In this document: positions 1-64,000 of the stretch, piece after piece
Layout: each line of letters opens with the position of its first letter
Numbering within the stretch: the first letter of the stretch is position 1
DNA from: Lachnospiraceae bacterium FE2018
GTDB lineage: Bacteria; Bacillota; Clostridia; Lachnospirales; Lachnospiraceae
Assembly (NCBI GenBank): GCA_000702845.1
Contig: JNKK01000005.1
Location: forward strand, 81,222 to 145,221
Length of the DNA stretch: 64,000 nucleotides
Direction: 5' to 3'
The notes under the pieces: model-generated
The model's input: only the letters and a program-made list of their open reading frames with translations
The model's database searches: none
Told to the model about the DNA's origin: nothing
Translations under genes and position numbers: made by a program

Positions 1-10479: not shown

Positions 10480-10498
10480 CGTCATATAAAATATGACG
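10480..10498. other. Short A/T-rich hairpin in the sstT upstream region
   Basis: Perfect 8-bp inverted repeat CGTCATAT-AAA-ATATGACG. On the minus strand it is followed by seven T residues, which gives a weak terminator form, although no leftward gene lies just upstream of it. It could stop antisense transcription from the sstT promoter region. The remainder of the 365-bp gap (10285-10649) holds only the leader of the giant gene and the sstT promoter. Confidence 0.4.
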
Positions 10499-10533
10499 AA
10501 ATCACCGGCATCATTTAGGGAATATGAATGGCT

Positions 10534-10563
10534 TTGACAATTACAATCGCTCAGGGATACAAT
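10534..10563 (+). promoter_or_regulatory. Predicted sigma-A promoter of sstT
   Basis: Consensus TTGACA (10534-10539), an 18-base spacer and TACAAT (10558-10563). This predicts a leader of about 80 nt before the start codon. Confidence 0.75.
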
Positions 10564-10649
10564 GGTACGAGTCAGGCAGATTTTCGAACATGAAATTCTA
10601 CTGCAAGATACTGGCTTTATAAGGCAGGTTTTACGAAGGAGGTATGTTT

Positions 10650-11876
10650 ATGAAACTGATTAAGAAATGGAACAGCAGCAGCCTGATCCTCCGGATTCTG
10701 ACCGGACTGATCGCCGGCGTTCTGCTCGGAATTGCAGTTCCGCAGGCATCTGTCATCTCAATTCTCGGTGATCTCTTTGTCGGTGCTCTGAAAGCCATTG
10801 CACCGATTCTGGTGTTTGTTCTTGTGCTGTCAGCTCTGGCAAATGCAACCGGAAATGTCGGAAAACGATTCCGCACGGTCGTTTTCCTTTACCTGCTGAC
10901 AACTATGCTGGCCGCATTTGTGGCTGTTATCGCAAGTTTTCTCTTTCCTGTCACGCTGCGGCTCACAGATGTTGAAGCAGCTGCAGAAACTGCGCCGTCC
11001 GGGATCGGTGAAGTCCTGCGTACCCTTCTGAACAATATGGTGATCAATCCGGTTCGTTCCCTTACAGAAGCAAACTACGTCGGTATTCTCTTCTGGGCTG
11101 TTATCTTTGGAATTACTGCCAGATTTATTGCGTCTGAATCGACAAAGAAATTATTTGGTGAAATTTCAGAAATGGTATCCCATGTCGTACGCGGAATCAT
11201 CAACACCGCACCATTTGGTATTACGGGTCTTGCATACAATTCCGTTGCGACAGGAGGACTTGGTATTTTCAAGGATTACGGAAAACTTCTGCTGGTACTG
11301 GTCGGAAGCATGCTCTTTGTATCGCTGGTGGTCAATCCGTTTCTGGTTGCGGTCATGCTTCGCAGAAATCCGTATCCGCTGGTTGTCCGCTGTCTGCGGG
11401 AAAGCGGTGTGACTGCATTCTTTACCAGAAGTTCCGCCGCAAATATCCCGATGAACATGGCGCTTTGTAAAAAGCTGGGGCTCGAAGAAGATTTCTATTC
11501 TGTATCGATTCCACTTGGATCGACAATCAACATGGACGGTGCCGCGATCACGATCACCGTCATGACACTGGCTGTGGTACACACGCTGGGCATTACTGTC
11601 GACATCCCGACCGCTTTGATTCTGAGCATTCTTTCGACACTCGGTGCATGCGGTGCATCCGGTGTGGCAGGCGGATCTCTGCTCCTGATTCCGATGGCCT
11701 GCTCCCTCTTCGGAATCAGCAATGATATTGCAATGCAGGCCGTCACGGTCGGATTTATTATCGGTATTATTCAGGATTCCGTCGAAACTGCCCTGAATTC
11801 CTCCGGTGATGTGCTGATCACGGCCACTGCGGAGTTTCATGACCGCCTGAAGCGGGGTGAGGAAATTCACTTCTAA
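10650..11876 (+). CDS. sstT: Serine/threonine:Na+ symporter SstT
   Basis: A 408-residue inner-membrane transporter of the dicarboxylate/amino acid:cation symporter family, expected to import L-serine and L-threonine with Na+. The SstT subfamily shows in the N-terminal segment [20 protein letters not shown], the hairpin region [13 protein letters not shown] and the NMDGAA substrate/cation-binding motif, with hydrophobic segments throughout. Two ATGs lie close together. The one at 10644 is only one base from AAGGAGG (10636-10642), whereas 10650 has 7-base spacing, so 10650 was chosen. It is one of only two rightward protein genes here and converges on the murE-like gene with 36 bases between the stop codons and no clear terminator. 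Confident in family; substrate is by homology. Confidence 0.92.
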
Positions 11877-11912
11877 AGAAGCAGGCATATCGGACCGTCG
11901 TTTTAAAACAGT

Positions 11913-13409
11913 TCACGGATCCTCAGGGTTTCCCTGCTCTTCAAGAATTTCACGGATCAGCTCTCTTTCATCCATCGGAATCTTTTTTCCGTTGATCTCA
12001 AGACAGTCTTCGTGACCCTTGCCGGCAAGTACAATAATATCTCCCGGCTCTCCCATGCCGAGTGCATAGCGTATCGCCTTTTTCCGGTCCGGAATGATTA
12101 CGTATTCACCGCTGGTGCGGTCAATTCCTTTCTGAATATCATCAAGGATCATCTGCGGATCTTCAAACCGGGGATTATCCGATGTCAGAATTGTAAAATC
12201 TGCCCGGCGTCCTGAGATTTCTCCCATCTCAAAACGCCGGCTCCGGTCCCGGTCACCTCCGCATCCAAACAGACAGATCAGGCGCGCCGGATGATATTCC
12301 CGCAATGTCACAAGCAGATTTTCAAGAGACATTGCGTTATGGGCATAGTCGATCAGAAGTGTAAATTCGTCTGATACCGGAATCAGTTCTATGCGTCCTC
12401 TGATTTTGGCTCCCTTCAGTGCTGCCAGAATATTTTCCCTGCTGACACAAAAATGATGACAGACTGCAATTGCAGCCAGAGAATTATAGACGGAAAAGCG
12501 GCCGGGAATGTCTATTGACACTTCCAGTTTCTCTCTTCCGAGCGCATTGTACGTAATTCCGAGATATCCCGGTTTGGCAATCAGCATTTCATTTTCGGCC
12601 CGGTAATCAGCCTCCGGATGAAATCCATATGTTTCAATCGGACACCCGGCACCCTCTGTAATATCTAAAAAGCGCGGGTCGTCCCGGTTTACAATCCCGA
12701 TTCTGCTGCGCGACAGCAGTTTCTTTTTGCAGGCCAGATATTCTTCAAAATCCGCGTGCTCCTGCGGACTGATATGATCGGATTCAATATTTGTAAAAAT
12801 GCCGAAATCAAATGTAAAACCAGAAACACGCTCCATCAGCAGGGCCTGAGAAGACACCTCGACTACTACGACGTTACAGCCTGCATCGACCATCTCTCTG
12901 AATGCCTCCTGAATCCTGTAAGACTCTGGGGTCGTGTTTTCTGCCTTTATATGTTTTTCGCCGATGATCATCTCAATGGTACTGATCAATCCGACCTTCA
13001 TGCCGGCATTTTCCAGAATGGAACGGATCATATAGGCACTGGTTGTTTTTCCCTTGGTTCCTGTAATGCCAATCGTCTTCAGTTCCTCGGCCGGATATCC
13101 GAACCATGCCGCTGAAATCTCCGCAAGTGCCAGGCGTGTAGAATCCGTCTCGATTACCGTCATCTGTGCCGCGGCACACCGTTCCTCTTCTGTGCAGGAG
13201 GCAAAATCCTCTACCACGATACAGACAGCACCCTTCTTCTGTGCCTCCGGTATATACCTGTGTCCGTCATGCATTCTTCCGCGAATACAGACAAACAGGT
13301 CTCCCGCATGTAAATCCCTTGAATCGAACGCGACGCCTTTTATCTCCGGATCCGGATCTCCCGAAAGATGCCTGTAATGTATTTTTTTTAATAATTCTGA
13401 CAGTCTCAT
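11913..13409 (-). CDS. murE: MurE-type UDP-MurNAc-tripeptide ligase, first paralogue
   Basis: A 498-residue Mur ligase predicted to add the third amino acid to UDP-MurNAc-L-Ala-D-Glu in cytosolic peptidoglycan precursor synthesis. It shows the N-terminal MurE domain (GVAFDSRDLHAGDLFVC), the ATP loop GITGTKGKTTS, the central NTTPES and VEVSSQAL motifs, the carbamylated-Lys region, and DNPRFEDP in the C-terminal domain. The DNPR motif is typical of meso-diaminopimelate-adding enzymes. The usual DYAHTPD motif reads DYAHNAM here and in the second copy at 46194-47687, which is similar along its whole length. The gene stands alone with its own promoter (13522-13550) and a terminator-like hairpin in its leader, unlike the second copy, which heads a large operon. 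Whether both copies use the same substrate cannot be told. Confidence 0.88.
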   Translation of the reverse strand: MRLSELLKKIHYRHLSGDPDPEIKGVAFDSRDLHAGDLFVCIRGRMHDGHRYIPEAQKKGAVCIVVEDFASCTEEERCAAAQMTVIETDSTRLALAEISAAWFGYPAEELKTIGITGTKGKTTSAYMIRSILENAGMKVGLISTIEMIIGEKHIKAENTTPESYRIQEAFREMVDAGCNVVVVEVSSQALLMERVSGFTFDFGIFTNIESDHISPQEHADFEEYLACKKKLLSRSRIGIVNRDDPRFLDITEGAGCPIETYGFHPEADYRAENEMLIAKPGYLGITYNALGREKLEVSIDIPGRFSVYNSLAAIAVCHHFCVSRENILAALKGAKIRGRIELIPVSDEFTLLIDYAHNAMSLENLLVTLREYHPARLICLFGCGGDRDRSRRFEMGEISGRRADFTILTSDNPRFEDPQMILDDIQKGIDRTSGEYVIIPDRKKAIRYALGMGEPGDIIVLAGKGHEDCLEINGKKIPMDERELIREILEEQGNPEDP

Positions 13410-13437
13410 GTCTTTTATCCCTTAACAACTTATAAAA

Positions 13438-13468
13438 CTCCACACCGTAATGATAGATTGGTGTGGAG
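13438..13468 (-). terminator. Terminator-like hairpin inside the murE leader (possible attenuator)
   Basis: Perfect 9-bp stem CTCCACACC/GGTGTGGAG with a 13-nt loop, followed on the minus strand by TTTTATAAG. It lies between the predicted promoter and the ATG at 13409, ending about 28 bases before the start codon. It is therefore placed to end or attenuate transcription before the coding region. Confidence 0.6.
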
Positions 13469-13521
13469 CCTTGCTACATTCTCGATGCCTCTGCAAAGTC
13501 ATGTTTCTTTTGCGCATTGCC

Positions 13522-13550
13522 ATTTTAACAACGATCCTCCGGATTGTCAA
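13522..13550 (-). promoter_or_regulatory. Predicted sigma-A promoter of the first murE paralogue
   Basis: Minus-strand TTGACA (13545-13550), 17-base spacer, TAAAAT (13522-13527). The predicted leader is about 105 nt and contains the 13438-13468 hairpin. It also has a short ATG-initiated frame of about 26 codons (from 13502) that runs through the hairpin. Confidence 0.7.
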
Positions 13551-13638
13551 CAACCCCCGGGATATCGCCCGATCAGCCCTTGTAAGTACATCTTTGCCCG
13601 CAAGCGGTCACGCTGTACACTTCGCTCATAAGCGCTCT

Positions 13639-13783
13639 GATATTCAGCAAACCCACTCTCAGCCCTCTCAAATCAAAGATTTGCGAGGGCTGTGGGGCTG
13701 CGCCGCATAAGATAAAAAAGATCGTCCCACGCACCAGAGCGTGTGGGACGATCTTTTATTATCTTATGTGGCTTTGCTGAATA

Positions 13784-13785
<2 letters not shown>
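13639..13785. repeat. 147-bp nested palindromic element with 13-bp terminal inverted repeats
   Basis: The ends are perfect inverted repeats, GATATTCAGCAAA (13639-13651) and TTTGCTGAATATC (13773-13785); the right end overlaps the groL stop codon. Inside are a hairpin with arms 13661-13674 and 13678-13691 (AGCCCTC.CAAATC, one mismatch) and the groL terminator hairpin. The arrangement resembles a small non-autonomous inverted-repeat element, but no target-site duplication is visible. With the murE leader it fills the 374-bp gap 13410-13783. Confidence 0.55.
13714..13768 (-). terminator. Terminator of the groESL operon
   Basis: Strong stem GATCGTCCCAC paired with GTGGGACGATC, extended by GC pairs around a 2-base bulge and by flanking A/T-rich pairs (CATAAGATAA/TTATCTTATG). 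On the minus strand it is followed by six T residues. It starts about 15 bases beyond the groL stop codon. Confidence 0.85.
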
Positions 13786-15397
<1,612 letters not shown>

Positions 15398-15479
15398 TTA
15401 TTTGCCTCCTGAAATCATTTTTCCGGTTCTGACCGGACCTGGTTCAGAACCGCTGCTGTTACTTTGTAATACGCAATTA

Positions 15480-15752
15480 TTACTGAACAATTGCAAGAAT
15501 GTCGCTCTGTTTCACAACGATATATTCTTCACCCTCGAGCTTTACTTTCATGCCCGCATACTGAGAATAAATAACCTTGTCATCAACCTTAACTTCCATC
15601 TTTACATCTTCTGTTCCCGGTCCGACTGCAATTACAACTGCCTCAGACGGCTTTTCCTGTGCCTCAGATGTCAGGATGATACCGGATTTGGTCTTTTCCT
15701 CAGCTGCCAGCTGTTTTAAAACAACTCTCTCGCCCAACGGTACTAACTTCAT
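15480..15752 (-). CDS. groS: Co-chaperonin GroES (10 kDa)
   Basis: The 90-residue lid protein of the GroEL chamber. Recognisable features are the start MKLVPLGERVVLKQL, the mobile-loop segment around KTKSGIILTSEAQEKPSEA and the C-terminal KQSDILAIV. The frame is open 8 codons further upstream, but ATG 15752 is the family start and follows AAGGAGG with about 9-base spacing. First gene of the groS-groL operon; the CIRCE operator and promoter lie 80-150 bases upstream. The remaining upstream gap (15901-16037) shows no gene and no clear terminator for the exported protein gene at 16038-18347. Confidence 0.97.
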   Translation of the reverse strand: MKLVPLGERVVLKQLAAEEKTKSGIILTSEAQEKPSEAVVIAVGPGTEDVKMEVKVDDKVIYSQYAGMKVKLEGEEYIVVKQSDILAIVQ

Positions 15753-15832
15753 TTTACGTGCCTCCTTGTATTTCAATGTTTTTTCTTACGTTTATCGATC
15801 AGATGCAGTGATGCATTTGATTTTGTGTTTTA

Positions 15833-15859
15833 TTAGCACTCGATTTGTATGAGTGCTAC
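15833..15859 (-). promoter_or_regulatory. CIRCE operator (HrcA binding site)
   Basis: TTAGCACTC-N9-GAGTGCTAC, matching the CIRCE consensus TTAGCACTC-N9-GAGTGCTAA at 17 of 18 arm positions. It sits just downstream of the promoter and upstream of groS. This predicts repression by HrcA in the absence of heat stress; hrcA itself is not in the window. Confidence 0.95.
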
Positions 15860-15871
15860 TCAACGATTGTT

Positions 15872-15900
15872 ATAATAGTTTATTTCCTGTACATACGCAA
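15872..15900 (-). promoter_or_regulatory. Predicted promoter of groS-groL
   Basis: Minus-strand TTGCGT (15895-15900), 17-base spacer, TATTAT (15872-15877). The CIRCE palindrome begins about 13 bases downstream of the -10, so bound HrcA would block transcription. Confidence 0.65.
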
Positions 15901-16037
15901 ATAGATGAATCGGCGAGAATCGATGTATTTTCTTGTGTTTCTTCGTAAATCATCTGTTTTTCTCGATTTTTCTCATGTTTTTGTTTTTCATTGCTGTATA
16001 CAGGGCCTTTTCAGGCACTCTGTCTTCCGACGGTGTC

Positions 16038-18347
16038 TTATTTCACTTTTATTTTTATTTTCTTTGACAGACCGTTCTGCGCATAAACATATATCAGGCA
16101 GTTTCCTTTTTTCTTTGCTTTAACCACTCCTTTTTTTGATACAGAAGCAATTGAAGGATCAGAAGACTCGAAGCTGACAGCTCTGTATTTTTTGATCTTT
16201 TTCCCTGCGTCTGCCGGCTGTTTTACGGAAAGTTTTATCTTTTTCCCTCTCTGAACAGCAAGAGACGATTTCACCCCTGTAAGTTTGACAGGATTTCCGT
16301 TTTTCCCTCCTCCTGTCGCAGCGTGGATTGTTTTTGAAGATGCAAGCAGCCGCCTGCCATCAGCACTGTTCTTGTACGCAAGAATCAGAACTTTATAATA
16401 AGTATTCTTTTTCAGTCGCTTTCCGCTGATCTTTTTCAGCGTAAATGTTTTTGCCGCGCTGTTCCCTGTCTCTCCGGCTCTCACATAGCGGGAAGCGCCC
16501 GCTTTGGCAGCATAGATAATATACCCCGCTGCCCCCTTCACACGTTTCCATTTAACAGTCAGCGACGTCTTCTTTACAGAAGTGACCCGTGCTGCCAGCG
16601 TCCGGAAATTCGTATTGATAAGATCTCCGTCGTTTTGCAGCGCAGTAATCTGTTTTTCAGCAGCTTCCAGCGTGATATGGCCCGCAGCATCTTCTGCTTC
16701 CGAAGCAGACGCCTCACCTGTTTTTCCATCTGTGTCTCCTGCAGAAGCCGGATCCGCCTCTTCCGCCTGCTTCTCCGCGGGCTGCTGCTCTGTATCCGGT
16801 TCCTTCTCCTCTGCAACTGCATCTGTGCGCTCATCTTTGAACGTCTGATCTCCATACGAAGCTACAGCTGTATAGTGAAGCATTGCCTCCTCCGTCTCAG
16901 TTGCTTCGGTTGTCTCCACAGCAACTTCCGCGTCAATCAGTTTTGTCCTCTGACACCGGCTGCAGGTCAGAACTGCCTTCACCGTATAACCGATGCCTGA
17001 CGGGTCCGGAAGCCATTGCCAGGACGAAAATTCATATTCATGGCCGGTATCTGCCACTTTTAATTCATCTTTCGTATACAGCGCCATGGTATCCGCATCA
17101 TACTTATACTGGAGTCTCGGGCTGGTAAAACGATACTCTGAAAGGATGCCGCCTGCTTCATCCTGCCAATACATATTTTCACAATCCACCGCTGCCAGAA
17201 AAAGCTGACCTCTTGATCCAGCAGTCCCTGTATCGCTGTTTGTAATATCCGCGTGATAGTTTTCTCCTGCAATCGTCACAAGATTCCACATATGAAGTCC
17301 ATTGCTGACAACACCCTGAATACTCCCTGTCACTGTATTACAGACAACAGAAGGATCTGAAAAATCACTGTTATCACACAAATACTGAAACGCCTTGGCA
17401 TACCCTTCACATACAACATTTGTTTCAGGATCATTGTCGAACACATAAACCATCTGCCACGGATCACCATATGTTCCGGAAGCAGAAACTGTTTTATCAT
17501 AGGATGTCAGCTCACAGATGATATCTTTATAGGCCGACAGTTTCTCCCTGTCTTCCAGAGACGCTTCAGAAGCTATAATATTTCCGGCATTCTCGGCTGC
17601 CTGTTTTGCTCTTCCTGTTTCTTCGGTATTAATGATGTACCGCTCCGACTCATATGCATAAGCCGGTGCAACAGACATCCGCAGATTATACACCTTTGGA
17701 AAACAGATAAAATCACCTGACGCACTTGTCCCATAGCTGCAGGAACTGTGAACATATCCTTTCGTCTTATCAAACCAGTAAAACTCGTAGGGATAATCAG
17801 CCGTCAGCGCATCCATTACGGTTTTGATGTTAAAACCGATGATCCGGTTCATTGCCGCTTTTGCTTCCGCTGTCGGCTGCCCGTCCGGGCCGATTACATT
17901 CGTCACAGACAGATCTGCCGCATAGTAGTATTTTAATGAAATGCCCAGCGCGTCCCGGGACAACTGTAATTCTGTGGACGTCCGCCCGCCCGCGGCGATC
18001 TCTGTCACCGCTTCCAGGATCAGCTGATATGCCGTCAGATTGACACCGGTAAGCTTGCTTCCCTGTGTGATGCGGCGCGCCTTAAGCCTTGGAACAGCTG
18101 CTGCTCCGCCGTTAAACTGTTGATTAATATAGCCTTCTGCCAGATCAGTGCTGTCCGGCAGGGCAATTGTATTTTCCTGCTCCGGCACGGCTTCAGATAT
18201 CACTCCGGATGCCGGATCCTCCGGACCCGTCTCAGAAAGTGTGGCTGCATCCGGTTCATCTGTTTCAGCCCGTACACACAATGGTATCCCGAACAGACAG
18301 ATCAGAATGCCCAGCAGCAATGCCGCTTTATATATAATCTGCTTCAT
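16038..18347 (-). CDS. Exported transglutaminase-like protein with fn3- and Ig-like C-terminal module
   Basis: A 769-residue secreted protein with a signal peptide (core ALLLGILICLFGIPLCV, cleavage after VRA). The middle carries a transglutaminase/cysteine-protease-like core: VVCEGYAKAFQYLC at about 310 with the candidate catalytic Cys, HMWNLV at about 351 with the candidate His, and YHADIT at about 365 with the Asp. An acidic, low-complexity Ala/Glu segment follows (about 500-590). The last 180 residues are an fn3-like domain (TVKWKRVKGAAGYIIYA) and a Lys-rich Big_2-like domain (ESSDPSIASVSKKGVVKAKKKGNCLIYVYA). These two match the end of the giant protein at 1591-10284 domain for domain. ATG 18347 follows GGGGAA. 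Role unknown; it probably crosslinks or cleaves peptides at the cell surface. Confidence 0.8.
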   Translation of the reverse strand: MKQIIYKAALLLGILICLFGIPLCVRAETDEPDAATLSETGPEDPASGVISEAVPEQENTIALPDSTDLAEGYINQQFNGGAAAVPRLKARRITQGSKLTGVNLTAYQLILEAVTEIAAGGRTSTELQLSRDALGISLKYYYAADLSVTNVIGPDGQPTAEAKAAMNRIIGFNIKTVMDALTADYPYEFYWFDKTKGYVHSSCSYGTSASGDFICFPKVYNLRMSVAPAYAYESERYIINTEETGRAKQAAENAGNIIASEASLEDREKLSAYKDIICELTSYDKTVSASGTYGDPWQMVYVFDNDPETNVVCEGYAKAFQYLCDNSDFSDPSVVCNTVTGSIQGVVSNGLHMWNLVTIAGENYHADITNSDTGTAGSRGQLFLAAVDCENMYWQDEAGGILSEYRFTSPRLQYKYDADTMALYTKDELKVADTGHEYEFSSWQWLPDPSGIGYTVKAVLTCSRCQRTKLIDAEVAVETTEATETEEAMLHYTAVASYGDQTFKDERTDAVAEEKEPDTEQQPAEKQAEEADPASAGDTDGKTGEASASEAEDAAGHITLEAAEKQITALQNDGDLINTNFRTLAARVTSVKKTSLTVKWKRVKGAAGYIIYAAKAGASRYVRAGETGNSAAKTFTLKKISGKRLKKNTYYKVLILAYKNSADGRRLLASSKTIHAATGGGKNGNPVKLTGVKSSLAVQRGKKIKLSVKQPADAGKKIKKYRAVSFESSDPSIASVSKKGVVKAKKKGNCLIYVYAQNGLSKKIKIKVK

Positions 18348-18455
18348 TTTATTCCCCGGTAATCTTAATTAAAATAGCTTCCTGTCCATGTATACGCCTT
18401 CTGATTTAAAGGCACATACATAGTTATTTTATCAAAATTTTACCGATAATACAAG

Positions 18456-18498
18456 AAACCCCTGAAACACAGGCAGTTACAGCCATATTTCAGGGGTT
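18456..18498 (-). terminator. Terminator after codY
   Basis: Inverted repeat AACCCCTGAAA/TTTCAGGGGTT with a 20-nt loop, about 66 bases beyond the codY stop codon. T-rich sequence follows on both strands, so it may act in both directions. Confidence 0.7.
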
Positions 18499-18564
18499 GT
18501 TTGTATTTTGCAGGATCTGCTCAAGCGCAGGCTGCGCTCCGCTTCGGTTCTTTTTTGTACCGGT

Positions 18565-19371
18565 TTATTCTTTCTCGACCTTCATCGTCTTACCGGTTTT
18601 GTTATCCCGGATCTCCTTGAGTTCATCAAAGATATAATCATTCAGCACCTTGATATACGTTCCCTTCATCCCGCTGGACCGTGATTCTATCACACCCGCA
18701 CTCTCGAACTTCCTGAGTGCATTTACGATAACAGAACGTGTAATCCCGACGCGGTCTGCGATCTTGCTGGCGACCAGAATGCCTTCCTCGCCGTCAAGTT
18801 CATCAAATATGTGTACGATCGCTTCCAGTTCTGAGTAGGAAAGCGTACTGAAAGCAGACTTGACAACCTGAATCTTCCGGTTTTCTTCCAGGTTCTCCTC
18901 GTTTACGGAGCGCATCATTTCCAGACCCACGACAGTCGTGCCGTATTCGCTGACGACAATATCATCGATGTCATACTGCGGATCCATTCGATACATAAAT
19001 ACAGTTCCCAGACGCTCTCCGGCAATCTCAATCGGATTAATGATCGCAGTATAATTACGATATGCATCTCCCTCAAATCCCAGCGTCGTCAGGTTTACAT
19101 TCTCCTTTGTCGAAAGAACGCTGAGAAAGCGGTCGTTCAGCAATTCGTCGATATGCTCACCCACCTGATTGGCGATGAGTTCCTGTATGGTATCGACCCC
19201 GTTCCTGTCTGCAACACCAAGCACCTTCCCTTTTCGGCTGATGACCAGAATATTGGAATCCAGGCATTCCATCATGACTTTGCAGATATCATTAAACACG
19301 ACCTTGGTTGAACTGTTGTTGTGCAGAAGTTTATTGATTTTTCTTGTTTTATCCAGTAATTGAACACTCAT
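18565..19371 (-). CDS. codY: GTP-sensing transcriptional repressor CodY
   Basis: The 268-residue global regulator that binds GTP and, in many species, branched-chain amino acids, and represses nutrient-starvation genes. The N-terminal GAF-type ligand domain starts with LLDKTRKINKLLH. The C-terminal winged helix is intact: ASKIADRVGITRSVIVNALR at about 205-224 is the recognition region, followed by SRSSGMKGTYIKV. ATG 19371 follows GAAAGG. topA lies directly upstream in the same direction. In Bacillus these two genes flank xerC/codV and clpQY; those genes are absent between them here. A weak CodY-box-like palindrome at 19401-19415 suggests possible autoregulation. Very confident in identity. 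Confidence 0.97.
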   Translation of the reverse strand: MSVQLLDKTRKINKLLHNNSSTKVVFNDICKVMMECLDSNILVISRKGKVLGVADRNGVDTIQELIANQVGEHIDELLNDRFLSVLSTKENVNLTTLGFEGDAYRNYTAIINPIEIAGERLGTVFMYRMDPQYDIDDIVVSEYGTTVVGLEMMRSVNEENLEENRKIQVVKSAFSTLSYSELEAIVHIFDELDGEEGILVASKIADRVGITRSVIVNALRKFESAGVIESRSSGMKGTYIKVLNDYIFDELKEIRDNKTGKTMKVEKE

Positions 19372-19400
19372 AATGTATGCCTTTCTTTGTCCCGCCCGAC

Positions 19401-19415
19401 AATTTTTCGGATATT
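19401..19415. promoter_or_regulatory. Possible CodY box upstream of codY
   Basis: AATTTTTCGGATATT matches the CodY consensus AATTTTCWGAAAATT at 11 of 15 positions, 30 bases before the codY ATG. Such matches occur by chance in A/T-rich DNA, so this is weak. Confidence 0.3.
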
Positions 19416-19494
19416 TTTGTTACTTGCATATACATCTCTATATTAGCGCACATTTGCTTTTTTTGCAATAAATATTCTGAATATTTCTTAAAAA

Positions 19495-19522
19495 GACATG
19501 GGACTGCTCTCGCAGTCCCATG
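19495..19522 (-). terminator. Terminator after topA
   Basis: Perfect 11-bp stem CATGGGACTGC/GCAGTCCCATG with a TCTC loop, followed on the minus strand by TCTTTTTAAG. It starts 20 bases past the topA stop codon, so codY has a separate promoter or depends on read-through. Confidence 0.85.
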
Positions 19523-19542
19523 ATATATTCATTCTTCTCTTT

Positions 19543-21642
19543 TCATTCCGAATCATTCTGCGATTCCATATCTGCCGCGTTTCCGATATATCCGCATGTT
19601 TTATCTGCGCATACCAGCTTTTTCCCTTTTTCGAGCATATAACCGCCGCATTGCGGACATCTGATATTGGAAGGCTTCTGCCATGTCATAAACTCACAGT
19701 CCGGATGGTTGACGCAGCCGTAATAACGGCGTCCCTTTTTGGTCTTCTTGATGACAATATCTCCGCCGCAATTCGGACAGACAACCCCTGTCTTTTCAAA
19801 ATACGGTTTTGTGTTCCTGCATTCCGGAAATCCGGGACAGGCCAGGAATTTACCGTGCGGACCGTATTTGATTACCATCCTGCGGCCGCAGTTCTCGCAG
19901 ATGACGTCAGATTCCTCATCGCGGATCTCAACTTCTTCAAGTTCCTGCTCAGCCGTACCGACCGCTTCCTTCAGATCCGGCCAGAAATTGCGGATGATTG
20001 TTTTCCACTCCAGTGTTCCTTCTTCCACCGCATCCAGGAGCGCTTCCATATTTGCAGTGAAATTCACATCCACGATACTGGGAAAAGCCTGCTTCATCAT
20101 CTCGTTGACAACTTCACCCAGTTCTGTGATATACAGTTTACGCTGCTCTCTGGCAATATATCTGCGATTGATGATGGTCGTGATTGTCGGCGCGTAGGTA
20201 CTCGGACGTCCGATTCCCAGTTCTTCCATCTCACGGACAAGGGACGCCTCTGTATAATGCGCCGGCGGCTGGGTAAAATGCTGTTCTTCATTAAACTGCA
20301 GCAGTTTCAGACTGCTGTCCTTCTCAATCTTGCCAAGATGATCATCTGCTTCCTTCGAATCGGCACCCTCGGAATAAACGCTCAGAAAGCCTTTGAACAG
20401 AAGGGTCGAAGCCGAAGCCGTAAAGATGTATTCACCGCCGCGGATCCGGACTGTATTGGTCTCATAACGGGCAGGCGCCATTCTGCTTGCCGCGAACCGT
20501 TTCCAGATCAGCTGATAGAGACGGAACTGATCGCGCGAGAGATGTTCTTTTACAGAAGCCGGCGTACGCGTAATATCTGTCGGTCGAATCGCCTCGTGGG
20601 CATCCTGAACTTTTTTGTTCTGACTCTTGCCGCGGCCGCTTCCTCCATTTCCATCTGCCAGATATTCGCTGCCAAATTCTCCGGCAATATATTCGCGTGC
20701 AGCCGCATCTGCCTCTTCCGAAATACGGGTAGAATCCGTACGCAGATAAGAGATCAGACCGACTGTTCCGACCTTCGGAAGATCCACACCTTCGTACAGC
20801 TGCTGTGCAATCTGCATTGTCTTATAGGTAGACATGTTCAGCACATTCGAAGCTTCCTGCTGCAGCGTACTTGTTGTAAACGGAAGCGGTGCTTTCTTCA
20901 CACGGCTGCCCTTCTTGATTTCATCTACCGCAAAGGAAGCGTTCCGGAGCTTTTGCAGAACCTCATCTACTTCTTCCCGTGTATGCAGTTCTGTTTTCTT
21001 ATCTGTTCCGTAAAAATGGGCAGTCAGCGGCTTTTTCTGTCCGTCGACCTGAAAGTCAGCATCCAGCGTCCAGTATTCCTGCGGAATGAATTCATTGATC
21101 TCTTCTTCCCGGTCAGCAATGATGCGCAGAGCGACAGACTGCACTCGTCCGGCAGAAAGTCCACGCTTGATTTTCTTCCATAATAATGGGCTGATTTCGT
21201 AACCCACCATACGGTCCAGTATTCTGCGGGCCTGCTGCGCATCAACCAGATCCATATCAAGATCCCGCGCATTCTTAAGGGATTCTTTTACCGCTGTCTT
21301 TGTAATTTCATTAAATGAAATCCGTTTCATCTTCTGCGGATCCACCTTCAGGGTCTGCGAGAGATGCCACGAGATTGCTTCTCCTTCGCGGTCCGGGTCG
21401 GTTGCGAGGTAAATCATCTTTGCCTTTGCCGCTTCTTTGCGCAGTTTTGCAAGCAGATCGCCCTTACCGCGAATTGTGATATATTTCGGTTCATAGTCAT
21501 GTTCGACATCTATACCGAGCTGACTCTTCGGCAGATCCCGCACATGTCCCATGGACGCTTCTACCTTATACGCAGAGCCAAGAAACTTCTTAATTGATTT
21601 TACTTTCGTCGGTGACTCGACAATGACCAGATTATTAGCCAC
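19543..21642 (-). CDS. topA: DNA topoisomerase I
   Basis: A 699-residue type IA topoisomerase that relaxes negative supercoils. The Toprim domain is at the N-terminus (LVIVESPTKVKSIKKFLG, and DPDREGEAISWH with the metal-binding acidic residues). The catalytic Tyr is in GLISYLRTDSTRIS at about 300. Three C-terminal four-Cys zinc modules begin at about 570 (CENCGRR...C, CPNCGGD...C, CPQCGGY...C). The reading frame opens with TTG at 21658-21660, but the GTG at 21642 (VANNLVIVESPTK) lies 9 bases after GAGGAGG and matches the family start, so it was chosen. It ends at its own terminator just before codY. Very confident. Confidence 0.97.
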   Translation of the reverse strand: MANNLVIVESPTKVKSIKKFLGSAYKVEASMGHVRDLPKSQLGIDVEHDYEPKYITIRGKGDLLAKLRKEAAKAKMIYLATDPDREGEAISWHLSQTLKVDPQKMKRISFNEITKTAVKESLKNARDLDMDLVDAQQARRILDRMVGYEISPLLWKKIKRGLSAGRVQSVALRIIADREEEINEFIPQEYWTLDADFQVDGQKKPLTAHFYGTDKKTELHTREEVDEVLQKLRNASFAVDEIKKGSRVKKAPLPFTTSTLQQEASNVLNMSTYKTMQIAQQLYEGVDLPKVGTVGLISYLRTDSTRISEEADAAAREYIAGEFGSEYLADGNGGSGRGKSQNKKVQDAHEAIRPTDITRTPASVKEHLSRDQFRLYQLIWKRFAASRMAPARYETNTVRIRGGEYIFTASASTLLFKGFLSVYSEGADSKEADDHLGKIEKDSSLKLLQFNEEQHFTQPPAHYTEASLVREMEELGIGRPSTYAPTITTIINRRYIAREQRKLYITELGEVVNEMMKQAFPSIVDVNFTANMEALLDAVEEGTLEWKTIIRNFWPDLKEAVGTAEQELEEVEIRDEESDVICENCGRRMVIKYGPHGKFLACPGFPECRNTKPYFEKTGVVCPNCGGDIVIKKTKKGRRYYGCVNHPDCEFMTWQKPSNIRCPQCGGYMLEKGKKLVCADKTCGYIGNAADMESQNDSE

Positions 21643-21722
21643 TATAAAAAACCTCCTCAAGGATCAAATCCTTATTACATATATCACAAAGTATTTTTCC
21701 TTGCAAGAGAATTTTTACCGTT

Positions 21723-22949
21723 TTACAATTCATCACATACCTGAAAGATAAAAAATTTCAGATAATAAGAGGTCTCTTCCCCCTCTGTCCAGAGGATCGG
21801 GTGATCCGGCGACTGTGTCCGGAACTCCACCTGCCGCAGACGCTTGTGTGCGGTACGGGCAGCTTCACGGATTGTTTTTGCCAGTAATTCCTGTGTCATA
21901 AAATGGGAGCAGGAACATGTCGCAAGATATCCGCCGTCCCTGACCAGTTTCATCCCGCGCAGATTGATTTCACGATAGCCTTTGACTGCGCGTTTTGTCG
22001 CCTCACGTGACTTTGTAAATGCCGGCGGATCAAGAATGACAACATCAAATGTTTCTCCTGTCGCTGCCAGCTTCGGAAGTTCGTCCAGCACATCCGCGCA
22101 TTGAAACCGCGCGCGGCCTTCCAGACCGTTGCGTACAGCATTTGCCGATGCATCCTTTACAGCCTGTTCAGAGATATCCAGACCGGTTACTTCTTCTGCT
22201 CCGGCAATCGCTGCGTTGAGCGCGAACGTTCCCACATGGGTAAAGCAGTCAAGCACGCGTTTACCGCGGCAGAGACGCTGAATGGCTTTTCTGTTTTCTT
22301 TCTGATCCAGGAAAAACCCTGTCTTTTGTCCGTTTTCAATATCAACCCGGTATTTTACACCGTTTTCCGTAATATCCACGCGAGTCGGGAATTCCGGGCC
22401 GATAAACCCTTTCTGCAGCGGCATTCCCTCTTTACGGCGCACAGCCGCATCAGAACGTTCATAAATACCCCGGATCCTGATTCCGTCCTGCGCCAGCACC
22501 TCCTGCAGCGCACGCAAAATCACATCCTTCAGCCGGTCGATCCCGAGTGCCAGAGACTGTACAACCAGCACATCTTCATACTTATCCACAATCAACCCGG
22601 GCAGCCAGTCTGCTTCTCCGAATATCACACGGCAGGAGGAAGTGTCCTCCATCACGTTTTTCCGGTAATCCCACGCCGCTTTAACACGACGGTAAAGAAA
22701 TTCTGTGTCAACCGGTTCACGGGTGCGGCGCGAAAGCATCCTGATCCGGATCTTTGAGCTGCTGTTGTAAAACCCGTAACCCAGAAAATAGCCGTCAAAA
22801 TCCAGTACCTTTACTACGTCCCCGTTCTCAAATGATCCGTGTACGGCATCGATCTCATTGTCAAAAATCCAGGCACCGCCGGCCTTTACGGTTCTTCCCT
22901 GTCCCTTTTTCAGAACAGCCGTGCCTTCAGACACAATAGTAGTTACCAC
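21723..22949 (-). CDS. RlmI-like PUA-domain SAM-dependent rRNA cytosine methyltransferase
   Basis: A 408-residue class I methyltransferase of the RlmI/YwbD type, predicted to make m5C in 23S rRNA. The N-terminal PUA domain (GGAWIFDNEI, then VVKVLDFDGYFLGYGFYN) precedes an RlmI middle domain (GLIVDKYEDVLVVQ) and the Rossmann fold. The latter has SAM-binding VLDCFTHVGTFALNAA, catalytic-loop VILDPPAFTKS and a late CSCSHFM motif. The frame stays open to 23060, but that would overlap the upstream gene and its terminator. GTG 22949, preceded by AAAGAGGTG, gives the normal start. It is separated from the SUKH gene by a strong hairpin only 26 bases upstream. The exact target base is inferred from the family. 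Confidence 0.88.
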   Translation of the reverse strand: MVTTIVSEGTAVLKKGQGRTVKAGGAWIFDNEIDAVHGSFENGDVVKVLDFDGYFLGYGFYNSSSKIRIRMLSRRTREPVDTEFLYRRVKAAWDYRKNVMEDTSSCRVIFGEADWLPGLIVDKYEDVLVVQSLALGIDRLKDVILRALQEVLAQDGIRIRGIYERSDAAVRRKEGMPLQKGFIGPEFPTRVDITENGVKYRVDIENGQKTGFFLDQKENRKAIQRLCRGKRVLDCFTHVGTFALNAAIAGAEEVTGLDISEQAVKDASANAVRNGLEGRARFQCADVLDELPKLAATGETFDVVILDPPAFTKSREATKRAVKGYREINLRGMKLVRDGGYLATCSCSHFMTQELLAKTIREAARTAHKRLRQVEFRTQSPDHPILWTEGEETSYYLKFFIFQVCDEL

Positions 22950-22974
22950 ATCACACCTCTTTCCGGATAAAGAA

Positions 22975-22996
22975 CCCCCGCCTCTGCAGGCGGGGG
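22975..22996 (-). terminator. Terminator after the aldolase-SUKH pair
   Basis: Perfect GC-rich 9-bp stem CCCCCGCCT/AGGCGGGGG with a 4-nt loop, followed by TTCTTTATCC on the minus strand, 12 bases beyond the SUKH stop codon. Confidence 0.8.
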
Positions 22997-23007
22997 CGTG
23001 TATCAGT

Positions 23008-23421
23008 TTATATTCCTGCTTCCCGCAGACATCTCTCAAAGTATGCCGCAAGACCTTCACAGATCAGTTTCTTCTCTCCTGCCGGATCCCATGTATAGAT
23101 TCTCTCCTGCTCATCGCAGAGAACCATCATTCCATCCGGCGCGGAGGACAGCCGCAGCACAAAACAGTCAGCCGGAAATGAGGGAGCGGCTTCACGTGCT
23201 GAAAGTGTCGCCCTTACGACATTCAACTCCGTTTCCACGTTCATTCCCGTCCACTCGACACTTCCGAAGCCAATGGCTCCGTATTTGCACAAATACTGCG
23301 CATATTCCTCCGGAAAAGTCAGATTCAGTTTATCCTCACAGTCCCAGACGCGCACCATCTCGCAGCGCATAGAATGGAAAATCTGCGGGTGCTCCATTAT
23401 TTTATCGTTTAACCTGCTCAT
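23008..23421 (-). CDS. SMI1/KNR4 (SUKH) family protein
   Basis: A 137-residue cytosolic protein with the SUKH-fold signature LNLTFPEEYAQYLCKYGAIG in the middle and a C-terminal helix (GLAAYFERCLREAG). In bacteria SUKH proteins are mostly immunity proteins against nuclease and other toxins of polymorphic toxin or contact-dependent systems, with some in general roles. Here no toxin is adjacent. The gene begins 3 bases after the aldolase stop codon, with its ribosome binding site (GGGAAAGG) inside the end of the aldolase gene, so the two are translationally coupled. It is followed at once by a terminator. Family fairly sure; role unknown. Confidence 0.75.
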   Translation of the reverse strand: MSRLNDKIMEHPQIFHSMRCEMVRVWDCEDKLNLTFPEEYAQYLCKYGAIGFGSVEWTGMNVETELNVVRATLSAREAAPSFPADCFVLRLSSAPDGMMVLCDEQERIYTWDPAGEKKLICEGLAAYFERCLREAGI

Positions 23422-23424
23422 TTT

Positions 23425-24258
23425 TCAGGCCTTTCCCTGCGAGCCGAAAATCATCATCTTCTCAATCGTCGCAGCCTTTACTGCCGCCACCATTTCCGGA
23501 ATCAGACGATCCATCTTCCGGGACTCGCTGTAATATGCCGCAACAGCATGTGCCGCTGCCAGATTAATATCTGTATAAATATTAACTTTACAGATGCCGC
23601 CTCTGATACAGTTACGGAAATCCTCGTCAGAAAGGCCTGATCCGCCGTGCAGAACCAGCGGAACATCGACAGCTGCCCGGATTTCTGCCAGACGACCGAG
23701 ATCAAGAACCGGTTTTTCCCGATATTCACCATGCGCAGTACCGATCGCAACTGCAAGCGCATCAATCCCGGTGCGCGCAGAAAAGTCGGCTGCCTCATCC
23801 GGCGTCGTATACAGATCCACATCTGCGTCCGGATTATCATTCGCGCCGACATGACCGAGTTCTCCCTCAACCGTCGCGCCAAACAAATGCGCGAACTCTG
23901 TCATACGCGCAACACGCTCAACATTTTCTTCATACGGAAACGTTGAACAGTCATACATGATGGAAGAAAATCCCAGCTTCAGTGCTTCCACGATCTTCGG
24001 TTCCGTGAGACCGTGATCAAAATGCAACACAACCGGAACAGATGCTTCCTCTGCCATGGGCTTCAGCAGCCAGCTCAGTTCCTTCAGCGGTGTGAATTTT
24101 GTCAGACTTTCCGCCGTTCCGATGATAACGGGACTGTCCAGCTCTTCTGCTGCTTCAATAACACCGCGGGCCATCTCCAGATTGATCGTATTAAACAGTC
24201 CGACGCCGTAATGATTGTGCTGTGCATCTTTTAAGACTTCATTTAATGTTACCAGCAT
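23425..24258 (-). CDS. Class II ketose-bisphosphate aldolase
   Basis: A 277-residue zinc-dependent aldolase that cleaves fructose 1,6-bisphosphate or tagatose 1,6-bisphosphate to two triose phosphates. Metal- and substrate-binding motifs are all present: HFDHG at about 78, EGELGHVG at about 130, GTAHGEY at about 172, LHGGSGL at about 205 and the phosphate-binding KVNIYTDI at about 229. Length fits the GatY/KbaY/FbaA group, and sequence alone does not separate fructose from tagatose specificity. ATG 24258 follows AAAGGAGG. It is the first gene of a two-gene unit with the SUKH gene. No sugar transporter or kinase is near to help decide the substrate. Confidence 0.9.
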   Translation of the reverse strand: MLVTLNEVLKDAQHNHYGVGLFNTINLEMARGVIEAAEELDSPVIIGTAESLTKFTPLKELSWLLKPMAEEASVPVVLHFDHGLTEPKIVEALKLGFSSIMYDCSTFPYEENVERVARMTEFAHLFGATVEGELGHVGANDNPDADVDLYTTPDEAADFSARTGIDALAVAIGTAHGEYREKPVLDLGRLAEIRAAVDVPLVLHGGSGLSDEDFRNCIRGGICKVNIYTDINLAAAHAVAAYYSESRKMDRLIPEMVAAVKAATIEKMMIFGSQGKA

Positions 24259-24322
24259 GGGATTCCTCCTTTATGTTGCACGCTGCTCTTTTTACCTTTT
24301 CCGGTTACGCCTGCCTGATTCG

Positions 24323-26164
24323 TCACTCTGCTTCTGCCGGTGCTTCCTCCCAGGAATCTTCTGTATTCTGATCTGCTTCAGAAAGCCTGCCAAAGAAGAC
24401 ATCATGTGCCTCCTCGTACCGCTTCTGATAGGTGTTATCTGTGTTCTGATGCAGTGCCGAGACATAAGAATGTGCCTTCGCCGCAATTTCAGGATGTACA
24501 CGTACAATGACTGAGATGCCGACATTGGAACAGATATCGGCAATTTTTTCCATGTTTGACAGGATATTCAAAAATGAAATGCCCACATGGGTCGTACAAA
24601 TGCCGTCACGAAGACGAATCAGATGGTTGTTGTGCAGCGCATTTGTCATGTCATCCATGACCTCTTCGAGCGGCTCGATGTGCTGCGCAGCATCTACATC
24701 GCGCTTCTCAAATGCCAGTTTTGTGAACACGAAAATCTCATTCATCAGAGACCGGACGACCTGCAGCTCTGCCTTTGCCTGATCTGAAAATTCTGAGTTG
24801 TTCCGCTTCAGCTCCTCTGCCGACTGTGCAATATTTTTCGCCTGATCCCCCAGACGCTCGAATTCCGTAACAACCCGGTTATACTGATCCATAATCCGGA
24901 TATACTTCTCTTCGCGCGCGTGCGGCGTCAGCTGTGACAGATAATTACTGATCCGGTCAGTAAGCATGTTAATATTATTCTCTTCTTCATAGATCTCATC
25001 GATTTTCTTTTCATCATATTCAAAAATCGTATCCAGCGCTTTATTGATGTTTTCGCAGGACGCATCCAGCATCGTACGAAGCAGATCGTAGCAGCTGTTA
25101 AAAGCCAGCGCCGGGGTCTGGAAGAATACCGGATTCAGTGCTGTCAGCTTGGCAGAATATTTTGTGACTGGCTCCATCTCGTCTTTCACGATTCTGCGGC
25201 TCATATTTTCAAAAACATTGACGACCGGAAGAAGCACAAGCGCACATCCCAGATTAAATACCGTATTGGTATTTGCAATCGTACCCGGAGTCATTCTCGC
25301 GTTCCATAAACCATCCAGTACACCTGCAGCATGCAGGATCAGCACAACCAGCAGCACCACTGCAGTCTTACTGAGATTGTACAGAATATTAATGATTCCG
25401 ACTCTCTTTGCGTCTTCCTTTGCGCCGATCGAACAGACAATTGCCGTCGTCACACAGTCACCGAGATAAATACCCGCAAGAACAATATATACCGCTTTAA
25501 ACGGAATAGAACCCGACAGAGCAAAGGCCTGCAGAATACCAATGGTTGCAGAAGAACTCTGCAGAATAAATGCAACGCCGGCACCGACCAGATAGCCCAT
25601 CCACATGTGATCGCCGAGACTCTGGAAAAGGCCGTCAATCATACCGTTTTCAGACAGGACGCTGACAGCTGCGGTCATATTAAGCAGACCCGAAAACAGA
25701 ATACCGAAGCCAATGCAGATACTGCCAATGATATCGGACCGCCGGAAATTGAGAAACATGATGCAGACGATTCCGATGATCAGCGCCACCGGCGCCAGCG
25801 TAGACGGCTGGAACAGACGCAGAATGCTTGCACCTTCCGCGTCAATCCCGATAAAACGGATAATCTGTCCGGTCACCGTCGTACCGACGTTTGCGCCGAT
25901 GATAACGCCCAGTGACTGACGCAGAGTAATGACACCGGCCGCAACGAGACCGGACGTAATAACGATTGTTGCAGTTGAGGATTGTATAATTGCTGTCACA
26001 AGGACGCCAAGCGCAAATGCTTTAAGCGGATTATTTGTGACTTTCTCCATAAACTTTTTCAGCGTTCCGGAAGAGCCTTCCTTCAGGTTATCTCCCATAA
26101 GCCGCATACCATAGAGAAACATCGCAAGACCGCCCAGCAATGATATTATGTTAAAAATACTCAT
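24323..26164 (-). CDS. Na+/phosphate cotransporter family protein with PhoU-like domain
   Basis: A 613-residue NptA/YjbB-type protein predicted to move inorganic phosphate across the membrane with Na+. The membrane half (residues 1 to about 310) contains two inverted copies of the transport signature, with QSSTAT at about 60 and QSSSAT at about 200, and GANVGTT, as in the SLC34 family. The C-terminal half is a PhoU-like helical bundle (about 340-560) rich in Glu/Asp, including EFERLGDQAKNIAQSAEEL. ATG 26164 follows GGGGAAAG. It lies between the aldolase (64 bases) and the alcohol dehydrogenase (66 bases) in the same direction. No Pho box or pst genes are seen. Family confident; direction of transport is inferred. 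Confidence 0.9.
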   Translation of the reverse strand: MSIFNIISLLGGLAMFLYGMRLMGDNLKEGSSGTLKKFMEKVTNNPLKAFALGVLVTAIIQSSTATIVITSGLVAAGVITLRQSLGVIIGANVGTTVTGQIIRFIGIDAEGASILRLFQPSTLAPVALIIGIVCIMFLNFRRSDIIGSICIGFGILFSGLLNMTAAVSVLSENGMIDGLFQSLGDHMWMGYLVGAGVAFILQSSSATIGILQAFALSGSIPFKAVYIVLAGIYLGDCVTTAIVCSIGAKEDAKRVGIINILYNLSKTAVVLLVVLILHAAGVLDGLWNARMTPGTIANTNTVFNLGCALVLLPVVNVFENMSRRIVKDEMEPVTKYSAKLTALNPVFFQTPALAFNSCYDLLRTMLDASCENINKALDTIFEYDEKKIDEIYEEENNINMLTDRISNYLSQLTPHAREEKYIRIMDQYNRVVTEFERLGDQAKNIAQSAEELKRNNSEFSDQAKAELQVVRSLMNEIFVFTKLAFEKRDVDAAQHIEPLEEVMDDMTNALHNNHLIRLRDGICTTHVGISFLNILSNMEKIADICSNVGISVIVRVHPEIAAKAHSYVSALHQNTDNTYQKRYEEAHDVFFGRLSEADQNTEDSWEEAPAEAE

Positions 26165-26230
26165 GATTCTTTCCCCGGTTTATTATTTCCCGACTTCTAC
26201 GCCGCTGCTTTTCTGCAAATTACTGACTGC

Positions 26231-27418
26231 CTAATCCGCATCATAAGCCATCTGCAGAACATTCAGATAATCTGCTTTTGTCATCGGACGCGGATTGCTC
26301 TCTGTTGAAATATTCGCTGCAGACATTTCCGCCAGCTGCTCAAAATCTTTCGGATCCACATTTTGCGAACGGAAATTCGGAAGCCCGACTGCCCTGCACA
26401 GATCTTTCACTGCCTGCACAGCTGCGGCCGCACCTTCTTCAGGCGTCGCAAAGGACAGCCCCATCGCCTGTGCGACGCGCGCGTATTTTTCTGTACAGTA
26501 TTCCAGATTGTACTCCATAACATATGGAAGGAAGATTGCATTGCACATCCCATGCGGAAGATCGCACATGCCGCCCAGCGATTCTGCCACGCAGTGCACA
26601 GAAGCAACATCGCTGTGGCTGAAGGACATGCCCCCGAGCATGCTTCCCATAAGCATAGCGCTGCGCGCCTCAATATCCGTGCCGTCCTGCACTGCTTTCT
26701 CCAGATTGTGACTGATCAGTTCGATGGAATACAGCGCAAATGCATCTCCGATCGGTTCCGCACAGGTGGCCGTATATCCTTCGATCGCATGGGTCAGTGC
26801 ATCGATCCCGGTAGAAGCCGTGACCATCGGCGGAACAGAGACGGTCAGTTCCGGATCACACAGTGCAAGTGTCGCTGCTGTAAACGGACTCTTGATCGTC
26901 ATCTTGTAATGATTTACCGTATCTGTAATAACAGATGAAAACGTCAGCTCGCTTCCGGTCCCCGCCGTTGTCGGAATCGCGATCATAGGAGCCTGCGGTC
27001 TGGTCGCCGCTGTTTTCCCCTCATATGGTTTTATTTTATCGGCATCATGTGCCAGCAGGACACCGACCGCTTTTGCGCAGTCGATCGGACTGCCCCCGCC
27101 GATTGCAATCAGAGAATCTGCACCAAATTCCCGTGCCTTTGCGGCACAAAGCTCACAGTTCACATCTTTCGGATTTGCTTCCACATCGCTGCATACAATG
27201 TATGGAATATCTGCATCATCCAGCAGGGACGCAATACGGTCTGCGACACCGGCTTTGACCAGTCCCGGATCGGTAATAATCGCGGGACGCCTGCATCCAA
27301 GCCGTTTCACCTCCTCCGGGAGCTGTTTTACGACCCCGGGACCATAGACGATCTCTGTCGGAAGCACAAAGCGGAACACATCCATTGGATTCTTATTTGC
27401 ATAAAAGTATGATTTCAT
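26231..27418 (-). CDS. Iron-containing alcohol dehydrogenase
   Basis: A 395-residue NAD(P)H-dependent oxidoreductase of the group III (FucO/AdhB/1,3-propanediol dehydrogenase-like) family. The Rossmann-like half has GGGSPIDCAKAVG at about 107. The helical half has the metal ligands: Asp in CDPELT, His in GIDALTHAIEGY, His in ASVHCVAESLGG and His in LPHGMCNAIFLP. Likely roles are reduction of a short-chain aldehyde in fermentation or lactaldehyde/1,2-propanediol metabolism; the neighbours do not decide. ATG 27418 has a weak upstream GAGG at long spacing; a second ATG at 27385 lacks a ribosome site. It follows the terminator of ppdK, so it needs its own promoter. Confidence 0.9.
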   Translation of the reverse strand: MKSYFYANKNPMDVFRFVLPTEIVYGPGVVKQLPEEVKRLGCRRPAIITDPGLVKAGVADRIASLLDDADIPYIVCSDVEANPKDVNCELCAAKAREFGADSLIAIGGGSPIDCAKAVGVLLAHDADKIKPYEGKTAATRPQAPMIAIPTTAGTGSELTFSSVITDTVNHYKMTIKSPFTAATLALCDPELTVSVPPMVTASTGIDALTHAIEGYTATCAEPIGDAFALYSIELISHNLEKAVQDGTDIEARSAMLMGSMLGGMSFSHSDVASVHCVAESLGGMCDLPHGMCNAIFLPYVMEYNLEYCTEKYARVAQAMGLSFATPEEGAAAAVQAVKDLCRAVGLPNFRSQNVDPKDFEQLAEMSAANISTESNPRPMTKADYLNVLQMAYDAD

Positions 27419-27464
27419 TTCTGAGATAGCCTCTGCAACATTGTGTGAATAGATTTACGAGAAA

Positions 27465-27512
27465 AAAGGGCATTGGTCTTATGCAGATTCTTCGCACAGC
27501 ACAACGCCCTTT
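27465..27512 (-). terminator. Terminator after ppdK
   Basis: Stem with arms AAAGGGCATTG and CAACGCCCTTT (one mismatch) around a 26-nt loop, followed on the minus strand by TTTTTTCTC. It is 83 bases beyond the ppdK stop codon. Confidence 0.75.
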
Positions 27513-27594
27513 CTATTATATCATTATCACTCTCTGTTTGCGACAGAAAATCTCCGAATCGGAAGCATTTCCTGCCCTCTCGCCGGTTTTTTAG

Positions 27595-30228
27595 TTACTT
27601 CTGTTTCTCAGCAATTGCCGCCTGCGCTGCAGCCAGTCTTGCGATCGGTACACGGAACGGTGAGCAGGAAACATAGTCCAGACCGATTCTGTGGCAGAAT
27701 TCTACAGAAGACGGATCGCCGCCGTGCTCGCCGCAGATACCGAAATGGAGGTTCGGATTAACCGGCTTTGCAAGGTCGATTGCCTGCTGCATCATACGGC
27801 CGACGCCTGTCTGGTCAAGCTTTGCAAACGGATCGTTCTCAAAAATTTTCTCATCATAATACGCATCCAGGAACTTGTTTGCGTCATCGCGTGAGAATCC
27901 GTAGGTCAGCTGGGTCAGATCGTTTGTGCCGAAGCAGAAGAAATCAGCCTCTTCCGCGATGCGGTGTGCGCGGATGCATGCACGCGGTGTTTCAATCATG
28001 GTACCGATCTCATATTCGAGATCAACGTCTGTACGGGCGATCTCTGCATCTGCAGTGGTCTTGACAATTTTCTTTACGTGGTGCAGCTCTCTCTGACTGG
28101 ATGCCAGCGGAATCATAATCTCCGGCTTCACAACCCATTCCGGATGATTCTTCTGTACCTTGATGGCAGCGCGGATGACTGCCTTAGTCTGCATGACAGC
28201 GATCTCCGGGAAAGTGACTGCCAGACGGAGTCCTCTGTGTCCCATCATCGGGTTGAACTCATGCAGGGAAGCGATCATTGCTTTGATGTATTCAACTTTC
28301 TTGCCCTTGGTTGCTGCAAGCTTTGCGATCTCAATCTCATCGGTCGGAACAAACTCATGAAGCGGCGGATCCAGGAAACGGATGGTGACAGGGTTGCCTT
28401 CCAGTGCTTCATAAAGCTGCTCAAAGTCATTCTGCTGGTATGGCAGAATCTTGCTCAGAGCCGCCTCGCGCTCCTCGGATGTCTCGGAGATAATCATCTC
28501 GCGGAATGCAGAGATTCTCTCCTCATCAAAGAACATATGCTCGGTACGACACAGACCGATTCCTTCTGCGCCAAGTTCGCGTGCTCTTCTTGCATCTTCC
28601 GGTGTATCTGCATTTGTGCGGACTTTCAGTCTTCTATATTTGTCAGCCCATCCCATGATTCGGCCGAACTCACCTGCGATCTTTGCGTCAACTGTATCGA
28701 TGATACCGTCGTAGATATTACCGGTGGAACCGTCGATGGAAATGAAATCTCCCTCGTGGAACTCTTTTCCGCCGAGTGTGAATGTCTTGTTCGCCTCATC
28801 CATGGTGATATCGCCGCAGCCGGATACACAGCACTCACCCATACCGCGGGCAACAACTGCCGCGTGGCTGGTCATTCCGCCGCGGACGGTCAGGATACCT
28901 TCTGCAGACTTCATGCCGGCGATATCCTCCGGAGAAGTCTCCAGACGGGTCAGAATTACCTTCTCGCCTCTGTTTGCCCATTCAACCGCGTCGTCTGCCG
29001 TAAAGACGATCTTTCCGCAGGCAGCACCCGGAGACGCGCCGAGGCCCTTGCCGATCGGCTTCGCAGCCTTCAGTGCAGCTGTGTCAAACTGCGGATGCAG
29101 CAGCGTATCGAGGTTACGCGGATCGATCATAGCGACCGCCTCTTCCTCTGTACGCATTCCCTCGTCAACAAGGTCACATGCGATCTTCAGCGCAGCCTGT
29201 GCGGTTCTCTTGCCGTTTCTGGTCTGCAGCATGTAGAGCTTGCCGTTCTCTACGGTAAATTCCATGTCCTGCATGTCACGGTAATGATTTTCAAGGATTT
29301 TGCAGACATCTGTAAACTGTGCAAATGCCTCCGGGAACTTCTGCTCCATCTCGGTGATGTGCATCGGTGTGCGGACGCCTGCGACGACGTCCTCACCCTG
29401 TGCATTGGTCAGGAACTCACCAAACAGACCCTTTTCGCCGGTCGCAGGATCACGGGTAAATGCGACACCTGTTCCGCAGTCATCGCCCATATTACCAAAT
29501 GCCATGGACTGAACGTTGACAGCAGTTCCCCAGGAATACGGAATATCATTGTCGCGGCGGTAAATATTCGCGCGCGGGTTGTCCCAGCTGCGGAAGACAG
29601 CCATGATTGCACCCATCAGCTGTTCCTTCGGATCGAACGGGAAGTCTTCACCGATCTTGGTTTTATACTCAGCCTTAAACTGATTCGCCAGTTCTTTCAG
29701 ATCTTCCGCGGTCAGCTCAACATCCTGTGTCACACCGCGATCTTCTTTCATCTTATCAATGAGTTCTTCAAAATACTTCTTTCCGACTTCCATGACGACA
29801 TCGGAATACATCTGGATAAATCTTCTGTAGCAGTCCCATGCCCAGCGCGGATTACCGGATTTTTCTGCAATAACTTCTACAACATCCTCGTTCAGACCGA
29901 GGTTCAGGATTGTGTCCATCATACCCGGCATCGATGCACGTGCACCGGAACGTACAGATACAAGGAGGGGATTCTCTTTGTCACCAAACTTTTTACCGGT
30001 GATTTCCTCCATTTTGACGATGTACTCGTTGATCTGCTCCTGGATCTCAGCATTAATCTTTCTGCCGTCTTCGTAATACTGTGTGCAGGCTTCAGTTGTA
30101 ATCGTAAAGCCCTGCGGTACCGGCAGACCAATGTTGGTCATCTCAGCCAGGTTCGCACCCTTTCCGCCAAGCAGCTCACGCATGTTGGCATTTCCTTCGG
30201 TAAACAAGTACACCCATTTGTTCGCCAT
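27595..30228 (-). CDS. ppdK: Pyruvate, phosphate dikinase
   Basis: An 877-residue cytosolic enzyme that interconverts pyruvate + ATP + Pi and phosphoenolpyruvate + AMP + PPi; in anaerobic Clostridia it often replaces or complements pyruvate kinase. The domain order is normal. The N-terminal nucleotide-binding domain begins LLGGKGANLAEMTNIGLPVP. The swivelling phosphohistidine domain has GGMTSHAAVVARGMG (catalytic His) at about 455. The C-terminal TIM barrel has CRTEHMFFDEERI, CFGTNDLTQ and GICGEHGGDP (catalytic Cys) at about 833. ATG 30228 follows AGGAGG. Its own promoter (30288-30317) and terminator make it monocistronic. Very confident. Confidence 0.97.
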   Translation of the reverse strand: MANKWVYLFTEGNANMRELLGGKGANLAEMTNIGLPVPQGFTITTEACTQYYEDGRKINAEIQEQINEYIVKMEEITGKKFGDKENPLLVSVRSGARASMPGMMDTILNLGLNEDVVEVIAEKSGNPRWAWDCYRRFIQMYSDVVMEVGKKYFEELIDKMKEDRGVTQDVELTAEDLKELANQFKAEYKTKIGEDFPFDPKEQLMGAIMAVFRSWDNPRANIYRRDNDIPYSWGTAVNVQSMAFGNMGDDCGTGVAFTRDPATGEKGLFGEFLTNAQGEDVVAGVRTPMHITEMEQKFPEAFAQFTDVCKILENHYRDMQDMEFTVENGKLYMLQTRNGKRTAQAALKIACDLVDEGMRTEEEAVAMIDPRNLDTLLHPQFDTAALKAAKPIGKGLGASPGAACGKIVFTADDAVEWANRGEKVILTRLETSPEDIAGMKSAEGILTVRGGMTSHAAVVARGMGECCVSGCGDITMDEANKTFTLGGKEFHEGDFISIDGSTGNIYDGIIDTVDAKIAGEFGRIMGWADKYRRLKVRTNADTPEDARRARELGAEGIGLCRTEHMFFDEERISAFREMIISETSEEREAALSKILPYQQNDFEQLYEALEGNPVTIRFLDPPLHEFVPTDEIEIAKLAATKGKKVEYIKAMIASLHEFNPMMGHRGLRLAVTFPEIAVMQTKAVIRAAIKVQKNHPEWVVKPEIMIPLASSQRELHHVKKIVKTTADAEIARTDVDLEYEIGTMIETPRACIRAHRIAEEADFFCFGTNDLTQLTYGFSRDDANKFLDAYYDEKIFENDPFAKLDQTGVGRMMQQAIDLAKPVNPNLHFGICGEHGGDPSSVEFCHRIGLDYVSCSPFRVPIARLAAAQAAIAEKQK

Positions 30229-30287
30229 TATTTGTTTCCTCCTGATTTTTCTTTTTCCTATTCCAAAACAATTATCTCACGGTGACC

Positions 30288-30317
30288 ATTCTACCCTTGA
30301 ACACAGGCATTCGTCAA
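30288..30317 (-). promoter_or_regulatory. Predicted sigma-A promoter of ppdK
   Basis: Minus-strand TTGACG (30312-30317), 18-base spacer, TAGAAT (30288-30293). The leader would be about 55 nt and ends in an AGGAGG ribosome site. Confidence 0.7.
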
Positions 30318-30406
30318 GTTGCGAAACGATTCATTTGAGTGATTTCTGCTATAGTTTTTGCATTGTTTTCGGTACATGCGGGACGATAGCTGCGTACGCG
30401 TTAAAA

Positions 30407-30431
30407 AGGACTGCCTGAAACAGACAGTCCT
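30407..30431 (-). terminator. Terminator after the NlpC/P60 gene
   Basis: 11-bp stem AGGACTGCCTG/CAGACAGTCCT (one mismatch) with an AAA loop, followed on the minus strand by TTTTTAACG. It begins 34 bases after the stop codon. Confidence 0.85.
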
Positions 30432-30464
30432 CACAGAATCACTATATTTAGTTATGCATTTAAG

Positions 30465-31961
30465 TTATACAACTCTGCGCACGGCGAGAATCGTATGATA
30501 TGCGGCATTTGTTCCGCAGATTATTCCCCTGGTCGGATCAGATGCGTGTACGATCTGGCCTACGCCCATATAGATTGCAACATGGCCGCTGTAGCAGATG
30601 ATATCACCCGGCTGCGCTTCTGAATAGGAAACACCTCGTCCTGCGCTTCGCAGTGCACTGGACTGACGCGCCACGCTGTAACCAAAGTGTGCATATACCA
30701 GATGTACAAATCCGGAGCAGTCCGTTCCGTTCGTCAGACTGTTTCCGCCCCATACGTACGGATTGCCGACAAACTGAAGTGCATAGTCAACAATCGCCTG
30801 ACCTGCCGAAGATCCGGAAGAACTGCTGGCTGTTTCTTCTTCGTAGGACTCTTCCTCCTCGTAGGAATCGTAAGAATCGCTGTCTGAATCACTGCTGCTT
30901 TCGCTGTATGAACTGCTCTCCTCATCGCCGCTGTCTGAATAGCTGCTGCTTTCGCTGCTATCTTCGTCGTCGTAATAATCTGAACTGCTCTCGGAATCGC
31001 TTCCGGTGTAGCTGTCCTCTTCTTCATCGTAAGACTGCTGCTGTTCTTCCTCTGCCTGGCGTGCGGCTTCTTCCTCTGCAGCCTGACGTGCAGCCTCTTC
31101 TTCGGCTGCCTTGCGGGCTGCTTCCTCTTCTGCCGCCTTACGCGCAGCCTCTTCTTCGATGATGCGCTGTTCCTCTGCCTCTATGCGCTGCTGTTCCGCT
31201 GCCAGCTCCTGAATCTGCGCATTCTGCTGTGCAAGTATTTCCTGATAGGCTCCTGCCTTCTCATTGGCGCTGGCAAGCTGCGCATCATAATCTGCAGAAG
31301 TTTCCTTCGCCTCCTCCAGGAGACCTTCGAGGTTTTTCTTTTCGTCTTCCTGCTCGGACTGCATCTCCTCGAATTCGGCCTTTTGATTCTCCTGAGCCAC
31401 TTTCAGCTGTTTTACTTCCTCAACAACACCTTCATATTCATCCAGGCAGTCGCGGTCGTATGAATACATCTTCTGCGCAAATTCAGCCTGATTCAGAACC
31501 TTTGAAAGCGTGTCCTGCGAGAAAAGCATCATTCCCCATCCGCTGTTTCCGCCGGTCTCATAGATATACTGAATGCGCTTCTTCATTGCCTCATAAGCAG
31601 TATTTTCACGCTCTTCAGCATCTCCGAGGTCTAATATCGTCTGCTGTATTTCAAGCTCTTTATCACCGATTTGCTTCTCCAGTGTGTTAATAGACGCAAT
31701 CGCGGTCACCAGTTTTGCATCCAGTGAATCAATCTCTCCAACAATTTCCTTCTTTTTGTTTTCCAGCACGCCGATCGAATTCTGCAGACCCTCCAGCTTC
31801 GAAGCTGTATCTGACTGCTGTGCCTGCACTTCCTGCAGTTTGGAAGACGTCGCCGCCTTCTGTTCCTGCACCTCTTCCAGCGTGACGGCTCCGACAGATG
31901 CGATCTGGGCAAGTGTCAGTGTCATTGACAGTAACACTGTCATAAGTGCTCGTCTCTTCAC
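30465..31961 (-). CDS. Secreted NlpC/P60 peptidoglycan endopeptidase with coiled-coil N-terminus
   Basis: A 498-residue exported cell-wall hydrolase predicted to cut stem peptides. Residues 1-25 form a signal peptide (TVLLSMTLTLAQIASVGA). About 26-270 is a long coiled coil of the type seen in PcsB/CwlO-like hydrolases, usually controlled by FtsEX. About 270-305 is a repeated EEEAARKAA stretch, and about 305-380 is a Ser/Asp/Glu/Tyr-rich linker. The catalytic NlpC/P60 domain fills the rest: DCSGFV (Cys about 416), GHVAIY (His about 460) and VHASDP (His about 471). The start codon is GTG at 31961 with GGAGGG six bases upstream. Own promoter and terminator. Family very sure; regulation by FtsEX is inference. 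Confidence 0.92.
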   Translation of the reverse strand: MKRRALMTVLLSMTLTLAQIASVGAVTLEEVQEQKAATSSKLQEVQAQQSDTASKLEGLQNSIGVLENKKKEIVGEIDSLDAKLVTAIASINTLEKQIGDKELEIQQTILDLGDAEERENTAYEAMKKRIQYIYETGGNSGWGMMLFSQDTLSKVLNQAEFAQKMYSYDRDCLDEYEGVVEEVKQLKVAQENQKAEFEEMQSEQEDEKKNLEGLLEEAKETSADYDAQLASANEKAGAYQEILAQQNAQIQELAAEQQRIEAEEQRIIEEEAARKAAEEEAARKAAEEEAARQAAEEEAARQAEEEQQQSYDEEEDSYTGSDSESSSDYYDDEDSSESSSYSDSGDEESSSYSESSSDSDSDSYDSYEEEESYEEETASSSSGSSAGQAIVDYALQFVGNPYVWGGNSLTNGTDCSGFVHLVYAHFGYSVARQSSALRSAGRGVSYSEAQPGDIICYSGHVAIYMGVGQIVHASDPTRGIICGTNAAYHTILAVRRVV

Positions 31962-32024
31962 GCGTAACCCTCCTGTAATAATCTATGGAAATAAGATATA
32001 CTCCCCTCATTTACCACGGAATCT

Positions 32025-32054
32025 ATTGTAACACTCTCGTAACATTTCTGTCAA
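32025..32054 (-). promoter_or_regulatory. Predicted sigma-A promoter of the NlpC/P60 gene
   Basis: Minus-strand consensus TTGACA (32049-32054), 18-base spacer, TACAAT (32025-32030). Hexamers and spacing are identical to the sstT promoter. The leader is about 60 nt. Confidence 0.75.
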
Positions 32055-32141
32055 GTATATGTATTTACTGTGCCGTGGTCTATTACAAAAGGATTGCATT
32101 TTGTTACATCGTGGCAGAATCAAAAGATTCCGGCAAGATTA

Positions 32142-32834
32142 TCAGTCGCGGCTTTCGATTATGACCGGAACACCTGATTTCCAGCGGATCACGGCGGTTT
32201 CCTCTTCGATTTCATTACTGACACAGAGGCTTTCCCTGCCGGGTATCAGTGCGAAATCTGACAGCGGATAATGAAATCCTGTCAGCGTCAGCCCTGTTAC
32301 AGGACCGCCATACGGCAGTACGGAGACATATTTTCCGAACTGCGCTTCCCGGTACATTTCAATCTCATGACCGCCCGGCATGGAAATCCGGTTGTTCGCA
32401 TCAACAATCCACCCGCTGATCTGCTGTTCCCGCAGACGATAAAGCAGCGACAGATTGCCCCAGACATGGTCAAGCCGTGTTCCGGTTGCTCCGAGGAAAC
32501 AAATCTCACCGGCATTCTGTTCGACTGCAATCGCAGCGGCAAGTTCCGTGTCCGTGGCATCTTTTTCCGGCTGATGCCGGATGATGCGCATTGTTTTACC
32601 TGAAACTGTAATCACCGTTTCTTTTCTCAGCTCAGCTTCACAGAGCACTGCGCGCATTTCTCTGTTCTTAAGACTGTCAAAGTCACCCACAATCAGGTCA
32701 GGCAGGAACCCGCTCCGCAGACAGAAATCCAGCCCTCTGTCCGCTGCGATCAGCCTGTCCGGTTTATATTCTGATAAAAATCCGGAGGCGAACGTCTCCT
32801 GGATGTTCCCTCCGGATATAATAACAATTCTCAT
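32142..32834 (-). CDS. thiN: Thiamine diphosphokinase
   Basis: A 230-residue enzyme that transfers pyrophosphate from ATP to thiamine, giving thiamine diphosphate. Family motifs are in order: AADRGLDF, then DLIVGDFDSL, EKDATDTELA (metal and ATP binding) and GATGTRLDHVWGN. The C-terminal beta domain binds thiamine. It is the last gene of the priA-to-thiN run, 18 bases after rpe, a placement common in Firmicutes. No TPP riboswitch is seen in front of the operon segment. No clear terminator was found in the 180 bases before the NlpC/P60 gene. Confidence 0.93.
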   Translation of the reverse strand: MRIVIISGGNIQETFASGFLSEYKPDRLIAADRGLDFCLRSGFLPDLIVGDFDSLKNREMRAVLCEAELRKETVITVSGKTMRIIRHQPEKDATDTELAAAIAVEQNAGEICFLGATGTRLDHVWGNLSLLYRLREQQISGWIVDANNRISMPGGHEIEMYREAQFGKYVSVLPYGGPVTGLTLTGFHYPLSDFALIPGRESLCVSNEIEEETAVIRWKSGVPVIIESRD

Positions 32835-32852
32835 ATCTGATACGCTGCTCCC

Positions 32853-33515
32853 TTAAGCGCGCGCCGCGAATTTGTCATGGAAAAACTTTACATTTGCTGC
32901 GATATCGTCTTTAAATACAGCTGAGCCTGCAACAAGTATTTCAGCACCTGCATCAAGTACTTCATCCACTGTCTTTGCATTAACGCCGCCGTCCACCTCG
33001 ATCGGGATATTCGGATAACCGGCATCATCCAGTTTCTTCCGAAGATCACGAATTTTCTGCGTTACCACCGGAATATAGGACTGTCCGCCGTAACCCGGGT
33101 TGACAGACATCAGCAGAACCATATCCAGACGATCCATCACATAGTCGATCGCGTTCAGCGGTGTAGCCGGATTCAGTACAACGCCTGCCTGCATTCCTTG
33201 ATCATGGATTGCCTGCAGTGTGCGGTCAAGATGCTTACATGCTTCCGCATGAACTGTGACCATATCGGCACCGCATTTTTTCAGGTCTTCCGCATAGCGG
33301 CCTGGTTCATCTACCATCAGATGTACATCAAAGAACATCTTTGTGCACTTGCGGATCGATGTGATTACCGGCATACCGAATGAGATCGGCGGTACAAACT
33401 GACCGTCCATCACGTCAATGTGAAGCCATTCCACGCCATTGTCTTCAAGAATCTGAAACTGTTCGCCAAGGCGGGCAAAATCCGCCGAGAGCATAGAAGG
33501 TGCAAGCTTATACAT
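32853..33515 (-). CDS. rpe: Ribulose-phosphate 3-epimerase
   Basis: A 220-residue TIM-barrel enzyme that interconverts ribulose 5-phosphate and xylulose 5-phosphate. The motifs SMLSADFARLG, HIDVMDGQFVPPISFG (metal-binding His/Asp), HLMVDEP, VNPGYGGQSYIP and EVDGGVNAKT are all present. An in-frame TTG lies two codons upstream, but ATG 33515 is correctly spaced from AGGAGA, which lies in the last codons of rsgA. The rsgA stop is two bases before this ATG, so translation is coupled. Very confident. Confidence 0.96.
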   Translation of the reverse strand: MYKLAPSMLSADFARLGEQFQILEDNGVEWLHIDVMDGQFVPPISFGMPVITSIRKCTKMFFDVHLMVDEPGRYAEDLKKCGADMVTVHAEACKHLDRTLQAIHDQGMQAGVVLNPATPLNAIDYVMDRLDMVLLMSVNPGYGGQSYIPVVTQKIRDLRKKLDDAGYPNIPIEVDGGVNAKTVDEVLDAGAEILVAGSAVFKDDIAANVKFFHDKFAARA

Positions 33516-33517
33516 AG

Positions 33518-34402
33518 TCAATATCTCCTTTTCTCCTGTTCTTCTAGTTCCCTGTATAATCTGACGAAGCTCTGGTAGCGCTCCGAAGATATTTGTGACT
33601 CCTCCACAGCCTGTTTCACCGCACAGTCCGGTTCGTGAATATGCGCGCAGCCGACAAATCTGCAGCCGGATGCATGCGCTCTGATCTCCGGAAAGTACTG
33701 CTCCAGCGTTTCCTTCGGAAGTTCGGGAAGCTGCAGCGATGTGAACCCCGGCGTATCGCAGAGATAGCTGGCGTGATCCAGCGGAATCAGTTCGGTGTGT
33801 CTTGTCGTATGACGGCCGCGGCCCAGCTTTTTGCTGATGCTCCCGGTCTCCATAACGATCTCCTTCTGCATCAGATTCGTTATCGTGGATTTTCCGACAC
33901 CGGAAGGTCCTGCTGCAACTGTTACCTTTCCGCGCAGGCGTTCCAGTATTGCATCCATACCGTGCTCCTTCTCGGCGCTGCAGATCAGAACCTCGTAACC
34001 GGATGCACAGTATATTTCTTTCCAGCGCGAAATTTCCTCCGGATCTGCCAGATCCGATTTATTCAGAATAATAAATGCCGGAACATTCTGCCGCTCCATC
34101 ATCACGAGAAAACGGTCGATCATCAGCTGATCGGGATCCGGATCCCGCAGCGCGAACAGCACTGCGGCCTGATCAACATTTGCGACTGCCGGACGGATTA
34201 ACTCATTTTTCCGCGGTTCAATCCGGATGATACTGGCTTCTCTGTCCTGTTCGTGCGTAACCACAATCTCAACATCATCACCCGGCAGCGGTTTTTTTTT
34301 GTCTTTTCGAAAAATCCCTCTTGCCTTACATGCATAGGTGCCGGATTCTACTGTGCTGACATAGTAGAATCCGGCGATCCCTTTGATAATCTTTCCTCTC
34401 AT
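33518..34402 (-). CDS. rsgA: Ribosome small subunit-dependent GTPase A
   Basis: A 294-residue circularly permuted GTPase that acts in 30S ribosome maturation. An N-terminal OB-fold is followed by the GTPase motifs in permuted order: G4 ILNKSDL, then G1 AAGPSGVGKST and G3 DTPGF. The C-terminal zinc module has CRFVGCAHIHEPDCAVK. It starts 6 bases after prkC and runs directly into rpe. The prpC-prkC-rsgA-rpe-thiN order is a classic Firmicute arrangement. Confident. Confidence 0.95.
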   Translation of the reverse strand: MRGKIIKGIAGFYYVSTVESGTYACKARGIFRKDKKKPLPGDDVEIVVTHEQDREASIIRIEPRKNELIRPAVANVDQAAVLFALRDPDPDQLMIDRFLVMMERQNVPAFIILNKSDLADPEEISRWKEIYCASGYEVLICSAEKEHGMDAILERLRGKVTVAAGPSGVGKSTITNLMQKEIVMETGSISKKLGRGRHTTRHTELIPLDHASYLCDTPGFTSLQLPELPKETLEQYFPEIRAHASGCRFVGCAHIHEPDCAVKQAVEESQISSERYQSFVRLYRELEEQEKRRY

Positions 34403-34408
34403 GAACGG

Positions 34409-36448
34409 TTACACCGCCACAAACGGAACGTTGTTATACTGCCATTTTCTGACACCATCTTCATAGATATTAATGACGCCTGTCTCGCCGCTTTCACTGT
34501 AGATCGGCTCGTCGTAATCTCCTTCTGTCCACGGATTGGAGCCCTCGTAGATGGTGATGGTATTGCCGCCCTGCACCAGTTCCAGTCTTACAACACCGCC
34601 TTCATATCCATCCGGTTCAGAAAGCGTTCCGGAGAGACGGTACTGACCGCCTGCCTCTTCCTCTTCCTCCGAATTGATGTACAGTGTTATCGTTGTTCCG
34701 ACCGGTACCTCCGTTCCATAGGTCGGATCCATGCTGTAGACCTCTCCGATTCCCATGGCATCAGTACTGCCCTGTTCAATGTTGTATTCCAGTCCGAGAT
34801 GTGTCAGCGACTGTGTGGCTGTCGCCTCGTCATATCCGATCAGAGACGGAACCGTAACAGTTGCTTCCCCTCTGCTGATATATAATGTTACCGTCGAATT
34901 CGCCGGTACACTGCTTCCTGCAGCCGGTTCGGAGGAAATAACACTTCCGACTTCAACAGTCCCGTTGGACTGCAGCTCGACGCGCGGCACCAGACCAAGA
35001 TCCGTCAGTGCTTTCTCCGCATCAGCCTGTGACTTGCCCGCAAGATCAGAAGGAATCGTAACATTTGCCTTTCCGGAACTGACAACAACTTCTATCGTTG
35101 TATTGACGTTGACACGGCTTTCCGGATCAACATTCTGAGAAATGATTTCTCCCTCGGCATACTCGTCAGACGCATCTGTGCCGACCTGTTTAATACCGAT
35201 TTTACGTTTGACCGCTTCCTCTGTAGCAGCTGAGACAGTCATGCCGCGGAAATCCGGAACCTCAACCTGCTCCTCGGCAGCCGGCGTTTCTTCCGGAACA
35301 ACGCTCTCCGCCACACTGCTGGCAGAAGAACTGGTTTCATCTGTATTTCTTTTTCCAAAATGGAAGATGCCGGCCATATTGCCGATCAGAATAATCAGAA
35401 CAACGATGATGATTGCACCAATTACAAATCCGCCGATTGTAAGTCCGCGTTCCAGACCGGAACCCTTATCGTCGTCCTCATCATAATCTTCGTCGTCAAA
35501 TTTCCGGATCTTTTCTTTGTTTTCCTGCTTTTTATTGATTCCGCTGCGGATCTCCCGCAGTTCTTCATCGGAAACTTTCACTGTCTGTGCAGTATCATCG
35601 ATCGGCGTAAGTGTTACAAAGTCTCCCTGCGGTTCAAGCAGCGAACGTTTAAGATCGTCTATCAGTTCCCCGACATTCTGATAACGGCGCGCCTGATTCT
35701 TCTGCGTCGCCTTCAGAATAATCTGTTCCAGAGAATATGGCAGATCCGGCGTATATCTTGACGGAGGAACCATCTCTTCCTGCAGGTGTTTTATCGCGAT
35801 AGACACAGTCGTATCTCCGTCAAACGGAACACGGCCTGTCGCCATCTCATACATGGTAATACCAAGCGAATAGATATCACTCCGCGCGTCCGATACACCG
35901 CCGCGCACCTGCTCCGGTGAACTATAATGCACCGATCCCATTACATTTGCCGTAATCGTATTGGAATTAGATGCTTTTGCAATTCCGAAATCCGACAGCT
36001 TTACTTTGCCATCTGTAGAAATAATGATATTCTGCGGTTTAACGTCACGGTGTACAATGCCCTGATGATGTGCCGCCTGCAGTCCCAGCGAAACCTGAAT
36101 CGCAATGCTGGTTGCTTCTTTTACGGAAAGTTTTCCTTTTTTCGTAATGTAATTCTTGAGCGTGATTCCTTCAACCAGCTCCATTACAATATAATACAGT
36201 CCTCTGTCCTCACCGACGTCAAACACATTGACAACGTTGGGATGAGAAAGGCGGGCAGCAGCCTGTGCTTCCTTCTGAAATTTTGTCACAAACGAAGTAT
36301 CTTCCCGAAACTCCGCCTTCATGACCTTTACTGCAACCAGACGGCTCAGCTTGTGATCTCTGGCTTTATAGACATCTGCCATACCGCCGGAGCCGACACG
36401 CGATATGATTTCATAACGCTCCCCGAGTACAATTCCCTCTTTTAACAT
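34409..36448 (-). CDS. prkC: Membrane Ser/Thr protein kinase with PASTA domains
   Basis: A 679-residue kinase that senses cell-wall fragments or lipid II and controls growth, division and germination. The cytosolic kinase domain (about 11-270) has VGSGGMADVYKA, the catalytic HRDVKPQN and LSDFGIA. A basic/acidic juxtamembrane linker leads to one membrane segment (about 333-355, IGGFVIGAIIIVVLIILIG). Outside are three PASTA domains starting near 392, 460 and 528. A roughly 75-residue extra C-terminal domain ending WQYNNVPFVAV is not PASTA. The ATG at 36448 directly abuts the prpC stop (TAAATG), so kinase and phosphatase are coupled. Very confident. Confidence 0.96.
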   Translation of the reverse strand: MLKEGIVLGERYEIISRVGSGGMADVYKARDHKLSRLVAVKVMKAEFREDTSFVTKFQKEAQAAARLSHPNVVNVFDVGEDRGLYYIVMELVEGITLKNYITKKGKLSVKEATSIAIQVSLGLQAAHHQGIVHRDVKPQNIIISTDGKVKLSDFGIAKASNSNTITANVMGSVHYSSPEQVRGGVSDARSDIYSLGITMYEMATGRVPFDGDTTVSIAIKHLQEEMVPPSRYTPDLPYSLEQIILKATQKNQARRYQNVGELIDDLKRSLLEPQGDFVTLTPIDDTAQTVKVSDEELREIRSGINKKQENKEKIRKFDDEDYDEDDDKGSGLERGLTIGGFVIGAIIIVVLIILIGNMAGIFHFGKRNTDETSSSASSVAESVVPEETPAAEEQVEVPDFRGMTVSAATEEAVKRKIGIKQVGTDASDEYAEGEIISQNVDPESRVNVNTTIEVVVSSGKANVTIPSDLAGKSQADAEKALTDLGLVPRVELQSNGTVEVGSVISSEPAAGSSVPANSTVTLYISRGEATVTVPSLIGYDEATATQSLTHLGLEYNIEQGSTDAMGIGEVYSMDPTYGTEVPVGTTITLYINSEEEEEAGGQYRLSGTLSEPDGYEGGVVRLELVQGGNTITIYEGSNPWTEGDYDEPIYSESGETGVINIYEDGVRKWQYNNVPFVAV

Positions 36449-37378
36449 TTAGTTCCTCCCCGTCTCAGGCTGTGCCTGAAATTCATTCTCGTCTTCTGCA
36501 GACTCCTCTGCAGTAATATCCCCTTTACTGTCAAACTCCGCCGGAATCTCCTGCTCCGGTACATCCTCCCCGGCAGTATTATCCGGGAAAAGTTCTCCTG
36601 CTCCAGATTGCGTATCCTGCAGTTCTGTATCATCCGGCAAAGGATTCAGTTCCTCTGTTTCATATGGATCAACCACAACTACAGCGATGTTGTCAAGACC
36701 TCCCCCTGCATTCGCCAGTTCAACCAGCTTCTCTGCTCTGTCCTGCACATCATGATCACGGAGCACTTTATAAATAACGCTGCTTTCAACCATATTGTAA
36801 AGCCCGTCAGAGCACATCATAAAACAGTCCCCTGTCTCAAGCTTTACATCAAAAAAGTCTATTTTTACTTCTTCCGTAGTGCCGATTGCCCGTGTGATAA
36901 TATTCCTGTCCGGATGATTCTGACCTTCTTCCGGCGTCAGTTCTCCGAGCCGCACCATCTCCGCAATAAGTGAATGATCATGGGTAATCTGCCGGAATTC
37001 TGTTCCTGCAAGATACAGCCTCGAGTCACCGACATTCGCAACAAACAGATAGCCGCCGACGATCGTCGCTACCACCATTGTGCTGCCCATTCCCTTCAGT
37101 CCCGGATCACTTTGCGATTTTGCGAGTACTGCCTTATTGGCAGCTTCAATCCCGGCACGCATAATCTTGACCGGATTAAAGTTCTGATCCTCCCGGATCG
37201 TATCAGTTAAAACGCTGACGCCGTATCTTGAAGCGTAGTCTCCGGCATTGTGTCCTCCCATTCCATCCGCAACAACGAACAGATTCGGAAGGTTTCCCAC
37301 CGGCTCAGAAGACACAAAGATGAAATCCTGATTCATCTTGCGGATCTGTCCGATGTCTGTTGCTGAATATACCTTCAT
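36449..37378 (-). CDS. prpC: PP2C-type Ser/Thr phosphatase
   Basis: A 309-residue metal-dependent phosphatase that reverses PrkC phosphorylation. PP2C motifs are present: SATDIGQIRKMNQD, FVVADGMGGHNAGDYAS (metal-binding Asp/Gly), NVGDSRLYL, HPDRNIITRAIG, FMMCSDGLYN and GGGLDNIAVVVV. The C-terminus carries an acidic Glu/Asp-rich tail of about 65 residues that is not part of the PP2C fold. Two ATGs lie close together; 37378 has 9-base spacing from GGAG, while 37384 has only three, so 37378 was chosen. Located 117 bases after rlmN. Confidence 0.94.
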   Translation of the reverse strand: MKVYSATDIGQIRKMNQDFIFVSSEPVGNLPNLFVVADGMGGHNAGDYASRYGVSVLTDTIREDQNFNPVKIMRAGIEAANKAVLAKSQSDPGLKGMGSTMVVATIVGGYLFVANVGDSRLYLAGTEFRQITHDHSLIAEMVRLGELTPEEGQNHPDRNIITRAIGTTEEVKIDFFDVKLETGDCFMMCSDGLYNMVESSVIYKVLRDHDVQDRAEKLVELANAGGGLDNIAVVVVDPYETEELNPLPDDTELQDTQSGAGELFPDNTAGEDVPEQEIPAEFDSKGDITAEESAEDENEFQAQPETGRN

Positions 37379-37495
37379 ACACATTTACTCCTGCTCATAC
37401 TTTTGGTCAATGCTCTGTCATTTTCCTGTATTTCTTACAGTCTCTGTCTCAGAACATCTGCACCGTTCCGTTTTTATCTTTAAAGATGCACAGAC

Positions 37496-38536
37496 TTATT
37501 TACAATTCTGTTCATCCCGATACCGTTTACGGAGCTGTCCACAGGCGCCGTCTATATCAGCGCCCATTTCCCTTCTAATAGTAACATTAATTCCATATTT
37601 TTCAAGTTTTAATTGAAAATTGCGCACTTCCGGCGCTTTGCTCCGACGATATCCGCGCTCTCTGACAGGGTTGACGGGAATCAGATTTACATGACAATTC
37701 ATCCCTTTCAGAAGTCCGGCCAGTTTTGCCGCATGCTCCTGACTGTCATTTTTTCCTGCAATTAATGAATACTCAAATGATATCCGACGTCCCGTTACAG
37801 CAAAATATTCCCTGCATGCAGAGATCAGTTCATCAACAGAATACCTGTTTGCAACCGGCATCAGTTCCCGCCGCAGTTCATCGTCCGGCGCATGAAGCGA
37901 AATTGCCAGGGTAATCCCGTATTTTTCCTGCGCCAGTTTTCTGATCTGCGGTACCAGACCGCAGGTGGAAACCGTGATGTTCCTCTGACTGATCTGAATA
38001 CCTTCCGGACAGCTGACAAGGCGGAGCCAGCGGATCAGGGTATCGTAATTATCAAGCGGTTCCCCGCTTCCCATGACATCCACATGAGAAACCCGTTCTC
38101 CGGTCAGACGCTGGATTTCATAGATCTGTTCCAGCATTTCGGAAGCTGTCAGATTCCGGACACATCCATCCAGTGTAGAAGCACAGAACCGGCAGCCCAT
38201 GCGGCAACCGACCTGCGATGAAATACATACAGATATGCCATGACGATGGCGCATCCACACACTCTCGATCATATTTCCATCATATAGTTCAAACAGATAC
38301 TTCCTTGTATCCCCGCGCCCGGATTCCTGTACCTGAACTTTCCGTACTGTCAGAAGGGGATATTCCCCGGCCAGCGTATTCCGGAGTACACCCGGAAGAT
38401 TACTCATTTCATCATACGTCCGAACCCGCTTCTCATGCATCCAGCCAAACAGCTGTCTGGCGCGAAACGGCTTTTCGCCCATGGAAGTCATGAGTTCCGT
38501 CAGTTCTTCTATTGTCATAGATTTAATATCCGGCAT
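37496..38536 (-). CDS. rlmN: 23S rRNA (adenine-2-C2)/tRNA methyltransferase RlmN
   Basis: A 346-residue radical-SAM enzyme that makes 2-methyladenosine at A2503 of 23S rRNA and in some tRNAs. The iron-sulphur motif CRMGCRFC (C-x3-C-x2-C) is at about 105-112. The segment GSGEPLDNYD and the late methyl-carrying Cys region fit the family. The frame remains open about 60 codons upstream, but that stretch translates the 86-bp repeats. ATG 38536 (MPDIKSMTIEEL) follows AAAGGAA and gives the normal length. Between rlmN and its usual neighbour rsmB lies a 743-bp repeat array. Very confident in identity. Confidence 0.95.
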   Translation of the reverse strand: MPDIKSMTIEELTELMTSMGEKPFRARQLFGWMHEKRVRTYDEMSNLPGVLRNTLAGEYPLLTVRKVQVQESGRGDTRKYLFELYDGNMIESVWMRHRHGISVCISSQVGCRMGCRFCASTLDGCVRNLTASEMLEQIYEIQRLTGERVSHVDVMGSGEPLDNYDTLIRWLRLVSCPEGIQISQRNITVSTCGLVPQIRKLAQEKYGITLAISLHAPDDELRRELMPVANRYSVDELISACREYFAVTGRRISFEYSLIAGKNDSQEHAAKLAGLLKGMNCHVNLIPVNPVRERGYRRSKAPEVRNFQLKLEKYGINVTIRREMGADIDGACGQLRKRYRDEQNCK

Positions 38537-38587
38537 ACTCTGTTCCTTTGCATTTACGAATCGGGGTGGGGGTGCAGGGGCTACGCC

Positions 38588-39167
38588 TGCATCCGCATCT
38601 CTTGCTTTTCGACAGTTGCGGATGCACTTTTCATGCTTCGGACTGTTCGCTCTGTCCGGCTCTCGTCTATTTTTGCATCCGCATCTCTTGCTTCCTGGCA
38701 GTTGCGGATGCACTTTTCCTGCCTCTGAGCTTCTCTTTCAGCCTGGCGTCGGCCTGATTTCTCCAGCATTTGTCTGATTTTGCATCCGCATCTCAAGCTT
38801 CCCGGCCGTTGCGGATGCACTTTTCCTGCTTCAGATTGTTCGCACTGTCCAGCTCTTGTCGATTTGTGCATCCACATTTCTTGCTTTTCGACAGTTGCGG
38901 ATGCACTTTTCTCGCTTCAGATTGTTCGCTCTGTCTGGCTCTTGTCGATTTATGCATCCGCATTTCTTGCTTCCCGGCAGTTGCGGATGCACTTTTCTCG
39001 CTTCAGACTGTTCGCTCTGTCCGGCTCTTGTCGATTTTTGCATCCGCATCTCTTGCTTCCTGGCAGTTGCGGATGCACTTTTCTCGCCTCTGATCACTTG
39101 AGATTTCCAATAGTTGTCTGATTGGGCATCCGCATCTCTTGCTTTCTGGCTGTTGCGGATGCACTTT
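38588..39167. repeat. Array A: seven tandem 86-bp repeats, each with a 39-nt hairpin
   Basis: Seven copies of the hairpin TGCATCCGCA-N19-TGCGGATGCA start at 38588, 38674, 38781, 38867, 38953, 39039 and 39125. The spacing is 86, 107, 86, 86, 86 and 86 bases. Copy 4 has one changed base in the left arm (TGCATCCACA) and copy 7 begins GG instead of TG. The 47-nt between hairpins is also conserved (CTTTTC...TTCGCTCTGTCCGGCTC...GATTT) in copies 1 and 3-5, and divergent after copies 2 and 6. On the plus strand each hairpin is followed by CTTTT. It occupies most of the 743-bp gap 38537-39279 between rsmB and rlmN; the rest shows no gene. No known element is recognised. Confidence 0.9.
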
Positions 39168-39279
39168 TCCAAAACAGAAACTAAATAATCAGAAATCCAA
39201 TAATGCATAAATACATAAATAAATGAAGGAAGAAATAGCTATTTGTCTGACGAACCTATCTTCTCCGTCAACCACCGGT

Positions 39280-40647
39280 TTATCTTCGGAATCTTGCAAT
39301 GAAAAAACCGTCACAGGCATGTATACCGGGATAGAGCTGCAGATAGTTCCGGTTTCCGGCTTCTTCAGCCAGCTCCGGCGGAAGAAAGTTCTTCAGAGGA
39401 TCCGACTTCAGATCCGAATTCTTTAAGATCCATTCCACATTTTCTTCGTTCTCACGCGGATCAAACGTACATGTGCTGTACAGCAGTGTTCCTCCGGGTT
39501 TGACATACCTCACAGCATTCTTCAGAATCTGCCGCTGCAGCTGTACAAGGCTCTCTGTCTTCTCATCAGATGCTTCGTAACGGATATCCGGTTTCCTGCC
39601 GATCACGCCCAGACCGGAACAGGGAAGATCTGCTATCACAACTTCTGCTTTTCCTTCCATAGACGGATCGAGCACGGTGCCGTCATGAACCTGTACTTCT
39701 ATATTTTCAACCTGCAGCCGCTTTATATTATCTCTGATCAGACCTGCTTTCTGCTCTGAGACATCTCTTGCAATAATCCGCCCGTTTCCTTTCATGAGAT
39801 CCGACGCCAGCAGACTTTTTCCGCCGGGAGCCGCAGCCAGATCCAGAATCAGATTCCCCTGTTGTATTCCCGCTGCTTCCACAGCCAGCATGGAACTAAC
39901 ATCCTGAACTGTAATTCTTCCCTCGGCAAAAGCAGGCAGTTTTTCAAGGTCTGTAATACCTGACAGGTAACCTGCATACGAGATATACGGAGCCGGTGTG
40001 ACTGAAATACCTGCTTCCTGCAGTTCCTGTCTGCATTCTGCTTTCCGTTCCAGGAGTTCATCCCGGAAACGCACTGTCAGCGGGGCCTGTTTCTGGAAAG
40101 ACGTGCAGACCAACTCTGTTTTCTCCTTGCCAAGTGTTCTGCACCAGCGTTCTGTCAGATATACAGGCATTGAATACATGATACTGATAAATCTTATCGG
40201 ATCTGTCTCCCTGTCAGGCCAGCTGATACGGTCCTTTCCGCGTGCTGCAGAACGTAAAACACCGTTCACAAATCCACGCAGATTTCCAAATCCGCGGTGA
40301 GCAGCCATCCGTACAGCCTCGTTGACTGCCGCTGAATCCGGTACAGCATCCAGAAAATAAATCTGATAGACAGCAAGCCGGAGAATCTCTCGAATCACCG
40401 GCTTCATTTTCTTCGTCTTTGTTTTAGAAAACTGATCAATTATATAATCCAGCTTCAGCCGCCATTCTAAAACACCGCTGACCAGCTTCCTGTAAAAACG
40501 TTCCTCCCGCAGAACCAGTTCCGGATGCGCGCGAAGCATATCCCGCATAACCAGATGAGAAGGACGTTCCTCCTTTTCAATTGTCAGAAGCGTATCCAGC
40601 GCCAGATTTCTGGCGTCGTTTCGACTCTGTTTTTTCGTAGATGTCAT
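39280..40647 (-). CDS. rsmB: 16S rRNA (cytosine-C5) methyltransferase RsmB
   Basis: A 455-residue SAM-dependent methyltransferase that makes m5C967 (E. coli numbering) in 16S rRNA. An N-terminal NusB-like RNA-binding domain (about 10-140, including VPDSAAVNEAVRMA) precedes the catalytic domain. That domain has SAM-binding LDLAAAPGGKSLLA, DLPCSGLGVIGRKPDIR with the first catalytic Cys and YSTCTFDPRENEENV with the second. The frame is open a further 83 codons upstream, but that part translates the neighbouring repeat array. ATG 40647 gives a normal-length protein, although only a weak ribosome site (AAAGAAA) precedes it. The gene is bracketed by two arrays of the same repeat. Confidence 0.93.
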   Translation of the reverse strand: MTSTKKQSRNDARNLALDTLLTIEKEERPSHLVMRDMLRAHPELVLREERFYRKLVSGVLEWRLKLDYIIDQFSKTKTKKMKPVIREILRLAVYQIYFLDAVPDSAAVNEAVRMAAHRGFGNLRGFVNGVLRSAARGKDRISWPDRETDPIRFISIMYSMPVYLTERWCRTLGKEKTELVCTSFQKQAPLTVRFRDELLERKAECRQELQEAGISVTPAPYISYAGYLSGITDLEKLPAFAEGRITVQDVSSMLAVEAAGIQQGNLILDLAAAPGGKSLLASDLMKGNGRIIARDVSEQKAGLIRDNIKRLQVENIEVQVHDGTVLDPSMEGKAEVVIADLPCSGLGVIGRKPDIRYEASDEKTESLVQLQRQILKNAVRYVKPGGTLLYSTCTFDPRENEENVEWILKNSDLKSDPLKNFLPPELAEEAGNRNYLQLYPGIHACDGFFIARFRR

Positions 40648-40769
40648 ATCTGTTTCTTTTTCTTTGTGAAAGAGTAGTTTAATTGCGTTCGGGTGATTTT
40701 GTGTTTCTATATGTTTCCAGACTCTACCCCTTGCTTTTCTATCCTTGACCAGCGCTTTTTGACCATTTG

Positions 40770-41151
40770 TGCATCCGCATCCCGGGCAATCTCGCTTTTG
40801 CGGATGCACTTTCCTTGTTTGTTTCTTAATTGGCAAGGATTGTTTCTCCGTTTTTGTGCATCCGCATCCAGGGCAATCTCTCACTTGCGGATGCACTTTT
40901 CTTGATTTCTTCTCCTCGTCAAAGGATTGATTTCAGTTTTTTTGCATCCGCATCCAGGGCAAACGCCCGCTTGCGGATGCACTTTTTTTGATTTCTTCTC
41001 CTCGAGAAAGGTTGCTTCTCGATTTTTGTGCATCCGCATCCCGGCAAACACTCGCTTGCGGATGCACTTTTCTTGTTTGTCTCTTCCCGACAAAGGTTTC
41101 TTCTCAATTTTTCTGCATCCGCATCCCGGCAAACGCTCACTTGCGGATGCA
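40770..41151. repeat. Array B: five tandem repeats of about 86 bp with the same hairpin as array A
   Basis: Hairpins TGCATCCGCA-N18/19-TGCGGATGCA start at 40770, 40857, 40943, 41029 and 41114, with spacing of 87, 86, 86 and 85 bases. The stem is identical to array A, but loop (TCCCGGCAAACGCTCGC-like) and inter-hairpin sequence (CTTTTCTTG...TCTCCTC...GATTTTT) differ. The two arrays therefore expanded separately from a common hairpin. The last hairpin is followed by TATAAT instead of CTTTT. The array lies upstream of rsmB; 40648-40769 shows only a short leader. Confidence 0.9.
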
Positions 41152-41157
41152 TATAAT
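41152..41157 (+). promoter_or_regulatory. Perfect TATAAT -10 box abutting the last hairpin of array B
   Basis: TATAAT overlaps the end of the final TGCGGATGCA arm. No good -35 lies 16-19 bases upstream. If active it would start rightward transcription near 41164, just before the foldable region 41186-41416. Confidence 0.35.
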
Positions 41158-41185
41158 AAGAAATTGACTGCAAAAGGGGGCTTTA

Positions 41186-41416
41186 AGTGAGTACGCGCCT
41201 GGCAGATTGTTCAACGCCCGGGCAGCAGAATATCCGCTGAACGGCAAAGCATGTACCATCGCTGTGACTTGCATGGAAAATACCGTAGAAACGGATGCTT
41301 AGATGATGTTAGTGTGCCGGCGAAGAGTGTACCTCTATCACGAATCGGCGGCACACTTACAGAATCTTAGCATGTGGTTCGATGGTGTTTTCGCGGAGCA
41401 GGCGAGGTACATCTTT
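41186..41416 (+). ncRNA. Candidate structured non-coding RNA
   Basis: This 231-bp stretch has no convincing gene and lies in the 318-bp gap 41152-41469. Several helices can nest on the plus strand: GUAC 41191-41194 with 41407-41410, UCCGC 41233-41237 with GCGGA 41393-41397, GCCUGG 41197-41202 with CCGGGC 41218-41223, CCGU-AGAA-ACGG near 41283-41294, and a perfect 9-bp stem AGUGUGCCG 41311-41319 with CGGCACACU 41349-41357. A G-U pair in the GCCUGG stem favours the plus strand. Short open frames of about 40 codons exist on this strand but have no ribosome site. I do not recognise an RNA family. No terminator is visible to its right. Confidence 0.35.
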
Positions 41417-41469
41417 GACAGATAGCGTAAATATAGAAATTCACTTAAAAACCACTTAAAATCAGGTGC

Positions 41470-42186
41470 TCAGCTCCTTCTGCGTCCTCCGCTTCCGCTC
41501 GCAAGCAAAATCAGACGGAGCAGCTGCATCACTGTTGCTGCTGCTGCCGCTACATATGTCATGGCTGCCGCACGCAAGACCGCGCGTGACCCGGCAATTT
41601 CATTTGATGCCATCAGACCGGTGCCTTCCAGTTTTTTCAGTGCCCGCGAAGAAGCATTAAATTCTACCGGAAGTGTTACAATCTGAAACAACAGTGCCAG
41701 GCAGAATAATAGTATTCCCGCTGTGAGCAGCGGACGAATTGAAAAAATCAGACCGCCGATGAATACCGGAAATGCCGCCATAGACCCGAAATTTGCCACC
41801 GGCACCAGTGCAGACCGCAGACGAAGCGGCTGGTATTCTCTTGCATCCTGGATTGCATGTCCGCATTCATGTGCAGCAACGCCGATTGCAGCAAGCGAAC
41901 GCTGTCCATAGACCGTATCAGAAAGATTTACTACTTTGGTGCGCGGATCATAGTGGTCCGTCAGACTTCCGGAAATATGCTCCACCCTGACATTATAAAG
42001 ACCTTCACTTTCCAGAATCCGCTGTGCCGCCATAGCTCCTGTCAGACCGCAGGCACTGGCAATCCGGCTGTACTTATTGAACGTTGACTTCATCCTTCCC
42101 TGAACAATCAGAGTAAATACCAGTGCAATAATTACCAGAATATACGTCGGGTCGAGACCCATCATCATTCCATATCCTAATCCCAT
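41470..42186 (-). CDS. YugP-like membrane zinc metallopeptidase
   Basis: A 238-residue integral membrane protein of the neutral zinc metallopeptidase family. The zinc site AAHECGHAIQDA (HExxH) is at about 120, after one N-terminal membrane segment (YILVIIALVFTLIVQG). Three or four hydrophobic segments follow (FPVFIGGLIF, LTAGILLFCLALLFQIV, and a C-terminal one). The frame stays open to 42270, but those codons translate the 76-bp dispersed repeat. ATG 42186 has GGAGGG five bases upstream, and that ribosome site is formed at the repeat boundary. It sits between fmt and rsmB, its usual position in Firmicutes. Substrate unknown. Confidence 0.85.
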   Translation of the reverse strand: MGLGYGMMMGLDPTYILVIIALVFTLIVQGRMKSTFNKYSRIASACGLTGAMAAQRILESEGLYNVRVEHISGSLTDHYDPRTKVVNLSDTVYGQRSLAAIGVAAHECGHAIQDAREYQPLRLRSALVPVANFGSMAAFPVFIGGLIFSIRPLLTAGILLFCLALLFQIVTLPVEFNASSRALKKLEGTGLMASNEIAGSRAVLRAAAMTYVAAAAATVMQLLRLILLASGSGGRRRS

Positions 42187-42193
42187 TTCGCCC

Positions 42194-42269
42194 TCCATTT
42201 CCGTGCGCGGTGCGTGTGGCACTTGTGCCTCGCGGTGCGCGCGCGACTCCATTTCCGTGCGCGGCTGCA
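42194..42269. repeat. 76-bp dispersed GC-rich repeat, copy 1
   Basis: Identical to 55678-55753 at 75 of 76 positions. It contains the dyad GGCAC-TT-GTGCC and two CCATTTCCGTGCGCGG blocks. It fills the gap between the fmt stop codon (42279) and the yugP-like start (42186). Read on the minus strand, its end (GGAAATGGAG) provides the GGAG of the yugP-like ribosome site. Confidence 0.9.
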
Positions 42270-42278
42270 CAGATTATT

Positions 42279-43268
42279 TCACTTCAAAACTGTTCCTTCC
42301 TGCAGGTGAAATCCCCGCAGAAACGCGCCGGCATCCATGCGTTTCTTTCCTGCAAGCTGAAGTTCCCGGATCCGAAGCGCCCCGTTCCCGGTCTGCACCG
42401 AGAAACTTTTGTTTCCAATTGCAAATACGGTTCCCGGAATATGCTCCATAGCTGCATCGTCTTCCGCCGCATCAGCTGCATTGTCTTCAACTACATCAGC
42501 TGCATTGTCTTCAACTACATCAGCAGCCCAGATCTTCAGCATTTTTCCATCCAGTCCGGTATATGCCGAAGGCCACGGATTCAGTCCGCGGATCAGACGC
42601 TCTATTTTTACCGCCGGTTCAGACCAGTCGATCAGGCCGTCCTCCTTACGGATCATACGCGCATAAGGTGTCGGACTTTCTTCCGGCTGCGGGACCGGCT
42701 CTGTCGTACCTTCCGCAATCCTGTCCAATGTCTCAACAAGCAATTCTGCGCCTGCTCTGCTGAGGCGCTCAAACAACGATCCGCCTGTTTCGTCCGGGGC
42801 AAGTTTTATCTCTTTCACCGCCACCATATCGCCGGTGTCCAGACCTTCATCCATCTGCATAATTGTTACGCCTGAAACTTCTCTTCCGTCGATGACTGCC
42901 CACTGAATCGGTGCCGCACCGCGGTAATCGGGAAGCAGTGACGCATGTACATTAATGCAGCCGTATTCCGGCAATTCCAGTATTTCTTTCGGGATTATTT
43001 TTCCATATGCGGCTACGATAATAATATCCGGGTGCAGCGATTTCAGCTGTTCCAGAAATTCATCGTTGCCGCGTACCCGATGCGGCTGCAGTACCGGAAT
43101 ATTATGCTGCACAGCCACCTGCTTAACGGCGCACATCTGAACTTTATTGCCGCGTCCGACCGGTTTATCTTCCCCAGTGACGGCAGCTGCCACATCATGT
43201 CCGGCTTCAATCACTGCCTCCAGACTGCCGGCCGCAAAATCCGGCGTTCCCATAAAAACGATTCTCAC
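42279..43268 (-). CDS. fmt: Methionyl-tRNA formyltransferase
   Basis: A 329-residue enzyme that formylates initiator Met-tRNA with 10-formyl-tetrahydrofolate. The catalytic domain shows MGTPDFAAGSLEAV, AYGKIIPKEIL and NVHASLLPDYRGAAPIQW (active-site region), then GVTIMQMDEGLDTGD. The C-terminal tRNA-binding domain contains an extra Ala/Asp/Glu/Val stretch of about 24 residues (ADVVEDNA repeated), encoded by a 24-bp tandem repeat at 42450-42519. It starts with GTG at 43268, overlapping the def stop as GTGA. The def-fmt pair is a standard operon. Very confident. Confidence 0.95.
   Translation of the reverse strand: MRIVFMGTPDFAAGSLEAVIEAGHDVAAAVTGEDKPVGRGNKVQMCAVKQVAVQHNIPVLQPHRVRGNDEFLEQLKSLHPDIIIVAAYGKIIPKEILELPEYGCINVHASLLPDYRGAAPIQWAVIDGREVSGVTIMQMDEGLDTGDMVAVKEIKLAPDETGGSLFERLSRAGAELLVETLDRIAEGTTEPVPQPEESPTPYARMIRKEDGLIDWSEPAVKIERLIRGLNPWPSAYTGLDGKMLKIWAADVVEDNAADVVEDNAADAAEDDAAMEHIPGTVFAIGNKSFSVQTGNGALRIRELQLAGKKRMDAGAFLRGFHLQEGTVLK
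42450..42519 (-). repeat. 24-bp tandem repeat inside fmt
   Basis: Two identical 24-bp units (42472-42495 and 42496-42519) plus one degenerate unit to their left encode three successive 8-residue ADVVEDNA-like repeats. The insert keeps the reading frame. Confidence 0.85.
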
Positions 43269-43759
43269 GCTTCGGTTTCCTCCTCATTCTCGGGCAACTC
43301 TCCAACATCCCGGATCTCGCCTTCCACGTGCGCTGTATATAAAACGCCGTCTAAGTGATCATTTTCATGACAGACAGCTCTTGCCAGCAGATCCTCTGCT
43401 TCCAGGACAAATTCATTCATGTCCAAATCCCATGCGCGAACCTTTACCATCTGGGGCCGTGTGACTGTCCCGGTTTTACCGGGCAGGCTCAGACAGCCTT
43501 CGTCACCGGTCTGCTCACCCGAAGTCTCCAGAATTTCCGGATTAATAAACACATATGGATTTTCACCGTCAATGTCAATTACGAAAATCCGTTTGAGCAT
43601 CCCCACCTGCGGAGCGGCAAGACCGACACCGTAGTCATGATACATTGTTTCAAACATATCCTCCACCAGTTCGCGGATCCGCGGTGTTACTTCTTTTACC
43701 TTCTTAGCCTTCTTCTCCAGAACCGGCTCTCCGAATTCTCTGATCTGTCTCAGCGCCAT
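43265..43759 (-). CDS. def: Peptide deformylase
   Basis: A 164-residue metalloenzyme that removes the formyl group from nascent proteins. All three motifs are present: GVGLAAPQVG at about 45, EGCLSLPG at about 87 (metal Cys) and HENDHLDGVLY at about 131 (HExxH-type metal site). The C-terminus is a short acidic tail. It is translationally coupled to fmt through a 4-base overlap. Upstream, between priA and def, is a 26-bp tandem repeat. Very confident. Confidence 0.97.
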   Translation of the reverse strand: MALRQIREFGEPVLEKKAKKVKEVTPRIRELVEDMFETMYHDYGVGLAAPQVGMLKRIFVIDIDGENPYVFINPEILETSGEQTGDEGCLSLPGKTGTVTRPQMVKVRAWDLDMNEFVLEAEDLLARAVCHENDHLDGVLYTAHVEGEIRDVGELPENEEETEA

Positions 43760-43785
43760 TTTTTATCTGTCTCCCTTCCTCGCTC

Positions 43786-43888
43786 AATTCGTAAAAAACG
43801 ATCTTATCGATCCATTCGCAAAAATGATCTCATCGATCCATTCACAAAAACAATCTTATCGATCCATTCGCAAAATATGATTTCATTC
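43786..43888. repeat. 26-bp tandem repeat between priA and def
   Basis: About three and a half units of a 26-bp motif with core ATCGATCCATTCGCAAAAA; full units are 43804-43829, 43830-43855 and 43856-43881. It fills nearly all of the 140-bp gap between priA and def. Each unit contains ATCGAT. Confidence 0.8.
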
Positions 43889-43899
43889 AATATGATCAG

Positions 43900-46197
43900 C
43901 TAACGGTCCAGATCATACTGAACTCTGATCGCGTCAAATCCACTGTTTATCTCAATATATGATTCCAGGAAACGCCGCATCTGCAGAAGATCTTCCAGAT
44001 TCTCTCCTTTAACCGATATGGCTGCCCTGTGATATTCCTGCATCTTTGCGACTGCTTCCGGCGCGGGGCCGATGATGCTGACCTCCCGGTCTTTCTGTAA
44101 ATGCTGCAGATACTGTTTCACATATCCTGCCCCTTTATTTAACAGCGGCTCATCTTTACTGCTCATATGAATTGTAAGAAGATGTGCCGCAGGAGGATAC
44201 TGCATCAGCTCCCGGATGCCAAGTTCCTTCCGGTAAAATGCATCATAGTTCTGATCTGCTGCTGTTACTATGCTGTAATGATCCGGATTATATGTCTGGA
44301 TCACTGCGCTTCCCGGCATGCTGCCGCGTCCCGCGCGGCCGACAGCCTGTACAATCAGCTGGTACGTCCTCTCCGCGGCGCGATAATCACTTGCAAAAAG
44401 TGAAAGATCTGCAAGCAGTGCTCCGACAAGTGTCACATTAGGGAAATCGTGCCCCTTAACAATCATCTGGGTTCCGATCAGAATATCAGCTTCCTGCGCA
44501 GCGAATGCTTTCAGAATACGATCGTGTCCTTCTTTTCCGCCCGTCGTATCCGCGTCCATCCGGATCACCCGCGCTTCCGGAAACATCTGCCGGATGGTCT
44601 GCTCGACTTTCTCTGTTCCCGCCCGGAAACCATGAATATGCGGCGAACCGCACACAGGACAGCTGCTTAAATAAGGCGTCCTGTAATTGCAGTAATGACA
44701 GATCAGCATCCCGTTGCGGTGTGCCGTCAGAGAAACATCACAATGCGGACATTTGATTACTGTGCCGCAGTTTCTGCAGGAAATAAACCCGGCCATACCG
44801 CGCTTATTCAGAAACAGGATGCTTTGCTCCTGCTTCGCAAGCCGGCCGGCAATCTGTTCCTGCAGGCTCCTGCTGATCATACTGCGGTTGCCTTCCTGCA
44901 TTTCCCTGCGCATATCAACAATTTCTACTGACGGAAGCAGTGCATTCCCATAGCGTTCTGTCAGGCGGATATACGTCCATTCTCCGGATCTTGCGCGGCA
45001 CGCACTGTCCAGTGACGGGGTCGCGGATCCGAATATAACATGTGCGTTTTCGATCCCGGCCCGTGCAATTGCTGTTTCCCGCGCGTCGTACCGGGGCGTT
45101 TCCTCGCTTCGATAAGAGCTTTCCTGCTCCTCGTCAAGAATGATAAGCCCTGTGTTTGTAAATGGTGTGAACAGTGCGGACCGCGGTCCTACAACGATCT
45201 TTGCCTGTCCGCTTCTTACTTTTTCATAATGCAGATACCGTTCCCGCTTGCTCATCCGTGAATGAATTACCGTGACGATATCGCCAAACCGCTGCCGGAA
45301 TCGTTTTACATTCTGCCACGAGAGAGAAATCTCCGGGATCAGGATAATAACCTGCCGTCCCTGTTTCAGAACCTGCTCTGCCAGTGCCATATAGACCAGT
45401 GTTTTCCCGCTTCCCGTGACCCCTTCAATCAGACACGGACGTTCCGGTTCCTCTCGCCAGCTTTCCAGTATTGTTTCAACTGCATGATACTGTTCCGCCG
45501 ACAACTGCGGTTGATTCAACTGCGGTTGATCTCCGTTCTGTTCCGGAGCAGTTCCTTCGCTTTTTCCGGTATTGCCGGAATCAGCTGCATCCACTGTTGT
45601 TTCTCTGATTTCTATGATACCGTCCCGCGCAAGCGCTGCGATTGCAGAAGAACCGACGTGCAGTTCCCGTGCCGCAGCAGCCTGCGTAATAACAGGCGTC
45701 GTCATAAGATGCCGCAGCAGCCTGGCTTTTGCAGCATGATGCTTTGCCTCGGCCTCCGACAGGATCCGTCCTGCTGTCTCTGGATCAACAGAGAGCTGAA
45801 GCTGCTTCTGTACCCGTCCGGTTTCTTTCTCTTTTACCGGCAGTACCGTTTTCAGCGCCTGTATCATGGTGCATCCGTAAGTATGACGAATCCACATGGC
45901 AAGACGGATCAGACGCGACTCAATCGTAATGCCCCTGTCAGAGACGGAAGCGATTTCCTTGATCTTTTCCGGATCATAATCAACCGTATCAGATAACGCA
46001 AGAACATATGCCCGCGTCATGCGGTTGCTCCGTCCGAACGGGACATCCACACAGACCCCCGGTCTGATCCTGCCCGCAAGTGTTTCCGGGATCCGGTACT
46101 GATAGATCCTGTCCAGCTTTTCATGCGTGATATCTACGATAATATCCGCATATAGTTGTCTTTTGACGGTATCTCCCATGCGCTTCCGATCTCTCAT
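43900..46197 (-). CDS. priA: Primosomal replication restart helicase PriA
   Basis: A 765-residue superfamily 2 helicase that reloads the replisome at stalled forks. The N-terminal DNA-binding domain includes VDVPFGRSNRMTRAYVL. The helicase core has Walker A EGVTGSGKT at about 262, Walker B LDEEQESSY and motif VQAVGRAGRG. The zinc-binding insertion has paired Cys clusters (CRNCG, CPHCD, CHYCN, CPVCG). The ATG at 46197 overlaps the murE stop as ATGA and has AGGA seven bases upstream; an ATG six codons later is an alternative. Coupled to murE. Very confident. Confidence 0.95.
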   Translation of the reverse strand: MRDRKRMGDTVKRQLYADIIVDITHEKLDRIYQYRIPETLAGRIRPGVCVDVPFGRSNRMTRAYVLALSDTVDYDPEKIKEIASVSDRGITIESRLIRLAMWIRHTYGCTMIQALKTVLPVKEKETGRVQKQLQLSVDPETAGRILSEAEAKHHAAKARLLRHLMTTPVITQAAAARELHVGSSAIAALARDGIIEIRETTVDAADSGNTGKSEGTAPEQNGDQPQLNQPQLSAEQYHAVETILESWREEPERPCLIEGVTGSGKTLVYMALAEQVLKQGRQVIILIPEISLSWQNVKRFRQRFGDIVTVIHSRMSKRERYLHYEKVRSGQAKIVVGPRSALFTPFTNTGLIILDEEQESSYRSEETPRYDARETAIARAGIENAHVIFGSATPSLDSACRARSGEWTYIRLTERYGNALLPSVEIVDMRREMQEGNRSMISRSLQEQIAGRLAKQEQSILFLNKRGMAGFISCRNCGTVIKCPHCDVSLTAHRNGMLICHYCNYRTPYLSSCPVCGSPHIHGFRAGTEKVEQTIRQMFPEARVIRMDADTTGGKEGHDRILKAFAAQEADILIGTQMIVKGHDFPNVTLVGALLADLSLFASDYRAAERTYQLIVQAVGRAGRGSMPGSAVIQTYNPDHYSIVTAADQNYDAFYRKELGIRELMQYPPAAHLLTIHMSSKDEPLLNKGAGYVKQYLQHLQKDREVSIIGPAPEAVAKMQEYHRAAISVKGENLEDLLQMRRFLESYIEINSGFDAIRVQYDLDR

Positions 46198-47687
46198 GCA
46201 AGTTCCTGCAAAATCTCCTGAATCAGCACACGCTCATCCATCGGGTACTTCTTCCCCTTGATAATCTGATAATCTTCATGTCCTTTGCCCGCAAGAACAA
46301 TGATATCCCCCGGCTCGCCGTTCACAATGGCATAGCGAATCGCATCCTTGCGGTCAATAATCTCAACATACTTTCCGTCAGTTTTATTCATGCCGGTTTT
46401 AATGTCATCAATAATCGCCTGCGGCTCCTCGTTTCTTGGATTATCTGAGGTAATAATCGTAAGATCCGCCAGTTTTCCGGAAATCTCGCCCATCTCGAAT
46501 CTGCGGTTTCTGTCACGGTTTCCGCCGCAGCCGAACAGACTGACCAGACGATGCGGATTGTATTCCCGCAGGGTTGTCAGGAGACTTTCCAGCGCCATGG
46601 CATTGTGCGCATAGTCAATCATCAGCGTGAAATCATCCGAGACCTTAACCATTTCGACGCGTCCTTTAACCTTTGCGCCTGCCAGTGCTGCGCGAATCGT
46701 ATCAGCGTCCGCGCCGATGTGATGGCAGACAGCGATTGCACACAGCGAATTATAGATGGAAAACTTGCCCGGGATGTCGATCTCTACCGGCATGTCCACT
46801 TTTCCGGCCGCGTGGTAGGCAATGCCCAGATAACCCGGACGGCTTACAAGACTTGCCTGTTCTGCGCGGTAATCCGCATCTGCGGAAAATCCGAATGTCT
46901 CCAGTTCACAGGCGGCGCCCGCAACGATCTGTTCAAAATGCTCATCGTCACGATTAACCAGCCCGATCCTGCAGTTCTGCAGCAGCTGCTTCTTGCAGTT
47001 CATATAATCTTCAAAATCCGCATGTTCATTTGTTCCGATGTGATCCGGTTCGATATTGGTAAACACACCGTAATCAAAAGTAATGCCGGCGACACGGTCC
47101 ATCATATAAGCCTGGGAAGATACTTCCATTACCGCACATTCACAGCCGGCGTCAGCCATCTCCCTGAAATATTCCTGAATGAGCCAGGATTCAGGCGTCG
47201 TATTTTCAGACGGAATTACACGCTTTCCCGTAATTGTTTCAATTGTACCGATCAGACCTGTCTTATGACCTGCATTCTCCAGAATCGAGCGGATCATATA
47301 GGTACTGGTCGTCTTGCCCTTGGTACCTGTGATTCCGATCGTCGTCAGTTCCTTCGCCGGATATCCGAACCAGGCAGCCGAAAGCATTGCCAGTGAGTAA
47401 CGGTTATTCTCCGCCTCAACAATCGTCACACCGTCCGCTGCAGCCTGTTCTGCCATTTCTTTCGTGCCGCCTTCACACGCTTCGCGCTCAACGAGAATTG
47501 CTGCGGCTCCCTTCGCTGCTGCATCCGCAATATACTGATGACCGTCGCTGACAGTGCCGCAGATGCAGACAAACAGACAGCCCGGTTCAACCTTTCGTGA
47601 ATCATAGGCGACTCCGCTGATCTCGACCGCGTCGCTTCCGTTCTTAACCTGATATGAGATGTCGTTTAATAATGTGGAAAGTTTCAT
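46194..47687 (-). CDS. murE: MurE-type UDP-MurNAc-tripeptide ligase, second paralogue
   Basis: A 497-residue Mur ligase closely similar to the one at 11913-13409, with GITGTKGKTTS (ATP), NTTPESWLIQE, MEVSSQAYMMD, DYAHNAMALES and DNPRNEEPQ. The DNPR motif with Glu-Glu-Pro is the common meso-diaminopimelate signature. It heads the leftward priA-def-fmt run and overlaps priA by four bases, so peptidoglycan precursor supply is coupled to that housekeeping operon. ATG 47687 follows CAGGAG. A predicted promoter lies at 47730-47758, just past the glyS terminator. By context it is probably the main MurE, but that is inference. Confidence 0.9.
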   Translation of the reverse strand: MKLSTLLNDISYQVKNGSDAVEISGVAYDSRKVEPGCLFVCICGTVSDGHQYIADAAAKGAAAILVEREACEGGTKEMAEQAAADGVTIVEAENNRYSLAMLSAAWFGYPAKELTTIGITGTKGKTTSTYMIRSILENAGHKTGLIGTIETITGKRVIPSENTTPESWLIQEYFREMADAGCECAVMEVSSQAYMMDRVAGITFDYGVFTNIEPDHIGTNEHADFEDYMNCKKQLLQNCRIGLVNRDDEHFEQIVAGAACELETFGFSADADYRAEQASLVSRPGYLGIAYHAAGKVDMPVEIDIPGKFSIYNSLCAIAVCHHIGADADTIRAALAGAKVKGRVEMVKVSDDFTLMIDYAHNAMALESLLTTLREYNPHRLVSLFGCGGNRDRNRRFEMGEISGKLADLTIITSDNPRNEEPQAIIDDIKTGMNKTDGKYVEIIDRKDAIRYAIVNGEPGDIIVLAGKGHEDYQIIKGKKYPMDERVLIQEILQELA

Positions 47688-47729
47688 ACTATACTCCTGT
47701 AATATACCCTGTTCAAAATCTATCTAAAT

Positions 47730-47758
47730 AGAATACCACAGGGCTGTCATATATTCAA
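47730..47758 (-). promoter_or_regulatory. Predicted promoter of the murE-priA operon
   Basis: Minus-strand TTGAAT (47753-47758), 17-base spacer, TATTCT (47730-47735), immediately downstream of the glyS terminator. Moderate consensus match. Confidence 0.5.
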
Positions 47759-47766
47759 ACAAGAAC

Positions 47767-47794
47767 AGGCCGGCAACGAATCCGCTGCCGGCCT
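47767..47794 (-). terminator. Terminator after glyS
   Basis: Perfect 9-bp GC-rich stem AGGCCGGCA/TGCCGGCCT with a 10-nt loop. The minus-strand tail is TGTTCTTGTTTG and the plus-strand tail TTCTTTTATG. It closes the long operon that ends in glyS. The A/T-rich stretch 47800-47927 shows nothing else. Confidence 0.8.
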
Positions 47795-47927
47795 TTCTTT
47801 TATGAAATAATAAAATGAGGGGGAGATAGTGAGTGGTTGATCAACTATCTGATACTCATTATATAGAGAACTTGTGATTAAACTATGTACTGTTTATAAA
47901 GTATCTCTAAAATCCCTGAATTGTTAC

Positions 47928-49325
47928 TTAAAAATCAAACTTTCCTCTAAACCAGTCCGCAAGATCATCAATCTTTACGCGCTCCTGCTCCATGGAATCA
48001 CGGAACCTGATGGTAACCGCGCCATCCTCTGCACTGTCAAAATCATATGTAACACAGAACGGTGTTCCGATTTCGTCCTGACGGCGGTAACGTTTTCCGA
48101 TATTTCCTCTGTCATCATATTCACAGTTATACAGCGCGGAAAGCTTCTCGTAAATCTTCTCGGCACCCTCGTTCAGCTTTTTCGACAGCGGAAGGACGGC
48201 GATCTTAACCGGTGCCAGAGCCGGATGGAAATGCATAACTGTACGTACGTCATTTCGCTCTGCGTCCAGAACTTCTTCATCATACGCTGCGCAGAGGAAT
48301 GCGAGAACAACACGGTCTGCGCCAAGTGAAGGCTCAATTACGTATGGAATATATTTCTCATTCTTTGTGTCATCAAAGTAAGACATATCCTGTCCGGAAA
48401 CATTCTGATGGCAGGTCAGATCGTAGTCTGTCCGGTCTGCGATGCCCCAGAGTTCGCCCCAGCCGAACGGGAACAGGAACTCAAGATCCGTTGTAGCCTT
48501 GCTGTAGAAGGAAAGCTCTTCCGGTGAATGATCACGTGCGCGCAGCTCTTCATCTTTCAGACCGAGACTCTTCAGCCAGCCGATGCAGAAATTGCGCCAG
48601 TACTCGAACCACTCCAGATCCGTATCCGGCTCACAGAAAAACTCCAGTTCCATCTGTTCAAACTCTCTGGTGCGGAATGTAAAGTTGCCCGGCGTAATCT
48701 CATTACGGAACGATTTACCGATCTGACCGATGCCGAACGGTATCTTCTTACGGGATGTTCTCTGTACGCTCTTGAAGTTTACAAAAATGCCCTGTGCAGT
48801 CTCCGGACGAAGATATACGGTATTCTTCGCATCCTCTGTGACACCCTGGAATGTCTTAAACATCAGATTGAACTGACGGATATCTGTGAAATTATGCGCG
48901 CCGCAGGAAGGACATCCGATCTGATGCGCGTCAATAAATTCCTTCATCTGCTCATTGGTCCATCCGTCGACTGTGCCGCCGGGAATTTCCACATCATTCT
49001 CCCTGCAGAAATCCTCAATCATATTATCAGCGCGGAAGCGTTCATGACATTCCTTACAGTCCATCAGCGGATCTGAAAAGCTGCCCAGATGGCCTGATGC
49101 AACCCATGTCTGCGGATTCATCAGGATTGCACAGTCCACACCGACATTATACGGGTTGCTCTGCACGAACTTCAGCCACCATGCCTTCTTGACATTGTTC
49201 TTCAGTTCAACACCCAGCGGACCATAATCCCATGTATTTGCCAGACCGCCGTAGATTTCCGAACCCGGGAAAATAAATCCCCTCGACTTCGCCAGTGCAA
49301 TTATTTTGTCCATTGTCTTTTCCAT
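47928..49325 (-). CDS. glyS: Glycyl-tRNA synthetase (single-chain, dimeric type)
   Basis: A 465-residue class II synthetase that charges tRNA-Gly. Motif 1 region [20 protein letters not shown], a CHERFRADN and CPSCGAHNF zinc-like insertion, motif 2 [21 protein letters not shown] and motif 3 [13 protein letters not shown] are present. The anticodon-binding domain forms the last 100 residues. ATG 49325 follows GAGGAGAG. Only 43 bases separate it from the lipoprotein gene upstream, leaving no room for a T-box leader. It therefore appears to be transcribed as the last gene of the alr-purB-purA run. Confident. Confidence 0.95.
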
Positions 49326-49368
49326 CGTTCTCTCCTCATATTATAACTGTTTACAGGTGCCTGCGATT

Positions 49369-50154
49369 CTACTTGAATATCACATAGTACAGAGCAAAAT
49401 CATCAATCACGAACTGATCCATTTCTGCGCTGTCAGTATCTGTCTCCTCTGCTGCCGCCCCGGAATCAGCGGAAGATGCATCTTCCGTTTTTGCGCTTTC
49501 AGCCCGGGCGTCTGCTGCATCCGATTCCGTTTCGGTTTCCTTTACAATTGCTGTTGTACGCCCTGATGCCTTCATATTTTCGCTGGTATACAGGATTTTG
49601 TCAGGCACACGCAGCCGCATCGGTTCTTCTACAATCAGCACTTTCCATTCGTCTGCGCGTTCTGCTATGGATGCCGCTGCATCTTCAGCAGGTTTCCCCT
49701 TTTCATTCAGAAAAGCGCGCTCAAACGAATATCCGGCTTTCTTTGCTTCACTGATCGTACCGAAGAAACATGCAGTTCCGTTAAAAGCTGTATACTGACT
49801 GCAGTCAGCATAGTTGATCCGGATCTGTATTTTACCATCCTTAACTTTGCAGAATTCCATCTCGATGCCGTCACGGGATTCATCCTTCGAACCTGCAGAT
49901 GCCGCGCTGCTCTCTGATGTTCCCGAAACCGCTTCGCCGGATCCGTTAAAGGACACAATCTGCTCTTCCACATACTGTTCCAGTTCTGCCGGATCAATGG
50001 AATTATCTGCCGGCTCCACAACTGTCTGGATCAGTCTTCCTTCCTCATCAGCCTGCAGTTCTGTTTCGCTTCCCCGGTTCGCAAATTCACATCCTGCAAG
50101 CAGACATGCAAGAAGCAGGCAGACCGCCGATCTGCTCAAAAATTGTTTTATCAT
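49369..50154 (-). CDS. Predicted lipoprotein of unknown function
   Basis: A 261-residue exported lipoprotein. The signal peptide ends in the lipobox LLAGC with Cys at 22. A Ser/Glu-rich segment (about 60-95) precedes a folded core (about 95-200, with KIQIRINYADCSQYTAFNG and ERAFLNEKGKPAE). A second acidic, Ala/Glu/Asp-rich stretch follows, then a short C-terminal MDQFVIDDFALYYVIFK. I do not recognise a family. The ATG overlaps the purA stop by one base (TGATG), so it is translated with purA although the functions seem unrelated. It sits between purA and glyS in the same operon. Confidence 0.75.
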   Translation of the reverse strand: MIKQFLSRSAVCLLLACLLAGCEFANRGSETELQADEEGRLIQTVVEPADNSIDPAELEQYVEEQIVSFNGSGEAVSGTSESSAASAGSKDESRDGIEMEFCKVKDGKIQIRINYADCSQYTAFNGTACFFGTISEAKKAGYSFERAFLNEKGKPAEDAAASIAERADEWKVLIVEEPMRLRVPDKILYTSENMKASGRTTAIVKETETESDAADARAESAKTEDASSADSGAAAEETDTDSAEMDQFVIDDFALYYVIFK

Positions 50155-51440
50155 CAGGCTTTGCTCTCCCGGAAAATGATATCATCGCGACCGGGTCCGT
50201 TTGAAATAATTGTAACCGGATATCCGATCTTCTCTTCAATAAACTCAATATATGCGCGGCATTTTTCCGGAAGCTCTTCATAAGAACGGATTCCGCGAAT
50301 ATCGCATTTCCAGCCGGGCAGCGTCTCATAGACCGGTTTTGCCCGTTCCAGACGAGCAGTCGTCGGAAACTCTGTCGTGATTTCACCGTCAATCTCATAG
50401 CCGACACAGACTTTGATTTCATCCAGATATCCCAGTACATCCAATACTGTAAACGCCACATCTGTCGTACCCTGAATTCTGCAGCCGTAGCGGGATGCCA
50501 CACAGTCGTACCAGCCGACACGCCGCGGTCTTCCGGTTGTCGCGCCGTATTCGCCGCCGTCGCCGCCGCGTCTTCGAAGCTCGTCCGCTTCTTCTCCGAA
50601 CAGTTCGGAAACAAACGCACCTGCACCAACCGCACTGGAATATGCCTTTGTAACGGTTACGATCTGCCTGATCTCATAAGGCGGAATTCCTGCACCGACA
50701 GCGCCATAGCCCGCCAGGGTTGAAGAAGACGTTACCATCGGGTAAATACCGTGATCCGGGTCTTTCATAGAACCGAGCTGTCCTTCCAGAAGAATGGTTT
50801 TTCCTTCTGCAATCGCCTCTGACAAAAATGCTGATGTATCACACACAAACGGTGTGATCATATCACGCCAGAGCATCAGCTCGGTAAACAGTGCGTCCGG
50901 ATCCAGCAGAGGCTTATGATACAGATGTTCCAGAAGTATGTTTTTCACCTCTGTGATGCGCTGCAGTTTATCTTTCAGTGCAGCTTCATCATAAAGCTCA
51001 CAGACCTGAAAACCTGTTTTTGCATATTTATCCGAATAAAACGGTGCGATCCCTGACTTTGTGGAACCAAATGATCTTCCGCCAAGACGCTCTTCTTCAT
51101 ATGCATCAAACAGAATATGATACGGCATTACCATCTGTGCGCGGTCCGAAACCTTAATAGACGGCATCGGAACGCCCTGTTCCGTAATCGATTCGATCTC
51201 TTTGGCGAGTACCGGGATATTCAGCGCAACACCATTTCCGATCACACTTGTCACATGATCATAAAACACGCCTGACGGAAGTGTATGCAGGGCAAATTTT
51301 CCGTAGGAATTGACAATCGTATGTCCTGCATTGGCACCGCCCTGGAACCGGACAACAATATCCGCTCCGGCTGCAAGCGTATCCGTTATTTTACCCTTGC
51401 CTTCATCCCCCCAGTTTGCACCGACAACTGCTTTTACCAT
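50154..51440 (-). CDS. purA: Adenylosuccinate synthetase
   Basis: A 428-residue cytosolic enzyme that joins IMP and aspartate with GTP, the first step from IMP to AMP. The N-terminal P-loop GANWGDEGKGKITD contains the catalytic Asp, and FQGGANAGHTIV with the catalytic His follows. EGQLGSMKDPDHGIYP and the arginine-containing TTGRPRRVGW segment are also present. ATG 51440 is preceded by GAGGAAG. It lies 29 bases after purB, so both steps from IMP to AMP are in one operon. Very confident. Confidence 0.97.
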   Translation of the reverse strand: MVKAVVGANWGDEGKGKITDTLAAGADIVVRFQGGANAGHTIVNSYGKFALHTLPSGVFYDHVTSVIGNGVALNIPVLAKEIESITEQGVPMPSIKVSDRAQMVMPYHILFDAYEEERLGGRSFGSTKSGIAPFYSDKYAKTGFQVCELYDEAALKDKLQRITEVKNILLEHLYHKPLLDPDALFTELMLWRDMITPFVCDTSAFLSEAIAEGKTILLEGQLGSMKDPDHGIYPMVTSSSTLAGYGAVGAGIPPYEIRQIVTVTKAYSSAVGAGAFVSELFGEEADELRRRGGDGGEYGATTGRPRRVGWYDCVASRYGCRIQGTTDVAFTVLDVLGYLDEIKVCVGYEIDGEITTEFPTTARLERAKPVYETLPGWKCDIRGIRSYEELPEKCRAYIEFIEEKIGYPVTIISNGPGRDDIIFRESKA

Positions 51441-51469
51441 GGTATTACTTCCTCTCTATGGTGGTTAAT

Positions 51470-52900
51470 TTATACGTTAATCGTAACTTCCAGACCGATC
51501 TGATCCCTGCGTGCTTCCAGCAGCGGACGGATCACATTTTTCAGATACTGCTCTGTCTGCAGCGCTGCACGTCCGGTGTAGCGCGCCGGATCCATAGCAG
51601 CTTTCAGCTCGTCCAGTGTCAGATTGAATGCCGGATCAGCTGCGATTCGCTCCAGCAGATCGTTGTCTCCGCCTTCCTGTTTAACCGTGCGGCCGGCCTC
51701 CATGGAAAGGGTACGGATCCGCTCATGCAGCTCCTGACGGTCACCGCCGGCTTTGACGGCATCCATCATAATATTTTCTGTCGCCATGAACGGAAGCTCC
51801 GCCATCATATGACGGTAAATGACTTTCGGGTAAACAACCAGTCCGTCTACCACATTCAGCACAAGATCCAGGATTCCGTCAATCGTAAGGAATCCTTCTG
51901 CAATCGCAATCCTCTTATTAGCGGAATCATCCAGTGTTCGCTCGAACCACTGTTCCGCAGAGGTCAGCGCCGGATTTAAAGCGTCGGTAATGACGTATCG
52001 TGACAGGGATGCAATTCGTTCTGAGCGCATCGGGTTACGCTTGTAAGCCATCGCAGAAGATCCGATCTGGCTCTTCTCAAAAGGTTCTTCCACCTCTTTG
52101 AGATGCTGCAGCAGACGGATGTCGTTGGAAAACTTATGCGCACTTGCCGCGATACCGGCAAGAATATTCATCACACGTGTATCCACCTTGCGGGAATATG
52201 TCTGGCCTGAAACCGGATAACATGCTTCGAAGCCCATCTTTTCGGCGATCATCGGATCGATCTGATCCACTTTATCCTGATCACCCTCAAACAGCTCCAG
52301 GAAACTGGCCTGTGTTCCGGTCGTTCCCTTGGAACCGAGCAGCTTCAGTGTCCCCATCACATATTCCAGATCCTCCAGATCCATCACAAACTCCTGCATC
52401 CAAAGCGTTGCCCGCTTGCCGACAGTCGTCGGCTGAGCCGGCTGAAAATGCGTAAATGCCAGTGTCGGCTGATCTTTCTGGGATTCTGCAAAATCAGCGA
52501 TCCGCGCGATTACATTGATCAGTTTCTTGCGCACCAGTTTCAGTGCCTCGCGCATCACAATCAGATCCGTATTATCGCCGACGTAACAGGATGTCGCTCC
52601 CAGATGAATAATCCCCTTCGCCTTCGGGCACTGCTGGCCGAAAGCATATACATGAGACATAACATCATGCCGGACTTCTTTTTCGCGGGCCCGTGCGACA
52701 TCATAATTGATATCTGTCACGTGTGCGCGCATCTCTTCAATCTGCTCATCGGAAATATTTAATCCAAGCGCCTGCTCTGTCTCAGCCAGCGCAATCCAGA
52801 GTCTGCGCCATGTGCTGAACTTCATATCCTCCGAGAAAATCTGCTGCATTTCCCGGCTTGCATAGCGGCCCTGCAGCGGGCTGACATATCTGTCGGTCAT
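51470..52900 (-). CDS. purB: Adenylosuccinate lyase
   Basis: A 476-residue enzyme of the fumarase/aspartase superfamily that releases fumarate from adenylosuccinate and from SAICAR in purine synthesis. The signature SSAMAYKRNPMRSE at about 285-298 carries the catalytic Ser loop. HLGATSCYVGDNTD and FTHFQPAQPTTVGKR supply the other active-site regions. ATG 52900 follows AGGAAAAGAAG. It lies 53 bases after alr and 29 bases before purA. Very confident. Confidence 0.97.
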   Translation of the reverse strand: MTDRYVSPLQGRYASREMQQIFSEDMKFSTWRRLWIALAETEQALGLNISDEQIEEMRAHVTDINYDVARAREKEVRHDVMSHVYAFGQQCPKAKGIIHLGATSCYVGDNTDLIVMREALKLVRKKLINVIARIADFAESQKDQPTLAFTHFQPAQPTTVGKRATLWMQEFVMDLEDLEYVMGTLKLLGSKGTTGTQASFLELFEGDQDKVDQIDPMIAEKMGFEACYPVSGQTYSRKVDTRVMNILAGIAASAHKFSNDIRLLQHLKEVEEPFEKSQIGSSAMAYKRNPMRSERIASLSRYVITDALNPALTSAEQWFERTLDDSANKRIAIAEGFLTIDGILDLVLNVVDGLVVYPKVIYRHMMAELPFMATENIMMDAVKAGGDRQELHERIRTLSMEAGRTVKQEGGDNDLLERIAADPAFNLTLDELKAAMDPARYTGRAALQTEQYLKNVIRPLLEARRDQIGLEVTINV

Positions 52901-52953
52901 ACTTCTTTTCCTTTCTTAAATGCAAGTCTTTCTTCAGGAACTATCCCGCTGCG

Positions 52954-54081
52954 TCAGACATAAATCCGTGTTACACGCGGTGAAATATCACACAGCATCT
53001 CATAATTGAACCGTCCGGCAGGATCAGCAACTTCTTCAACCGAAATGTATGCCTCTCCGTCGCGTCCGATCAGCGTGACAACATCTTCCACCTGTACATC
53101 GGGGATCTCTGTCACATCTACCATCATCTGATCCATACAGACACGTCCGAGTATCGGTGCCCTCCTGCCCCGGATCAGCACGGATCCTTTTGAGGAAAGC
53201 GCCCGGGGATACCCGTCCGCATATCCCGCAGAAACAGTTGCAATGCGTGTCACGGGACGTTCCGTCACATATGTCGCGCCGTAGCTGACTCCAATGCCGG
53301 CCGGAACCTCCTGCACATGAATCACATGCGCATACCAGGACAATGCCGGACGAAGATCCAGCCTCTCTTTATCAACATCTTCTGAAGGGTAGATTCCGTA
53401 CGTAATGATACCCGCTCTGACCATTTCGTAGCGCCAGTCATCCAGCTGCATGATTCCTGCGCTGTTGCAGACATGACGGATCGGGATGGTCACATTCCGC
53501 TCCTTCAGCAGCTGAATGAGATTCTCGTAGCGGGAAATCTGCTGCATGGTATACGTCTGATCCTGCTGGTCCGCACAGGAAAAATGTGTAAACATACCTT
53601 CCAGCCGGATTCCCGGCAGCTTTGCAATATGCGCTATGGCATCCGCGCCGGACGCATCCGTTTTGAATCCAATCCGCGTCATGCCTGTATCTGCAGCCGC
53701 ATGCACATGTGCATCCATGCCAAGCTTCACTGCCGTCTCAGAAAGAAGACGCGCGTCCTCTTCTCTGTAAATCGTTGCCGTAACGTTATGGCTGATCATT
53801 GCAGGATACTCTTTCGGAGACGCATATCCAAGAACCAGAATCGGAATCGCGACGCCGTCTTCCCGCAGCTCCAGTGCCTCATTAACAGTGGCGACCGCAT
53901 AGTAATCAGCGACATCCAGCAGGCTTTTTGCAATGTTTTCGACGCCGTGTCCATAGGCATTTGCCTTCAGAACCACCAGCAGTTTTGTATCTTCCGGAAT
54001 CCGGCTTCTCGCCTGCAGCAGATTATGCCGGATATTATCGATCGATATTTCTGCATAGCAGCGTAAGTATTCTTCTGACAT
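52954..54081 (-). CDS. alr: Alanine racemase
   Basis: A 375-residue PLP enzyme that makes D-alanine for peptidoglycan. The PLP Lys is in VVLKANAYGHG at about 39, and the second catalytic residue, Tyr, in GVSYGATYV at about 270. CNSAGIM and the C-terminal beta domain motif GRVCMDQMMVDVTEIPD are present. The ATG at 54081 is preceded by GGGAAAGAGAG. A hairpin with a T-run pointing the opposite way lies in its 100-base upstream gap. Its place before purB gives no functional link beyond housekeeping. Very confident. Confidence 0.96.
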   Translation of the reverse strand: MSEEYLRCYAEISIDNIRHNLLQARSRIPEDTKLLVVLKANAYGHGVENIAKSLLDVADYYAVATVNEALELREDGVAIPILVLGYASPKEYPAMISHNVTATIYREEDARLLSETAVKLGMDAHVHAAADTGMTRIGFKTDASGADAIAHIAKLPGIRLEGMFTHFSCADQQDQTYTMQQISRYENLIQLLKERNVTIPIRHVCNSAGIMQLDDWRYEMVRAGIITYGIYPSEDVDKERLDLRPALSWYAHVIHVQEVPAGIGVSYGATYVTERPVTRIATVSAGYADGYPRALSSKGSVLIRGRRAPILGRVCMDQMMVDVTEIPDVQVEDVVTLIGRDGEAYISVEEVADPAGRFNYEMLCDISPRVTRIYV

Positions 54082-54098
54082 CAGTATTACTCTCTTTC

Positions 54099-54132
54099 CC
54101 GTCCCTGCAGCGGCTGCAGCAACGGTTTTTTT
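54099..54132 (+). terminator. Terminator-like hairpin facing rightward, upstream of alr
   Basis: Arms CCGTCCCTGCAG and CTGCAGCAACGG (10 of 12 pairs) with a CGG loop, followed on the plus strand by seven T residues. No rightward gene precedes it. It may block antisense transcription or simply be a leader hairpin for alr on the other strand. Confidence 0.45.
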
Positions 54133-54181
54133 ACTTTACTCAACGGCGGGATTATATCAAAAAATGCATATATATGCAACT

Positions 54182-54865
54182 TTAGTCCTTTTTCCGCGCC
54201 TTTTTCTTCCTGTCGCGCGTTGTCAGCAGCTGCACAGCGACGCCAAGAATAATCAGAACGACGGCAGCAGCGGCAGTCATTTTTCTGTCGGAAAGCTCCG
54301 GTACCAGAAGTGAGAGCGCATTCGCGGCATGTATTCCGCCTGCCGCAGCCGAAACAATGACGACGACATATCGCTGGAAAATCACTGCCAGAACACCGGC
54401 AGCAATAAAAACAACAATCATCAGGATAAGCTGTGCTTTCTGCAGGGATTCATTTTCACCAAAGGGCAGCAGCGTTACAATTGCCGCACCAAGCAGCCCG
54501 CAGTAAATAAATACACCGACAACATATAGTTTAAATGCAAGAATCCCCAGAAATGCACCGGCTGTAACTCCCACAAGCGCAATCAGGATTTTTGAGGGTT
54601 CCTCCATGATACCGGCAATCACACCGGATCCGACTGCAAATCCGAGCAGAAAACCAATCAGTGCCACCCAGAAACGCAGCATCTTATATCCGAAAAAACA
54701 CTGCAGCAGTGAAAGAACCAGGGCAATCACAGCTGCCACAACCACGATCTGCCCCGCAATTTTAGCTGTTTCGACTCCGCCGGGAAACTGCTCCGCCAGG
54801 TGTGAAAGATCAGAAAGGTTTTTAACATTTTCGAGATATGGGAGGATCTGCTGTAGCTGTTCCAT
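54182..54865 (-). CDS. Multi-spanning membrane protein, TMEM198/DUF4203-like
   Basis: A 227-residue protein with about seven hydrophobic segments after a 35-residue N-terminal helix, and a strongly basic tail (RDRKKKARKKD). The Gly-rich segments FWVALIGFLLGFAVGSGVI and VGVTAGAFLGILAFKLYVVG resemble the TM7S3/TM198-like (DUF4203) family, whose bacterial function is unknown. Two starts compete. The ATG at 54877 abuts its only upstream purine run, while 54865 has GGAG seven bases upstream, so 54865 was chosen. It lies between the TPR protein gene and alr, and probably belongs to the cluster beginning at 60495. Confidence 0.7.
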   Translation of the reverse strand: MEQLQQILPYLENVKNLSDLSHLAEQFPGGVETAKIAGQIVVVAAVIALVLSLLQCFFGYKMLRFWVALIGFLLGFAVGSGVIAGIMEEPSKILIALVGVTAGAFLGILAFKLYVVGVFIYCGLLGAAIVTLLPFGENESLQKAQLILMIVVFIAAGVLAVIFQRYVVVIVSAAAGGIHAANALSLLVPELSDRKMTAAAAVVLIILGVAVQLLTTRDRKKKARKKD

Positions 54866-54898
54866 GTGTTTCTCCATCCTTTAGTCTTTTACTGCACC

Positions 54899-55669
54899 CT
54901 ACTGGCCGGTACTCTTGTGATACGCCTGTACCCATCCGGCAAGCGTTTCATCCGGATTTTCCGGGTGCTCCCCGGCATCAATATCCGCGATGTTCTTCTC
55001 AATAACGTTCTGTGTTGCCGGATCAATATTCAAACCCTTTGCTTCACCCAGGAATGCTTCGCGGCCGTCTTTCAGATAAACGGCATACAGATAATGTTTC
55101 AGTGAATCCGATGAATGCAGAAGCTTCCAGCTCTCTTTCAGACAGCTGCATGCCTCTTCCATCTGGAACAGTTTTGCGTAGACACAGCCTATATTATGGT
55201 AAATTACGCCCGTGAACTGCGTTCCGAGATGTGAGGACTGCTGATAATCCAGAACAGACTGATAGGTCTCGATTGCACGCAGATAACGCATGTGATGGAC
55301 TAAAACATCTCCCTTTTTCTTGAGCCGGACCGGTGTCGGGAGTGCATTAAAATCATCCATGGCATTGAGCGTCTTCCGCATCGGCGTCTCGCCCGGATAT
55401 CCGGTTTCATGATAAATCGGAAGTACAAACTCCCGCGTAGAAAAAGGCTTTCCTATGATCTGGCCGAGAATTCCCGCCAGCCGCCGCATATGAAGTTCTT
55501 CTTTGATCCAGTCGACCAGTTTCTGGTTTAATATATCTTCATCAATCAGCGGCAGATTCTCACCGATAAAATAGATCAGTTCTTCAATCGACCAGATTCT
55601 GATCCCAACCGGTTCGATCAGATACGGCTGTTCCGCCCGCCGTGACTGACACAGCATACATTCACTCAT
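54899..55669 (-). CDS. TPR-containing cytosolic protein with N-terminal CxxC
   Basis: A 256-residue protein without signal peptide or membrane segment. It begins with a CMLC motif (Cys 4 and 7) that could bind metal. A helical region (about 25-110) is followed by tetratricopeptide-like helices at about 115-205 (RAIETYQSVLDYQ, VIYHNIGCVYAKLFQMEEAC). The ATG at 55669 is served by GGAG from the boundary of a 76-bp dispersed repeat. Third gene of the run giant protein (56956-60495), Hsp70-like protein (55786-56940), TPR protein, membrane protein. I do not know a function; TPR domains often bind chaperones, which fits the neighbour, but this is inference. Confidence 0.7.
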   Translation of the reverse strand: MSECMLCQSRRAEQPYLIEPVGIRIWSIEELIYFIGENLPLIDEDILNQKLVDWIKEELHMRRLAGILGQIIGKPFSTREFVLPIYHETGYPGETPMRKTLNAMDDFNALPTPVRLKKKGDVLVHHMRYLRAIETYQSVLDYQQSSHLGTQFTGVIYHNIGCVYAKLFQMEEACSCLKESWKLLHSSDSLKHYLYAVYLKDGREAFLGEAKGLNIDPATQNVIEKNIADIDAGEHPENPDETLAGWVQAYHKSTGQ

Positions 55670-55677
55670 GATGTTTC

Positions 55678-55753
55678 TCCATTTCCGTGCGCGGTGCGTG
55701 TGGCACTTGTGCCTCGCGGTGCGCGCGCGACTCCATTTCCGTGCGCGGTTGCA
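55678..55753. repeat. 76-bp dispersed GC-rich repeat, copy 2
   Basis: Differs from 42194-42269 at one position. To its right a further partial copy (55789-55813, ACTTGTGCCTCGCGGTGCGC core) runs into the 3' end of the Hsp70-like gene. The end nearest 55678, read on the minus strand, provides the GGAG ribosome site of the TPR protein gene. Confidence 0.9.
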
Positions 55754-55785
55754 TCTCGTGCGCGAGAAACGCGCGCGTTCCTTTT

Positions 55786-56940
55786 TTAACTTGTGCCTCG
55801 CGGTGCGCGCACGTCCCCCATTGTCTCACGCCACACTTTTCCTGTGGACGGAAACAGATCTCCGAATCCGAGATCCTCAACCTCGATGATACATTTGTCC
55901 TGTTCCTGATACTCCATATGCAGATGCAGCCGGGTTGTCCGGGGCGGCCGTTCCGGAAGTCCTTCCAGCTTCATGGTGCTCAGATATCTTCCGCCATGCT
56001 CCATGGAGCTCAGCACAAATGTCAGTGCGGGATCATCTCCGAGGAAAAACTCGCAGTCGCACGCCGCATTGTACCAGTGCACACCGGCAGTGATCAGCGG
56101 ATAATATGAAACTTTTCCCCGTACCAGCAGATTCATGCCGATGTTATACTGAACCAGTGATTCTCCCAAATATACAACGCCCGAGATTCTGCGTTCGTCC
56201 ACCTTTTCCCGGACTGAATTGCAGGCGCCGCGCGCACACAGATGCTCTTCTGTATACACCTTTCTGCCGCCCTGCCCAAGCAGTCTTCTGGATTGAACCG
56301 CCCATTTTACATCGAACCCTTCGCCGGTAATAAAAATACTGGAATATAGTTCGTTTTTCAGAATCTTACCTGCAAAACCATGAAATCTTGCATCTCTCTC
56401 TGCGGGATCTTCCGGCAGATCCATCCCGCCCATCTCTGTCACACGGGCAGTTCGCGGACGTGCTACCTGATTGACGGAAAGTCTGGTACAGTCGACATGA
56501 TCCCCGCGGAAACGGAACAAAGCGACATTTCTGTTCCAGAGTTCCTTTTTCTGATATGCCATATAATAAAACAGACTCTCTCTGTAATCCTGCATATAAG
56601 ACTGACTGCGGGCGATTCCCAGCATGTCGTACACTTCCCGGATCATACTGACCATCTGCCGTGTCAGTTCAGGCACCGTAACCATGATACCCTCTATTTC
56701 GCGGTTGATTTCCTCCATACCGAATGTTCTGAATACCTCTTTCAGGATATCGGCAATGGTTCTGGCTGCCGCTTTCTCGGAGATATGATCTGCTTTTTCA
56801 AACAGTTCTGTCAGATTAACACGTGAATTGCCGATTTTCATCGGCATTACACCGCTTGTCCGGGTACCTGTTTCAAAATAAGCGACCTCCGGATTTTTCA
56901 TATTCAGATCAATCCCGATGATCCATTTTCTTTTACTCAT
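55786..56940 (-). CDS. Hsp70/actin-fold-like protein of unknown function
   Basis: A 384-residue cytosolic protein. The N-terminus WIIGIDLNMKNPEVAYFETG resembles the phosphate-1 loop of Hsp70/actin ATPases. GIMVTVPELTRQ at about 84-95 and IFITGEGFDVKWA at about 202-214 followed by LCARGACNSVREK resemble later nucleotide-binding motifs. The last 60 residues (LPERPPRTTRLHLHMEYQ, then CIIEVEDLGFG) resemble the Hsp70 substrate-binding beta domain. The usual Gly after IGIDL is Asn, so ATP binding is unproven. It matches my memory of a Lachnospiraceae family of unknown function (DUF5716-like). The stop codon lies within the dispersed-repeat region. It starts 15 bases after the 1179-residue neighbour, so the two are cotranscribed. 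Function unknown. Confidence 0.65.
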   Translation of the reverse strand: MSKRKWIIGIDLNMKNPEVAYFETGTRTSGVMPMKIGNSRVNLTELFEKADHISEKAAARTIADILKEVFRTFGMEEINREIEGIMVTVPELTRQMVSMIREVYDMLGIARSQSYMQDYRESLFYYMAYQKKELWNRNVALFRFRGDHVDCTRLSVNQVARPRTARVTEMGGMDLPEDPAERDARFHGFAGKILKNELYSSIFITGEGFDVKWAVQSRRLLGQGGRKVYTEEHLCARGACNSVREKVDERRISGVVYLGESLVQYNIGMNLLVRGKVSYYPLITAGVHWYNAACDCEFFLGDDPALTFVLSSMEHGGRYLSTMKLEGLPERPPRTTRLHLHMEYQEQDKCIIEVEDLGFGDLFPSTGKVWRETMGDVRAPRGTS

Positions 56941-56955
56941 GCAATCTCCTCGTCA

Positions 56956-59900
56956 CTATGATTCCATGATCGGAAGCAGACGGCTTACGCTTGCGTCACG
57001 CAGCAGATATGTCTCCAGTTCACGGATATATGCAGCTTCATCTCCATCCGCCCTGGCTTTCAGCATGCGATTCAGCATTGCGTACCGTGTTTCGCCTCCC
57101 AGATCAGTACTGGTGATCGTGAGCTGATGTTCCTTCCCTCTCTTCTCGCTGCCTCTTCCCGCCTCACTGACATAATAAGTCAGTGTCTCACCATAGAATA
57201 ACAGCATTTCTTTTACGTAGAGACCATGATACATCTCCCGCATCGGCTCATGAATCCACTCGCCGGGTACCATAGCTCCCTCCTGCAGACGATAATGTAT
57301 CGTAACCTGGGCACCCGGTTCCATCTTCTCTTCAATAAAAACACGGTCGGAAATCTGATATTTCTCAGTCAGCTGGAGCGGCAGCTGCTGGTAAAACCCA
57401 AACCGGATGCCGCGTCCAACCAGTTCTGCAAGAAGTGCTTCCGCCTGCTTCTGCTGTGCTTCCGATAATCTCGAAACGGACGCATAATGTTTCAGAAGGC
57501 TGATTTTTACGCCGGTACTTACCGGAACTTCCTGTTCAATCAACAGTTCCGCACAGGAAAAAAGTGCGTCTGCCATCGGGCGTTCCTTCGTCAGAAAAGC
57601 CCGGGCGGCATGCCCGAGATAGGCAGCTGCCACTTTCATACTTCCGCGGGCACGAATATAATCCCGCAGAATTTCATCTTCATAGCGCGGGAAAACACGT
57701 GCAAAAACAGACTGTTTCAAAATCTTTTCCGACAGAGGAACGGTCTCCAGCTGGAATCCTGTCAGTTTTTTCCAGAGCCCTGATAATGCGTGAACCGGTC
57801 CGTCATAGTATTCCCGCAGGTATACCAGCATGTTGTCATCATATTTGCCGCTTGTGTAAACACGAAGTGTCAGATAAAGCAGCTCCTCATCATAGGCGTG
57901 ATCCTGCCGCATAATCATACGGCTGGCAATCTGCAGCAGGTCCCCTTCTCCAACACGCTCATATCCATATTCTGTCAGCAGCGCAAATGCTTCTTCGTAA
58001 CGGCCTTCTTCTACCAGAAGTGAAATCGTACCGGCTTTATCCGCCTGAAGATAGCGAACCGGATCCATCTGGTCCACGAATTCAATTCTTCCGAAGTTAT
58101 CAGGCTGTCCAAGGTAATAGTCCAGCAGTTTTCTGCGGATTGTCTGACGATATCGCTCAGTAAAATCCGGATTATCTGCCGCAAGGCGGTAAATCGGAAG
58201 ATTGCCCTCGCTGATCCGCATTTCATGTGCATACGCGCCGCATCCATAATACAGAAGCCCGTCATGCCGCACGTTGTGGCGAAGTGCGGCCTTTGCCGTC
58301 TCGCTGATATCAAACAGCTGCGTCATTTCGTATTCCACGCAGGTACAGAACCGCCTTCTGCGGCGGTCTTCAAATACAATTGCCGCATCTTCTGTAAAAA
58401 TTGCAGGATATGCAATCCCGCCGATCACAGGGAAACAATATTCCTTCTGTATCCCTTCATAGCAGACAAAAAGATTCTGTACTTCCGGATTATTGCATAC
58501 AAACCGCCGGTCGAATAAAACGCCTGCCATAAGCGCAGATGTACGTCCGTCTTCAGGTTTTGAAAAAAACGTCTGATAAAGAAGTACGAAGTCCTCATTC
58601 ATCAGTCCCTGTTCCAGCGCACGCTCCGCAAATGCATGCATCCTGCTGAGATACATCTGGTAAAACTCGGGCATCTGCTCTCTGTGCCGGATAATACTTG
58701 CATAGAGAAACGCTCTGCGCCTGTCACTCAATGTATCATTGGTTGAAAAATACAACAGGACCGGAAGCGGAAGTCCTTCATCCGGATCGTTCTCGATCGT
58801 CTCAATATAGTATTCATACAGATTTGTAATCCGCAGATCACGTTCAACCGCACGCGCAAACCAGACATGATACTGCGGCTGTACAGGCTGACCTCTCGTG
58901 AGCATGGAAGTCACCGCTTCCAGGATCTCATCTGACGGATAACTCTCCCAACCCTTTCTCAGCAGATCATAAATCTGTGCCGAGAAGCGTTTCAGATTAT
59001 GTGATAAGAATGCAAGTCTTGTCAGATGCGCTCCGGTCAGCAGCTGGTAACGTGAAGCGAAAATAAGCAGCCGCATCATAAACGGTGAAAGTCTTCGCAG
59101 CAGCCGTTCATCTGCCGCAATCAGATCCCAGGCCTCCTGGAACAGGAACGGGCTGTTGCAGCCCGCCTCATAACAAAGCTGGAGCCGCGCAAGATGCTTT
59201 TCCGGAGAATCTTCCGCCGTGCTTTCCCGCATCATCAGCGTAAGCAGCAGATAATTATCAGGCTCGTCCTGATAATAGGTTTTCAGACGCGGAAGGATAT
59301 TCCGGCTCTCCTCAGGCAGCAATCCCACTGATTTTGCCAGAAACAGATACACCGCTTTCTCCTGATTGCTCTGAAGCTTCTGTTCTCCTTCTTTCATAGG
59401 CCACAGACATTCCATGACCCGCGTTTTATTATCCTGACGGAACGCAAGTACAGCTTCCGCAAGCAGATGAGCAGGATTATCAGGCTCCAGTGTCTGCAGC
59501 TCCCTGATATTTTTCAGAGCAGTTTCAAAATATGCCTCTGTTTCGATTTTTCCCTGCCGTTCCGCAAGATCCGCACGGACAACCGAAACAATTTTCTTCT
59601 TTACGGCATGATCCGGTATCAGTTCTTCCTCCGGAAGAACCGTTGCTGTAATCCGGAAAACAAATGACTGATGCAGACCATGAATCGAGATGCTCCCGTG
59701 CCGGATTCCTCTGCCCAGCTTTTCATAGTCGACAATAAAATCCAGTGAAAACACCTTGCCGACAAATTCATCTGTTGTGATCTGTCGTTTCAGCACATGA
59801 ATAAAATCGCCCTCTGCGGTAATGTCAAGCTGCGCATATCCCCAGGTGTTCTTATAAAGATAAAGCGTACTTCTCTCTGAATGCTGAAGATGCAGAAATA

Positions 59901-60495
59901 CCGCTTCTTCCCGGTCAACAGAAAACTCCACAGCTTCCTTCCGCCCTGTGGCAACCAGGAATTCTTCCAGATGCTGATATGTCACCGGATTCTTTGACAT
60001 TCCTGCATACAGCGTACGGTATCTGGCATCTGCACCACTCAGAAGATCATAAAAATGACTGCTGGTATAAATCCGGAAACCCTCCCGTAAACTGCGCTCA
60101 CATATTTCGGCAAAATCATCCAGTGACCGCGGCTCTTTCTCCTGCTGACGCTTCTTCTCACGCACGATCTCAACATGAACCGGAATGGTATCCTCTCCGA
60201 GATTCGTAATGAAGAGAACGGATCCGTCAACGTGATCACCCGCACGTAAGCCTTTCGTGTCGATGCCCAGCATCATCTCGCAGACATTTCCGGACAACTC
60301 GTTCTCTGAGAGCAGGATCCGCCTGTGATCAGATGTTACAATTCCAATGACCCGACGGCCATCCTGTGCAGAAACGGTCAGTTTCTGTGTATACTTTTCA
60401 CCGGGTACCAGAACAATCCGGCAATTCTCTGCTGATTTAATCAGAACCGGATAATCTCCTTCCCGATATGTATTTTCATTTGCTTCTGTAAGCAT
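56956..60495 (-). CDS. Large cytosolic protein with beta-sandwich N-terminus and helical repeats (DUF5717-like)
   Basis: A 1179-residue protein with no signal peptide or membrane segment. Residues 1 to about 110 and about 170-290 look like two beta-sandwich (Ig/BACON-like) domains (VPGEKYTQKLTVSAQDG; HGSISIHGLHQSFVFRI), joined by a charged linker. About 300-640 is a helical, TPR-like region (AYFETALKNIRELQTLEPDN; LLAEAVLAF). About 640-900 is a mixed domain with FVCYEGIQKEYCFPVIG, and the rest is again helical, ending in a beta region. The open frame begins at a TTG; ATG 60495 (MLTEANENTYREG), with GAGAGGG about 10 bases upstream, was chosen. First gene of the cluster. It resembles, from memory, a Lachnospiraceae family without known function. 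Confidence 0.7.
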   Translation of the reverse strand: MLTEANENTYREGDYPVLIKSAENCRIVLVPGEKYTQKLTVSAQDGRRVIGIVTSDHRRILLSENELSGNVCEMMLGIDTKGLRAGDHVDGSVLFITNLGEDTIPVHVEIVREKKRQQEKEPRSLDDFAEICERSLREGFRIYTSSHFYDLLSGADARYRTLYAGMSKNPVTYQHLEEFLVATGRKEAVEFSVDREEAVFLHLQHSERSTLYLYKNTWGYAQLDITAEGDFIHVLKRQITTDEFVGKVFSLDFIVDYEKLGRGIRHGSISIHGLHQSFVFRITATVLPEEELIPDHAVKKKIVSVVRADLAERQGKIETEAYFETALKNIRELQTLEPDNPAHLLAEAVLAFRQDNKTRVMECLWPMKEGEQKLQSNQEKAVYLFLAKSVGLLPEESRNILPRLKTYYQDEPDNYLLLTLMMRESTAEDSPEKHLARLQLCYEAGCNSPFLFQEAWDLIAADERLLRRLSPFMMRLLIFASRYQLLTGAHLTRLAFLSHNLKRFSAQIYDLLRKGWESYPSDEILEAVTSMLTRGQPVQPQYHVWFARAVERDLRITNLYEYYIETIENDPDEGLPLPVLLYFSTNDTLSDRRRAFLYASIIRHREQMPEFYQMYLSRMHAFAERALEQGLMNEDFVLLYQTFFSKPEDGRTSALMAGVLFDRRFVCNNPEVQNLFVCYEGIQKEYCFPVIGGIAYPAIFTEDAAIVFEDRRRRRFCTCVEYEMTQLFDISETAKAALRHNVRHDGLLYYGCGAYAHEMRISEGNLPIYRLAADNPDFTERYRQTIRRKLLDYYLGQPDNFGRIEFVDQMDPVRYLQADKAGTISLLVEEGRYEEAFALLTEYGYERVGEGDLLQIASRMIMRQDHAYDEELLYLTLRVYTSGKYDDNMLVYLREYYDGPVHALSGLWKKLTGFQLETVPLSEKILKQSVFARVFPRYEDEILRDYIRARGSMKVAAAYLGHAARAFLTKERPMADALFSCAELLIEQEVPVSTGVKISLLKHYASVSRLSEAQQKQAEALLAELVGRGIRFGFYQQLPLQLTEKYQISDRVFIEEKMEPGAQVTIHYRLQEGAMVPGEWIHEPMREMYHGLYVKEMLLFYGETLTYYVSEAGRGSEKRGKEHQLTITSTDLGGETRYAMLNRMLKARADGDEAAYIRELETYLLRDASVSRLLPIMES

Positions 60496-60537
60496 ATAAA
60501 CCAAGCCCTCTCATACGAAGTGCATTTTTCAGGAATC

Positions 60538-60566
60538 TTGACGATTCCACTGCCCTTGATTATGAT
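60538..60566 (+). promoter_or_regulatory. Predicted sigma-A promoter of the CobD-like gene
   Basis: TTGACG (60538-60543), 17-base spacer, TATGAT (60561-60566), giving an 80-nt leader. The opposing promoter for the leftward cluster must lie in the same 161-bp gap but is not clear. Confidence 0.6.
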
Positions 60567-60656
60567 AGTTAAATAACACAATTTGTATCGTGTACGGATG
60601 TTATCTCTCGATTCCAGACAAACATCCAACTTTCAGTATACACCACGGAGGGTAAT

Positions 60657-61751
60657 ATGCTCAACCATAAAGATCATTTTCATGGCAGCGATCTGGAAGA
60701 GATCGAGTCTGTTTATCATATAAAGAAAGAAGATATCACAAGTTTTTCCGCTAACATCAACCCGCTTGGAATTTCCGGAAAACTGCGTGCTTCTCTCGCT
60801 GCACATCTTGATGCAATTACTTCTTATCCGGACCGGAATTATAAAAAACTCCGGGAATGTATCGGAGCTTACTGCGGTATCAACACTGACTCGGTAATCG
60901 TAGGAAACGGATCGACAGAACTGATTTCTCTTACAATCAGCGTCATTTCTCCAAAACGCGCGCTGATTCTCGGACCAACCTATTCCGAATACGAGCGGGA
61001 GGTATCACTTCAGGGAGGTCAGACCAGATACTATCCACTCCGGGAAGAACAAAAGTTCCGGATGGATGTGAATGACTTCTGCAGCCACTTAACTGATGAT
61101 CTTGATCTCGTCGTACTCTGCAATCCGAACAATCCGACTTCCTCCGCAATTACAAACAGCGAAATGCGGAAGATACTCGATGCGGCGCTTCAGCACGGCA
61201 TCTTTATTCTTGTGGACGAAACCTATGTGGAATTTGCAAATGACGTCAGCAGTATTACTTCTGTACCACTGACACGATACTACACGAACCTTCTGGTCCT
61301 GCGCGGCACTTCCAAATTCTTCGCCGCACCTGGATTACGCCTCGGCTATTCCATCACCGGAAACCGTGATCTGGCACGTCAGATCGGAATCCGTCAGAAT
61401 CCATGGACCATCACATCGCTGGCAGATATTGCCGGACAGCTGATGTTTCAGGATACCGAATACATAAAAAAAACGCGGTCTCTGATCTCCGGCGAGCGGA
61501 ACCGCATCTATCATCTGCTGCAGTCGTGGCCGTCTGTACAGCCATATGAACCCTCTGCAAACTTTATGCTTGTAAAAATCTTAAAAGAAGACGTAGATGC
61601 CGATCAGCTTTTTGATCACTGTATCCGAAAAGGACTGATGATAAGGAACTGCTCCACATTCCCGTTTCTTTCAAACCGGTATTTCCGCTTCTGTTTCATG
61701 AAGCCTGAACAGAATGATCAATTGCTTGCAGCAATCAGGGAACTTCTGTAA
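60657..61751 (+). CDS. PLP-dependent class I/II aminotransferase, CobD/HisC-like
   Basis: A 364-residue fold-type I PLP enzyme. The N-terminal FHGSDLEEIE and SFSANINPLG resemble threonine-phosphate decarboxylase CobD, which makes the aminopropanol arm of cobalamin. The rest is shared with histidinol-phosphate aminotransferase HisC: VGNGSTELISL, LCNPNNPTS, VDETYVEF and the PLP Lys in GTSKFFAAPGLRLGYS at about 222. Neither cob nor his genes are nearby, so CobD, HisC or another amino acid role all remain possible; the N-terminus favours CobD-like. ATG 60657 follows GGAGGG. Own promoter and terminator; single gene, rightward. Confidence 0.8.
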   Translation: MLNHKDHFHGSDLEEIESVYHIKKEDITSFSANINPLGISGKLRASLAAHLDAITSYPDRNYKKLRECIGAYCGINTDSVIVGNGSTELISLTISVISPKRALILGPTYSEYEREVSLQGGQTRYYPLREEQKFRMDVNDFCSHLTDDLDLVVLCNPNNPTSSAITNSEMRKILDAALQHGIFILVDETYVEFANDVSSITSVPLTRYYTNLLVLRGTSKFFAAPGLRLGYSITGNRDLARQIGIRQNPWTITSLADIAGQLMFQDTEYIKKTRSLISGERNRIYHLLQSWPSVQPYEPSANFMLVKILKEDVDADQLFDHCIRKGLMIRNCSTFPFLSNRYFRFCFMKPEQNDQLLAAIRELL

Positions 61752-61779
61752 ATCGCGGTCTCCGTTCGACCTGATCAGA

Positions 61780-61817
61780 AAATCCATCCGGTCCTTTCGT
61801 CCGGATGGATTTTTTCG
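61780..61817 (+). terminator. Terminator after the CobD-like gene
   Basis: Perfect 12-bp stem AAATCCATCCGG/CCGGATGGATTT with a 9-nt loop and a run of six T residues, 28 bases beyond the stop codon. Confidence 0.9.
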
Positions 61818-61844
61818 TCGTTATGTTTGATGATTCACCTGGTT

Positions 61845-63302
61845 TTAATCCTCTTCTTCCTCAAGCGTCTCCTCTTCTTCCTCAAATGTCTCCTCTTCTT
61901 CCTCAAGTGTCTTCTCTTCTTTTTCAGGGCGCTCCAGAAGCTGGATTTTCAGCGCGCTGCTGTCGGACTGACTGAAGATAACGCTTACGACATCATCAAC
62001 CTCCGGGGAGAAACCGCCTTCGATTGATGTAGCAGACGTCAGTGCAAGCTTCTTTGTTTCACCATCAGCAAATCGAATGGTGCATGTGCTTCCACCGTTC
62101 CATGCAGTGATTGTTCCGGTTTTCTCGATTGTCAGCTCTTCCTGCGGCTGTTCTTCCGGTTCTTCCTCCGGCTCTTCTTCCGGCTGCGGTTCCTCTGTGA
62201 CAACCGGCTCTTCGGGGACAACCGGCTCCACAGGGACAACCGGCTCCTCAGGGACAACCGGCTCATTGGAGACAACCGGCTCCTCTGGTGTCTCATTTTC
62301 CGGAACATCAATGATATCCTGATCATTCTCCGGTTCCCGCGCTGGTTCACTTACTACTGTTACAATCTGCATCTGCTCCTTCTGAGCAGGTTCTGCATGT
62401 TTCTTTGCATCTGCTTTCTGTTTTTTGATTTTTTTCTTCGCATCTGCTTTCTTTTCCTTGGTCTTTTTCTTCTGTGCTGTTTTTACTTTCTTTGCGGTAT
62501 CCTTCTGGGACTTTTTCTGCGTTTCTTTTTCTGTGCAGTATACAGAGATCGCCAGAGGTTTCTGATCCAGCCTGTTTACGTATATGACATCTGCCTTGTT
62601 CCCAGGTGCAAGACGATCACCGGATACAATCGTGTTATTGTCCATATCAAAATAGTACGCTGCATCTCCAGCGCTGACCAGAAGGAATGTGCCGTCAGAT
62701 TTCTCGATCTTGCCTGTCAGCATATATCTCTCATGATCCGCCTTTCTTACCACTTCGATTCCGGATGCACCAGATGCGCCGCCAAGCTCACCTTCGTATG
62801 TGATTATAATATCATCACCGATTTCCGGTGTTCCGTTGATTACTCCCGTGCTGCTGTTCTTCGGGAAGGTGACGCTTAGGGTCTTGCTTGTAACCGTTAT
62901 GGAATCTTTCTGAACATCTGTGACAATTCCCTCGAAGTAGTTGATTTTCTTCTTCTGATCGATGAAACGTACATCTGTCGCTTTGATCTGTGTCTTTTTG
63001 TTCTGTGCCGCTGTGCTTTTTGTCACTTTATTCTGCGCTGCTTTTTCCTGCATCGCTTTGTTCTGTGTTGTTTTGATCTGTGTCGCTTTGTTCTGTGTGC
63101 CTGTCAGTTCCTTGCAATATACATTCTCTTCTTTTACGGCAGCTGTTTCTTCTGTGGCAGATGAAGTGCCTGCATCTGTGGCTTCCTGTACAGCGTAAAC
63201 GGTTTGTGCAACAGTATCCTGTTTTGCCGGTGTGACACCGCATGCTGCCATTGAAGCTGATAGTGTCAGTGCAATCGTCATAATCATTATTTTTCGATTC
63301 AT
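61845..63302 (-). CDS. Predicted lipoprotein with low-complexity repeats
   Basis: A 485-residue exported protein. The signal peptide (MIMTIALTLSASMAAC) ends in a lipobox-like MAAC with Cys at 21. Following are a Gln/Asn/Lys/Thr stretch of TQNKATQIK-type repeats (about 68-108), a small beta domain (about 115-255, INYFEGIVTDVQKDSITVTS, then AAYYFDMDNNTIVSGDR), a Lys-rich stretch (about 260-300), EEPVVP repeats (about 335-365) and a second small beta domain (about 395-455, TGTITAWNGGSTCTIRFADG). The C-terminus is TLEEEEE repeated three times. The two beta domains resemble OB-like DUF5666-type folds. No clear function. It lies between the CobD-like gene and the rRNA operon end. Confidence 0.75.
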   Translation of the reverse strand: MNRKIMIMTIALTLSASMAACGVTPAKQDTVAQTVYAVQEATDAGTSSATEETAAVKEENVYCKELTGTQNKATQIKTTQNKAMQEKAAQNKVTKSTAAQNKKTQIKATDVRFIDQKKKINYFEGIVTDVQKDSITVTSKTLSVTFPKNSSTGVINGTPEIGDDIIITYEGELGGASGASGIEVVRKADHERYMLTGKIEKSDGTFLLVSAGDAAYYFDMDNNTIVSGDRLAPGNKADVIYVNRLDQKPLAISVYCTEKETQKKSQKDTAKKVKTAQKKKTKEKKADAKKKIKKQKADAKKHAEPAQKEQMQIVTVVSEPAREPENDQDIIDVPENETPEEPVVSNEPVVPEEPVVPVEPVVPEEPVVTEEPQPEEEPEEEPEEQPQEELTIEKTGTITAWNGGSTCTIRFADGETKKLALTSATSIEGGFSPEVDDVVSVIFSQSDSSALKIQLLERPEKEEKTLEEEEETFEEEEETLEEEED

Positions 63303-63441
63303 AATATACTCCTTTATATTTAACTTGCTTGCTGTGTTGTCATCCTTTGTGATTGCAGAATATCAGCCCGGGTCAAACACATATCCAACAATTCAGGAGA
63401 ATTTGGGAGAAAAAAAATCTGAGTTTTTGTATAAACAAAAA

Positions 63442-63476
63442 CCCCGGAAAGTATTGTAAACCAATACTTTCCGGGG
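63442..63476 (-). terminator. Terminator of the rRNA-tRNA operon
   Basis: Perfect 15-bp stem CCCCGGAAAGTATTG/CAATACTTTCCGGGG with a 5-nt loop, followed on the minus strand by TTTTTGTTTAT. It begins 29 bases beyond tRNA-Glu. Confidence 0.93.
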
Positions 63477-63505
63477 AATCCTTTATTTATGCGGATTTTT
63501 AATCA

Positions 63506-63577
63506 TGACCCCGACGGGAATCGAACCCGTGTTACCGCCGTGAAAGGGCGATGTCTTAACCGCTTGACCACGGGGCC
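63506..63577 (-). tRNA. tRNA-Glu (anticodon UUC)
   Basis: A 72-nt tRNA with acceptor GGCCCCG paired to CGGGGTC, anticodon loop CTTTCAC (anticodon TTC), T-arm GGGTTCGATTCCC and discriminator A. CCA is not encoded. Downstream of tRNA-Asn in the rRNA operon. Confidence 0.97.
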
Positions 63578-63605
63578 ATTTCTGTGCGCGGTGCGCGCGC
63601 GACTC
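63576..63605. repeat. Shortened copy 3 of the dispersed GC-rich repeat
   Basis: CCATTTCTGTGCGCGG followed by TGCGCGCGCGACTC. It matches the two ends of the 76-bp repeat with the middle 25 bases missing. It lies in the spacer between the two tRNA genes; its first two bases overlap the 5' end of tRNA-Glu. Confidence 0.7.
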
Positions 63606-63667
63606 TTATTATCGTACGCAGTGTGCGCATTTTTAAATAAAACAGAAATATAAAAATATTTCAGCAA

Positions 63668-63739
63668 CTCCCCGAGTAGGGTTTGAACCTACGACCCTTC
63701 GGTTAACAGCCGAATGCTCTACCGCTGAGCTATCGAGGA
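63668..63739 (-). tRNA. tRNA-Asn (anticodon GUU)
   Basis: A 72-nt tRNA with acceptor TCCTCGA paired to TCGGGGA, D-arm TAGCTCAGCGGTAGAGCA, anticodon loop CTGTTAA (anticodon GTT) and T-arm AGGTTCAAACCCT. CCA is not encoded. It is 60 bases downstream of the 23S 3' end. Confidence 0.97.
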
Positions 63740-63799
63740 CCATTCAGTGCATCTTCATGCACCTTCAAAACTACATATACAAAACCATCGAAGTTCTTC

Positions 63800-64000
63800 A
63801 GAGTAAGCCCTCGGTCTATTAGTAGCAGTCAGCTCCATATATTACTATACTTCCACCTCTGCCCTATCTACCTGATCGTCTCTCAGGGACCTTACTTCTA
63901 ATGAATGGGATATCTTATCTTGAGGGGGGCTTCACGCTTAGATGCCTTCAGCGTTTATCCCGTCCAGGCTCAGCTACCCGGCGATGCATCTGGCGATGCA
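63800..64000 (-). rRNA. 23S ribosomal RNA, 3' end (cut by window edge)
   Basis: The reverse complement contains the conserved 3' part of 23S rRNA: GGGTAGCTGAGCCTGGACGG, GCATCTAAGCGTGAAGCCCC and, near the end, ACTAATAGACCGAGGGCTTA. The 3' boundary near 63800 is set by analogy with the Bacillus end and may be off by several bases. No 5S gene follows before tRNA-Asn. Confidence 0.95.

Follow-up and report, generated by a model that had tools for sequence, protein, structure and literature searches.

Two hairpin arrays around rsmB

In Lachnospiraceae bacterium FE2018, the gene rsmB is bracketed by two rows of a short hairpin, and the locus raises the question of what such rows are and on which molecule they act. 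The window, i.e., the whole stretch of 64,000 nucleotides under analysis, contains the following features.

37496..38542, minus strand: rlmN, downstream of array 1
38588..39163, minus strand (sense is the gene strand): array 1, seven hairpins in the rsmB-rlmN gap
38588..38626: hairpin 1.1 (10-19-10)
38674..38712: hairpin 1.2
38713..38780: the only long spacer in array 1, 68 bp (47 + 21)
38781..38819: hairpin 1.3
38867..38905: hairpin 1.4, left arm with one change
38953..38991: hairpin 1.5
39039..39077: hairpin 1.6
39125..39163: hairpin 1.7, adjoining the rsmB stop, with a single change at the first arm position
39280..40647, minus strand: rsmB, 16S rRNA (cytosine967-C5)-methyltransferase
40655..40769, minus strand: conserved trailing flank of array 2 (sense 3' side)
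40770..41151, sense on the minus strand: array 2, five hairpins in the gap from the zinc metallopeptidase gene to rsmB
40770..40808: hairpin 2.1
40857..40895: hairpin 2.2
40943..40981: hairpin 2.3
41029..41066: hairpin 2.4, loop of 18 nt
41114..41151: hairpin 2.5, loop of 18 nt
41152..41214, minus strand: leading flank of array 2
41470..42270, minus strand: neutral zinc metallopeptidase (Zn_peptidase_2), upstream of array 2

The identities of RsmB and RlmN are confirmed by NCBIfam. All twelve hairpins described in the earlier note, in clusters of seven and five, are present at 38588-39163 and 40770-41151; the arms are perfect in ten of them, with a single change in those starting at 38867 and 39125. 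The start-to-start steps are 86 bp, except for 107 bp (38674 to 38781), 87 bp and 85 bp, the last occurring where the loop has 18 rather than 19 nt. Across the window, 43 arms with at most one mismatch are found, against a shuffle mean of 7.3 and a largest shuffle value of 14.

Copy number and spacing in the FE2018 genome

The earlier note had allowed for a merely local satellite, in the first place a repeat occurring only here; a genome search finds the hairpin well beyond the rsmB locus, so this first part does not hold. FE2018 contains 150 hairpins at 46 places, mostly in rows. Since 25 of these places lie within 260 bp of contig ends, they correspond to roughly 34 loci, and double counting is possible for some units at contig ends (L083/L094, L079/L080, L084/L090). 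The hairpins measure 39 bp (range 37-39), with a loop of 19 nt in 125, 18 nt in 24 and 17 nt in one.

Of 104 pairs of neighbouring hairpins, 97 have a spacer of exactly 47 bp. The long exceptions exceed this length by 10, 11, 21 and 83 bp, corresponding to 0.95, 1.05, 2.0 and 7.9 helical turns of 10.5 bp, a post hoc comparison of four spacers, two of them from one array. About 740 substitutions are counted by parsimony over 96 unique 47-bp spacers, and balanced indels have passed through such spacers without a change of length: among 3791 spacer pairs less than 60% identical when ungapped, balanced gaps raise 43 to 70% identity or more, versus three when the interiors are shuffled, the balanced indels stemming from few lineages.

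The surroundings of the rows are also partly shared. Five arrays, designated type II, have common ends, with flanks recurring at several loci; in the same flank comparison the other arrays have no such shared ends. The trailing flank of array 2 is 83-85% identical over about 115 bp to L065, L077 and L085, and 90% over 61 bp to L072. Its leading flank has the initial 35 bp in common with L077, and 41174-41214 is an inverted match to the L065/L072 leader. Lone hairpins away from contig ends (L062, L072, L089) indicate that a row is not obligatory. Higher-order repeats, visible by eye in L061 and L097, point to tandem duplication.

Conservation of arms, loops and spacers

Between arrays, identity amounts to 95.5% in the arms, 45% in the loops and 40% in the mid-spacers (83 units, 33 arrays); the proposal that the stem is the fixed part therefore extends to the whole genome. 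The companion proposal, that loop and spacer letters are specific to each array, is borne out within the window and fails genome-wide, where a few subfamilies, recognised by eye, recur across many arrays and are mixed within single ones such as L077. Spacers are 68% identical within arrays versus 49% between them. This relatedness leads to rejection of a CRISPR, with which the arrays share a regular repeat-spacer period and from which they also differ in having two arms instead of one repeated block and in occupying about 46 places. Degenerate ends resembling a CRISPR trailer are likewise rejected, because arm changes at array ends do not differ significantly from those inside (p 0.19 and 0.43). 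A coding repeat is discarded since a unit of 86 bp is not divisible by three and frames are open on both strands.

Exact arms number 218 in 379 kb, of which 206 lie within hairpins; of the remaining 12, five belong to hairpins truncated by a contig end. So few stand alone that a single motif of the DNA-uptake type is rejected. The flanks of the arms are conserved and asymmetrical, with TTTTG on one side and CTTTT on the other, read on the same strand.

Two-sided pair changes do not clearly exceed the shuffles (values as high in 137 of 500 for pairs and 24 of 500 for cells), and in 50 of 147 rows the outermost bases of the stem do not pair. Consequently, the letters appear to be kept more than the pairing. 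The percentage of paired cells in the stem and the covariation score are matched by only 10 and 8 of 500 shuffles, respectively. High values of this kind can arise among related sequences without structure. With two of five measures beating nearly all shuffles and the pair and type counts not doing so, covariation is not accepted as proof of an RNA structure.

Orientation and gene context

A gene on the same strand precedes the array at 33 of 34 places. Where both neighbours are available, 16 of 21 places are co-directional and none is divergent; in the co-directional gaps all 16 arrays lie on the gene strand (p = 3e-5). For L084 the orientation is that of the covariance-model strand, and the simple gene caller missed nearer same-strand genes at L075, at L097:13059 and, as judged by eye, at L078, with strand and counts unchanged. 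Each array keeps to one strand: opposite-strand model matches fall on hairpins already matched, with the exception of L100, where, of the two hairpins, one has its better score on the strand opposite to its neighbour.

Arrays often lie inside operons, and their flanking genes include the likely partners hydG-hydF, hisB-hisIE, ribBA-ribE and zinc peptidase-rsmB-rlmN. A sense terminator-like site precedes the array in at most five of 33 leaders, so many arrays are probably transcribed. These observations, together with the sense orientation behind genes, suit hairpins that act in RNA, within 3'-UTRs or operons, by stabilising or processing the upstream message or by binding an RNA-binding protein. 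Such a role is also in line with the high stem pairing percentage and covariation score, with folding energies of -17.5 to -22.8 kcal/mol for three sampled hairpins on either strand, and with the conservation of gene gaps across species described below, as expected of a role in particular transcripts. It is nevertheless rather unlikely, because a linker in RNA has no need of a 47-bp or 53-bp length kept exact through balanced indels, and the arm letters are fixed beyond what pairing alone would demand.

Inside the arrays, the stem is followed by A-rich sequence on the sense strand and by a T-run on the antisense strand. The missing sense-strand U-run there does not fit an intrinsic terminator of the upstream gene. 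On the antisense strand, CTTTT follows the stem in 77 of the 94 units that have a next unit, as would be expected if each unit were an intrinsic terminator against antisense or convergent transcription heading toward the upstream gene. At the gene-proximal end, however, where such a guard would be most needed, CTTTT follows the arm in just eight of 28 cases; the 19-nt loop is long, and terminators require neither invariant stem letters nor a 47-bp ruler. This function is considered most improbable.

Other genomes and a 53-bp sister family

The exact pattern of the 86-bp family occurs in one of 397 sampled Lachnospiraceae genomes, FE2018 itself, and in none of the viral contigs. The species collection yields eight matching stretches from seven organisms. 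Two of them are contig ends of a single MAG, where the hairpin seemingly lies inside a longer palindrome; a genome-wide model search of this MAG gave nothing among the 150 of 1698 candidates scored. One congener has a single similar hairpin (L017, E 6.6e-7). At the rsmB loci of other genera and families (n = 25), two tandem repeats of 35-150 bp are present, neither alike by eye. Among the genomes searched, the hairpin family is abundant in one species.

Two congeners carry a different hairpin, AGGCGGA..CGCCAGC, at an exact 53-bp period: 30 distinct pairs of neighbours are set at exactly 53 bp and one at 106. At all seven places with an upstream gene it lies on that gene's sense side, and the sense strand of the rows is purine-rich in the 86-bp and 53-bp families alike. 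Of the six gene gaps found to hold it in a genome-wide search, five hold 86-bp arrays in FE2018. In the sister species several repeat families pile up within the same gaps, some of which are short in other congeners. The 53-bp counterpart, the near-exact 47-bp spacer and the orientation fixed to the upstream gene all go beyond the earlier note.

The suggestion that a REP-type Y1 transposase mobilises the hairpin is not sustained. FE2018 has five Y1 places, three of them fragments at contig ends, and no recognisable REP transposase (RAYT) is found among them; by inspection they look IS200/IS605-like, for which reason a RAYT-driven REP is disfavoured, and one adjoins a gene resembling tnpB. Given the fragments at contig ends, a RAYT might yet lie in an assembly gap. 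Among the hairpins listed, the nearest is about 3.5 kb from one of the Y1 places (C50).

A selfish or neutral satellite would be a non-autonomous mobile repeat, spread by a putative enzyme and tandem duplication and tolerated behind genes in the non-terminating orientation only. It would account for the common flanks of type II copies at several loci, for the several families within the same gaps of the sister species and the shortness of some gaps in other congeners, and for the higher-order repeats of L061 and L097. The mobilising enzyme, however, is not found; a base-pair-exact spacer is unexpected in two families with different arms; and the shared gene gaps require either hot spots or descent with replacement of the letters. 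We regard this origin as unlikely.

Comparison with known repeats

Judged by its sequence, the family resembles REP/BIME elements but has neither their tag and alternating orientation nor a recognisable REP transposase. REP/PU elements and BIMEs are described, in parts of the sources cited, as short high-copy extragenic palindromes behind genes, between unidirectional or convergent ORFs, and often in regularly spaced groups (PMC3733652; PMC2817692); the main text of PMC3733652 has no mention of Firmicutes or Clostridi. The FE2018 hairpins (37-39 bp, 150 copies) fit the criterion of a 20-40 bp high-copy palindrome, and they are extragenic, behind genes (33/34) and never divergent (0/21 two-sided places). 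They differ in having CTTTT and TTTTG flanks instead of an unpaired GTAG/CGTC tag, a 19-nt loop, a near-exact 47-bp spacer and strict polarity to the upstream gene. As in BIMEs the spacing is regular, whereas each array has a single orientation without alternation, L100 excepted. A BIME is further defined by binding of gyrase or IHF.

BOX of Streptococcus pneumoniae (boxA-boxB(n)-boxC) is, in the part of the source considered, an intergenic Firmicutes repeat with variable tandem middle units and conserved ends (PMC3049150). The five type II arrays likewise share ends. In FE2018, by contrast, the arm letters are fixed while the unit interior drifts, and the two-sided places are mostly co-directional (16/21), whereas BOX is over-represented between convergent genes. 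MIRU of Mycobacterium tuberculosis comprises units of 46-101 bp, repeated in tandem within operon gaps and in fixed orientation to the genes; it inserts at overlapping stop/start codons and holds a small reading frame. Tandem units in operon gaps and the fixed orientation are common to both, but MIRU is not known to have hairpin arms at a fixed ruler.

The earlier statement that no known repeat class is recognisable agrees with the Rfam 15 scan of window positions 38000-42000, which gives no match up to E 1, and with the absence of GTAG/CGTC tags from the conserved flanks. A literature search outside full texts returned no published description of the FE2018 hairpin repeat.

Phased protein-binding sites as the preferred reading

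Spacing this rigid points to the rows as likely protein-binding sites. The explanation preferred here, tentatively, is that the FE2018 arrays form a REP/BIME-like intergenic family whose arms, nearly always at exact 47-bp spacing, may be phased binding sites on double-stranded DNA. A putative protein, of nucleoid type or gyrase-like, would recognise the arms as double-stranded DNA, which would place both their letters and their helical register under selection. Rows would grow and shrink through tandem duplication, and between species the arms would change together with the putative protein. The fixed orientation may reflect the fact that the opposite one would put a terminator-like hairpin-plus-TTTT in the path of the operon transcript; alternatively, the putative protein might act relative to the direction of transcription.

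Several points weigh against a reading in DNA. An orientation fixed to transcription is more natural for a role at the RNA level, and frequent re-amplification preserves the unit length of a tandem array with no need for selection. Lone hairpins, the asymmetrical arm flanks and the L100 strand anomaly also fit poorly, while the helical-turn argument comprises four spacers and the balanced indels come from few lineages.

Meaning for the family

REPs and other small palindromic repeats are commonly attributed to a dedicated transposase and to loosely defined RNA or DNA roles. Here, two families with different arms, in congeners, follow the same rules of fixed arms, an exact ruler and a purine-rich sense strand, and both sit behind the preceding gene, largely at the same genes. 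With 25 of 46 places near contig ends, such arrays appear to fragment short-read assemblies and would be easily missed. On a broader and quite doubtful view, the genus could carry a bacterial analogue of rapidly evolving satellite DNA. The rows would then be putative binding sites at conserved gene ends, in phase with the helix and polarised with respect to transcription; from one close species to another their arm letters and their period (86 bp in one species and 53 bp in two others) would be exchanged with the sites retained, in co-evolution with a candidate, rapidly changing chromosome-organising protein. Arm letters, spacing, site and strand are kept, and loop and spacer letters drift; this division makes the question of whether such repeats act in DNA or in RNA cleanly testable.

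Arrays in the Window and across the Genome

All 12 hairpins that the earlier note had described in two clusters were found in the window, in the following arrays:

38588..39163, minus strand: array 1, seven hairpins
40770..41151, minus strand: array 2, five hairpins

The gene order on the minus strand is priA, def, fmt, zinc metallopeptidase, array 2, rsmB, array 1, rlmN, PP2C phosphatase and PASTA kinase. Among RsmB proteins with a named source, the closest come from MAGs labelled Eubacterium sp. and Lachnospiraceae bacterium, which makes Lachnospiraceae the likely family. A pattern search of the source genome (3.21 Mb, 119 contigs) gave 68 places with exact 10-bp arms and 120 with 9-bp arms, and zero matches to the reversed arm pattern. 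The covariance model, built from 23 hairpins, returned at least 147 matches at E values up to 0.001; 150 candidates were scored, and more matches may exist. Counting every hairpin with at most three arm changes, 150 hairpins occur at 46 places (41 fetched stretches and the window). Since a contig end lies within 260 bp at 25 of the 46 places, the true number of loci is estimated to be nearer 34 (the other 21 places plus half of these 25). For the same reason a few units were possibly counted twice.

Spacer Ruler and Arm Letters

Of 104 adjacent hairpin pairs, 97 have a spacer of exactly 47 bp; the other seven spacers measure 46 (two), 48, 57, 58, 68 and 130 bp. These seven length departures compare with about 740 substitutions across 96 unique 47-bp spacers (UPGMA/Fitch count). 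Balanced gaps, with the total remaining at 47, rescue 43 of 3791 dissimilar spacer pairs against 3 in interior-shuffled controls, the rescues involving 36 spacers and few lineages. The larger departures (+10, +11, +21 and +83 bp) fall near whole turns at 10.5 bp, a pattern that is suggestive only, comprising four cases, two of them in one array; the +83-bp spacer resembles two elements fused together.

The loop measures 19 nt in 125 of the 150 hairpins, 18 in 24 and 17 in one. When 83 units from 33 arrays are stacked without alignment, identity between arrays is 95.5% for the arms, 45% for the loop and 40% for the mid-spacer. The outer arm position varies (T, G, C or A) while its partner is A in 97%, and this pair is unformed in 50 of 147 distinct rows. 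The percentage paired and the covariation score exceed most shuffles (10 and 8 of 500 as high, respectively), values that related sequences can show without structure; both-sided changes do not exceed them (137 of 500 as high for pairs, 97 for pair types). In the alignment used, some hairpins are also read a second time from the other strand. Because both-sided changes do not exceed shuffles and the outer pair is often unformed, the arm letters are conserved as such.

Genomic Place and Direction

With genes called by a simple ORF caller, the array stands behind a gene's 3′ end at 33 of the 34 places with a neighbor on that side, gene and array sharing the purine-rich strand; the sole exception (L086) is 5′ to a gene that points away from the array. 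The 21 two-sided places comprise 16 co-directional, five convergent (uninformative on strand) and no divergent gaps, and all 16 co-directional ones agree with the same-strand rule (p = 3e-5). The upstream gene has Pfam or NCBIfam support, directly or via a sister orthologue, in 15 of these 16; that at L072 is an 80-aa frame with no match. A Pfam match was obtained for 45 of 50 scanned neighbor proteins, sister genes included. Neighbors on the other side are co-directional in 23 of 33, and several arrays are likely flanked by operon partners (hydG-like/hydF, hisB/hisIE, ribBA/lumazine synthase). Arrays begin a median of about 82 bp behind the stop codon, whether or not the caller's wrong frames at L075 and L097:13059 are replaced by the nearer same-strand genes, which end 9 and 300 bp, respectively, ahead of the arrays.

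This fixed polarity points to the involvement of transcription. Viewed from the antisense strand, internal units have the look of a stem with TTTT behind it, a terminator-like signal. Of 94 units preceding another unit, 77 have CTTTT after the arm, but at the gene-proximal end 8 of 28 units do. A terminator-like site occurs in at most 5 of 33 array leaders.

Relatives and Sister Family

The exact pattern is present in one of 397 sampled family genomes, namely the source genome, and in zero viral contigs; within the genus, G001 has one similar hairpin and three further genomes have none. Some array gaps of the source genome are longer than their counterparts in relatives (approximate lengths, taken from alignment ends): rsmB–rlmN, 737 bp vs about 124 (G002), 45 (G001) and 10 (G003, G004); zinc peptidase–rsmB, 822 bp vs about 244 (G002) and 50 (G001); ribBA–ribE, 630 bp vs 47 (G003) and 91 (G004). 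Against this trend, hydG–hydF measures 338 bp vs 150 (G002) and 829 (G001), and the latter gap contains a 53-bp tandem array.

This sister family obeys the same rules. G001 accounts for 10 matches to its unit pattern and G002 for 5; the other 39 genomes searched, the source genome included, have none. All 15 matches are 34 nt long, though 32 to 40 were permitted, and an additional unit in G002 (L146) has 33 nt; 30 distinct adjacent pairs are spaced at exactly 53 bp and one at 106. Identity over all pairs of 36 units, within-array pairs included, is 90% in the arms, 55% in the interior and 44% in the linker, and sense-strand purine reaches 69% vs 66% in the 86-bp family. The unit lies on the upstream gene's strand at all seven places having such a gene. 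The 15 matches occupy six gene gaps:

G001: hydG–hydF; aminotransferase; hydroxyethylthiazole kinase to penicillin-binding protein (two contig ends)
G001 and G002: TPR protein gene
G002: TatD; 4-alpha-glucanotransferase

The genes named first in each gap are those upstream of the units. Five of the six are also gaps of 86-bp arrays (L064, L074, L077, L097:13059, L093/L101), with protein identities of 75–97%; the sixth has no match among the array flanks fetched. With about 34 loci among perhaps 3,000 genes (an estimate), chance is not likely to explain the shared gaps; one set of arrays may descend from the other, or these sites may attract repeats.

A third, long hairpin with the core TTTTCTACGCNGCTCAG has 27 copies in G002, 9 in G001 and 3 in G000 (at most one mismatch). 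In G002 it occupies the gaps at rsmB–rlmN, hydG–hydF and the L081 gene; of three G002 elements found without reference to the 86-bp arrays, one is at an array site. The dispersed element (in G002, stretches L112, L146, L156, L162, L165 and L187) has a conserved core, TTTTCTACGCNGCTCAG...GCTTTAGAAAA, with an outer stem that differs among the sites read, and in five G002 copies the core begins 29–48 bp behind the stop codon.

Subfamilies and Flanks

By eye, loop and spacer subfamilies recur across arrays and occur mixed within single ones (e.g., L077), and three-unit higher-order repeats are seen in L061 and L097. Five same-subfamily arrays (window array 2, L065, L072, L077, L085) have in common a trailing flank of 61 to about 129 bp at 78–90%; L065, L072 and L085 share a 52-bp leader, and L077 and the window a 35-bp one. 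A CTTTAAGTGAGTWCGCGC-like segment lies beside arrays in both orientations (window 41174–41214, leaders of L065 and L072) and in the G002 hairpin element L153, pointing to older repeats nested within these gaps.

Other short tandem repeats were noted. T-rich repeats of about 15–17 bp like CATTTGGTTTCTGAT lie, by eye, between stop codon and first hairpin in L097 (first array), L099, L074 and L067, and one around CAAGCATACAAACCCAGGGAACAAAG stands immediately behind the L076 array, from about position 130. The window also holds a 26-bp repeat of 3.2 copies in the priA–def gap (43794–43875) and several of 15–54 bp (30877–31158, 61849–63098); many of the latter have periods divisible by three and so perhaps lie in coding sequence.

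Known Systems and Interpretation

The closest known kind are REPs and BIMEs, described in PMC3733652 and PMC2817692 as short many-copy palindromes behind genes, sometimes regularly spaced. Unlike these, the present arrays tested negative for a REP tag and for alternating orientation; their variable middle is BOX-like (PMC3049150). A survey of stem-loop families (PMC2267715) lists small ones from Clostridium and further Firmicutes, and a REP-finding tool (PMC12306157) lists Bacillota genomes; the sections considered of both sources make no mention of phased arrays. Separately, L141–L145 carry, by our own reading, IS200/IS605-type Y1 transposase genes, three cut at contig ends and one beside a tnpB-like gene; a RAYT gene may lie in one of the assembly gaps.

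The RNA, selfish-satellite and terminator readings, taken jointly, hold the larger share of the probability. As the single reading we commit to phased protein-binding sites, on the strength of sequence patterns: fixed arm letters, together with spacing held to the base pair, suggest that recognition takes place on the double helix. The arms would be recognized there by a protein, with the arrays as phased candidate binding sites, and polarity may be set by this protein or by the purging of terminator-like insertions in operons.
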